From Spirochaetaceae bacterium (GTDB taxonomy: Bacteria > Spirochaetota > Spirochaetia > SZUA-6 > Bin103): a DNA stretch of 44,811 bases. Of the stretch, positions 1-44,811 are shown piece by piece. The stretch spans positions 1-44,811 of the forward strand of contig JAPPGB010000149.1 of NCBI GenBank assembly GCA_028821475.1, in the 5' to 3' direction. The notes beneath the pieces were generated by a model. That model had not been told where the DNA came from. It worked only from the letters and a program-made list of their open reading frames with translations, and ran no database searches. The position numbers and the translations under genes were made by a program. Each line of letters opens with the position of its first letter. Position 1 is the first letter of the stretch.

Positions 1-1
1 C

Positions 2-172
2 GCCGCCGGCCGCACCGCACCGGCGCGCGCTGCCGCCGAGCGCGCCTGCGCCCTGCACCGCTGTCCCGAGTCGCTCGCCGTGCGCGCCGTGGTCGCGCTG
101 CAGGAACGCGACTTCGTCCTGGCGCTGCGCCTCTGGTCCGAACGCCGCACCCTCGCCGGCGACTGCGACTGA
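2..172 (+). CDS. Partial CDS, C-terminal end of an unrecognised protein
   Basis: An open frame runs in from the left edge and stops at TGA 170-172, giving about 56 residues that end in LAGDCD. The segment is rich in Ala, Arg and Leu and reads like an amphipathic helical tail (AVVALQERDFVLALRLW). I recognise no family. It could also be a chance frame, since GC-rich DNA is often open. Confidence 0.3.
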   Translation, partial: AAGRTAPARAAAERACALHRCPESLAVRAVVALQERDFVLALRLWSERRTLAGDCD

Positions 173-210
173 CACCTCGACATGTCCGGCCTCCCGGTCA
201 CCTCGGCTAG

Positions 211-291
211 GACGACCCGCTCTTCGACGAGTGGCAGCGGGCAATCAGCGACAACAGACGTATCGTCGACGATAGCGACGAAGGAGTTTGA
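211..291 (+). pseudogene. C-terminal remnant of a VapB-type antitoxin
   Basis: The frame from 211 (immediately after an in-frame TAG at 208-210) to TGA 289-291 reads DDPLFDEWQRAISDNRR and so on. This is the acidic, Trp-containing tail usual at the end of small antitoxins encoded just before PIN toxins. Nothing upstream restores the DNA-binding N-terminus. The stop overlaps the TTG start of the following PIN fragment (TTGA), the coupling expected in an intact vapBC operon. Assignment rests on this tail plus the partner. Confidence 0.5.
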
Positions 292-479
292 CCTCGTACG
301 TACTCGACACCGACACGCTGTCGCTGCTGCAACGGGGCAATGCCACCGTGGGAGCACGGTTTGGCCAGTACGACGCCGACGAGTCGCAACGACATTCATC
401 GTCGATGAATCGCCGAGCGCTCGGAGCCGTCTTGCCGCGCCGGCGCCAGCCCGCGGTGGGGCCGCGGCGCAGCGACTGA
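288..479 (+). pseudogene. Frameshifted VapC-like PIN-domain toxin remnant
   Basis: From the TTG at 288 the frame gives YVLDTDTLSLLQRGN, the first strand and helix of a VapC PIN ribonuclease with its first catalytic Asp (LDTDTLS). Similarity then jumps frame near 384: the +1 frame reads VATTFIVDE, matching the next PIN strand, which ends in the conserved acidic residue. One missing G in GAGGTC would explain the jump. After about 410 no single frame looks like PIN. The toxin is therefore dead, and its antitoxin is also only a fragment. Confidence 0.6.
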
Positions 480-589
480 CCGTGGCACGGCGCGGGCCGT
501 CCGGCAGCGGGAATCATTCGCGCGTCAGGCTGCCGCCGTTTGCCCTCGTTCGGGTTGCCGACTAATCTGAAATCGGGGAGGGTCTGACG

Positions 590-2983
590 ATGGCCGACGT
601 GGACGTTGCCTACAATGAAGACCAGGCGCCGCTTGAAGCGTTGCTGCGCTCGATTGACCGGCCGGGAGACTATTGCACCGAGGGCCGCATGTTCGTGCCG
701 ATGCCGCTGGTGGAAGTCGACGGGGCCGGGCCGCTTTCCTTTCCCATCACCGCGCAGCAGGCGCACGCGCTGACCGCCGCCGCGGCGCCGGCGCCTTTCG
801 GCCGCGGCGAGCAGACGCTTGTGGATCCTTCCGTCCGCGCCTGCCGGCAGATCGACGCGGCCCGTCTGCGCGTGGCCGGAGGCGCATGGCGCGACACCCT
901 GCAGCGGTTGGTCGTCCGCGCCGCCGCCGGACTCGGCTGCGCGCCCGAGCGCACCCGCGCGCATCTGTACAAGTTGCTGATCTACGAGCGCGATGGGTTC
1001 TTCGCCGCCCACCGGGACACCGAGAAGGAGGACGGAATGGTCGCCACCCTGGTGCTGTCGTTGCCGGTGGCGGGCGCGGGAGGCGAACTGATCATCCGCC
1101 ATCAGCGGCGCGAGACGGTCGTCGATCTGCGCGCCGAGGAGCCCTCCGAGATCGCCTTCGCCGCCTTCTACGCGGACTGCGTGCACGAGGTGCGGCCGGT
1201 CACCGCCGGCCACCGAATCGTCCTGGTCTACAATCTGACGCTGCAGGACAGCGGTCCGTCGTTGCCGACCGCCCCCGACTTCGGCTCCCAGGAGGAGCAG
1301 ATCAGCGCGCTCCTCGCTCGCTGGGAAGCGGCCGCCGCCGCCGGCGACAAGCTGGTGTGGCTGCTGGAGCACGACTACAGCGAGGCGGGGCTGTCGTTCG
1401 ACGGGCTGAAGAACACCGACGCCGCGGTGGGCGGCGTGCTGGCGCGAGCGGCGCGGCGGGCGCAGCATGCGCTGTTTGCGGCGATCCTGCGTATCGAGGA
1501 GTTCGGCTACGCGGACGAGTCAGGCGGCTTTCCCGACTGGCGTGATGATGACGACGATTGGGAGATGGAGGAGGTGTTCTCTTCCACCCAGGCGCTGGAC
1601 GGCTGGGTCGCCCCCGACGGGACCCGGCCCGGCTTCGACGAGCTTCCTCTGCTGCCGGGAGAATTGCTGCCGGAGGGGGCGTTGGAAAGCGCGCAGCCGG
1701 AGGATCAGCAGGCGACCGTGACCGGCAACGAAGGCGTCGAGCTGTCGCGCTCCTATCGGCGCGCGGCATTGGTTCTGTGGCCCGCGGCGCGCACCGTGGC
1801 GACGCTTGCCCGCGGCGGCATCGACGGCGCCGTCACCTACGTCGCCGAGGAGCTTGAGCTCGCCGATCCCGGGGCGCCTCCTGGTCGGCGCCTGCTCGGC
1901 TTGGCCGCGCAACTGATCGACGCTTGGCCGGCATCCGGGCGGGGAGGGGCTCGCAACGCCTGCCGGGCCGCGCTGCGCCTGCTGCGCCAACTGGGCGATG
2001 ACGCCACCACCCGGCGCTTCCTGCGCGAGGTCGCCACGCCGAACTACGGGAGCGGCGACAACGACGAGCTGCTGGCGACGGCGGCATCGGCCGGACCGGC
2101 TACGCTGCATGCCTGGCTGCCGGAGTTCGTAGCCACCAATGTCCCGCGCCAGCCGGAGGCCGCACTCGACCTGTTGTGGCGCCTGTGCGGGCGCGAGCAG
2201 TCGCCGGCCGACGGGGAGGCGCCACGGCGCTCCCCACTGGAAACCGCGGCGCGTGCCGCCTGCGCCGCGTTCCCGGCGGCGGTGGCCTCGGCTACGGCGG
2301 CCGAGCCGCCGGCCCGGCGCGGCACGGCCCGACCGCTGAGCGCACAGGCCATCCGCTCCCTGCTGTTGGTCACTTGGCGCTTCGGGCTGGCCGCGGAGGC
2401 GGAGGCGGCCGCCCGGCTGCTCGTGGAGCAACCCGCGGCGGCGACCCCGCGGCGGGCGCTGCCAACGGCGTTGGCGGAGACGGCGGAGGTCTGCGGCATG
2501 GCCGGCGGCGCCTCGGCGCCCGCCGGGTTCGCCGTGCTGTGGCGGCATGCCGCGTCGAGCCTGCTGGCGCGCAGCGCGCAGCCGCCGGAGGAACCCGCCG
2601 ACTGGGTGATGGCAGCCAGAATCCCATGCAGTTGTCCGCATTGCCGACGCCTGCAAGCGTTCTGCGACGATCCGACGGCTGTCACGTTGCGGCTTCCGTT
2701 GCGCAAGGAGTTGCGCCGCCACGTCCATGGCGTCATCGACGGCCTCGGGCTCGACATCCGCCACCAGACCGAGCGCACGGGCAGACCGTACACGCTGGTA
2801 TGCACCAAGACCCGCGGCGCCTGGCAGCGGCGGTGCGCCCAGTATGCCGAAGACATTGCCCACCTGCGGCTGCTGGCCGTTGCCGCGCCCTCCAGCGGCG
2901 CCGCCGCCGACGGCTGCGCCGGCGACCTGCGGCAAGTGCAGGCGGCGCTCACCCGTAGCGCCGCCGCCGCGCCCGCGTCATGA
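590..2983 (+). CDS. 2OG-Fe(II) oxygenase-domain protein, 797 aa
   Basis: The ATG at 590 follows a good ribosome site (GGGGAGGG, 575-582). Residues about 120-220 form a 2-oxoglutarate/Fe(II) dioxygenase core of the prolyl-4-hydroxylase type. The first iron ligands are in HRDTEK (H141, D143), the distal His is H199 in CVHEV, and the 2OG-binding Arg is R209 in GHR. The remaining 550 residues are Ala/Arg-rich and probably helical, with a Cys/His cluster near 680 (CSCPHC) that may bind zinc. The substrate is unknown. Large proteins with an N-terminal oxygenase and a long helical tail exist in environmental bacteria, usually unstudied. The gene looks intact although it sits among decayed defence genes. 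Confidence 0.8.
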   Translation: MADVDVAYNEDQAPLEALLRSIDRPGDYCTEGRMFVPMPLVEVDGAGPLSFPITAQQAHALTAAAAPAPFGRGEQTLVDPSVRACRQIDAARLRVAGGAWRDTLQRLVVRAAAGLGCAPERTRAHLYKLLIYERDGFFAAHRDTEKEDGMVATLVLSLPVAGAGGELIIRHQRRETVVDLRAEEPSEIAFAAFYADCVHEVRPVTAGHRIVLVYNLTLQDSGPSLPTAPDFGSQEEQISALLARWEAAAAAGDKLVWLLEHDYSEAGLSFDGLKNTDAAVGGVLARAARRAQHALFAAILRIEEFGYADESGGFPDWRDDDDDWEMEEVFSSTQALDGWVAPDGTRPGFDELPLLPGELLPEGALESAQPEDQQATVTGNEGVELSRSYRRAALVLWPAARTVATLARGGIDGAVTYVAEELELADPGAPPGRRLLGLAAQLIDAWPASGRGGARNACRAALRLLRQLGDDATTRRFLREVATPNYGSGDNDELLATAASAGPATLHAWLPEFVATNVPRQPEAALDLLWRLCGREQSPADGEAPRRSPLETAARAACAAFPAAVASATAAEPPARRGTARPLSAQAIRSLLLVTWRFGLAAEAEAAARLLVEQPAAATPRRALPTALAETAEVCGMAGGASAPAGFAVLWRHAASSLLARSAQPPEEPADWVMAARIPCSCPHCRRLQAFCDDPTAVTLRLPLRKELRRHVHGVIDGLGLDIRHQTERTGRPYTLVCTKTRGAWQRRCAQYAEDIAHLRLLAVAAPSSGAAADGCAGDLRQVQAALTRSAAAAPAS

Positions 2984-3130
2984 CCGGAGGCGAGTCCGGC
3001 GCGTGGCCAACAACGGAGCCGGATAGCGGCCTTCATCCCAACGACAACGTCGCTGGGAAGCAGATCGTCATCTGAGCGATGCAAGGAGCCGCCGCGTACG
3101 TACGCGCGGCGGTACGTTATCATCGTCCGT

Positions 3131-3457
3131 GTGAAGCTGGAGGACCTGCAGGCCACCGCCGCCGTGCGCGGCATCCTGACCGATGGCGTGGTCACGGTAG
3201 TGAGTGTGCGTTGGTTCGGGTCCGATGCGCTGGAGCTCACCTATCGCGGGGCGCGCGGGGAGCTGGGCAGCGAGATCCTCTACCGCGACGACGAAGCGCC
3301 CGACGACTACCGCCTGGCCATCGTCGAATTCCTCGACGGCGACGGCCACCGCGTCCACTACGTTCGCCACCCCTTCCACCGCGAACCAGACTTCGGCGCC
3401 AACAGCGTCAACTACTCGTTAAAGGAACTGCTTTCGCGGGCTGAGCCACCACACTGA
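3131..3457 (+). pseudogene. Collapsed helicase/DUF3883 gene: N-terminus joined to C-terminus
   Basis: The frame starts at GTG 3131 and encodes 108 residues. The first ~58 (MKLEDLQATAAVRGI through the LYRDDE stretch) resemble the opening segment of large SNF2-type helicases from restriction-like loci. From about residue 60 the sequence (DYRLAIVEF, then HYVRHPFHREPDF and SVNYSLKELL) resembles the DUF3883 end of such proteins. The whole helicase body, roughly a thousand residues in the family, is absent and the two ends are fused in frame. It may be translated, but cannot be a helicase. The family assignment is from remembered family patterns, not an alignment. Confidence 0.5.
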
Positions 3458-3605
3458 GCCCCCTTGGGCGGCTCAACGGCTCACCAAGAGACTTAGGAGT
3501 TTCCCACCGGAAGTTACGATGCCACTGCCGGAAGGACGCGAGCCAGGACCGCTGCCCGTACCTCGTTATATACTGGTATCGTTGATCCGACCCCAACTTC
3601 GATGC

Positions 3606-4412
3606 TTACGGCCAGCGCGTAGGGCACGGGCTGCGTGAACTCTCCGGCAGTTCGCGGGCTCCGATACGAACTAGGAGGTCGCCGCCGTCAACATAGGGGG
3701 TAGCTCGACTGCCTTCCCTTCGATCATGGTACACGGTGCCGCGGTCAATCGCCATGTGATGGGGCTGCATCTTGGATTGTTCTACGCCAAGCGAGAACTT
3801 CGGGTCACCACCAGGCTTTGCCTCCAGGGCGACCATTCGATAGCTCTGGTGACGGGGATTGATCGGGCCGAACCACGCGACGGTGACAGTGACAGAACGA
3901 GGCTCGACAACTCGCTCCAGACTCGGTGGCAGCGGTAAGCGAAAGAGGCTCGCGGTGCCCGGTTTGATCTCACCATAACCGACCAGAGTGACCCGTTCGG
4001 CGGTGCATTCCAGGATTCGGGTGGTATCGAGTACGCCATAGCCGACGAAGCGGCTGACGTTGTCCTTCTTCGAGTAGTGCTCTGTACCGGATAGCCCATC
4101 GAGCAACGCAGCATCGTCTCCCCAGGCGGAGGCATGGACCAATAGCGCCTTGACGATTAGCGGCAAGTATTCGGGTGGAGTATCGGCAAGCATGGAACCG
4201 TCGTCTTCGTCCATCAGCGCATCCAGGACCATATGTCCGGCCCGTGTTGCAAGTGCTGTGGCAGCGCTTGTCCCCCAGGTCAACGCCGTTTTGGACAAGC
4301 CGCCAAGCGGGTCGGGAGCGGCAGCCCTGAGACCGAAAGCGCGGCCTGCTTGCCGGGCAGGCTGGACGCGCAGGTGAGGGTTGGTGGATTCGAGGCGTAA
4401 GGTAGTATACAT
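3606..4412 (-). pseudogene. C-terminal fragment of an S8 (subtilisin-like) peptidase
   Basis: This 268-residue frame contains WGTSAATALATR near residue 47, the GTSxA motif that carries the catalytic Ser of S8 subtilases. It is followed by the helix that normally follows that motif and a ~200-residue C-terminal region with beta-rich stretches (VTVTVAWFGPIN). The catalytic Asp and His blocks, normally 150-300 residues upstream, are missing, and a TGA lies directly before the ATG. The product cannot be an active protease. Large S8-family proteins occur in some phage-defence loci, in keeping with the neighbouring relics. It diverges from the ImmA/IrrE gene at 4478. Confidence 0.6.
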
Positions 4413-4477
4413 TCAAGCACCATGATTAGGAATCTGTCAAGTGTCGAAACCGTCACTGTAATCTGGAGTGTGCGCCC

Positions 4478-5542
4478 GTGATTGGTCGCAGGCTCAAGCT
4501 GGCTCGGTCTGCTGCCGGTCTGTCCCTTCGTGCTCTGGAGGGGCGAATCGGCAGCCGGGTGACGGCGCAGGCGATCGGCAAGTATGAGCGCAACGAGTCG
4601 ATGCCGGGGTCCGGCGTGCTCATCGCGTTGGCCAAGGCCCTCGGAGTGTCGGTCGAATATCTCACCAGTAAGCAAGACTTGGCACTTGAGGCCGTCGAGT
4701 TCCGTAAGAAGTCAATCGCGCGTAAGAGCGAGGAAATTATTGTACAAGCAAGAGTTATTGATCTTTTGGAGAGATACATCTCGGTAGAACAACTGCTATC
4801 GCTGTCGAGCGTTGAGTGGGACAAGCCGCGTGGGGCGCCCTATCCGGTGGTTGGCGACCTGTCCGAGGTTGAGCAGGCGGCAATCAGTCTACGCACGCAC
4901 TGGGGTCTCGGACGTAAACCGATCCTGAGCATGGTGGAGCTCTTGGAGGAGTGCGGCGTCAAGGTCCTTGCGTTGGAATTGAGCGACATTGGAGGGTTGA
5001 CCGCGTATGCGCAGCGTGGTGGCGAGAACGTAGGTGCGGTCATAGTTGTAAACCATACGGACTCGGGGGAACGCCAACGGTTCACGCTCTCACACGAGCT
5101 GGGCCACCTGGTTCTGTCGGTCGACGAAGAGGTCGACTCGGAGAAGGCGGCGCACCGGTTCGCGGGAGCGTTCCTGATGCCGGCAGATGCCGTGCGCACC
5201 GAGATCGGCAGACGCCGTACGTCCATCGCCTGGAGCGAGTTGTTCAACCTGAAACGGGTATTCGGCGTGAGCGTGCAGGCGATCGTATACCGGTGCCGCG
5301 ATCTCGCCATTATCAACGAAGCCCTCTACAAGCGGCTATTTCGCGATATTTCGAGGTTTGGATGGCGCACCCGTCCCTACCCGGAGCCGCAGCCGATCGA
5401 GCCGGAGCGTCCCTCTCGCTTCGAGCGCCTCTGCTCTCGCGCCTTGGCCGAGAAGGTGATCTCCGAAGCCAAGGCTGCGGAACTGCTGGGAAAGTCGGTT
5501 CGCGATTTGCACCAGTGGATGGAACAGCCGCCAAGGAATTAG
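4478..5542 (+). CDS. XRE-family regulator with ImmA/IrrE metallopeptidase domain
   Basis: The product has 354 residues from GTG 4478. Residues 1-65 are a helix-turn-helix of the XRE/Cro type (LKLARSAAGLSLRALEGRI, then ALGVSVEYL). Residues about 150-290 are an ImmA/IrrE (COG2856) domain with the zinc motif HELGH at 206-210 and a downstream AHRFAGAFLMPA segment (about 225-236) typical of the family. Such proteins bind DNA and cleave partner repressors or antitoxins, and many act as switches of mobile elements or toxin-antitoxin loci. The C-terminal ~60 residues (ALAEKVISEAKAAELLGKS) look like a second small helical DNA-binding element. No partner gene is intact next to it. It appears complete. 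Confidence 0.85.
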   Translation: MIGRRLKLARSAAGLSLRALEGRIGSRVTAQAIGKYERNESMPGSGVLIALAKALGVSVEYLTSKQDLALEAVEFRKKSIARKSEEIIVQARVIDLLERYISVEQLLSLSSVEWDKPRGAPYPVVGDLSEVEQAAISLRTHWGLGRKPILSMVELLEECGVKVLALELSDIGGLTAYAQRGGENVGAVIVVNHTDSGERQRFTLSHELGHLVLSVDEEVDSEKAAHRFAGAFLMPADAVRTEIGRRRTSIAWSELFNLKRVFGVSVQAIVYRCRDLAIINEALYKRLFRDISRFGWRTRPYPEPQPIEPERPSRFERLCSRALAEKVISEAKAAELLGKSVRDLHQWMEQPPRN

Positions 5543-5586
5543 TAGGTAGCCACCGAGTTGCAGTCCGCACGCCATGATGTCAGTGT

Positions 5587-5988
5587 GTGCGTCTCCGATA
5601 CCGCCGTGCTGACGGGTCTGGACTGCTCGTCAAGCCCGCGGCGGCCCGGATCCAACTGGACAAGGTAGATCCACCGCTACCGCCGCCGAACGGCAATGGT
5701 CCGGTTCTCCCACCCCCACCCCCACCCCCACCGCCGCCGCCGCCTCGTCGGCTGCTAACGCGCTTTCACGGTGCCGTGGCGCTCGATGCCACCCGCGTCG
5801 GCCGCGACGCCAGCCAGATCGCCGATGAGGTGATCGCCCATCTCGCCGGGCTGATAGGGGCCAAAGTGACGGTGACGCTGGAAGTCGAAGCCGAGATCCC
5901 GGACGGCGCTCCCGAACACGTCGTGCGTACGGTCACCGAGAACAGCCGCACGCTCAACTTCACCGATCAAGGGTTCGAACGCGAGTAG
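5587..5988 (+). pseudogene. C-terminal remnant of a DUF499-type ATPase
   Basis: The 133-residue frame has a proline-only linker (about 5707-5745) followed by FHGAVALDATRVGRDASQI, EVIAHLAGL and HVVRTVTENSRTLNF. This resembles the extreme C-terminal domain of long DUF499 AAA-type ATPases found in restriction-like and phage-defence islands. The ATPase body is missing, and the GTG used as start is only the first available codon. The gene lies 44 bp after the ImmA/IrrE gene. It is best read as a deletion relic; the domain name comes from pattern memory. Confidence 0.5.
5702..5750 (+). repeat. C-rich simple repeat encoding a polyproline linker
   Basis: A run of CCCCCA and then CCG units encodes about a dozen consecutive prolines between the N-terminal scrap and the C-terminal domain of the DUF499-like relic. 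It is slippage-prone DNA. Confidence 0.8.
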
Positions 5989-6083
5989 ATGCCGGATTGA
6001 CAAGTCAGGTACAGTGAGCGACGCGAGTACTGCGCCTGCGTCCATAGAAGCGACATTCGTGCGGGCACGGCTCGGCTGGTCAA

Positions 6084-6257
6084 TTGAGCAGAGTTGTCTT
6101 CTTGTTGGAAAAATACTCCATGGCAGTCCTGCTTGAAGGGTTATTGCCCCGCATATGGTCCATCCACTCTTCGCCGGCCACGGACGCCCGGGGCCGCCGA
6201 CCGTGGTTGTGCTCCCCGTGTCCCGGCGCTGGAGGTCAGAACAGCGCGCGCCGGTAG
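6084..6257 (+). pseudogene. N-terminal remnant of a DUF4276 protein
   Basis: From the TTG at 6084 the frame reads SRVVFLLEKYSMAVLLEGLLPRI, close to the first strand and helix of DUF4276 proteins, which are usually paired with an AAA ATPase in defence-like operons. The similarity ends near 6150 and the frame then runs through unrelated sequence to a TAG near 6255. Only about 23 residues of the domain remain. Assignment rests on the characteristic LLE..SM.VLLEGLLPR pattern. Confidence 0.45.
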
Positions 6258-6460
6258 GGGCGGCGCATCGCCCGATCCCGGGTCACAAGGAGCGCCGCAG
6301 CGGCGGAAGCATTGGCGGTGATCAACCGGTCGAACGGATCCCGTGTCCACGTCTGCAACAGTGCGGCGCCCACGATGGAAGCTGTCGGCAGCGTGCACAT
6401 CTGCAGGCCGATGCGATCTTGCAGGTAGCCGAGCACGACCGCTGCCGCAGGAGCGGGCGG
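6236..6460 (-). pseudogene. C-terminal remnant of a second PIN-domain (VapC-like) toxin
   Basis: The minus frame ends with LQTWTRDPFDRLITANA followed by ALLVTRDRAM. This is the C-terminal half of PIN toxins, including the acidic pair in TRDPFD and the VTRD strand. About 60-70 N-terminal residues are missing. The frame runs upstream into the PD-(D/E)XK gene on the other strand, which has replaced them. It belongs to a different VapC subgroup from the remnant at 288, so the two are not halves of one gene. Confidence 0.6.
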
Positions 6461-7338
6461 CGCGGCCGGAGCCGGCCGCGGCGCCCGGTGAGCCGCCGTC
6501 CGGTGAGCTGCTCACGGTGCGGCGGGTGGACTTCGCGGCCACCGTGCGGACCGCTTCCGGCGACCGCCTGCGCGTGTTGGTGGAGGTGCAGAAGGCGCGC
6601 TTCACCGACGAGATCATGCGCTTCCGCGAGTACCTGGGCCGCCACTACGCGGACCGGGACTACGACCAGGGGCCGGACGGGCGCCGCCACCACCGGCCGC
6701 TACGGACGATCTACATCCTGGGCGAGTGTCTGCCGCGCACCGAGGCGACGGTGCTGAAGGTGTCGCGCGAGTACCTGGACGCGATCACCGGTGAGCGGCT
6801 GGCGGAGCGGGAAGAGTTCGTGGAGGCGCTGAGCCACGACTGCTGGGTGGTGCAGGTGCCGCGGCTGGCGTCGCGGCGGCACAGCGACCTGGAGCGGCTG
6901 CTGAGCGTGTTCGACCAGGCGTTGCAGGTGCCCGGCAACCGAAAGCTGCTGGAGGTGGGCGAGCGGCAAGTGCCGGAGCGCTACGTGCCGGTGTTGCGGC
7001 GCTTGGAGGGCGCAGCGGCGAGCGTGGAGGTGGCGGATTCGATGGCGCTGGAGGACGAGGTGTCGGAGACCTGGGGGCGCATGAAGCGGGAGATCGCTGC
7101 GAAGGATGCGACCCTGGCGCGGGAACGGGCGGAGCATAACGCGGCGCTGGCGCGGGTACGAGCGGAGGGCGCAGCGGCGCTGGCAGAGAGGGATGCGGCC
7201 CTGGCGCGGGAACGGGCGGAGCGCGAGGCGGCCCAGGAGCGCGCGGCCCGGCCCGGGCTGCCCGGTAGACCCTCACGCCAACTGACCGCAATCAGGGGGA
7301 CCTTCGGAGGAGCTGCGCTGCCGCCACCTGGTTCTTGA
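6460..7338 (+). CDS. N-truncated Rpn-like PD-(D/E)XK nuclease with coiled-coil tail
   Basis: The conserved part begins around 6490 (LLTVRRVDFAATV). It shows a PD-(D/E)XK-like core: Asp in RVDF, then LRVLVEVQKA with the ExQ pair, then FREYLGRHY and RPLRTIYILGE. This matches the Rpn / PD-(D/E)XK transposase-like family, whose members cleave DNA. Residues after about 230 are a charged Ala/Arg/Glu coiled coil built from imperfect repeats (LARERAE twice). The first ~50 residues usual in the family are missing: the open frame begins at ATG 6343, but that portion overlaps the antisense PIN relic and looks like noise. The last ~25 residues are also atypical and overlap the stop of the metE-like gene. 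Probably non-functional. Confidence 0.6.
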   Translation, partial: ARPEPAAAPGEPPSGELLTVRRVDFAATVRTASGDRLRVLVEVQKARFTDEIMRFREYLGRHYADRDYDQGPDGRRHHRPLRTIYILGECLPRTEATVLKVSREYLDAITGERLAEREEFVEALSHDCWVVQVPRLASRRHSDLERLLSVFDQALQVPGNRKLLEVGERQVPERYVPVLRRLEGAAASVEVADSMALEDEVSETWGRMKREIAAKDATLARERAEHNAALARVRAEGAAALAERDAALARERAEREAAQERAARPGLPGRPSRQLTAIRGTFGGAALPPPGS

Positions 7339-8365
7339 GCTTGGCGTAGACCTCGTCGATGCTGACCTCCGCCGCCGAGCCGGGTGCAAAGCCGCAGTCG
7401 GGGTTGAGGGTGATGCGCTCGGCGGGCACGTGGCGCAGTGCCTGCTCGACACGGCCTACGATCTCCTCGGGGGAGTCCACCTGCCCCGGGGTCACGCTGA
7501 CACAGCCGAGACCGATCTCCAGGTCGTCGCGCAGCAGGCGCAGCACCTCAACGTCACCCGCCTGGGGTGCAGTGAACTCCATCGTCAGGTGCTGCACGCG
7601 CAGCCGGTTCAACTGGCCGACGATCGGCCCGTACCCGCCGCTGAACACCTCCTCTCCGCGGGCACGCGCCCCCGCACGCCGGCACAGGTGCACGGCGGTG
7701 TGGATCCCTTCGATGCCATCCACTACCTCGTTCACCATGTCGACCGAGAAGTCGGCCGCGCGATCGGCGTCGTCGAAACCGGCACGCACCACGGGGTCCA
7801 CGAACAGGCACAGATGCGGATCGTCGATCTGGGCGATGTCGGCACCGGCGTCGCGGATCAGCTCCAGCTCGCGGCGCAGGATCGGAGCGCAGTCACGAAC
7901 GAATGACTCGCGCGTGGGGTAAGCAGGCGCGGACAGCTCGGCGTCCCACATCCGCTCTCCCAGCAACGCGGGTGCCGGGAGCGTGGCCTTGACCTGCCGG
8001 TCGGTGATGCCGCGCAGGAACGAGATCTCCCCGGCGATGAAACCTGGCTGCTTGGGCGCCAGGCGGTCGACGACTACGGTCCAGGGACGCCCGTCGACGG
8101 GGTTGGTGCCGAGCTCGAAGCCATGGGCGAGCTCGGCAATCACGCCGATGTACGAACGGCGCCGCCACTCTCCGTCAGTCACCACGTCGAGACCGGCGTG
8201 CTCCTGCAGGCGCACGATGTAGCAGACGGCGGCGTCCATCGCCCGCCGGTACTCACCCGCGTCCAGCCGCTCCTCGGCGCCGAGAAGATCGCGCACGAAC
8301 GCGGACCGTGGCATCGATCCAACCACCGAGGTCGTGAAGCGGCTGTGGCCGCTGCTCTGGCTCAT
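7292..8365 (-). CDS. Cobalamin-independent methionine synthase (MetE C-terminal) family protein, 357 aa
   Basis: The ATG at 8365 overlaps the stop of the nucleotidyltransferase gene (ATGA), so the two are co-translated. The protein has only the C-terminal catalytic barrel of the MetE/UROD superfamily: TSVVGSMPR at the start, VTDGEW, the zinc His and Cys in VHLCRRAG, IDDPHL, and a final Cys in LNPDCGFAP. Full MetE is about 750 residues; single-domain 340-380 aa forms are common in environmental bacteria and transfer methyl groups to or from often unknown thiols. It could be a methionine synthase or a catabolic methyltransferase, since no folate-binding N-terminal domain is present. Confidence 0.85.
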   Translation of the reverse strand: MSQSSGHSRFTTSVVGSMPRSAFVRDLLGAEERLDAGEYRRAMDAAVCYIVRLQEHAGLDVVTDGEWRRRSYIGVIAELAHGFELGTNPVDGRPWTVVVDRLAPKQPGFIAGEISFLRGITDRQVKATLPAPALLGERMWDAELSAPAYPTRESFVRDCAPILRRELELIRDAGADIAQIDDPHLCLFVDPVVRAGFDDADRAADFSVDMVNEVVDGIEGIHTAVHLCRRAGARARGEEVFSGGYGPIVGQLNRLRVQHLTMEFTAPQAGDVEVLRLLRDDLEIGLGCVSVTPGQVDSPEEIVGRVEQALRHVPAERITLNPDCGFAPGSAAEVSIDEVYAKLKNQVAAAQLLRRSP

Positions 8366-9120
8366 GCGTCGCCGCGCCAGTGCGTCCGGGCCAGCTCGAA
8401 GTCCTGCTGGGTATCGATCTCCATGTACTCTCCCGCCGTGTCGACGTGCGCCAGGTGCTCGCCCGCCTCGATCATCTCCTGGAACAGGTGGATGAGATAC
8501 GCCTTTTCGAATACCGCCGCCTCGCGAAACGGCCTGCCGGCATACCGCTCGCGGGCGCGGTGATAGTGCCGCCGCAGCGCAGCCGCGCCGGCGGCGGAAA
8601 ACTTCGCCACGCCGATGTACTCGCCGTGCGCGTGGGTCGGGTCGATGCCACGATGTACCCGCGTGATCCGCCCGTTGCGGGCGGTCACCTTCTCGGCGTC
8701 GTCCGGCGGATGCTCGGTGCGAAGTCGGTACCGGGAGAGCCAGTCGGTGTCGACGACCAGCGAGATGGCGGCCTCGCTCGCCAGCAGCTTCGCGACTACC
8801 CGCGGCGTGTAGAGGATATCCGCGTAGCTGCAGATGAACGGCCCATCCATCCGGTCCTCGGCATACATCAGTGAGGCGAGAATATTGTTGGTCGTCCACT
8901 CGGTGTTGTGACGCAGCGTCAAGCTCGGGTAGGCGGCGCGCACGGTGGCAATCCGATACCCGCCCACGAAGCAGACGTCGTCGATACCGTTCGCGGCCAA
9001 GGCGTCCAGGACCCAATCGAGGATGCGCTTGCCCCGTACCTCGGCGAAGCACTTCGGCGTGTCCGCGGTGGCGGGCATGAGTCGCTGTCCGCGACCGGCT
9101 CCGATGATGATCGCTCGCAC
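8362..9120 (-). CDS. Sugar/choline-phosphate nucleotidyltransferase, 252 aa
   Basis: The protein starts at GTG 9120 with MRAIIIGAGRGQRL, the glycine-rich nucleotide loop of the NTP_transferase superfamily. It continues with TPKCFAEVRGK (the Lys that contacts the phosphate), VCFVGGY and YADILY, with a metal-binding Asp. Length and sequence fit LicC-like or hexose-phosphate nucleotidylyltransferases, which activate phosphocholine or a sugar phosphate for envelope or secondary-metabolite synthesis. It is the first gene of a two-gene operon with the MetE-like protein (4-bp overlap), an uncommon pairing whose pathway I cannot name. Confidence 0.8.
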   Translation of the reverse strand: MRAIIIGAGRGQRLMPATADTPKCFAEVRGKRILDWVLDALAANGIDDVCFVGGYRIATVRAAYPSLTLRHNTEWTTNNILASLMYAEDRMDGPFICSYADILYTPRVVAKLLASEAAISLVVDTDWLSRYRLRTEHPPDDAEKVTARNGRITRVHRGIDPTHAHGEYIGVAKFSAAGAAALRRHYHRARERYAGRPFREAAVFEKAYLIHLFQEMIEAGEHLAHVDTAGEYMEIDTQQDFELARTHWRGDA

Positions 9121-9225
9121 GACGATGGCTCACCGGGACGCTGGCACGTCCGCCCTGACCCGTCAAGCGAGCTGACGACGGCGGGTACGCGCGGGCGGCG
9201 CCGGTAGCGTGCATGCCGCGAGGGC

Positions 9226-9290
9226 TGTGGCGGCGCCTGCAACGCTGGCTCGACGAGACGGGTGCCAGACCCCGACCGGCAGGTGGGGAC
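9226..9290 (+). pseudogene. Tiny relic of a sulfatase C-terminus
   Basis: The plus strand reads LWRRLQRWLDETGARP, nearly identical to LWRRLRRWLAETGARF near the end of the sulfatase at 20799-22325 (DNA around 22115-22160). Only about 45 bp are conserved. It joins tail-first onto a creatininase fragment on the other strand. Confidence 0.55.
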
Positions 9291-9387
9291 CGTGCTGCTC
9301 GATCGACGCCGTCGGCAGCACCGCCAGGCTGTCGGCGGCGAGCTCCTCGACGCGATCTCGGGTCAGGTCTGCCAGGCGCACGATCAT
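9270..9387 (-). pseudogene. N-terminal remnant of a creatininase-family amidohydrolase
   Basis: From ATG 9387 the minus frame reads MIVRLADLTRDRVEELAA and then LPTASIEQHGPHLPVG. The EQHGPHLP motif holds the first metal ligands (Glu, His) of the creatininase family. Similarity stops right after LPVG, where the sulfatase tail relic begins. The frame continues to 9163 with unrelated residues. About 35 of the usual ~250 residues remain. Confidence 0.7.
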
Positions 9388-9498
9388 GCCGGTGATCCTA
9401 TGGCGTTGGCCGCCGCGCGACAACAGTTCGGGCCGCCCGTAGTGATGCTTGAGGTGCGCCTCGCGCGGTAGCGGGACGGCGCGTCGAGCACGCCCGGG

Positions 9499-10086
9499 TT
9501 AGCTGATGGCAGCGCCATCGGGGCGGCGCGGCCTCCACACGCGCAGCGCCAGCGACACGGCGAGCACCAGCACGAGACCGACGCCGCTCATCCCGGCCAC
9601 GGCCAGCGGCGCGCCGGCCACTTCCGCCAGCCCGCCGAGCGCGAGCGCCCCGAACGGCTGCGAGCCGATGCCCAGGGTCACGGCGCCGAGGGCGCGCCCG
9701 CGCAGTGCCGGATCGGTGCCCTGCAGGACTACCGATGTCTGCAGCACCGCGAACGAGGCAAATCCGAGGCCGCCCACGGTGAGCAGGTCCATGGCGTGCA
9801 GTGACTCCTGCTGGCCGTACTGCGGGCACTCACGCAGCCCGGCGGCCAGACAGCGGTGCACCGCCTCCGCCTGGTAGAGGAAGCCGTGCTGATTCGGATG
9901 CGGGCGCCGCATGCCGAACGTGCCGGGCAGCGGATACTCGAACACCTGCTCCGGCAGCGGTACGTTGGCGGTGGCGTACAGGGAGGGGACTTGGTCCTCG
10001 GCGGCCTGCCGCACCGACATGCGCGTCGGGCTGTGCGCCGGGCGGTGCAGGGTAATCCGCCCCGCGCTGCCGGCGATCTCGGTCAC
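9499..10086 (-). pseudogene. Chimera: Gfo/Idh/MocA oxidoreductase tail fused to MFS transporter tail
   Basis: Residues 1-102 (GTG start at 10086) read like the end of a Gfo/Idh/MocA sugar oxidoreductase: VTEIAGSAGRITLHRP, HPNQHGFLYQAEAVHRCL, and CPQYGQQESLHAMDLL. At about residue 103 (near 9780) the sequence switches to hydrophobic TVGGLGFASFAVLQ, RGRALGAVTLG and AGMSGVGLVLVLAVSLAL, the last two or three helices of a major facilitator transporter with its RGRALG loop. The two gene ends are joined in frame by deletion. Neither activity is plausible. Confidence 0.65.
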
Positions 10087-10448
10087 CGCGGCGCAGATCG
10101 AGCGGCAGGGAAGGCGGCAGGCCGCGGCCCGCAGAATCGTTCATGACGCAACCACCCGACCCCGGCCCCCGCCGGCACGTCGATGCGGCCGCGGCAACCC
10201 GGTCGCCGACGCCGCCACGGCGGCTTCGTGGCGTGCCGGCCGGCTGCGCGAGCGGCGCCTACGGCTTGGCGGCGAGGAGCGCCTCCGCGCTGGATCACGA
10301 TCACCGTACCGTTGTGCTCGATCCTGACCGGCCCGTCACCGCGGACGATCCTGTCGAACACCGAATTGATGTTGTTCCGTAGTTCAGCGACGGTCACCCG
10401 GTCATCGTATAGCGCGCACGCTTCCCCATCAACGGCGTACGCCGTCAC
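10083..10448 (-). pseudogene. Phd/YefM-type antitoxin remnant
   Basis: The first ~55 residues contain VTVAELRNNINSVFDRIV followed by GPVRIEHNGTVIVIQRGG, the DNA-binding N-terminus of prevent-host-death (Phd/YefM) antitoxins. After that the sequence is low-complexity Arg/Ala/Pro and matches no antitoxin toxin-binding tail, so the 3' half has been lost. The start may be GTG 10448 or the internal GTG near 10400 that begins VTVAELR. No toxin gene adjoins it. Confidence 0.55.
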
Positions 10449-10472
10449 TTGAGGAGGAGTACACTATTCACT

Positions 10473-10522
10473 GTGAGAATGCACGGTCATTCCGTGACAT
10501 GGAAGACGATGAAGTCGGCCGG
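10473..10522 (+). repeat. Leader repeat, copy A (GHSVTxKTMK)
   Basis: About 32 bp at 10482-10513 (core GGTCATTCCGTGACATGG then AAGACGATGAA) match, with three differences, the first codons of the lipoprotein gene starting at 29152 on the other strand. The core holds an imperfect inverted repeat GTCAt-tcc-GTGAC. A purine-rich site (GAGGAGGAG, 10451-10459) lies upstream. Here the repeat leads into a DUF3500 fragment in another frame. Confidence 0.6.
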
Positions 10523-10524
10523 GG

Positions 10525-10821
10525 GAACGGCAGCGCCAACTCCTCGACCTGATCGCCCTGTGGGTGGGGGTCATGCCGCCGGCAGCCGCCGCGCGCCGGC
10601 TCGCCGAGATCGAAGCGGAACTGCCCGAGTTGCGCTTCGCCTGGTACGGACCGGCCGACTACCGCATGCAGGGCCCGACGCTGCTCATCGAGTTCTCGTC
10701 CTGCGGTTCGCTCGGCGCCGCGGGCGGCCACTACCACTCGATCTACCGCAACCCCACCAACGAATACGGACGTGGAGATCCGAGAGCGGCTGAGCCCGGG
10801 CGCTCTGGCGAACGTACCTGA
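10525..10821 (+). pseudogene. C-terminal remnant of a DUF3500 protein
   Basis: The plus frame gives LLDLIALWVGVMPP, then LRFAWYGPADYRMQGPTLLIEF and GHYHSIYRNPTNEYG. This resembles the end of DUF3500 proteins (FAWxGP ... YRxQGPTxLIE ... HSxxRxxxxxxG). About 250-300 upstream residues usual in the family are missing. The frame closes with unrelated residues at 10821. Confidence 0.55.
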
Positions 10822-10928
10822 TCGGTGAGGCGGTCGAAAGCCGCGGAGCCGCTTGGCGAGCCCGCCGGTTGGCGCTCGTGGCCACGCCGACGCGGCTCGA
10901 TGTGATATGGTCGGAGAGGGATCGGTCC

Positions 10929-11318
10929 ATGGGCCACGTATTTGCCGAACTGGAACTCAGCAATCCGCGGCGTACCGACTTCGTGCCGGTGCGGGTGAAT
11001 GCGCTGGTGGACACGGGGGCGCTGATGCTGTGCATCCCGGAGCATACCGCCCGCCAACTCGACCTGCAGACCGAATCGGTGAGGGAGGTGTCCGTGGCCG
11101 ACGGCCGCACGGCGACCGTACCGTACGTGGGCCCGGTGAAGGTCGCCTTCGGCAAGCGGTTCTGCTACGTCGGCGCGCTGGTGATCGGCGACGAGGTGCT
11201 GCTGGGGTCGGTGCCGATGGAAGACATGGACCTGGTGGTGAACCCCGGCCGCCGGCAACTGACGGTCGACCCGGCCAGTCCCAACGTCCCCCACGCCCGC
11301 GTCAAGTGTTTTGGATGA
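10929..11318 (+). CDS. Retropepsin-like (clan AA) aspartic protease, 129 aa
   Basis: The ATG at 10929 follows a GGAGAGG site. The product has one catalytic motif, VNALVDTGA (Asp at residue 28), a flap-like region (REVSVADGRTATVPYVG) and a closing hydrophobic-hydrophobic-Gly motif (VLLGSVPMEDMDLVV), as in single-domain clan AA proteases that work as dimers. No signal peptide is seen, so it is probably cytoplasmic. The last codons overlap the TTG start of a HigA-like gene by 8 bp, suggesting coupling. A decayed copy lies at 19572 and a diverged intact copy at 22343. Confidence 0.8.
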   Translation: MGHVFAELELSNPRRTDFVPVRVNALVDTGALMLCIPEHTARQLDLQTESVREVSVADGRTATVPYVGPVKVAFGKRFCYVGALVIGDEVLLGSVPMEDMDLVVNPGRRQLTVDPASPNVPHARVKCFG

Positions 11319-11601
11319 AGCCGTGGAGCTAGCCGAGAGCCAATTCGCGGCCGCGATTCCGGCAACTGTTCGCAGGCGGCTCATGCGGGGTCGAATCGAG
11401 TCGGGTACCGACGTGGTCGCGCTGCGCCGGTTCGTCGGGCTTACCCAGATCCAGTTTGCTGCCGCGGTCGGTATCAGCGTTCACACCCTGCGCAATTGGG
11501 AACAGAACCGCCGCCGTCCTGAAGGACCGGCGCTGGCGCTCCTGCGAATCGCCGCGCGGCACCCACGAATCATACGTGAGAACATCGAATCGGTAGCATG
11601 A
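11311..11601 (+). CDS. HigA-like XRE antitoxin/regulator, 96 aa
   Basis: Residues 35-80 form a helix-turn-helix: VVALRRFVGLTQIQFAAAVGIS and then LRNWEQNRRRPEGPALALLRI. NWEQxRRxPEGPAxALLRI is the hallmark of HigA/RelB-associated XRE antitoxins. The first 30 residues match the helical N-terminus of that group. The usual toxin gene, which would lie directly upstream, is absent; the aspartic protease occupies its place. The TTG start at 11311 is the best-supported one for full family length. It may be an orphan antitoxin or a repressor of the protease gene. Confidence 0.75.
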   Translation: MDEAVELAESQFAAAIPATVRRRLMRGRIESGTDVVALRRFVGLTQIQFAAAVGISVHTLRNWEQNRRRPEGPALALLRIAARHPRIIRENIESVA

Positions 11602-11619
11602 TCGACAGTAGCAGTATGC

Positions 11620-13206
11620 TCATCCCTGCAATGTCCGCCGTACCTTTGCCTCGGTCTCACTATCCAGACGTGCGTTGGCCAGCAAGGAAAGAAACCGGTC
11701 CCGGTCAACTTCGGGAGCTATCTTGGGTATGCCCGGGATCTCGATGTGCGTCGATCCGGCTTTCACCGAGAGCTTGTACTCGCCGGGGGCCAAGGTGATA
11801 CGGGTGTGAACGCAGTCCCACTCGTGCATACGGGCGAGCTCCAGCGCGGCGGCCCTCTCCCTCGCGCGCCAGTCAGCATCATCACTGAACAACCCTCGCA
11901 AAGGGACAGGCATGGCGGGGGCGTCGCCGAGATCAAGCTCCGAGCCGGCTAGCCGATGGGCCAGTTGCGCCATGCGATGAGACACCGCGGCTGAGAGATA
12001 CTGTGGCCCCCGGAGCCGGAGCGGAAGGTTGAGCCACCCGTCTCGCACACCGAACAGGATTGCGGCCGCCAGCCAATCCATCTCGCTGAGCCGGGCGCTG
12101 TGGTAGTCGAAGAGCTCTCCACAGTCTCGGTACAGGAAGAACAACGTCATGGCATGCGCAAGGGGAGTATTGTGCCGTGCGAAGAGCTCGCTGGCCGTGG
12201 CGTCCCCGATGCCGCTCAGTGACTCAAGAGTGTCCTGCAGCTTCCTGACGCCCGCCTGCACCCGCGGGTCCAGGGTCGCCGAGGTCTCGGCCAGGTAGTC
12301 GAGCAGCACACTCTCGGGGTTGTTGGCGTGACCCGCCTCGCGCCACTTCGCGAGCCGCTCTACGGCTCCCCACAAGAGGGCTCCCTGGTAGGCGTTCTGC
12401 AAACTCGTCCGGTCCGTCTCGGGGTCGGGAGAAGCCGGAAGCGGCACGGCTCCCTCCCGCATCCAGGGTCCAAGCCCGGCGAGGATTGCGCCGTCATCCG
12501 CCGGCACCGGGGAGACGCCCGGTTCGAATGCACTCCGGCACGCTCGAACCGCCTGGTCGCCGAGGTTGCCGAAGAGAAACAGCATAGCCGTGACAGCGCC
12601 CGCGGCAAGCGGGCATTCCAGTGGTACGCTCCGTTCCCCGGGACCATCCATGGGCGGCCACTCCGTATCAGCGGCTTTGGTGAACAGCGCCTTCTTCGTC
12701 GCGTCCCTCCTGAAGTCCTCCAGAGGAACGTTGCCGAAGTCCTTCGCGCTCCTCTCGCACGCCAGCCTGTCGTCGCGCGACTGGAAGAAAATCGACTCGA
12801 TCCAGCACGTGGGGAGCGGCGCGGGTACCAGGAGCGCCCATTCGGTCCCGTCGACCTCGTGCGGGAACTGGAGCTCCCTCAGGCCACCTTGCCCCACGGC
12901 AGCGACTCGGCCCGACAACCCGGTGAGGCCGATACGCGCGATGACCGGCACGAGGTGTCCCTCCCGTGCGGACGACTCGACTGCCGTTGCAGGGGCCTGG
13001 TCGACGAACAGGGGTATCCAGCCTGGAAAGCACTCCAGGGTGTCCCGATAGTACTTCTCGCCGAACCCGGAGGGCGGCATCACCAGTCCGGCCGCGAGCA
13101 TGTACATCAGGTTGAGGTGATTGGTCACCAGGAGCGCCGACTGGGGCGCTGGCACTTCCTCCCTGGCATCGGACTGGATCAGCATCAACTGGTCAGCGTC
13201 GGCCAC
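11620..13206 (-). CDS. 528-aa protein of unknown family, last gene of the DrmAB-like operon
   Basis: The start is GTG 13206, directly after the TAA of the SF1 helicase gene. The predicted protein is soluble, with no signal peptide or membrane helix. Notable segments are LVTNHLNLMYMLAAGL, GFGEKYYRDTLECFPGWIPLF near residues 47-67, WALLVPAPLP, a helical middle (LFFLYRDCGELFDYHSARL) and a C-terminal part with LAPGEYKLSVKAGS. I see no nuclease, methylase, NTPase or phospholipase-D motif. Position as fourth gene of a translationally coupled set suggests a dedicated partner of the helicases, perhaps an assembly, sensing or effector subunit. The family is unknown to me. Confidence 0.8.
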   Translation of the reverse strand: MADADQLMLIQSDAREEVPAPQSALLVTNHLNLMYMLAAGLVMPPSGFGEKYYRDTLECFPGWIPLFVDQAPATAVESSAREGHLVPVIARIGLTGLSGRVAAVGQGGLRELQFPHEVDGTEWALLVPAPLPTCWIESIFFQSRDDRLACERSAKDFGNVPLEDFRRDATKKALFTKAADTEWPPMDGPGERSVPLECPLAAGAVTAMLFLFGNLGDQAVRACRSAFEPGVSPVPADDGAILAGLGPWMREGAVPLPASPDPETDRTSLQNAYQGALLWGAVERLAKWREAGHANNPESVLLDYLAETSATLDPRVQAGVRKLQDTLESLSGIGDATASELFARHNTPLAHAMTLFFLYRDCGELFDYHSARLSEMDWLAAAILFGVRDGWLNLPLRLRGPQYLSAAVSHRMAQLAHRLAGSELDLGDAPAMPVPLRGLFSDDADWRARERAAALELARMHEWDCVHTRITLAPGEYKLSVKAGSTHIEIPGIPKIAPEVDRDRFLSLLANARLDSETEAKVRRTLQG

Positions 13207-14370
13207 TTACAGCTCCGTGCGCCGCAGCACTTCCTGGTCCGTGGGCAGAATACTTTCGATGTCATTGCTACGGCCCCGCTTCATGAACATGAACACCCGG
13301 TCTCTGGCCCGTGCCACCATCACGTAGAACAGACGGCGCGTAACGTCGGGATCGTGCCACCGGAAGTAGTGTTCGTCGATGTCTGCGAGCACTACCGTGT
13401 CGAACTCGAGGCCCTTGCACGCCTGCGCATTGATCACCAGGATACCGCCTTCGTCAAAGCGCACGTGCGGACGTTCATTTGCCGAGAACGTGACGACTCT
13501 CGGGCGTGCGTTGTCGAGTTGAACCTCCACTGACCGAAGCTCCCGCACGTAACGTTGTCTCACTGTGTTATTTGGGGTGATGATCCCTATGAGCTGGCGC
13601 GGGTTTCGGTCGGCAAAATGCACGACAGCGCGTGCAACCTTGTTCAATCCCCGTTCGTCGTAGCCGTAGAGAATCGGAATAGGGCCCCGATCGACCGGGG
13701 GGATTTCCGGTGGCGGGCTTGCCGGGTCACCGGTGTAGAACTCCCTCGCCAACCGTGCCACGTGGTAGCGATTGCGGTAGTTCCGCCTGAGTTCGACCAC
13801 CGCGTCCGCATCGATGGCCAAACAGTCCTGGATTTCCTTCCGACTGCTGTTTCTCTCGGTGATCTGCTGATTCTGGTCGGCGACGACGAAGAAACGGTCG
13901 AAACCGAGTCCCACCAGTGAGTCATAGAACTGCCGCGGCATGTCCTGTCCTTCGTCGATCACGAGAAACGGGCGCTCGCCGTCATCACCCTCCGGCAGGT
14001 CCCGGACAATCTGTTCCACACCGTACCAATCGATCTCCCGGTAGTCGTTGTCGTTCGCGTCCTCTCGGGGAACGGGATGACCGGTGACCTCCTCGAAGAT
14101 CTCCAGGAACCAGGCAATCCATGTCCTACCTTCGAGGCCGCCACCGAACAGCTGGCCACTCGCGCGGTCGAGGAGATGATTGAAGACGAGGAACACGTAG
14201 CCGTCCAGATCTCTCTGGTGGCGCTTTGCGCGGAGCAGAGTGAGCACGGTCTTGCCCGTCCCCGGGCCGCCGATGACCAGGTACTGCCCGTCGCTCGGCA
14301 TGGCGCGCACCCTTTCCTGCTCCTTGCTGAGATCCTGAATACCTGGCAGCTCGAATTTGCGTTCGGCCAT
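13207..14370 (-). CDS. Superfamily 1 (UvrD/Rep-like) DNA helicase, 387 aa
   Basis: The ATG at 14370 overlaps the stop of the DrmB-like gene (ATGA). Motifs in order are Walker A GGPGTGKT (34-41), Walker B VIDEGQD (137-143), motif III VADQNQQI (163-170), motif IV ELRRNYRN, motif V ACKGLEFDTVVL (about 330) and motif VI FYVMVARARDRV (about 365). The 1B/2B insertions of full UvrD (about 700 aa) are missing, so it is a compact ATP-dependent helicase or translocase. Compact SF1 helicases of this type occur in defence operons. The context suggests it acts on DNA with the DrmA/DrmB-like pair. Confidence 0.85.
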   Translation of the reverse strand: MAERKFELPGIQDLSKEQERVRAMPSDGQYLVIGGPGTGKTVLTLLRAKRHQRDLDGYVFLVFNHLLDRASGQLFGGGLEGRTWIAWFLEIFEEVTGHPVPREDANDNDYREIDWYGVEQIVRDLPEGDDGERPFLVIDEGQDMPRQFYDSLVGLGFDRFFVVADQNQQITERNSSRKEIQDCLAIDADAVVELRRNYRNRYHVARLAREFYTGDPASPPPEIPPVDRGPIPILYGYDERGLNKVARAVVHFADRNPRQLIGIITPNNTVRQRYVRELRSVEVQLDNARPRVVTFSANERPHVRFDEGGILVINAQACKGLEFDTVVLADIDEHYFRWHDPDVTRRLFYVMVARARDRVFMFMKRGRSNDIESILPTDQEVLRRTEL

Positions 14371-16208
14371 CAGATAGTCGACTCCGCATGGTCGGTAAGG
14401 GGAGCGATGTCGGGCACGGCGCCGGTGACGAACGTCCGGTCGAGCAAAACGTTGCCGATGGGACAGCTTGGTTCCGGTACGAGCGCACAGGCGTGACATG
14501 CTGCCCGATTCAGCAGGTCCGGTCCATGCCCTTCCTGTTCCGCGCACACCGGGTCCATCGAGCACCAGCTTGCAGCCTCGTATGCCGTGGTCAGCAGGCG
14601 AAGGAACTTTCCAGGCTTTGCCATCTCCATCAGGCCGCCCAGCGATCCCTCCTGGTCGGCCACGGCCACGTAGATCAGAATCCCCGCCATCGGCGCCGTG
14701 CCGGTGCGGCTGTAGATTCGTTCCTTCAATGCGGCGGCGGGGTAGCCCGCTTCCGCATCGAGCCGGCGAATGATCAGGTGGGCGAGTGTGTGGCACAGCA
14801 GGAAGCGCGGCGACACTTCGACGTGGCCTTCCGGCGTTGCCTGACCGTTGCGGTGATCGTACCGCTGAGCAAAGGCTTCTGCTCGTCGTTGGAGCGCTTT
14901 GCCGGCCTCCCAGCGCTGCAGCATCGCCTCGTCGAGGGTAAAGAAAATCCCCTCCCCATACAGCTCCAGGGCGGGAAGCCAGTCGCTCTCTCCGGTCAGG
15001 TCCGGTGGCGTCAGGCGCCCGCCCACGCGCTGAAACCCCTTCAGCACCATGACCTCCTTCAGCCTGTTGACGGCGATGAGCCGCGAGACGGTGCTCGCGA
15101 CACGTCGCACATCGCCTGCGTCGAGCCCATCGCGTAGAGCTCTCCACTCGTCAGTGTGGTGCTCGGTGACGAAGTCCTCGACTTCCCTCAGGTCGGGGAT
15201 TCTCTCGGAGAACGCGCGGTATTCATCCGCCATCAGATCCCCGGCGGTAACCTTCTGGTCGTAGAGCGGGTAGCCATCGTCTATCCGCGCAAGCGCAGCC
15301 TCGATCTGGTCGGGGGTGCAGCGGTACTCGGTGGCGAGCTGTCTGACCGCTGCCCGCCGTGCCAAGCTGTTCCGAGCGTTCCGGATCCGGTCCTGATTTC
15401 GGGCGCTTCCGTACAAGTGGTCGAGGACCGTGCCGCGCCGGACTCTCGACTCCGGCGGGATGACGAGCGCAGTGCGGGTCATCGGGTAGTGGACCCGCAC
15501 ATCGTTGATGTCCATCACCCAAGCCGGCTCCGCAGGTGACTGCGCCGGCCGTTCGCGAAACCAGGGCTGCTGCCACGCGCCGGATGGGAATGCGGCTCGG
15601 GGCAGCGAACCGGACCTCAGGCTCTCGCTCGACATGCAACGATCGCAGGTGATCCGGCGGCCGGCCGGTGTGTCGCTCAGTCGCAAATGGGGTTCCGTCT
15701 GATCAGGGCGACACTGACGACGGCGAGGGTCGCGACTATCAGCATGCGCCAGTTGGTGCCAGGGCACGTCCGCCAGATAACCCTCTTCGTGAACGAGAAC
15801 CCAGGGCACCTGCTCGAGTCGCCCGCTACACGCACCACTTCCTCCTTCGTGTCCCCAACACCCGCGTGCCCCTTTCCGTGCTCGCCACGGCGCCGGGTGC
15901 AGCAACCCGCACGTAAGACAGCGCATCCAGGTAGGGAACTTCAGGGCCGGAATCCATCCAAGGGTCATCCCGTTTCGCTCGGTCGCGCGCGGCGGGCTGC
16001 AGAGTGCCTGTTCGATACCGAGGGCGCTCCGTACCCGTTCCACGTAGCGAATCTCTCGATCCATGGGATCGCTCCCCGGACGGTCCCAGGTACTGATGTC
16101 CTGCACCACCATCAGACTATCCGCGCCGTCGCTCACGATCGCGCCGACCGAGCACTCGCGCAACAGGTGCGACAGGCGAACGGGTACGTCTACGACCTCG
16201 TCAGTCAT
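14370..16208 (-). CDS. DrmB-like DUF1998 protein, 612 aa
   Basis: The ATG at 16208 overlaps the DrmA-like stop (ATGA at 16205-16208). The N-terminal part has Cys motifs likely to bind zinc: CLTCG (97-100) with C117 and C127, then C188 and C191 (TCDRC). The C-terminal part has the DUF1998 signature: PRFLLCHTLAHLIIRRL, ILIYVAVADQEGSLGGL and the Cys set CSMDPVC and CHACALVPEPSC. In DISARM, DrmB carries DUF1998 and pairs with the DrmA helicase, which loads on phage DNA. Size and domain fit DrmB; DUF1998 also occurs in Druantia and other helicase systems, so the name is by analogy. Confidence 0.8.
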   Translation of the reverse strand: MTDEVVDVPVRLSHLLRECSVGAIVSDGADSLMVVQDISTWDRPGSDPMDREIRYVERVRSALGIEQALCSPPRATERNGMTLGWIPALKFPTWMRCLTCGLLHPAPWRARKGARGCWGHEGGSGACSGRLEQVPWVLVHEEGYLADVPWHQLAHADSRDPRRRQCRPDQTEPHLRLSDTPAGRRITCDRCMSSESLRSGSLPRAAFPSGAWQQPWFRERPAQSPAEPAWVMDINDVRVHYPMTRTALVIPPESRVRRGTVLDHLYGSARNQDRIRNARNSLARRAAVRQLATEYRCTPDQIEAALARIDDGYPLYDQKVTAGDLMADEYRAFSERIPDLREVEDFVTEHHTDEWRALRDGLDAGDVRRVASTVSRLIAVNRLKEVMVLKGFQRVGGRLTPPDLTGESDWLPALELYGEGIFFTLDEAMLQRWEAGKALQRRAEAFAQRYDHRNGQATPEGHVEVSPRFLLCHTLAHLIIRRLDAEAGYPAAALKERIYSRTGTAPMAGILIYVAVADQEGSLGGLMEMAKPGKFLRLLTTAYEAASWCSMDPVCAEQEGHGPDLLNRAACHACALVPEPSCPIGNVLLDRTFVTGAVPDIAPLTDHAESTI

Positions 16209-19200
16209 GGACACGTTTCGTTCCTCAATTTCGCGCGCGGCCACTCATGGATTCTCAACGCACCGGTCCCTTCCACGTTCCGCATCGAGTGCAAGGTCGC
16301 CCACAGGGCGGGACGCGCGTCGCCGTGCGCGTAGAGCAACCGGTCGGCGTTTCGCTCGCGGTCCGGCGCCTGGTACTTGAGCTGTCGTCGGCCTTGTTCA
16401 CAGCGCCGCGCTTCATCGTGCCACTGTTCGACCAGACGTTCGAGATGGCGCTCGGTGTCAGACCGCTGGCCGGAGTCAGCAGCCGCGTGTGCACAACGCC
16501 GCTTGAGATCTGCGACCGCAGCCCGTACTTCGGGCGCGTTCCGGTCGAAGTTCCGCGCCGATGCATTACCGCGCAGATCGCTGCACGTATGTCGGAGTAC
16601 AATGACGAGGGCGGCGTGGAGCGCGCGCGAACGAACCTGGTGGGTAAACGGCGTCACACTGCTCGGCTCCACGAAGCGGTAGAAGGACTCGTGGTAGGGG
16701 CGGAAGCTCTCGTAGTGAGACAGACTTCGAGCTTGGTGCCGGTAGTAGTTGGCAAAGATGAGACCGGGAACGTCCCCACGCCCGACTCGGCTGGTAGCCT
16801 GGATGTATTCTGCGGTGGTGAGCGGCTGACCGTTGACGATCATCAGCGCAAGGCGCGCCACGTCGAGACCGACGGATATCATGTTGGTCGCGAGTACCGC
16901 GTCGAGGCTGCCATCGGCCTCCCGGGACCTCATCAGTCGCTGAAACGTCTCGGCATTCTCCTCGGCAGGCCGCCGACTCGTGAGCTGAGCAACGCGTGCG
17001 TGCTGCAACCGCCCTGCCGCGCCGTCCGGTTCATGATCTCGATCGGCAAAATCGGGGGCATACTCGTTGTCTTGCTGTTCCTCACCCCCGCCGGCGATCC
17101 ATCGCCCGAAGTCGCGCACGTCAGTCATGAACGAGTTGTGGCTGTTGCCCACTCCCTTGAGGCTGCCGTGGTAGATCACCTGGGTCCACCACGCATCAAG
17201 TAACGCGTCCCGGTCGGAACGTCCGTCGAACACTGCCAGCGGGGCGGCAAGCACCGCTGCGGCGAGCGGCGCGAGGCAGCGCTGTTGATCGAGCATCGGC
17301 GACAGGTAGCCGACATAGAGCCGCCCCGGATGCTCCCGGTCCACGCGTGCGAAGTACGAGTCGTCGTGTGACAGCCCCGGCGGCGGAAACACGGCAAGCT
17401 CGCGCGCATACAGGCGCCGGACCTGCTGCTCCGCCATCCGGATGGTGGCGGTGGAGGCGACGTACTTTGGACGAACACCGCGCTGGATCAGCAGCGTTTC
17501 GAGTCCCGCTTCGTACAGCCCCGCTACCGAACCGAGCGGCCCCGTGACCAGGTGCAACTCGTCCTGGATCACCAGCTCCGGCGGACGCGAGCCGTTGCTG
17601 ACACCGAAGAACGCGCCGGCCCGGTCGTCCCAAGCGAGCCGCGCAAACTTGTCGATGGTACCGACTAGCAGCGAGGGCGGGCGTCGATAGAGGGCCTCGT
17701 CCACGACGTTGCAGGGCAGCAGGCGGGAGTCGACGCCGAATGCGCACTCCGGGCCGGTGCACTGGAAACCGAAGTCGTCTCCGGTTGCATGGTAACCCAA
17801 CTCGACGTTGAACGAGGTGCCGCACCACGGACAACGCTCCAGGAGCAGCTTGTAGCACGCTTCCGGTCTGCCATCCTTGATCTCGTCCACCAGTTCCCGA
17901 GCCTGAGCGAACGTGTTGGGGCTGATCTCGCGGCCGACCCAGATGCCGATGTCAATGGGCGCCTCACCGTAGCGGGCTGGATTACCCCTCCGGATCAGTT
18001 CCAACGCGCACACCATGCGCGCGGCCCGTTCGAACTGCTGGCGGGTGAGCAGTCGCAACGTGTAACGCATGAAGGCGGAAGTCCCTCCTCCCGAAGAGGG
18101 GTGCCTCAGACGGCGCCACACGATGAGAAACGCAATGAGGCCAAGGTAGGCTTCGGTCTTGCCGCCACCGGTGGGAACCAGATGAGGTCCAGCACATCGC
18201 GAAACGGGTCTTGTTCCCGGATCACGGACGCCATGGTCGTCAGCAGGAATGCCAACTGAAACGGACGCCAGTGGTAGGTGCCGGTATCCCGGCCGGCTAC
18301 CCGGTCTGCCTGGCGCATCTGGTCGAGCATGGCGCGGTTCGCCAACCGAAACGCCTCTTCGGCAAGCGGGTCCGTACGCAACATCTCGATGCCCGCGCGC
18401 ATCCGTTTCACGGCCATACCCATCCTGCCGCAGATTCGGTTCGCGGTAGCCCGTTCCTTCCCGTTCGGAAACGCCGACGCGACGCGATTCTGCTCGGCAA
18501 CCCAGTCGGCGTATCGATCGGCAAAGCGCTCAAGCTCGTCCGGTATCGGCGCCGCGGCGAGCCGGGTGAGAGAAAGGACGCCCTCTTCTCCGCATGGTTC
18601 GACGGTGATCAGAGGCACTTCAGCTTGGGGCATGAAATCGGACCAGATCCGTGCTGGTCGGCCACGTTTCAGGTCCCAGTCTGCTGCGGCGCCGTGACCG
18701 ATGGCGTAGATTCGTTGTTGCCGGTACTGAAGCTCAAGCTCCTGCTCCTCCGCGGTGAGCAGACTCGGATCTACTCGTGGGTAGTCGACAAGCTCGCCGC
18801 TCTCGATCACGCACTCCAAACGAGCCTCGAACAGTGATTTCTCCACCCGATCTCGTGTTCTGTCGCGACCCCAAGCGCTGGCGTCGAGTTCAGCGCGGTT
18901 CGACAGGGTGACGGTCAAGATGAGGCCGCCTCGATGAGGCCGGGCGCGAGTGTCTATGCTGGCGCGTCCTTTCCAGATCCGATCGCTGGTCACGTTGCTT
19001 GGAGCAGCGGAGCGCGTCCATGTAATGGCGCACTCCGGAAGCTTTGACCGCTCGTACTGCGGTGGGAGGAATCGGCCCTGATCGTCACGCTCACGGTTGC
19101 GATCCTGGTAAACGGCGGCGGATGGCACGATGGAGAGACTCACGTTGTCCCGAACGAAGAACGAGAAGCCTACCGAGGATGGCGGGACGTACCGGCGCCG

Positions 19201-19461
19201 GCGGGCCGGTTGGGCAACCTGATCATCCTGCGCGTCGTCTGATGGTGCCGTGTCGTCCTGGTCGTCGAGGAGGGCTCCCTCCGTTTCTTCTGTCCCGGCC
19301 GAAGCCGGGTCGATGCCGGCGCGGTCGGAGCCGATGGGATGCAGCACCCCGGTGGGAAATCGATCCAGCGGCGAGATCCGCAGGCTTCCGTCGCCGGCCG
19401 GTCCCATGAGCTGGCGGCGCAACCACGCGACGAGCACGTTCCTTTCTTCGACGTAGTTCAC
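16205..19461 (-). pseudogene. DrmA-like SF2 helicase, frame broken in the Walker A motif
   Basis: Two minus frames (18106-19461 and 16205-18121) together encode one ~1085-residue helicase. The first ends in DLIWFP, then shifts; the second continues as EAYLGLIAFLIVWRRL. The expected block FPTGGGKTEAY is restored by adding one C to the CCC run near 18172-18176. Downstream motifs are VIQDELH (DExH box), ATNMISVGLDVA (motif V) and YIQATSRVGR (motif VI), with Cys pairs CPWCG nearby. The ~430-residue N-terminal region ending RPFQLAFLLTT fits DrmA-type helicases of DISARM. The gene starts at GTG 19461 and heads the operon. Either a real inactivating or phase-variable slip, or a homopolymer error in the assembly. 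Confidence 0.8.
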
Positions 19462-19527
19462 GAGGTGAATGGTGCCTTGCGTATCGGGAGTGGATACTCC
19501 CGTGCGCTAATCTGTACTACCAGTACA
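19457..19527. promoter_or_regulatory. Three palindromes at the 5' end of the DrmA-like operon
   Basis: Three perfect inverted repeats lie in 71 bp: TTCAC-gag-GTGAA (19457-19469, spanning the GTG start), CGGGAGT-ggat-ACTCCCG (19485-19502) and TGTACT-acc-AGTACA (19513-19527). The last overlaps a weak minus-strand promoter-like stretch (TTGCCG, 16 bp, TACAGA). They look like repressor operators, possibly for more than one protein; no regulator gene adjoins the operon. Confidence 0.5.
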
Positions 19528-19571
19528 CATGTCGGCAAGTAGCGTGACGCAATGAAGAATCGGATCATTTC

Positions 19572-19817
19572 ATGGCCACGTATTGCAACGGGAACTGAGG
19601 AATCCGCAGCGTACCGATTTCGTGCCGGTGCCGTGTGACGGCGGGGACAAGAGGACTCTGCTGCTATGCACTCCGGAGCACGTCGCCACCAGCTCGACCT
19701 GCGGACCGAATCGGCGAGGGAGGTGTCGGTAGCCGGCAGCAGCACGACGACCGCACCCTACGCGAGTCCGGTGAGGGTCGCGGTCGGCAAGCGGTGCTGC
19801 GAGGTGGGCGCGAAGGC
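19572..19817 (+). pseudogene. Decayed copy of the clan AA aspartic protease
   Basis: The DNA aligns by eye along most of its length with the intact gene at 10929 (GGCCACGTATT, AATCCGC, CGTACCGA, TTCGTGCCGGTG). A lost base after the ATG puts it out of frame. The DTG motif is destroyed: GTGGACACGGGG has become an unrelated GACGGCGGGGACA stretch. The second half is back in frame as RHQLDLRTESAREVSV and is fused to the sialidase that follows. Confidence 0.75.
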
Positions 19818-20799
19818 GGATTCGTCGGGTCTGATTGCTGCCACCCTGCCCGGCGACCGGGGGCTCGTTCGCTGGCAAGGCACCTATCCGCTGCAGGACG
19901 ACGCCGGGCAGCCCATGTCCGAGTCGTGGCTGATTCGAAACCACGAGCTGGCCCTCAGGCGCGGCGGGCGCCTGACCATGGTGCGCAGCCGGGATGGTGG
20001 CAGGAGCTGGGACACGGTCGACCTGACCGATCCATTCTTTACCCATCCGGGGGCCGGGCTGGCGTGGTTCATCGGCGCCGGCATCCAGTTGCGGCGCGGC
20101 CGCCATGCCGGCCGGCTGTTGGTGCCCGCCCGCTACTTCACCGGCAACTGGCAGGAGGTGGATCCCGACCGGCACCGGATCCTGTATTACCACCCGACGC
20201 TCGGCCAGGTGTACGACGACGGCGAAGGGCAGGTCGCCCAGGTCCTCGACAGCGAAGCGCACAATGCCGTGATCTACAGCGACGACCATGGCGAGTCCTG
20301 GCACTGGGGCGGCAGCTCGCAGGGCTACGTGGGTGAGGCGTGCATCGTGGAGCTGGCCGGCGGCGCCGTCTACATGAATAACCGCAACCACGACCCGCGC
20401 AGCCTCGGCTACCGGTCGTGGTGCATCAGCCGCGACGGCGGCGAGAGCTTCACCGAGTTCGGCGTCGACCGCACGCTGATCGAAGGACGGTGCCACGCCG
20501 CACTGGCGCGTTGCCCGGCTTCCGGGCAGCGAGGCGGCGGCCCGATTCTGTTCAGCAACCCGGCCTCGTTCGAAGGCGTCAACCAGTTGCACACCCGCGA
20601 GATCGGCAGCGCCGCGCGGCGCGACCTCACGGTGCGGGTGAGCTACGACGAGTGCCGGACCTGACCGGTGTCACGGCGTATCGACGAGGACGCCGGCTAC
20701 TCGTCGCTGGTGGTGCTCGACGACGGCACCATCCTGTGCGGCTACGGCGCCTGGGTGTGCCGCTTCAATCTTGCCTGGCTGGAGGGCGGGGAGGCGTGA
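19818..20799 (+). pseudogene. Exo-sialidase (BNR/Asp-box) with lost N-terminus and an in-frame stop
   Basis: The sequence shows three Asp boxes: SRDGGRSW (from 19984), SDDHGESW (from 20278) and SRDGGESF (near 20428). It also has IGAGIQLRRGRHAGRLLVPAR and EACIVELAGG, typical of GH33-type sialidases that trim terminal sialic acids or similar sugars. The N-terminus is replaced by the protease relic. The frame stops at TGA 20662-20664, yet continues in the same frame as PVSRRIDEDAGYSSLVVLDDG and RFNLAWLEGGEA to a stop at 20797-20799. RT-stop-PVS is where family members have a Trp (RTWPVS), so TGG has become TGA. The true stop overlaps the sulfatase ATG (TGATG), showing they once formed an operon. 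Confidence 0.75.
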
Positions 20800-22325
20800 T
20801 GGCCCACACCCGGCCCAACGTGGTGTTCATTCTGGCCGACGACCTGGGGTGGTGCGACCTCGGCATCGAGGGCAGCCGCTTCTACGAGAGCCCGCACCTC
20901 GACCGGCTGGCGCGCGGCGGGATGCGCTTCACCCAGGGTTATGCCGCCTGCCAGGTGTGCAGCCCGTCGCGCGCCAGCATCCTGACCGGAAAGTACCCGC
21001 CGCGCCACGGGATCACCGATTGGATCGGGGCGCCGGCCGGCGAGGCGTGGCGTGAGCTGGGGCGGCACAGCAGGCTGCTGCCCGCCGAGTACGAGCGGAG
21101 CCTGCGAGCGAACGAGGTGACCTTCGCCGAGGTGTTTCGGCGGGCCGGCTACCGCACCTTCTTTGCCGGCAAGTGGCACCTCGGCGACACCGGCGCCGCC
21201 CCGGAGGACTTCGGCTTCCAGGTCAACAAGGGCGGCTGGAAGGTGGGCTCGCCGATGGGCGGCTACTTCGCGCCGTGGCACAACCCGAAGCTGGAACCGG
21301 GACCCGACGGCGAGTCGCTGCCGCTGCGGCTGGGCCGGGAGACGGCGAAATTCATCGGCGACCACCGCGACGGGCCGTTTCTGGCCTACCTGTCGTTCTA
21401 CTCCGTGCACGGACCGATCCAGACCAGCCGCGACCGCTGGGAGCGGTTTCGCGCCAAGGCCGCCGCCCAGGGGGCGGCGCGGCGGCGTCAGCGGTTCCGG
21501 TTCGACGGCAGCCGCCCGGTGCGGCTGGTGGAGGACTGCCCGATCTATGCCGGCATGATCGAGGCGATGGACGAGGCGGTCGGCCTGGTGCTCGACGCCC
21601 TGGATCGCTTCGGACTGGCCGACAACACGGTCGTCTGCTTCACCTCCGACAACGGCGGCGCCTCGACCGGCGACGCCTTCCCCGCTTCGATGCTGCCCCT
21701 GCGCGGCGGCAAGGGACGGCAGTGGGAGGGCGGCATCCGCGAGCCGCTGTACGTCCGCTTCCCCGGCGTGGTGGCACCGGGGGCCACGTGCGACGTGCCG
21801 GTGTCGGGCATCGACTTCTATCCCACGCTGCTGGAACTGGCGGGTCTGGAGGTGCCGCCCGAGCAGGTGATCGACGGCCGCAGCATGGTCCCGCTGCTGC
21901 GCGGCCGACACGACGCCGCGATCGCCGAACGCGACCTGTTCTGGCACTACCCCCACTACGGCAACCAGGGCGGCGACCCCTCGTCGACGATCCGCCGCGG
22001 CCCCTGGAAGCTGATCCATTACCACGAGGACGGCCACCACGAGCTGTACCACCTGGAGTCCGATCCGGGCGAGCAGCGTGACGTGCGGAACGAGCAGCGA
22101 TCCACCGCCGACCACCTGTGGCGGCGCCTGCGACGCTGGCTCGCCGAGACGGGCGCCAGGTTCCCGGAGCCCGACCCGCGGTACGATGCGGCCCGCCAGC
22201 GGGCGTTCCTGCGTCACTTCGAGCACCAACGGATGCCCGAGTTGGAGGAGCAGCACGCCGCTTACCTCGACCCCGACTGGCAGCCCAACCCCGACTGGTG
22301 GGGCAGCCAGGTAGTCACCGATTAG
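20799..22325 (+). CDS. Type I sulfatase (arylsulfatase-like), 508 aa
   Basis: From ATG 20799 the protein opens with RPNVVFILADDLGWCDLG, the metal-binding Asp pair of alkaline-phosphatase-fold sulfatases. The signature CSPSRASILTG has C54 as the residue converted to formylglycine. FFAGKWHLGD, SDNGG and the C-terminal RRGPWKLIHYHEDG and ELYHLESDPGEQRDV complete the family pattern. It removes sulfate esters, probably from sulfated glycans, which fits the sialidase just upstream. No signal peptide is evident. Activity needs a formylglycine-generating enzyme, not encoded here. The length is normal and the gene appears intact. Confidence 0.92.
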   Translation: MAHTRPNVVFILADDLGWCDLGIEGSRFYESPHLDRLARGGMRFTQGYAACQVCSPSRASILTGKYPPRHGITDWIGAPAGEAWRELGRHSRLLPAEYERSLRANEVTFAEVFRRAGYRTFFAGKWHLGDTGAAPEDFGFQVNKGGWKVGSPMGGYFAPWHNPKLEPGPDGESLPLRLGRETAKFIGDHRDGPFLAYLSFYSVHGPIQTSRDRWERFRAKAAAQGAARRRQRFRFDGSRPVRLVEDCPIYAGMIEAMDEAVGLVLDALDRFGLADNTVVCFTSDNGGASTGDAFPASMLPLRGGKGRQWEGGIREPLYVRFPGVVAPGATCDVPVSGIDFYPTLLELAGLEVPPEQVIDGRSMVPLLRGRHDAAIAERDLFWHYPHYGNQGGDPSSTIRRGPWKLIHYHEDGHHELYHLESDPGEQRDVRNEQRSTADHLWRRLRRWLAETGARFPEPDPRYDAARQRAFLRHFEHQRMPELEEQHAAYLDPDWQPNPDWWGSQVVTD

Positions 22326-22342
22326 CGTATTATATCGAGTCC

Positions 22343-22711
22343 ATGGGCACCTTCACCGTCGACTGCGAGCTGCAGGAGTTGACCGGGAATCGTCCGCCGG
22401 CGACGGTCGCGGGCGTGATGGTCGATACCGGCTCCGAGTACACTTGGCTGCCGGAAGACCTGCTCCAGGGAGCCGGCGTCGCGGTTGCCAAGAAGGACAT
22501 CGCGTTCGTGATGGCCAACGGCGCTACCATCACCCGAGACATCGGCTACGCGTACCTCCGCAGCGGCGGGTTCGAGACCGTCGACGAGGTCGTATTCGCG
22601 CGTCCGAACGACCTGCGCCTGCTCGGTGCCCGAACGCTGGAAGGGTTTGCCGCGCGCGTAGACTCGCGCGCCAAGCGCCTGGTGGCGGCGGGGCCGCTGC
22701 CGGTAGCGTAG
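22343..22711 (+). CDS. Retropepsin-like (clan AA) aspartic protease, second copy, 122 aa
   Basis: The ATG at 22343 begins 17 bp after the sulfatase stop. The motif VAGVMVDTGSEYTWLP places the catalytic Asp at residue 28, the same position as in the copy at 10929. FVMANGATITRDIGYAYLR fits the flap region and LRLLGARTLEGFAARVD the closing motif. Identity with the other copy is low outside these motifs, so this is an older paralogue or a separate acquisition. It is probably cytoplasmic; the substrate is unknown. Confidence 0.8.
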   Translation: MGTFTVDCELQELTGNRPPATVAGVMVDTGSEYTWLPEDLLQGAGVAVAKKDIAFVMANGATITRDIGYAYLRSGGFETVDEVVFARPNDLRLLGARTLEGFAARVDSRAKRLVAAGPLPVA

Positions 22712-22757
22712 TAGCGTCGGGCGTCAAACCGGCGGTACCGCGGGAAGTTGGGTGCGG

Positions 22758-22895
22758 TCAGGCGCGTTCAGCTCCTTTGCCCGCGTTGGTTGGCGCGCTC
22801 CGGGCCGGGCGGCGGCGAGCGGAAGCGAGTGCGCGCGCTACCCGGTCGAGTTCCACCAGTATGTCGAACCGTCGGGAGATGGCCTCAGGCGACAT
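22758..22895 (-). CDS. Small ORF of unknown function downstream of the HicB-like gene
   Basis: The 45-residue frame begins MSPEAISRRFDILVELDRVARAL and ends in basic residues. The first half reads like a real helical N-terminus, the second like filler, so it may be the start of a truncated gene. It overlaps the 3' end of the HicB-like frame. I recognise no family. Confidence 0.25.
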   Translation of the reverse strand: MSPEAISRRFDILVELDRVARALASARRRPARSAPTNAGKGAERA

Positions 22896-23140
22896 GTCCC
22901 GGGACTCGCCGCGGCTCTCGGCTTGGCCTGCAGTACGGGTATTACACGAGGATCGGGGAGGGGCCGCCCCCGAGTCTCGAAGTCGTCGATCACGTCTGCT
23001 ATCACTTCGCACAATTCCTGGTAGACCTGCACCGGGTCATCGCCATGGATTCCGGTGATCAAGTCCGGGCATGTTCCGATGTACGCCCCGTCCTCGTCGC
23101 TCCACTCCACCCACTTGTGATACCGGTTGATGGCTCTCAT
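22838..23140 (-). CDS. HicB-like antitoxin with non-standard C-terminus, 100 aa
   Basis: From ATG 23140 the protein reads INRYHKWVEWSDEDGAYIGTCPDL, then DDPVQVYQELCEVIADVIDDF. This is the partial RNase-H-like fold of HicB antitoxins (degenerate HicB domain, about 65 residues). The usual DNA-binding tail (RHH or HTH) is missing; after GRPLPDP the sequence becomes Pro/Arg/Ser-rich, consistent with a lost 3' end. No hicA toxin is found on either side. An orphan or decaying antitoxin. Confidence 0.65.
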   Translation of the reverse strand: MRAINRYHKWVEWSDEDGAYIGTCPDLITGIHGDDPVQVYQELCEVIADVIDDFETRGRPLPDPRVIPVLQAKPRAAASPGTCRLRPSPDGSTYWWNSTG

Positions 23141-23280
23141 GGCCACCCGAGCACACCCCGCGGCTCTGCCGGTGTCAACCAATTGCCGCTGGTCACTACC
23201 GGCGCGTCCCGGCGATGATCTTGGGCCGGGGGCGTAGCCCCGTGCCGCGAGTGCGGTACGATGTGCAACAGGGGGCGGGA

Positions 23281-24660
23281 GTGGCACACACGTACGATGC
23301 GATCGTTATTGGTACCGGACAGGCGGGGCCCAGCTTGGCGGCGGAGCTGTCGGCGGCCGGCATGCGGACGGCGGTGATCGAGCGCCACCTGTTCGGGGGG
23401 ACGTGCGTCAACGTCGGCTGCATTCCCACGAAGGCGCTGGTAGCGAGCGCCCGCGCGGCTCACGTCGCCCGCCGCGCCGCCGACTTCGGGGTGGTAATCG
23501 GGGGCGAGGTGGCGGTCGACATGGCGCGGGTGAAGGCGCGCAAGGACGCCATCGTGCGGCGCTCGGCCACGGGCGTGGAACGCTGGATGAAGTCGTTGGC
23601 CAACTGCACCGTGTTCCGGGGCCACGGCCGGTTCGAGGGCGACCACCGGGTGCGGGTGGGCGACGAGGTGCTGGAGGCGGAGCGGGTCTTCATCAACGTG
23701 GGTGCGCGCGCGTTCGTGCCGCCGCTTCCGGGCGTGGAGGAGGTGGACTACCTGACCAACTCCACGATCATGGAGCTGGACACCCTGCCGGAGCACCTGG
23801 TGATCGTGGGCGGCGGCTACATCGGGCTGGAGTTCGCGCAGATGTTCCGCCGCTTCGGCAGCGAGGTGACGCTGATCGACCGCGGCGACCGGCTGATAGG
23901 GCGCGAGTCGGAGGACGTGTCGGCGGCGGTGGCGGCGATCCTGGAGGGTGAGGGGGTACGGCTGCGGCTGGGCGCCGAGTGCATGGCGTTCGAGCGCCGC
24001 GGGGCGGCGGTGGCGGCCACCCTGGAGTGCCGCGACGACGAGCCGGAGGTGGCCGGCTCGCACCTGCTGCTGGCGGTGGGCCGGCGCCCCAACACCGACG
24101 ACCTGGGGCTGGAGACCACCGGCATCGAGGTGAACGCGCGCGGCCACATCCGGGTGGACGATGCCCTGCAGACCTGCGTGCCGGGGGTGTGGGCGCTCGG
24201 CGAGTGCAACGGGCGCGGCGCCTTTACCCACACCGCCTACCACGACTACGAGATCGTCGCCGGCAACCTGCTGCACGGCGACCCGCGGCGGGTGACCGAC
24301 CGTATCGACTGCTACGCGCTGTACATCGACCCGCCGCTCGGCCGGGTGGGCATGACCGAGGCTCAGGTGCGCACGTCGGGCCGCCGCGCCCTGGTCGCCA
24401 CGCGCCCGATGACCCGGGTCGGGCGCGCCGTGGAGAAGAGCGAGACGCAGGGGTTCATGAAGGTGCTGGTGGACGCGGAGACCGAGCGCATCCTGGGCGC
24501 CGCCATCCTCGGCGTCGGCGGCGACGAGGTGATCCACTCGATCCTGGACGTGATGTACGCCGACGCCCCCTACACCGTGATCCGCCGCGCCGTGCACATC
24601 CACCCCACCGTCGCCGAGCTGATCCCCACCATGCTCGCCGACTTGGAGCCGTTGGAGTAA
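23281..24660 (+). CDS. FAD-dependent pyridine nucleotide-disulfide oxidoreductase (MerA-like), 459 aa
   Basis: The GTG at 23281 gives AHTYDAIVIGTGQAGPSLA, the FAD GxGxxG motif. The redox-active pair is in GGTCVNVGCIPTKAL (C42, C47). VIVGGGYIGLEFAQ binds NAD(P)H, and the dimerisation domain ends with VHIHPTVAEL, carrying the His-Glu base pair. The family includes mercuric, dihydrolipoamide and glutathione reductases. There is no N-terminal HMA domain and no C-terminal Cys pair, so mercury reduction is not supported. It converges on the ATPase gene at 24676, with 15 bp between stops. Confidence 0.88.
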   Translation: MAHTYDAIVIGTGQAGPSLAAELSAAGMRTAVIERHLFGGTCVNVGCIPTKALVASARAAHVARRAADFGVVIGGEVAVDMARVKARKDAIVRRSATGVERWMKSLANCTVFRGHGRFEGDHRVRVGDEVLEAERVFINVGARAFVPPLPGVEEVDYLTNSTIMELDTLPEHLVIVGGGYIGLEFAQMFRRFGSEVTLIDRGDRLIGRESEDVSAAVAAILEGEGVRLRLGAECMAFERRGAAVAATLECRDDEPEVAGSHLLLAVGRRPNTDDLGLETTGIEVNARGHIRVDDALQTCVPGVWALGECNGRGAFTHTAYHDYEIVAGNLLHGDPRRVTDRIDCYALYIDPPLGRVGMTEAQVRTSGRRALVATRPMTRVGRAVEKSETQGFMKVLVDAETERILGAAILGVGGDEVIHSILDVMYADAPYTVIRRAVHIHPTVAELIPTMLADLEPLE

Positions 24661-24675
24661 CCGTCTTCGGGGCCG

Positions 24676-26175
24676 CTACGAAACGGGCGCCCGGCGCGAT
24701 ACACCACCCTTTCGTCGAAGATTCAGGCCTTGCAAATACGGATCCGGTACGTCTATCCGGTCGCCTGGCCGGTTGCGAAAGACTCCAAGCTCGACCAGGT
24801 AATCCACGAGCCGCCCCGGGCGTTCCTCCGGAGGCCAAACGTTCCCGCGATGGCTCGATGCCCACGGCCGGTCCCAGTCCGCGCCAAGCATGGCTACGAT
24901 CTGGTTACGAGACCACGGGACCAAGCGCTGCTTGCCGATGCGCTCCCTCACCCCCTCCAGCCATGGCCACTCGCTACTGATCGCTTGTGTAACGTGATCC
25001 TGCGATACATCGTCGAGAGCCTGGCGCAGGGCGGCCGGATGCAGGAGCCTTGGCGGCGACAGCGTTCGATTCGGGGCTTCCTTCAGAGCTGCCTGCTCGT
25101 AGAGTCGTACCAGCGTGCGAGGCGACACCTGTCCATTCCCGTCCCGCAGGTGATCGAGTACCCAGTTGCGGACGTAGCCCTTCTTTTTCTCCGCTCCCAT
25201 GTACTCCCCCGAGAACCGCTCCAGCAAGGCGTGCGCATTGTCGGGTCGTTCGACTTTCGGCAGCAATCCGAGCGTGCTGTCCCGTTCAAACGATAGCCGT
25301 GCGCCGCGGCAGTAGTCAGCGAGAGACTCCGAAGTATTGGCGATGCGCTTTACCAGCATGCCGAGTATGGCGGTGTCGGACCATATGAGTTCGGCTCGGG
25401 TAGCGGCAAGCTTCGCAAAGTCGGCGGTACCCATATTGGCATGACGGCGGAACAGGTCGGATCGCAGAAATATTTTCGCCCTGATTCGCCGCCATCGACG
25501 GCTGTAGTCCGACCAGAAAGCAATGAGCCCACGTACCAGACGGGACATGAGTTGCCAGTCGAATCCCCCCAGCGTGTCGAGTTCGTCGTAGCCCACGAAG
25601 ATCCAGCGGCCAGCCTCCTCCAACCGTTTTTCCAGCATATCCAATGCGGCGGTGGGGTTTACGGAGAGCTCTCGTTCGGCCTTGAGAACCGCGCCAAGAT
25701 CAGCGGCAACCGGTCGCACCACCGGATCCAGATGGCTCCGATGATTGCTGTCAAGCTTGTCCGCCAGCGTGCGGACCAGCATAACGTACCAAAGGGCCCT
25801 TGCGGTGCTGTCCGAGTCGATGTGTTGAGCGAGTGCACGGTCGTCTGGGAATGCAGTGCCGGAAGGATGGGCACGCTTCCATTCGGCGGAAGAGGATCTT
25901 ATCTGGAATCCTGCCGACCCCGGTGCATAGCGCATGATGGCGTCTCCGAGATCGTCATTCTCCGAGAAGAACGCGCTGAACAGCTCACTCTTTCCGGAAC
26001 CACGCGGACCAACGACGAGTACGACGTTGGGATCGAGGGCTCTGAGATGTTCCGGGACAGGGTGCAGACGTCGTGCGAATAGATCGCCGGACTCAGCCTC
26101 CGCCTGACCGTAGCCAAGGTTGCTGATTTGGGCCCGCAGCTCTGCACAATCTTGTTTGGTGAGCCGTTTCCTCAC
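24676..26175 (-). CDS. P-loop ATPase, third gene of the HEPN/KGGVGR cassette, 499 aa
   Basis: The start is GTG 26175, 8 bp after the KGGVGR ATPase stop. Walker A is GPRGSGKS (56-63) and Walker B WIFVGYDELD (191-200). Downstream, IRAKIFLRSDLFRR fits sensor-like strands of KAP/STAND-type or Sll1717-like P-loop ATPases. The C-terminal third has SRNQIVAMLGADW, RLVDYLVELGVFRN and IDVPDPYLQGL, which look like winged-helix modules as in NACHT/STAND relatives. There is no membrane helix. It probably acts as an NTP-driven switch with the two upstream proteins. The exact subfamily is uncertain. Confidence 0.8.
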   Translation of the reverse strand: MRKRLTKQDCAELRAQISNLGYGQAEAESGDLFARRLHPVPEHLRALDPNVVLVVGPRGSGKSELFSAFFSENDDLGDAIMRYAPGSAGFQIRSSSAEWKRAHPSGTAFPDDRALAQHIDSDSTARALWYVMLVRTLADKLDSNHRSHLDPVVRPVAADLGAVLKAERELSVNPTAALDMLEKRLEEAGRWIFVGYDELDTLGGFDWQLMSRLVRGLIAFWSDYSRRWRRIRAKIFLRSDLFRRHANMGTADFAKLAATRAELIWSDTAILGMLVKRIANTSESLADYCRGARLSFERDSTLGLLPKVERPDNAHALLERFSGEYMGAEKKKGYVRNWVLDHLRDGNGQVSPRTLVRLYEQAALKEAPNRTLSPPRLLHPAALRQALDDVSQDHVTQAISSEWPWLEGVRERIGKQRLVPWSRNQIVAMLGADWDRPWASSHRGNVWPPEERPGRLVDYLVELGVFRNRPGDRIDVPDPYLQGLNLRRKGGVSRRAPVS

Positions 26176-26183
26176 TCGGGTAC

Positions 26184-27494
26184 CTACCGGGCTCGCGCCT
26201 GACTGGTCCGCACGCGCTCGGCGAGTCTGCGGTAGGGTTCACCGTCCAGCAGGACATCCTTCGCAACCTCATCGAGTTCGCGAAATAGTACAAGACGCTC
26301 ATCGTACGACAGGGGCACGGGAACGTGCGGTGCATCGCTGCTCTCCACGTCGTCCACCGTCCAGAATTGGTCCCCCTGATCCGGTGCGGCGTAGTATCGG
26401 TCGCTGAACACGTCCTGGGCGCGGTCGGTAAACCAAGCCACCGATTCCTGATATTGGCGTTCCTGGGAGCGCGGCACCATGGCTGCTACCAAGACACACT
26501 CGGCCTGTGGTCTCTGCGCGCGTACTTGGTCGGCCCCAAGTCGTTCCAGTATCATCGCCAGTCCGCGCCAGCTTGCTTCCGCGAGCGTTCCAACCACCAC
26601 GTGCACGTGGCACAGGCCTCCCATTACGAACCCCGATACGTTCGCAAGGCCGGCTCGTGCGTCAATGAGGATCCAGTCCGGAGCAAGCTCTTGGCGAATC
26701 TGCTCAAGTAGCCGGACAAACGGATGGGTCTCGCCCCCGTGGAGGGTTGCGTAGTCGAGCCGCGCCAGCTTCGCGACGTACCTGCCATCGGTCGTCCCTG
26801 CCGGGAAGACCATGATCTCTCCAGTTCCGGAGAACAACGAGGGCGGACAACGATGGAAGTAGTCGCTCAAGTCGAGCTCGTCGTTGCCGCCGAGGAGAGG
26901 TTGCTCGATCAGGTAGTCGACGACCCCCCAGGATGCGGTAGCACCATCGTGGGCGCTCAACAGGAACCCCACGCCCGGAGCGTCGAGATCGGCATCGAGG
27001 ACCACGACCCGCTCACCGGCTGCAGCCAGGTGCAGGGCCGTGGCAGCCAGCGCCGTCGACCGTCCTACTCCGCCCTTGAAGGAGTAGAAGGAAGTGATGG
27101 TCGGCCTTCCCCTAGCCGCGGTCCAGGGGGGCGCCGCGGGTGCTTCGAACCAGCCCTCCTTGGTGCGTTGTCGTTCCATGACGCGCACCCCGCCGGTGTC
27201 GCCGATGGGAGTGCCTTGTTGCCATGCCTCAGCTTGCCATTCGCCGTCGGGAGGCTCGTTCTTGCCGGAGCCACGAAGCACCTCACGAGTCCAATAGTTG
27301 GGCGCTTCGTCCTGGAGAACCTGATCGATCTCGACACTCGCCGCCTCCCAACGCGACTTCGGGCACCAGAGGATGACCCGGAGCCGGGCAAACAGGTCCT
27401 TGATCAGCAGGATGCGCCATGATGACGGCTTGTCTGACAGAAATCTCTTCAGGATGGATTCTGCACGGTCGTGGGCCTCGTCGACGTGGAGCAT
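26184..27494 (-). CDS. KGGVGR-motif ParA/MinD-like ATPase, 436 aa
   Basis: The ATG at 27494 overlaps the HEPN gene stop by one base (TGATG). The deviant Walker A is YSFKGGVGRSTALAATALHLA (KGGVGRST 140-147; ParA/MinD have KGGxGK[ST]), so the final invariant Lys of the standard P-loop is Arg, as in the group annotated KGGVGR-motif variant ATPases. VVVLDADLDAPGVG (163-176) is the switch I/Walker A' region and DWILIDARAGLANVSG the Walker B. Residues 1-110 form a separate helical N-terminal region (AESILKRFL, WCPKSRWEAASVEIDQVL) that may be an effector-associated or adaptor domain. It is probably a regulatory ATPase that dimerises with the neighbouring proteins. Confidence 0.85.
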   Translation of the reverse strand: MLHVDEAHDRAESILKRFLSDKPSSWRILLIKDLFARLRVILWCPKSRWEAASVEIDQVLQDEAPNYWTREVLRGSGKNEPPDGEWQAEAWQQGTPIGDTGGVRVMERQRTKEGWFEAPAAPPWTAARGRPTITSFYSFKGGVGRSTALAATALHLAAAGERVVVLDADLDAPGVGFLLSAHDGATASWGVVDYLIEQPLLGGNDELDLSDYFHRCPPSLFSGTGEIMVFPAGTTDGRYVAKLARLDYATLHGGETHPFVRLLEQIRQELAPDWILIDARAGLANVSGFVMGGLCHVHVVVGTLAEASWRGLAMILERLGADQVRAQRPQAECVLVAAMVPRSQERQYQESVAWFTDRAQDVFSDRYYAAPDQGDQFWTVDDVESSDAPHVPVPLSYDERLVLFRELDEVAKDVLLDGEPYRRLAERVRTSQARAR

Positions 27495-27922
27495 CAAATC
27501 ACTCCGTCGAGACGCAGGCCGCCGATGACTCTCGAATACACAGCGCCGGCTTCTTGTAGCCACGACCCGGCAACAGTGGACGTGACCCTGCCGCCCGCAC
27601 GGTAGCGCATCTCGGGGTTCCAGCTCAGAATACGCGCATTACTCAGGAGCGCGGCAGCAGTAGCGAAGTGGCGCTGCGTTTGTGGACCGGCTTGAGCGGC
27701 AATCGCGCCAAGTGAGCGGCGGATGCCGGCCAAGTCGTGAGATCGGAGACCTCGCCCGGTCTGCACCTGAATCAGTGCCTTCAACGCACACTCCACTACG
27801 TAGCCCGCCAGATAGGCGGCGCCGTCGGGGCGCGATCCGGTCATGAGAACCCCGGCGTCCTTGAGGTGCTTGCCAGCGGCTTCCGGATAGTCATCGCCGT
27901 TGCCCTGTCGGAGACGACTCAC
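27494..27922 (-). CDS. HEPN-domain protein, 142 aa
   Basis: From GTG 27922 the protein reads DYPEAAGKHLKDAGVLM, then GAAYLAGYVVECALKALIQV and SHDLAGIRRSL. This is the four-helix HEPN fold (helix, AGY..E.ALKALI, HDL). RGLRSH (57-62) fits the R-x4-H ribonuclease pattern, but HDL is also structural in this subgroup, so catalysis is unproven. As the first, smallest gene of a coupled operon with two ATPases it is a natural candidate effector (RNase toxin) or its regulator. It is followed by the ATPase start with a TGATG overlap. Confidence 0.75.
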   Translation of the reverse strand: MSRLRQGNGDDYPEAAGKHLKDAGVLMTGSRPDGAAYLAGYVVECALKALIQVQTGRGLRSHDLAGIRRSLGAIAAQAGPQTQRHFATAAALLSNARILSWNPEMRYRAGGRVTSTVAGSWLQEAGAVYSRVIGGLRLDGVI

Positions 27923-27992
27923 TGGCAGCCCTCCGTGGTGTCAAGCAGTCTCACCCCCTTACGGTGCTGCGACTCCCGGCAATCCGTCAACT

Positions 27993-28096
27993 GCACCGCG
28001 CACCACGACTACGAGATCGTCGCCGGCCACATCGACCCGTCGCTCGGCCGTGGAGATGACCGAGCCGCAGGTGCACGCCTCGGGCCGCCGCGCCGG
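27993..28096 (+). pseudogene. Fragment of a second MerA-like oxidoreductase
   Basis: The DNA encodes TAHHDYEIVAGH, DPSLGR and, in a shifted frame, MTEPQVHASGRRA. These correspond to TAYHDYEIVAGN, DPPLGR and MTEAQVRTSGRRA of the intact gene (about 24232-24392). About 60 bp between the first two blocks are missing. It lies on the same strand as the intact gene but on the far side of the HEPN/ATPase cassette. Confidence 0.75.
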
Positions 28097-28141
28097 GTGT
28101 CGTCTCGCATCCGGCACCGGCGCCGTCGGTGGTGAACGACT

Positions 28142-29152
28142 CTACTGGCGGGTCGCGCTGAATGCGCCTACCACGGAGAAGGGGAAGGGATTGTCGGTGG
28201 TCACCCCCCACGTACCGGCTGCCACGCCGTCTTCGAAGAAGGCCGCTCCCCACTTGCCGTGGGCGCCCGGTTGCCGGTTACCGCCGATGGCGAACGCGGT
28301 CTCCCCCTTCCGCAGGCCGTCCGGCGGCGCCGCGGCCGCGATCTCGAGTCCTATGGTGGGAAGCGCATCGTCGAGTTCCACCTGCACACCGTCGACGGAC
28401 TGGACCTGGTCGATTGCACCGGTAAGGGAGCCGTCTTCGGCCAGTTCAAGCACGACCCGCGCGGTGAAGAATTCCACAATGCCGGCGTCATCCGTGTACA
28501 CGCCGATGGTGGTGCCGCCGTAGATGCCAGGGACTGGGCTGAGGTCTGCCGCCTTGGCCAGCCCGTCGGCAAACATGCCCCAGACGACCCCGTTTGCCGT
28601 GTGGTACATCCAGGGGCCGAACACCACCGGATCGGTCGCATCGAAGTGCGGCGTCGGCACCCCCGACACGCTCGATATCCGGGAAACGACCGCCGCCACC
28701 GCGTTCTGGCCGCTGTCCGTGAAGTATCTCAAGCCGCTGGCTGGATCAATGTCACGGGTAACATCCTGGGTCAGGAGGCGCGTCTCGATCCGGACGCCGT
28801 TGCCCGTCCAGCTCACGCGGTCTGCGGTGATTCCTGCCTCGCCTCTGCTGCCCTGGGTCACGCTGCCGGCGCGCGGCGCGTTGCGGGCGGCAGCGGACAT
28901 CAGGTCCGTGGCTGGGTTGCCCACCTCGGGCGGTGTCCCCACTGCCGGCGGCTGCGTGTTCCCGTTCTGCGGCCTGCTCTCGCGTGGTGGGGATTCGGGT
29001 GCTGAGCAGGTGGACAGGACAAGCAGCGCGAACGCCGCGGCCGCAACGAGGCTCAGTGATCGTGCTCTGGTCCGAAAAAGCCGGCGGGCGGGCGATGCTT
29101 GGGCATCGGGTTTCATCGTCTTCCGTGTCACGGAGTGACCGTACAGTCTCAT
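28142..29152 (-). CDS. TbpB-like surface lipoprotein, 336 aa
   Basis: The ATG at 29152 has a strong ribosome site (AGGAGG, 29160-29165). A long basic n-region (MRLYGHSVTRKTMK and on) precedes a hydrophobic core (LVAAAAFALLVLSTC) with C49 as probable lipidated Cys. LSTC is outside the strict lipobox but tolerable for spirochaetes. A Pro/Asn-rich linker follows. The body ends with GKWGAAFFEDG, GTWGVTTDN and VVGAFSA, the G-x-x-G-A-x-F ... G-x-W pattern of beta-barrel domains in transferrin-binding-protein-B-like lipoproteins. The ligand is unknown. Its first codons are the same repeat found at 10482. Confidence 0.7.
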   Translation of the reverse strand: MRLYGHSVTRKTMKPDAQASPARRLFRTRARSLSLVAAAAFALLVLSTCSAPESPPRESRPQNGNTQPPAVGTPPEVGNPATDLMSAAARNAPRAGSVTQGSRGEAGITADRVSWTGNGVRIETRLLTQDVTRDIDPASGLRYFTDSGQNAVAAVVSRISSVSGVPTPHFDATDPVVFGPWMYHTANGVVWGMFADGLAKAADLSPVPGIYGGTTIGVYTDDAGIVEFFTARVVLELAEDGSLTGAIDQVQSVDGVQVELDDALPTIGLEIAAAAPPDGLRKGETAFAIGGNRQPGAHGKWGAAFFEDGVAAGTWGVTTDNPFPFSVVGAFSATRQ

Positions 29153-29564
29153 GGAGACACCTCCTCGGACGCCGGCTCTGCCGGAGCACACACCGATTCG
29201 TCCGGCACCTCAATCAACGGGTACCGCGGGCAGCCGTACAAGTCAACTCAGCATCACTTTGTCTGGATGGATCGTGTTCCTTGGGGAACAGAGAGACCAT
29301 ATTCATCACCCGCCCTGGCACCCGATCGACCTTCTGCTCCCTGTGCGACCGTCGATGGCGCTGTGGTTCCGTCCGAGCGTCCTCATTGCCCAGGACCCAA
29401 GTCGTGGTTCAGCGAGCGCGAATAGCCCGAATAGCGCGAGTGCCGGCGATTGACCGTGCTCGTCTTGTTCTGCCATCATGCGCCGATCAAATTCACACAT
29501 ACTCGGGTGTGCCACTCGGCCCTGTCCAGCCGGAGAAGGCCCAACCCCGAGAAGGGAGACACTC
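29153..29564. promoter_or_regulatory. 412-bp divergent intergenic region upstream of the peptide-transport operon
   Basis: This region separates the lipoprotein gene and the binding-protein gene, which point away from each other, so it must hold promoters for both. On the plus strand a possible pair is TTGACC (29450-29455) and CATCAT (29474-29479, 18 bp spacing). The binding-protein ribosome site is GAAGGGAG (29551-29558). No further gene or clear operator was seen. Confidence 0.35.
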
Positions 29565-31430
<1,866 letters not shown>

Positions 31431-31455
31431 CGCGCGTGGCCCCTCCCGTCCCGAG

Positions 31456-31492
31456 CCGAAGGAATCTGCCATACCGCGGCGGATTCTTTCGG
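31456..31492 (+). terminator. Hairpin between binding-protein and permease genes (attenuator or mRNA stabiliser)
   Basis: Arms CCGAAGGAATCTGCC (31456-31470) and GGCGGATTCTTTCGG (31478-31492) pair over 15 bp with two G-U pairs and a 7-nt loop. There is no U-tract after it, so read-through to the permease is expected. Such hairpins keep binding protein in excess over membrane subunits. Confidence 0.6.
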
Positions 31493-31533
31493 CCGGGATC
31501 CGGGGCCAGGCCCGTCCACGGCAGAACGAACTC

Positions 31534-32538
31534 ATGAGAGCGTACGGTCTGTTCGTACTGAAACGATTCGGCCAGTTGCTGGTGGTGGTGTTCCTGGGGG
31601 TGAGCGCGACCTTCTTCATCACCCACCTGTCGCCGATCGACCCGGTGGAGCAGACCATGAGACGCCTGACCAGCAGGGCCGGGTTCAGCCCGGAGGCGCA
31701 GGAGCAGATGCGCGCCGCGCTCACCGAGCTGTACGGCACCGACAAGCCGCTGCTTGGACAGTTCTTCAGCTTCTGGAGCCGCCTCCTCCGCGGCGACATG
31801 GGCCCGTCGCTGCTCGCCTTCCCGACGCCGGCGCTCCGGCTGGTACGGCGCGCGCTGCCGTGGACGGTCGGCCTGCTCACCACCACCGTCGTCATCACCT
31901 GGACCGTCGGCAACCTGCTCGGCGGGCTGGCAGGCTACTTCCAGGACAACCGTTTCCTGAAGGCGTTCGGGGTGCTGGCCGTCGGCGTGCAGCCGATCCC
32001 GTATTACATCGTCGCCTTCATCATGCTGATCCTGTTCGGCTTCGTGTGGCCGGTGTTGCCGATCTCGGGCGGCGCCGGAATGTTCGTGGAGCCGGGCTGG
32101 AACCTGCCCTACGCGCTGTCGATCGTGCACCACGCAATTCTGCCGGCGTCGTCGATCGTGGTGGTCGGGCTCGGCACCTGGTTTCTGGGCATGCGCGCGC
32201 TGGTGTCGAACGTGGTCACCGAGGACTACGTCACCTACGCCGAGCTCGGCGGGGTGGAGAGCCGCAGGATCGTCGGCTCGTACGTGATCCGCAACGCCAT
32301 GGTCCCGCAGCTCACGGCGCTGGCGATGGTGCTCGGCGGCGTGTTCTCCGGGACCATCATCACCGAGGAGGTGTTCTCCTATCCCGGCGTCGGCACGCTG
32401 ATGATCGACGCCGTGAATGCCGGCGACTATACGCTCGTGCTCGCCGTCACTTCGATCTCGATTGCGACCGTGGCGACGGCGATTTTCGTGATTGACCTGC
32501 TGTACCCGTTGTTGGACCCACGGGTCAGGGTCAAGTAG
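31534..32538 (+). CDS. Peptide ABC transporter permease, DppB/OppB type, 334 aa
   Basis: The first membrane helix (FVLKRFGQLLVVVFLGVSATFFITHL) is followed by a periplasmic loop and five further helices, as in DppB/OppB. The EAA-like cytoplasmic loop (YVTYAELGGVESRRIVGSYVIRN) contacts the ATPase subunits. The C-terminal DLLYPLLDPRVRVK is the usual end of this subunit. It pairs with the next gene product to form the channel. It starts 103 bp after the binding-protein gene, with the hairpin between. Confidence 0.93.
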   Translation: MRAYGLFVLKRFGQLLVVVFLGVSATFFITHLSPIDPVEQTMRRLTSRAGFSPEAQEQMRAALTELYGTDKPLLGQFFSFWSRLLRGDMGPSLLAFPTPALRLVRRALPWTVGLLTTTVVITWTVGNLLGGLAGYFQDNRFLKAFGVLAVGVQPIPYYIVAFIMLILFGFVWPVLPISGGAGMFVEPGWNLPYALSIVHHAILPASSIVVVGLGTWFLGMRALVSNVVTEDYVTYAELGGVESRRIVGSYVIRNAMVPQLTALAMVLGGVFSGTIITEEVFSYPGVGTLMIDAVNAGDYTLVLAVTSISIATVATAIFVIDLLYPLLDPRVRVK

Positions 32539-32573
32539 CGTGCTGCATCCGCAGGTGAAGGGCCGGTAGACCG

Positions 32574-33431
32574 GTGTTGCACATCATCCGGGATCTGCTG
32601 CGCTACAACCGGGAGTTCGCGGTCGGCGTCGCGTTTCTCGGCGTGATCGTGGTCTATTCCCTGCTGTCGTTCGTCTCGCCGATCGACCCCGACATCCAGT
32701 TCATGGAGTTCCCGGACCTGCCGCCCTCCGGCGAGTACTGGTTCGGCACCAACTCGCGCGGCCAGGACCTGTTCTGGCAGCTCACCTTCGCGTTCCGCAA
32801 CACGCTGGGGTTCGGGATCATGGTGGCCGCGTTCAGCCGCGTCATCTCCATCACCGTGGGCCTGGTATCCGGGTACGTGGGCGGAGTCGTCGACCGCGTG
32901 CTGATGGTGGTCAACGACGTGTTCGTCACGCTGCCCCTGCTGCCGGTGCTGCTGGTGTTCTACTTCGTGCTCGGCGACAGCCTCAACACCATCAACCTGG
33001 CGCTGCTGATGGCATGCCTCGGCTGGCCGTTCGACGCCCGCCTGATCCGCTCCATCGCGCTCGGGCTGCGCCACCGCGAGTTCACCCGCCACGCCACCTT
33101 CTCCGGGATGAGCCCGCTGAAGATCATGTTCGAGGAGCACCTGCCGTACGTGATGCCGGTGGTGTTCGCCACCGCCATGGCCAACATGCTGTGGGCGATC
33201 GGGGTGGAGGTGACCCTCGCGGTGCTGGGCTTCACCAACATCAACATCGCCACCGTCGGCACTACCATCTATTGGGCCAACAACCACTCCGCGATGATCG
33301 TGGGCGTCTGGTGGTGGATCGTCATCCCGGTCGTGCTGGTGGTGATCATGTTCATCGGCCTCTACCTGCTGGCCGTCTCGCTCAACGAGTACATCGATCC
33401 GCGCTCCCGGCTGCGCAGGATGGGCGGCTGA
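32574..33431 (+). CDS. Peptide ABC transporter permease, DppC/OppC type, 285 aa
   Basis: The start is GTG 32574, 35 bp after the first permease. The N-terminal helix is followed by YWFGTNSRGQDLFWQL, the DppC hallmark (FGTDxxGRD-like). Next come five more helices and the coupling loop HREFTRHATFSGMSPLKIMFEEHLPYV. The C-terminus ends EYIDPRSRLRRMGG. It forms the inner-membrane channel with the DppB-type partner. Its stop overlaps the next ATG by one base (TGATG). Confidence 0.93.
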   Translation: MLHIIRDLLRYNREFAVGVAFLGVIVVYSLLSFVSPIDPDIQFMEFPDLPPSGEYWFGTNSRGQDLFWQLTFAFRNTLGFGIMVAAFSRVISITVGLVSGYVGGVVDRVLMVVNDVFVTLPLLPVLLVFYFVLGDSLNTINLALLMACLGWPFDARLIRSIALGLRHREFTRHATFSGMSPLKIMFEEHLPYVMPVVFATAMANMLWAIGVEVTLAVLGFTNINIATVGTTIYWANNHSAMIVGVWWWIVIPVVLVVIMFIGLYLLAVSLNEYIDPRSRLRRMGG

Positions 33432-34468
33432 TGGCGGACGTCCTGACCGTTTCCAGCCTCAAGGCGTACTACCAGACCAATTACTTCGGCGTGCAGCGGG
33501 AAGTGCGCGCGGTGGACGACATATCGATTACGGTGCGTGCCGACGAGGTGTACGGCATCGCGGGGGAGAGCTCGTCGGGCAAGACCACGCTGATCAAGAC
33601 GTTCGCCGGCGCCATCCATCCGCCGCTGCGCATCGTCGGCGGCTCCATGCGGTACCGGTTCGACGGGGGTGAGATCGACCCGTACGCGGTCAGCGCGGAG
33701 GAGCTGAACCGCCTGCGCTGGAGGCACGTGTCGTACATCATGCAGGGCTCGATGAGCGTGCTGAACCCGGTGCGCCGGATCCAGCGCAGCTTCGCCGACT
33801 TCGCCTACGATCACATGGAGCTGTCGAAACCGCGTTTCCGGCAGGCGGTCGAGGAGCACCTGGAGCGGCTCTCCCTGTCGCCGGACGTGCTGCGCGCGTA
33901 CCCGCACGAGCTGTCCGGCGGCATGCGGCAGCGCGTCACCATTGCGCTCGCCACCGTGTGCCGGCCCGGCTTCATCATCGCCGATGAGCCCACCACCGCG
34001 CTCGACGTGGTGGTGCAGAAGGACGTGCTGGCGCTGCTGGACGACATTCGCCGGTCGTTGCGGTCGTCGGTGGTGTTCGTGACCCACGACATGAGCGTGC
34101 ACGCCAACATGGCCGACCGCATCGGCATCATGTACGCCGGGCGCATCGTCGAGGAGGGGCCCACGCGGGCGCTGTTCACCGAGCCCAAGCACCCCTACAC
34201 GGCGCACCTGGTGGCCAGCCTGCCGCGCATCGGCGACGCCTCCCGCAAGCCGGCGCTCGGCGGCCGCCCGCCGGCCCTGTCCGACCCGCCGGGAGGCTGC
34301 CGCTTCCACCCGCGCTGCCCGCTGGCCATCGCCAAGTGCCGCACCGAGGTGCCGCCGCTGGAGATGGTCGGCGCCGACCACCGCTCGGCGTGCTGGCGCA
34401 GCGCCGAGGTGGAGCCTCCGGAGCCGTCGGCGCCGGCGCGCGGCGCGGCCGAGGGGGCGCCGGCATGA
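33431..34468 (+). CDS. Peptide ABC transporter ATPase, DppD/OppD type, 345 aa
   Basis: Walker A is GESSSGKTT, where most family members have GESGSGK. Signature is LSGGMRQRV, Walker B FIIADEPTTALD, and the switch His is in FVTHDM. The C-terminal oligo_HPY region has four Cys (CRFHPRCPLAIAKC and later SACW) that in this subfamily can bind an iron-sulfur cluster. It powers transport with the DppF-type partner, whose ATG overlaps this stop (ATGA at 34465-34468). An Ala/Pro-rich tail follows the Cys region. Confidence 0.93.
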   Translation: MADVLTVSSLKAYYQTNYFGVQREVRAVDDISITVRADEVYGIAGESSSGKTTLIKTFAGAIHPPLRIVGGSMRYRFDGGEIDPYAVSAEELNRLRWRHVSYIMQGSMSVLNPVRRIQRSFADFAYDHMELSKPRFRQAVEEHLERLSLSPDVLRAYPHELSGGMRQRVTIALATVCRPGFIIADEPTTALDVVVQKDVLALLDDIRRSLRSSVVFVTHDMSVHANMADRIGIMYAGRIVEEGPTRALFTEPKHPYTAHLVASLPRIGDASRKPALGGRPPALSDPPGGCRFHPRCPLAIAKCRTEVPPLEMVGADHRSACWRSAEVEPPEPSAPARGAAEGAPA

Positions 34469-35382
34469 GCGCGATCCTGGAAGTGGCGCACGTCTCCAAG
34501 CGGTTCCACATGGGCGGCATCCTGTCCCGGCGCTACGTCGAGGCGGTGACCGACGCCAGCTTCGCGATCGAGGAGCGGCAGCCGGAGGTGTTCACGATCG
34601 TCGGCGAGTCGGGCTCCGGCAAGACCACGCTGGCGCGCATGATGCTGGGGCTGGAGGCCCCCACCACGGGCGAGATCCGGCTGTCGGGACGCAGCATGGC
34701 GGACCGCCGCGGCCGCGCGGCGCGGATCGAGTTCATGCGCCACGCGCAGCCGGTGTTCCAGAACCCGTTCGAGGCGTTCAACCCGCTCAAGCGGGTGGAC
34801 CGCTACCTGGAGGCCAGTGCCCGCGTGTTGCTCGGCGCGAGCGGCCGGGAGGCCGTCGACGCCGCCATGGACGAGGCGCTGCACAAGGTGGGCCTCAGCC
34901 TGGCAGAGGTGCGCGGGCGCTACGCCCACGAACTCTCCGGCGGCCAGTTGCAGCGCGTCGCGATCGCGCGGGCGCTGATCCCCAACCCGGAGGTCCTGGT
35001 CGCCGACGAGCCGGTGTCGATGGTGGACGCCTCGCTGCGCATGTCGATCGTCAACCTGCTGCGCGACCTGCGCGACACCCTGAACGTGACGGTGATCTAC
35101 ATCACCCACGACCTGGCCACCGCGTACTACATCTCGGACCGCATCATCATCATGCAGCAAGGCTACATCGTGGAAATGGGCCCGGCGCAGGCGGTGCTGG
35201 AGTCGCCGGAGCATCCGTACGCGCGGCTGCTGAAGGAGTCGGTGCTGCCGGTGGACGACCCGGGCGCCGGGCGCGTGCAGGCCCCGGACCGCAGCCTGGC
35301 CCTGGCGGCCGCGGAGCAATCCGGCAGCGGTAAGCTGGTGGCGCGTGCCGGCGGCCGCAACGTGCGCATGCTCGCCGAGTGA
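34465..35382 (+). CDS. Peptide ABC transporter ATPase, DppF/OppF type, 305 aa
   Basis: Walker A is GESGSGKTT, signature LSGGQLQRVAIARAL and Walker B LVADEPVSMVDASL, with the SMVD variant common in DppF. The switch His is in YITHDL. It ends without the Cys-rich oligo_HPY tail of its partner. Last gene of the operon; it converges on the FG-GAP gene at 35426 with 43 bp between. These two ATPases may also serve the second transporter at 39665-43629, which has none of its own. Confidence 0.93.
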   Translation: MSAILEVAHVSKRFHMGGILSRRYVEAVTDASFAIEERQPEVFTIVGESGSGKTTLARMMLGLEAPTTGEIRLSGRSMADRRGRAARIEFMRHAQPVFQNPFEAFNPLKRVDRYLEASARVLLGASGREAVDAAMDEALHKVGLSLAEVRGRYAHELSGGQLQRVAIARALIPNPEVLVADEPVSMVDASLRMSIVNLLRDLRDTLNVTVIYITHDLATAYYISDRIIIMQQGYIVEMGPAQAVLESPEHPYARLLKESVLPVDDPGAGRVQAPDRSLALAAAEQSGSGKLVARAGGRNVRMLAE

Positions 35383-35425
35383 CCGCACGGCGGCGCGCCG
35401 GCGTACGGTGCCGGGATATTGCGAC

Positions 35426-37057
35426 TCATGACTCCTCCCCTTTGGCCCCGTAGACCAGGCGCCATTCGCGGTTCGCGGCCAGTTGGCCGAACTCTTCCTC
35501 GGTGCCGTCGGGCCACAGCACTCGCACCATAGCGGCCGGCGCCGCGCCGAGGCCGAAGTGGAGCGCGGTGTCGTTGCCGGCGCCGAGGCTGGAGCCGCTC
35601 TTCACCTCCTGCATGCGCGGGCGGCCGTTGCCGGGGGTCACGAACACGCGCGCGCCGATCGCATCTCGGTTGACCGGCGGGCGGCCTTCGAGGCGCACCG
35701 TGAGCCAGTGGTTGCCCGCCCCCGCCAGCCCGGCGTTGCGGTACAGGGTGTAGCCCACGTCGAAGTTGCCGACCACGAAGTCGACCAGGCCGTCGCGGTC
35801 GTAGTCGGCGTACGCGACGCCCATGCTCGGCCGGGGCCGCTCGTGCCAGGACGGCGGCGTCGCGTCGACGTAGTTGCCGTAGCCGCGGTTACGGTACAGC
35901 ACGTTGGCGTGCGGAAACAGCAGCCCGACGGACCCGGTGGAGGCCTGGAAGCGCTCGCCGTAGCCGCTGGCGGCCAGGAACAGGTCCAGCCAGCCGTCGT
36001 TGTCGAAGTCGAAGAACACCGTTCCCCAGCCGACGATGTTGCCGCCGCCGCCCCCCACGCCGGCCGCCTCGGTCGCGTTGCGGAAGCGGCCGCCCACGTT
36101 CTGCAGCAGCGCCATCGGCTCGCCCATGTCGGAGAAGTAGAAGTCCAGGTCCAGGTCGTTGTCGTAGTCGCCCACCGCCAGGCCCATGCCGTTGCGCACG
36201 GCGCCGGTGCGCGTCTCCGCCGAGGCGTCGCGCCAGCACCAGCCGCCGCACCCCGGCCCGTCGTTGCGCCACAGCACGTTGCCGACCGGATGCTCGACCA
36301 TGTCGTTGACCACGTAGATGTCGGGGTCGCCGTCGTCGTCGAAGTCGGCGAAGCTGGCCGAGAAGGCGGCTCCCTGCAACTTGGCGCCGAGCAGCCCGGA
36401 GACGTCCTCGAAGGTGCCGTCGCCGCGGTTGCGGTACAGCCGGTCGCTGGCCAGGGCGGCGGCGCGCTCGCGCGGGCAGTCCGGGTAGCAGCGCCAGTTG
36501 GCGACGAACAGGTCCAGGAAGCCGTCGCCGTCATAGTCGCCCCAGGCCGCGGTGGCGCCCTTGCCGGCGTCGCCGACGCCGGCGGCCGCGGTGACGTCGC
36601 GGAAGCGCGCACCGCCCTCGTTGCGGAACAGGACGTTGGCGCCGTGGGTGAGCACGTACAGGTCGCGCCAGCCGTCGTTGTCGTAGTCGGCCCACACGGC
36701 GCCGCCGGTCCAGGCGTCGGCCAGCGCCACGTCGGCGGCCTGCCGGGGGACGCTGAAGGTACCGTCGCCGTCGTTCCGGTACAGCATGCTCGGGCTCTGC
36801 CCGCCGGCCAGGAACAGGTCCACCCAGCCGTCGTTGTCCCAGTCGCCCCAAGCTTGGCCGATCCCCAGGTAGCCGCTGGTAAAGGAGTCGTGGACGAACT
36901 CGGCCCACGCGCCTCGGTGCGGCGCGTCGATGCCGGCGGCTTCGTTCGCAACCACAAACAGCTCCGCCGTATCCGGCGCCTCCGCCACCGCCGGCACAGC
37001 GGCCATCAATGCGGCTCCCGCAACCGTCGTCAGCGCTGCGAGCCGACGCCCCCGCAT
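35426..37057 (-). CDS. Secreted CRTAC1-like protein with FG-GAP/VCBS repeats and ASPIC/UnbV domain, 543 aa
   Basis: The ATG at 37057 (MRGRRLAALTTVAGAALMAAVPAVAEA) gives a clear signal peptide with an AxA cleavage site. At least six repeats of the form WGDWDNDGWVDLFLA, WGDYDGDGFLDLFVAN and FADFDDDGDPDIYVVND carry DxDxDG calcium-binding loops of a beta-propeller. The C-terminus (RDAIGARVFVT, EVKSGSSLGAGND, VRVLWPDGTEEEF) is an ASPIC/UnbV domain. Such proteins are exported and bind calcium and probably carbohydrate or protein; the function is unknown. An upstream in-frame extension to 37129 lacks signal character, so I reject it. Confidence 0.88.
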   Translation of the reverse strand: MRGRRLAALTTVAGAALMAAVPAVAEAPDTAELFVVANEAAGIDAPHRGAWAEFVHDSFTSGYLGIGQAWGDWDNDGWVDLFLAGGQSPSMLYRNDGDGTFSVPRQAADVALADAWTGGAVWADYDNDGWRDLYVLTHGANVLFRNEGGARFRDVTAAAGVGDAGKGATAAWGDYDGDGFLDLFVANWRCYPDCPRERAAALASDRLYRNRGDGTFEDVSGLLGAKLQGAAFSASFADFDDDGDPDIYVVNDMVEHPVGNVLWRNDGPGCGGWCWRDASAETRTGAVRNGMGLAVGDYDNDLDLDFYFSDMGEPMALLQNVGGRFRNATEAAGVGGGGGNIVGWGTVFFDFDNDGWLDLFLAASGYGERFQASTGSVGLLFPHANVLYRNRGYGNYVDATPPSWHERPRPSMGVAYADYDRDGLVDFVVGNFDVGYTLYRNAGLAGAGNHWLTVRLEGRPPVNRDAIGARVFVTPGNGRPRMQEVKSGSSLGAGNDTALHFGLGAAPAAMVRVLWPDGTEEEFGQLAANREWRLVYGAKGEES

Positions 37058-37079
37058 CGCTTTTTTCGGTTTCGGTTCT

Positions 37080-38693
37080 TCACCCGACCTGCGCCGCGAT
37101 CTCAGCTCGCATCCAACGTGTCGAGGCAAGGTCGATTGGCCTCAGGTTGAATCCTGCCAGGTATGCTGTCGGACGGTTCTTCTTCATGTCCAGAAAGGGA
37201 TAGAAGGTCTCGAAATCACTCGACGCCGTCGCCTGCTCTATTTCCTGAATCGCGCGCGCCTTCAGCTCCTTCGAGAGATCCTGTATGACCTCGTAGCTGG
37301 CGCGGCTGCCACGCAGATTCACCAGCAAGCGGTCGCGAACCGTTGCCATCTGGTTCTCCAGTGCCGCCCGATAGGCCGCATCGTCGTATCCTTCCGGATC
37401 CAACTCGGAGATATTGTCGGGATGATAGAGATAATTCTCCAGCGCATAGTACCTGAGTACATGGAGAGTCGATTCGCGACGACGGATCTCGGCAATCTCT
37501 TCGCTGCCGAGGAAATCACGGTCAATCAGTCCCTCATAGTCATCTGAACCGCGGAGTTGGATTACCACCGAATTCTTGTCTCGGACACCGATGAACAGCA
37601 GTTCGGGAAGATCGATCGCGTTATATAGGCGCGCATCCTTGTTTTCGCAGATCATGAGACGCTTGTTTGAAAACACCTTGAGCGCTGAGTTTCTGGGCAC
37701 TGCAATGTCGAATATGTGCTCTGACTTCGGAGCGGGATGAAGCGTCTGCGGTTGATCGAAGTCGAGGTCGTCGAAGTCGAGAATCGCAGCGTCGTCGCTG
37801 CCGCCAGCGTAGTCGATGAAGCCGAGCGAGTGGCTGGCCGTCCACAGTTGCGAGTTCTCGGGAATCCAGCGCTCCACTATCTCTTTGGCGAGCGCGTACT
37901 GCAAGCTGGTGTGCAGATGGACGTCCAACTCATCGATGAAGTAGATCGCGTTGGGAAAGTGCTCGCGACGGATGAACAGGTTCAGGATGATGTTGAACAC
38001 TTCCTTCTCGCCACTGCTGAGCAGATCGTAATGGACCTCGGAGCCGCCCTTCTGAAACCGGATATCCGGCGGCTTCCCGGACAGCGCCGGGATCAGCGTG
38101 TGGAGTCGCAGACCGGTTGCGAAGCTCGCGCTGAAAACGCGTTCTAGAGCTTCGTTGATGGGATCGGTGAAGCGCGCCCGCATGGTGTCGGAGTCGAACG
38201 GCTCCCCCCACACTTCGCGGAGAATGCTTTCAGTGATCTGAGACACGTCGGTGGTGAAGCGCGTATCCTGTTCGATGAATCGCTGCGGACGATCGGCATC
38301 TATGGTCAAGTCTACGGGGGCGCCCGTTTGCCCGCTGAGTTCAGGCACGGTACGCAACGAGCTGCGCCCATAGAATGCCGATCTTCCGTCCCAGCCCTTG
38401 GACGCGGTCACTTGCTCATTGTTGGTTCGCTTGACGGTGACCCCACCGCCGAGCGTGCAGTCAACTGACATGTCAGCATCGGGGCGCTTCTTGAAATAGT
38501 CCAGGTAGTGGTCGCGAAGGAGCCCTTTGACAGGCCCGGACAGATATTCGAATGCGTCGAAGATGGACGACTTTCCGCTGCCGTTGGCACCGATCAGCAA
38601 GATCAACTTCGGCGCGGTGCCGAGTGCCGAGAGATCGATCGTCAGATCGCTGAAACGCTTGAAGTTGGTGAGATGAAGAGCCTCGATATTCAT
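37080..38693 (-). CDS. AAA ATPase fused to a DUF4435 TOPRIM-like nuclease domain (PARIS-like), 537 aa
   Basis: The ATG at 38693 starts MNIEALHLTNFKRFSDL. Residues 1-310 are an ABC-type AAA15/21 ATPase with Walker A GANGSGKS (35-42), signature LLSSGEKEV (224-232), Walker B IYFIDELDVHLH (250-261) and switch His in TASHS (285-289). Residues 340-537 resemble DUF4435, a TOPRIM-like nuclease fold: RLMICENKDARLY (Glu 350), GLIDRDFL (D391 and D393) and ALENYLYHP. PARIS defence uses AriA (AAA15) and AriB (DUF4435), and single-chain forms exist, so this may be a one-gene PARIS-like anti-phage sensor and effector. OLD-family nucleases are the main alternative. It sits between two unrelated genes with short gaps. 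Confidence 0.75.
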   Translation of the reverse strand: MNIEALHLTNFKRFSDLTIDLSALGTAPKLILLIGANGSGKSSIFDAFEYLSGPVKGLLRDHYLDYFKKRPDADMSVDCTLGGGVTVKRTNNEQVTASKGWDGRSAFYGRSSLRTVPELSGQTGAPVDLTIDADRPQRFIEQDTRFTTDVSQITESILREVWGEPFDSDTMRARFTDPINEALERVFSASFATGLRLHTLIPALSGKPPDIRFQKGGSEVHYDLLSSGEKEVFNIILNLFIRREHFPNAIYFIDELDVHLHTSLQYALAKEIVERWIPENSQLWTASHSLGFIDYAGGSDDAAILDFDDLDFDQPQTLHPAPKSEHIFDIAVPRNSALKVFSNKRLMICENKDARLYNAIDLPELLFIGVRDKNSVVIQLRGSDDYEGLIDRDFLGSEEIAEIRRRESTLHVLRYYALENYLYHPDNISELDPEGYDDAAYRAALENQMATVRDRLLVNLRGSRASYEVIQDLSKELKARAIQEIEQATASSDFETFYPFLDMKKNRPTAYLAGFNLRPIDLASTRWMRAEIAAQVG

Positions 38694-38823
38694 GGCCTGA
38701 CCCGGCAACCCGCGACGCTCGCCGAAGTTAGGCGCGTAGGGTACCACGCCGGGCGGCGCGAAGTCATCGCAGTGATCGGGGGAGCGATGGGGCCACTGCG
38801 ATGACCCGCGCGCTGGTGGAGTA

Positions 38824-39561
38824 CTATCGCAGGCGGAAGTCGTTGCGGCCGGAGAGGTCGGTGCCGCGCACCAGGAACACGGTGCGCTGTGCGTCGACGG
38901 CGTTGTTGCGGAGGTCGTGGTGGTACACCGAGGAGGTCGGCATGAAGCGCAGGGTCATGCCGCGGCGCGGGCGGCCGGAGGCGTTGGGTTCGGAGCCGTG
39001 CATCAGGTAGACGTCGTGCAGGGAGACTTGGCCCGGTTCGAGTTCGACGTCGACCGCCTTCGATTCGTCGACGTGCTCGGCGTCCAGCTCCAGGGGGAGG
39101 GCGTTGCCTTCGGCGTCGTTGTGGTGGTGGCTGGCGAGGGTCCGGCTGCGGTGCGTGCCCGGCATGAAGCGCAGGCAGCCGTTCTCGCGCGTCGAGGCGT
39201 CCAGCGCGATCCAGACGGTGCAGGTCGCCAGCGGGCGGATGGGCCAGTATTCGCCGTCCTGGTGCCACGGCGTGCGCGTGCCCACCCGGGCGGGCTTGGC
39301 GAACAGGCTGGAGTTCCACAGCGCGATGTCGGGCCCGATGAGCTGCGCCACCATGTCCAGGATGCCGGGGTCGCGGGCGTAGTTCAGGAAGCACAGGTCA
39401 TGCACGAGCAGGGAGCTGCAGTAGTCCGCGAACTCCGGGTGCCGGGCAATCAGCCTGCCGTGGTCGGCCTTGATCGCCTCGATCGTTTCGAGCGGGAGAC
39501 GGAAGTCGGGGACGACGTAACCGTCTCGCGCGTAGCGTTCGACTTCAACCGGTGACAACAT
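38824..39561 (-). CDS. Phytanoyl-CoA dioxygenase (PhyH) family protein, 245 aa
   Basis: The ATG at 39561 gives MLSPVEVERYARDGYVV, the standard PhyH opening. Iron ligands are H100 and D102 in TPWHQDGEYW and H188 in LMHGSEPN. The 2-oxoglutarate Arg is R200 (PRRGMTLRF). The family hydroxylates diverse small molecules; substrate is not inferable. It lies in the same direction as the transporter genes that precede it, 103 bp from the permease stop, so it may act on the imported compound. Confidence 0.88.
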   Translation of the reverse strand: MLSPVEVERYARDGYVVPDFRLPLETIEAIKADHGRLIARHPEFADYCSSLLVHDLCFLNYARDPGILDMVAQLIGPDIALWNSSLFAKPARVGTRTPWHQDGEYWPIRPLATCTVWIALDASTRENGCLRFMPGTHRSRTLASHHHNDAEGNALPLELDAEHVDESKAVDVELEPGQVSLHDVYLMHGSEPNASGRPRRGMTLRFMPTSSVYHHDLRNNAVDAQRTVFLVRGTDLSGRNDFRLR

Positions 39562-39664
39562 GCACCCAATGCTCAACGTAATCGGGCCCGCGTCAAGGGT
39601 CATGGCAACCCGCCCGCGAAGAACCCAAACCTGTGGCGCAGGGCGTGGCCCCCAGGCGGCTCTC

Positions 39665-40594
39665 TTAAACCGACCCGGCGGCTCCGGCACCGAGACTGCC
39701 ACCGCCCCGCAGCCGCGGGTCGAGCAGATCCCTCATGGCGTCGCCGAACATGTTGAGACAGTACACGGTAACCGTCAGGCAAAAACCAGGCCAGAGAGCC
39801 AGCCGTGGGGCCATCTCCATGTACAGGCGCCCCTCCCTGCTGAGCATACCTCCCCAGCTCGGAACCTGGGTCGGCAGACCGAATCCCAGGAAGCTCAAGG
39901 AAGCCTCGGACATGATCACCGCACCGATGTTGATGCTGAATATGATGATTACGGGAGGCGCAATATTGGGCAGGACATGGCGAATGAGTATTCTCCATCT
40001 GGTATTGCCAATCGCCTCTGCCATCTGAAAATAGGCGTTCTCTTTCACACCGATAACGGCGCTTCTCATTATTCTCGAGCCGCCGATTCCTCCGGATATC
40101 CCCAGGACCAGTATTATCTGTAACAGCCCGCGGCCCGCGATTGACATTATCGTCAATAGCAATAGAAGTCCTGGGAATGCCATCCAGGCATCGACGACTC
40201 TCTGCACGACCAGGTCGAATTTGCCGCCGAGGTACCCCGATGTGCCGCCTATCATGACGGCCACCACAACATTGAGCGCAGTGGCCGCCAGACCGACAAC
40301 CAACGAAAGACGAGCCCCGTGAATAAGTCGGCTCAACAAGTCTCGCCCCAACTGGTCGGTACCCAGCAGATACTGGGCTGATGTGCCCTGTAACCTGTCT
40401 AACTGATGCACCTCCCAATATGGATAAGGGGCCAGAACATCGGCAAAGATAGCCACCACGATCAATATCAGCACGATGATCCCGCTGACGATGCCCAGCG
40501 GCTTCTCCCGCCACAGCCTGACAAAGAAATCAGCCGCTCGGGCGTGCCTCTTTGGCTCGCTTACTGCGGATGGTATCCCTTTACCGTCACTCAT
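39665..40594 (-). CDS. Peptide ABC transporter permease, DppC type, second cluster, 309 aa
   Basis: After a cytoplasmic N-terminus with a basic patch comes the first helix (GIVSGIIVLILIVVAIFADVLAPY), then YLLGTDQLGRDLLSRLIHGAR, the DppC motif. Five more helices follow. The coupling loop is KENAYFQMAEAIGNTRWRILIRHVLPN, and the final ALWPGFCLTVTVYCLNMFGDAMRDLLDPRL is typical. Base composition looks lower in GC than flanking genes, and codons such as ATA and TTA appear that are rare elsewhere in the window. Confidence 0.93.
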   Translation of the reverse strand: MSDGKGIPSAVSEPKRHARAADFFVRLWREKPLGIVSGIIVLILIVVAIFADVLAPYPYWEVHQLDRLQGTSAQYLLGTDQLGRDLLSRLIHGARLSLVVGLAATALNVVVAVMIGGTSGYLGGKFDLVVQRVVDAWMAFPGLLLLLTIMSIAGRGLLQIILVLGISGGIGGSRIMRSAVIGVKENAYFQMAEAIGNTRWRILIRHVLPNIAPPVIIIFSINIGAVIMSEASLSFLGFGLPTQVPSWGGMLSREGRLYMEMAPRLALWPGFCLTVTVYCLNMFGDAMRDLLDPRLRGGGSLGAGAAGSV

Positions 40595-40610
40595 GTTGAC
40601 TGTTGTCCCT

Positions 40611-41630
40611 TTAGCTATAGCGGACCCTCGGGTCCAAATAGGGATAGATCAGGTCTATCATGAGATTGATTCCCACGACCGCGGAGGCGAAAAACAGGTT
40701 TACTCCGGAGACCACCGGGTAGTCTCTCTCAATGAGCGCCATCACCATGAGACGACCCAGACCCGGCAGGTTGAATATGTTCTCCATGATAACCGAGCCA
40801 CCTACCAGGATAGGAAACTGCATACCGACCAGGGTAAGTATCGGCATGAATGCGTTCTTGAGGGCGTGTCTCATGATGACGACCCTCTCCTTCAAGCCCT
40901 TGGACCAGGCTGTCCTGATATAGTCTTGCCTCAGCACCTCCAGCACCATCGTACGCGTCATCCGCATGGTGGCAGCGGACAGGGCCGTCCCCAGAATCAG
41001 GCTGGGAATGATGAACACCCCAATATTCCCCAGCGGGTCTTCGGTCAAAGGTATCCACTCCATCGGCGGCGACCAACCCCACCAGATCGCCGGGAAGATC
41101 ATGACCATGACGCCCAACCAGAAGTTCGGCGTCGCCAGGCCGATGATGGCGACCGAGCGCCCCACGTAGTCGGCGGCCGTATCCTGGCGCATCGCCGAGT
41201 AGATGCCGATTGGCAGCGCTACTATCAAGCCGATTACGATTGCCATGAAACCGAGCTCGATGGTCACCGGCAATCTACTTCCTATCTCCTCCTCTACTCG
41301 CACAGCGCCGCGTATCAGTGATTCGCCAAGGCTGCCCTGGAGCAGGCCTCTATAGAAGGTTTCACCGGTAATCCAGCCGGGGGTCGGCAGCACTCCCAGC
41401 CAGCGTCCATACTGCACGTGCACAGGCACGTCCAACCCCAGATAACGCTCCAGAGCTTCGCGGTCAATGTGGCCAGTTTGCCCGTCAAATTGTTGCATCC
41501 TGATCACCATCAGGTCTATTACGTCGCCGGGGATGAACCGGACAGACAGAAAGACCAGGATGCTCAATATGAACAAGGTGGGGATTATGAGCAGTAACCG
41601 CCTGATGATGTAGGCTCTCATGTGATGCAA
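40611..41630 (-). CDS. Peptide ABC transporter permease, DppB type, second cluster, 339 aa
   Basis: The first helix (IIRRLLLIIPTLFILSILVFLSVRFIPGD) with the FIPGD motif marks DppB. The coupling loop reads QDYIRTAWSKGLKERVVIMRHALKN, and the end DLIYPYLDPRVRYS matches the subunit. Start may be ATG 41630 or ATG 41621 (MRAYIIRRL), nine bases apart. It stands 16 bp before the DppC-type gene, so the two are co-transcribed. Lower GC than its neighbours to the left. Confidence 0.93.
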   Translation of the reverse strand: MHHMRAYIIRRLLLIIPTLFILSILVFLSVRFIPGDVIDLMVIRMQQFDGQTGHIDREALERYLGLDVPVHVQYGRWLGVLPTPGWITGETFYRGLLQGSLGESLIRGAVRVEEEIGSRLPVTIELGFMAIVIGLIVALPIGIYSAMRQDTAADYVGRSVAIIGLATPNFWLGVMVMIFPAIWWGWSPPMEWIPLTEDPLGNIGVFIIPSLILGTALSAATMRMTRTMVLEVLRQDYIRTAWSKGLKERVVIMRHALKNAFMPILTLVGMQFPILVGGSVIMENIFNLPGLGRLMVMALIERDYPVVSGVNLFFASAVVGINLMIDLIYPYLDPRVRYS

Positions 41631-41747
41631 CCGAGGTGCCTTATCCCGCGCAGGAGCTGCCGCGAATCCAGCTTAGGGTGTCGCACTGCCGGCGGTGGTT
41701 GATGAGGACGCTGTTCGCTTCAACCGCGCACCTCGCGGTCCCCATGA

Positions 41748-41779
41748 GGGAGCTGGGAGCTGAACGCCTCCCAGCCCCC
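41748..41779 (-). terminator. Hairpin after the second binding-protein gene
   Basis: GCTGGGAG (41752-41759) pairs perfectly with CTCCCAGC (41768-41775) over an 8-nt loop, extended outward by GGG/CCC past one mismatch. It sits between the binding-protein stop (41815) and the permease start (41630). In the direction of transcription no T-run follows, so it is likely an attenuator or 3' stabiliser as in the first operon. Confidence 0.5.
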
Positions 41780-41814
41780 TTTTCCCTTCAGGTCAGCCAC
41801 ACGCGGTGAACCCC

Positions 41815-43629
41815 CTAACGACCCATTTCCTCCTTCAGCGCACTATCAATCCAGAGGCGGGCGAAGACATCATTATTTCGACTTCTCCCGAAACCGCCTT
41901 CGCCGTTGTAGCCTGTCACCCACGGCTGGTGCACGTTGAACGCTGGGCCCATGGCCCCCCAGATCATCCAATGCTGCTCTATGCTGTACATGTCCATGTT
42001 CTTGATCAAGCTCATCTGCTGCTCCTCAGTGGCAGCAGCCAGCATCTCTTCATACCAGGCGTCATATTGCGCGTCGCTGATCTTGTTCCAGACAAAGCCG
42101 CTCGAAAATGTTTCCATTTGCCTGGCTGGAAAAGCCTTGACGCCCGAGACCCACGAATGGGCTCCAACATTGGGATCTTGCGCACTGGGACCATAGTCAG
42201 CCCCAGGGGTGTGATCAATGTCGACATGAATGCCAATCTCACGCCAGTATGAAACCATTAATTCAGCATAGTTGATGTCAAAATCACCGCGATCCAGCCA
42301 CACAAGATTGGTTTCGAATCTGATGCCGTCGGCGCCGCGCGGATAGCCAGCCTCATCAAGGAGCTTCTCGGCCCCCGCCACGTCATAGGTATAGTATCCC
42401 TTGAGCTGTTCGGGCCACTCGTCAAATGGGACGTAGAAGCCGGTGAATTCCAGGCCTACTCGCCCGCGAGGTATCGGATCTCCGAAATCCTTGTACAAGG
42501 TCGTGCTCATTGTCTCGACGTCCAGTGCCATCTGCATTGCGTGGCGCACCCTGATGTCGTCAAAGGGCGGCTTGCTCGCGTTGAGCCAAGCACTATTGTT
42601 CGACCGTTCTGACCACGCGTGGATTACGAGCTCCGGGTTGGTGCGCTCGAGGCTCTCTGCCTGGTCCAGGGAGCTCAATTGATTCGCGCCCTGCCAACCT
42701 AGCCAGTCGATTTTAGCCGTGCGCAGTGCCGCTAGCTCGGTTGCCAATTCGGTCATGACCAAGCCCCTCACTTCGTCAATATAGGGCAAGCGGTTCCCCG
42801 GGTATTTTTCGTCGTCGCTCCAGTAGTTGGGATTCCTGGTGTAGGTAAAAGAACTGCCCCCGACCCAGTCGGTTCTCATGTAGGGCCCGGTGCCAACCAT
42901 GTCCGTCCAGTCCGAAATCTTGCCCTCTGGCACTTCAGCAGTCTTTGATGCCTCGATGACTTCGGGGGGCTGTATCGCATAGTACCCGTCCAAGATGGTG
43001 CCCAGGCCAAGCAGGGTGGGCGCCTTCAGCTTCATGACAACCGTCCATTCGTCGGTGGCCTCTATCGATTCCCAGGGCAACGTTCCGAGCAACTGTGCGC
43101 AGCAGGGGGAAGGTTCGGTGAAGCCGCTGCCCAGACCCAAGTGGCGGTGAAAGTTATACTCGATGTCCTTGGCGGTGAGCTCGCGACCGTTCATCGGCGG
43201 CTTGTCATGCCAATGGACACCCTGGCGGATGTGGAAGACATACGTTGTGGAGTCGGGTTGTTCCCAGCTTTCAGCCAGCGCCCCCCTCGCGGCGAATGCG
43301 GGCAGCTGGTAGCCGCCGACGAAAGGATATTTTTTCCTGTCTATTGCCCAGTCAGCGACGCCCAGTTTCTCTATGACGAGACTGTTGTTGCTCAATGCGT
43401 GGCCATGATACTGGTCATAGGAGCCGAAGCCATCTCCCCGATCGGCGAAGGTCAATGTCCCGCCATACTCTGGCGCGATCACCTGCTTGCCGGTGACGGG
43501 GTCGGTCACGTACTCCTTGTCGGCGGCGGCGGTCGCGTCTTCCTCTGCGCCGGTGGCCCAGAGGCCGGTCGCGGTCAGGACCAGGACCAAGCCAACCGCG
43601 AGGATCCTGGTAATCTGTACGATATTCAT
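41815..43629 (-). CDS. Peptide ABC transporter substrate-binding protein, second cluster, 604 aa
   Basis: The ATG at 43629 has a GGAGGA site at 43634-43639. The signal sequence (VGLVLVLTATGLWATGAEEDA) has the WATGAEE ending seen in spirochaetal binding proteins. The mature part carries YVFHIRQGVHWHDKPPMNGRELTAKDIEYNF, MVGTGPYMRTDWVGGSSFTYTRNPNYW and VRHAMQMALD, the SBP_bac_5 (DppA/OppA) pattern. Length is normal. It delivers solute to the two permeases downstream. No ATPase genes occur in this cluster. Confidence 0.92.
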   Translation of the reverse strand: MNIVQITRILAVGLVLVLTATGLWATGAEEDATAAADKEYVTDPVTGKQVIAPEYGGTLTFADRGDGFGSYDQYHGHALSNNSLVIEKLGVADWAIDRKKYPFVGGYQLPAFAARGALAESWEQPDSTTYVFHIRQGVHWHDKPPMNGRELTAKDIEYNFHRHLGLGSGFTEPSPCCAQLLGTLPWESIEATDEWTVVMKLKAPTLLGLGTILDGYYAIQPPEVIEASKTAEVPEGKISDWTDMVGTGPYMRTDWVGGSSFTYTRNPNYWSDDEKYPGNRLPYIDEVRGLVMTELATELAALRTAKIDWLGWQGANQLSSLDQAESLERTNPELVIHAWSERSNNSAWLNASKPPFDDIRVRHAMQMALDVETMSTTLYKDFGDPIPRGRVGLEFTGFYVPFDEWPEQLKGYYTYDVAGAEKLLDEAGYPRGADGIRFETNLVWLDRGDFDINYAELMVSYWREIGIHVDIDHTPGADYGPSAQDPNVGAHSWVSGVKAFPARQMETFSSGFVWNKISDAQYDAWYEEMLAAATEEQQMSLIKNMDMYSIEQHWMIWGAMGPAFNVHQPWVTGYNGEGGFGRSRNNDVFARLWIDSALKEEMGR

Positions 43630-44312
43630 ACGTTCCTCCGTATGTGGATTTTCGAGAGTATTGCGTAGCGAGTTGCCGCTCCCTGGCTACTCTCGCGCCC
43701 GCAACGCGGGCGGCCAGACAGAGTCGAATGTGTGACGCACGCGGCGTGTGACTCACCGGGTCCACCCGGGTTCACGCCGCGCGCGCGTGCGGTCCTTTGA
43801 GTATCATCTTGACCTTCTTCTTCCGCTCGTCGGGGTGCCTCGCGGCGACCGTGGTGAGGGAGTCACGAGCGTGAATGGCCGGCAACGCCGGCGGTGGGTG
43901 TGGCTGGCAGTCGGTCGCGGGCGGCGATCCGTGACGGCCCGAGTCGACGGGAAAGGCGCGGACGGTCTGGCGATAGCGACTCTGGCCTCGTGCACCTTGC
44001 CACGCCCGGCCGTGCAGACGATTGACGTTGCGCGCGTCGACCGGTCGCTACGCTGACTGTCGCCGTGACGCTTCATCATCACCATCCGTTCGATCCCCGA
44101 ACTCCCTATCATGACAGCTCGCCTGACCATGTCAAGCGCGCGCTCCGGCACGGGTGCGAACGCGTGAAGCGGTAGGCAGATAGCATCCACATCGTAGCGA
44201 GGGAGACTGCGAAGGCGATGCGAACTGGAGCGGCGGCGCGATCATGCGTGGCGTCACAGGTCTCCACGATGGCGCGATCACGTACCGGCGCGACGGCTCG
44301 CGTCATGCGACT
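43630..44312. other. 680-bp region without a convincing gene
   Basis: This stretch must hold the promoter of the second transporter cluster. It contains a GC hairpin (CGCCCGC-aac-GCGGGCG, 43696-43712) and a nested inverted repeat at 43740-43781 (outer arms CGCGGCGTG/CACGCCGCG, inner CCGGGT-cc-ACCCGG). Open frames here look like GC-driven noise; a minus frame around 43804-44190 reads MVRRAVMIGSSGIERM but matches nothing I know. Confidence 0.45.
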
Positions 44313-44810
44313 TCACGGTGCGCCCGGGTTCTCATTCGGCCCACTCGCCGGGTGGGCATGGCGCGGAGCGTGGCGCAACCGGTGGTGGGCACGGCACCGA
44401 ATTCTGAGGTTCCACAGCTCGGTAGCGCCGCCGAGCGCGAACGGCACCACGTGGTCGATCTCCAGCCGATAGCGGGAACCGCAGCGCCGGCCGCTGTGCG
44501 GGTCGACATAGCTGCAACAACCCTGGTCGCGGCGCCACACCTCGCGCCGCACGGCCACCGGGATGTACCGTGAGCGGGAGCCCGGCGACGCGCCGCAGCC
44601 GTTCAACGCGGCGAGGTGCCGCGCCAGGGCCGGCGACCGCTCCACCGCGCCTTGCCCGGCTGCGTACGCCAGCCGCTTCGCCGCCGAACTCGTGAACCGG
44701 TCGTGGCCCCGTACCGGTGCCCGCGAAGCGCCGCGTTCGCCGGCATCGAACTGCGGTCCCGCCGCGCCCCGGCCATCGTCGTGGGCCCGCCCTGGCCGTA
44801 TCGCCGGCGA
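44313..44810 (-). CDS. HNH endonuclease, 5' end beyond the window
   Basis: The minus frame stays open to the right edge. It contains SRYIPVAVRREVWRRDQGCCSYV, RRCGSRYRLEIDHVVPFALGG and WNLRIRCRAHHRLRHA. This is a C-terminal HNH nuclease domain with zinc-binding Cys residues, the IDHVVP catalytic His and the closing RCRAHH. It matches the common signature of a chromosomal HNH family often carried in many copies. Upstream HDRFTSSAAKRLAYAAG may belong to the same protein. The C-terminal PRHAHPASGPNENPGAP lies beyond the domain and is unremarkable. Confidence 0.8.
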   Translation of the reverse strand, partial: SPAIRPGRAHDDGRGAAGPQFDAGERGASRAPVRGHDRFTSSAAKRLAYAAGQGAVERSPALARHLAALNGCGASPGSRSRYIPVAVRREVWRRDQGCCSYVDPHSGRRCGSRYRLEIDHVVPFALGGATELWNLRIRCRAHHRLRHAPRHAHPASGPNENPGAP

Positions 44811-44811
44811 A

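Follow-up and report, generated by a model that had tools for sequence, protein, structure and literature searches.

Defence by DISARM requires the ATP-site residues of the helicase DrmA (PMC9142583), and in ARMADA mutation of the Walker A motif of a YprA-like helicase abolishes defence (PMC12458937). The operon described here resembles both systems and matches neither. As in DISARM, a DrmA-family SF2 helicase and a separate DrmB protein (MZB/DUF1998) are encoded side by side. It differs from DISARM in that it contains neither DrmC (PLD) nor a methyltransferase, and has a UvrD-like helicase, a protein with a predicted ART/ARH fold and, often, a NERD helicase. With ARMADA type II it shares the combination of a YprA-family helicase and a GajB-like UvrD helicase (PMC12458937), but, like DISARM, it encodes the MZB part in a DrmB gene of its own, and both a BrxHII-like helicase and the PglX methyltransferase are missing. 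The best matches of the operon helicase are DrmA proteins and not the helicases of ARMADA or Druantia. A literature search returned no paper describing drmA, UvrD and NERD genes as one system, and none linking DISARM with DarT.

The operon lies on the minus strand of a 44,811-nucleotide stretch of DNA from a Spirochaetaceae bacterium (contig JAPPGB010000149.1, positions 1–44,811), the whole of which is referred to below as the window. Its drmA gene is split by a frameshift in the Walker A motif. We consider it probable that this is a real and recent one-base deletion that inactivated the gene, and that a horizontally acquired operon has thereby lost its motor.

Composition and origin of the operon

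Directly downstream of drmA is an intact drmB (14370–16244, minus strand; likely start ATG at 16208), which is matched by the PADLOC DrmB model (1e-54) and scores 324 bits against NF038324 (NCBIfam DrmB_fam), above the cut-off of 240. The third gene (13207–14370, minus strand) encodes an intact UvrD/GajB-like SF1 helicase of 387 residues, and the fourth (11620–13206, minus strand) an intact protein of 528 residues that is predicted to combine a DarT-like ART fold with an ARH3/DraG-like fold. A genome scan for relatives recovered 17 loci from several phyla. The order drmA, drmB, UvrD-like gene, 528-residue gene is constant in these relatives wherever the contig allows it to be read, with the exception of the distant locus L026, and is followed by a gene for a NERD-domain helicase in eight related loci. 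We considered and rejected the absence of the NERD helicase as a sign of decay. Two relatives (L024 and L028) also have no adjacent copy and a third (L025) has a distant one upstream, which indicates that this gene is an optional part of the operon.

Intact DrmA proteins of four relatives (L012, L014, L022 and L023) score 786–868 bits against NF038325 (NCBIfam DISARM_DrmAS, the DISARM equivalog), below its cut-off of 950, whereas the DrmA used as a positive comparison (L109, from the same-family genome G003) reaches 1141 bits and passes it. No DrmC match was found among the operon proteins of the window, L012 or L014; the sole PLD-domain protein recovered, in L012, is a type IV restriction enzyme whose gene lies outside the operon. 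No methyltransferase family, DrmMI and DrmMII included, matched within the operon, and a methyltransferase-motif scan of the 17 related loci yielded a single antisense open reading frame (ORF). Given a DrmA below the curated cut-off and the lack of DrmC and a methyltransferase, we refer to the operon as DISARM-like and not as DISARM. The helicase itself had originally been predicted to be DrmA-like, and matches in both PADLOC and NCBIfam agree; it belongs to a sister group of the curated DISARM DrmA proteins.

Comparison with a genome of the same genus (G002) revealed that window positions 19876–22326 and 9521–10202 are co-linear on one of its contigs, where they lie 7 kb apart and enclose metabolic genes and no drm genes. 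The operon is therefore an insertion. A search for the 528-residue gene in 295 other genomes sampled from this phylum returned no relative. The operon has been acquired horizontally. It is flanked by two partial aspartyl-protease copies, 79% identical, that form direct repeats: one is part of the gene at 10794–11318 (10919–11177, plus strand), and the other is a truncated second copy that borders the operon on its upstream side (19562–19812, plus strand). This aspartyl-protease gene (plus strand) and a gene at 11383–11608 (plus strand), which we take to encode an XRE-type HTH protein, adjoin the operon where it ends. Since relatives of both occur elsewhere in the genus, they mark the downstream edge of the operon.

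Several further features of the window were recorded. What is left of an MFS transporter and a Gfo/Idh/MocA oxidoreductase, with two deletions inside, lies at 9269–10223; identity to intact counterparts in the same genome (G000:C72) reaches 98%, and these remnants are co-linear with a contig of the same-genus genome (G002:C56). Adjacent P-loop ATPases, one of the Sll1717 family and one a KGGVGR-motif variant AAA ATPase, are encoded at 24676–27638 (minus strand) and are possibly another conflict module. An AAA_15/AAA_21 ATPase (RecF/SMC-like, AbiEii/OLD-type) at 37080–38747 (minus strand) stands alone amid transporter genes.

The frame break in drmA

The 5' fragment of drmA (18106–19461, minus strand) encodes 451 residues up to a premature stop and is matched by PADLOC DrmA (3e-39) and NCBIfam DISARM_DrmAS (4.5e-50); its last ~22 residues are out of frame. 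The 3' fragment (16205–18172, minus strand) encodes 655 residues from TGGGKT onward, comprising RecA2 and the remainder of RecA1, with matches to Helicase_C and PADLOC DrmA (3.9e-163). The two frames meet within motif I, Walker A, at TTC CCA C (18171–18178, minus strand), where the minus strand from 18180 to 18160 reads TGGTTCCCACCGGTGGCGGCA. The 5' frame encodes ...LIWFPPVAARPKP... and stops at 18106, while the frame opening at 18172 encodes TGGGKTEAYLGLIAF... and is clean through to 16205. The original prediction had placed a frameshift in Walker A, as found here, with the run one base off at 18172–18174; the C run occupies 18173–18175 (GGG on the plus strand).

Joining the ~428 codons of the N-terminal part, counted from GTG 19461, to the 655 residues of the C-terminal part gives ~1084 residues. 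This agrees with the ~1085 residues first proposed and with the 1086-residue ORF of the intact relative L012. Across these ~1084 codons there is no other premature stop, and the expectation of clean frames with their motifs present holds 3' of the break, where motif II (DELH, Walker B; 17552–17563, minus strand), motif III (STAT) and motif VI (QATSRVGRG; 16775–16801, minus strand) are all intact.

Fifteen of the 17 related loci (L012–L026) reach the break site. All 15 continue through it in a single uninterrupted frame encoding F(P/Q)TGGGKTEAY, which is open for 300 codons or more ahead of the site, so that the window sequence carries a one-base loss specific to its lineage. The intact L012 protein aligns over its full length to drmA of the window in two frames, with their junction at 18175. 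This two-frame arrangement is not the product of chance ORFs. A search of viral contigs with the DrmA query returned no relative.

The position of the break in a homopolymer is what had suggested phase variation, in which reversible changes in the length of the C run would toggle defence within the population. We consider this very improbable. The run is three bases long, there is no long hypermutable tract, and the longest C/G run anywhere in drmA is 5. Published phase-variable C/G tracts are longer, with a threshold of >8 and a shortest cited example of C6 (PMC1891110). The codon at this position varies among the relatives (CCC, CCG, CCT or CAG); hence there is no conserved homopolymer at the site, and no tract maintained by selection. 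Programmed −1 ribosomal frameshifting, by which slippage on C_CCA would yield some full-length DrmA with its Walker A motif, appears just as remote. Slipping back by one base at CCA would indeed regain the frame of the motif, but the frame is broken here in none of the 15 relatives, the site has neither an X_XXY_YYZ heptamer nor an upstream SD-like stimulator, and the RNA 3' of the break folds no better than shuffled sequences (z +0.36 to +0.70).

Pairwise comparison with outgroups indicates that drmA of the window has evolved as its intact relatives have. The dN of the C-terminal part to L016 is 0.239, compared with 0.225 and 0.221 for intact relatives, and that of the N-terminal part is 0.325, compared with 0.331 and 0.382. 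With each gene set against its own counterparts, drmA has evolved at no higher rate than either drmB or the third gene of the operon. With the other helicase motifs intact and no relaxation of selection, the break is either recent or an isolated assembly error. The earlier description of the break as recent is thus in keeping with both the clean frames and the unaccelerated dN.

Gene loss or assembly error

Were the missing base due to an assembly or consensus error, or to a minority allele chosen by the assembler, the cells would carry an intact drmA. We think this unlikely, while recognizing that several observations fit it: the change is a single base within a homopolymer, drmA and the operon show no other lesion and evolve under normal constraint, and the assembly, with a completeness of 95.7%, is broken up into 183 contigs. 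Frame breaks also occur in two of the related loci, in drmA away from the Walker A site (L024:8387–8395 and L025:9386–9388) and, several times over, in drmB (L025:10585–11294). These could be sequencing errors, which would suit an artefact here as well, or repeated inactivation.

Against such an error, a run of just three to four bases is an atypical error site for short-read assemblies. To this we can add a survey of 657 kb, made up of the window and 613 kb from elsewhere in its genome, against which all large ORFs from the genome itself and from same-genus and related sequences were searched. The survey returned 19 clusters of frame changes, and the break in drmA is the only one in the 657 kb that is backed by many homologues (15). 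The part covered by homologues, ~206 kb, contains ~970 C/G runs that are exactly four bases long, and no excess of indels was seen, so the assembly does not systematically drop bases at such runs. Examination of the remaining clusters led us to set aside the apparent breaks in L035, L039 (at 16.6 kb) and L043 as intergenic, repeat or non-coding, and, from their alignments, those in L061, L039 (at 7.2 kb), L051 (at 13.4 kb) and L052 as antisense or alternative-frame artefacts. On our reading of the alignments, gene-internal breaks are scarce in this genome, and the plausible ones that are left affect a small number of paralogs or gene remnants (L042, L048 and L051 near the contig start). These few unexplained breaks count against a real mutation in drmA.

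The same genome carries a second drmAB locus (G000:C11; L110:9666–12374, minus strand), which was compared with the intact locus of the same-family genome G003 (DrmA of 1223 residues, DrmB of 609 residues). It has been wrecked by a deletion: its drmA is kept to residue ~749, is then fused to DrmB residues 39–199, and ends there. Both drmAB loci of the genome are thus broken, by unrelated lesions, which raises the likelihood that the loss in the window is genuine. The ORF next to the C11 locus resembles a lysyl-tRNA-synthetase-like (EpmA-like) protein.

Taken together, a genuine mutation of drmA is favored over assembly error. We infer that the base is truly missing in the cells and that the defence function has been lost. 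Among the explanations originally offered, the switching-off of the system by loss of function is thus the one we prefer, and phase variation falls because a C run of three to four bases is too short.

On the loss-of-function reading, translation of drmA would end ~22 codons past the break. A downstream restart, for which GTG 18121 is a possible internal start in the 3' fragment, would give a product lacking Walker A, that is, a helicase without the P-loop lysine motif. A DrmAB complex containing it would be unable to hydrolyze ATP, and the system would very likely be off. By analogy with the Walker A mutation in ARMADA, the window drmA would then be a null allele, and the gene is most likely dead. 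The premature stop may also lower the expression of drmB, the UvrD-like gene and the 528-residue gene by polarity. Since the rest of the operon is intact, the loss of a single base from a short C run would make this a young null allele. As such it is ordinary; its value is that of a natural motor knock-out in an otherwise complete operon.

The 528-residue protein and its possible role

The product of the fourth gene, which is kept beside drmAB in L012–L028 across several phyla, had no match in Pfam, NCBIfam or PADLOC, and a sequence search of the PDB with the family found nothing. We therefore describe it from an AlphaFold2 model (mean pLDDT 87). Residues ~17–176 of the model match DarT (Foldseek E 1.1e-4, probability 1.00), with a VIA Z of 10.1 over 151 residues against DarT 7omw. 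Residues ~195–423 match ARH3/DraG with a VIA Z of up to 14.1 over 207 residues, and with a Foldseek E of only 0.07 or higher.

The resemblance to DarT extends to T28 and N32, which are spaced like T15 and N19 of DarT (PMC9967889). R51 and E160 of DarT, in contrast, have no clear match among the invariant positions of the aligned family: the ART half has no invariant Arg, and the Glu preceding LLVPAPLP is absent in 5 of 14 members. The partner domain also differs from that of DarT/DarG, being ARH-like and not a macrodomain. In ARH/DraG enzymes, conserved Asp residues bind metal. The C-terminal half of the model superposes on ARH3/DraG, but these metal-binding Asp residues are not among the conserved columns of the family. 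The invariant polar residues are N29, H30, N32, Y35, K51, Y53, D55 and E82, and position 28 is T or S. In the model, the conserved polar residues of the ART half outline a possible pocket. The protein could be either a divergent enzyme or a nucleotide- or DNA-binding module.

The operon may represent an undescribed branch of DrmAB systems, a proposal that we advance tentatively and hold to be possible rather than probable. Such a branch would do without methylation and would use instead the predicted DarT-like/ARH-like fusion, either as a reversible mark distinguishing self from phage DNA or as an effector that is triggered and carries its own antidote, and in this bacterium it would just have been disabled by the Walker A frameshift. 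The operon matters more than the frameshift, as it suggests that DrmAB can operate when no methyltransferase is present and a protein of the ADP-ribosylation type accompanies it. If true, this would bear on how DISARM-like systems discriminate self from non-self DNA.
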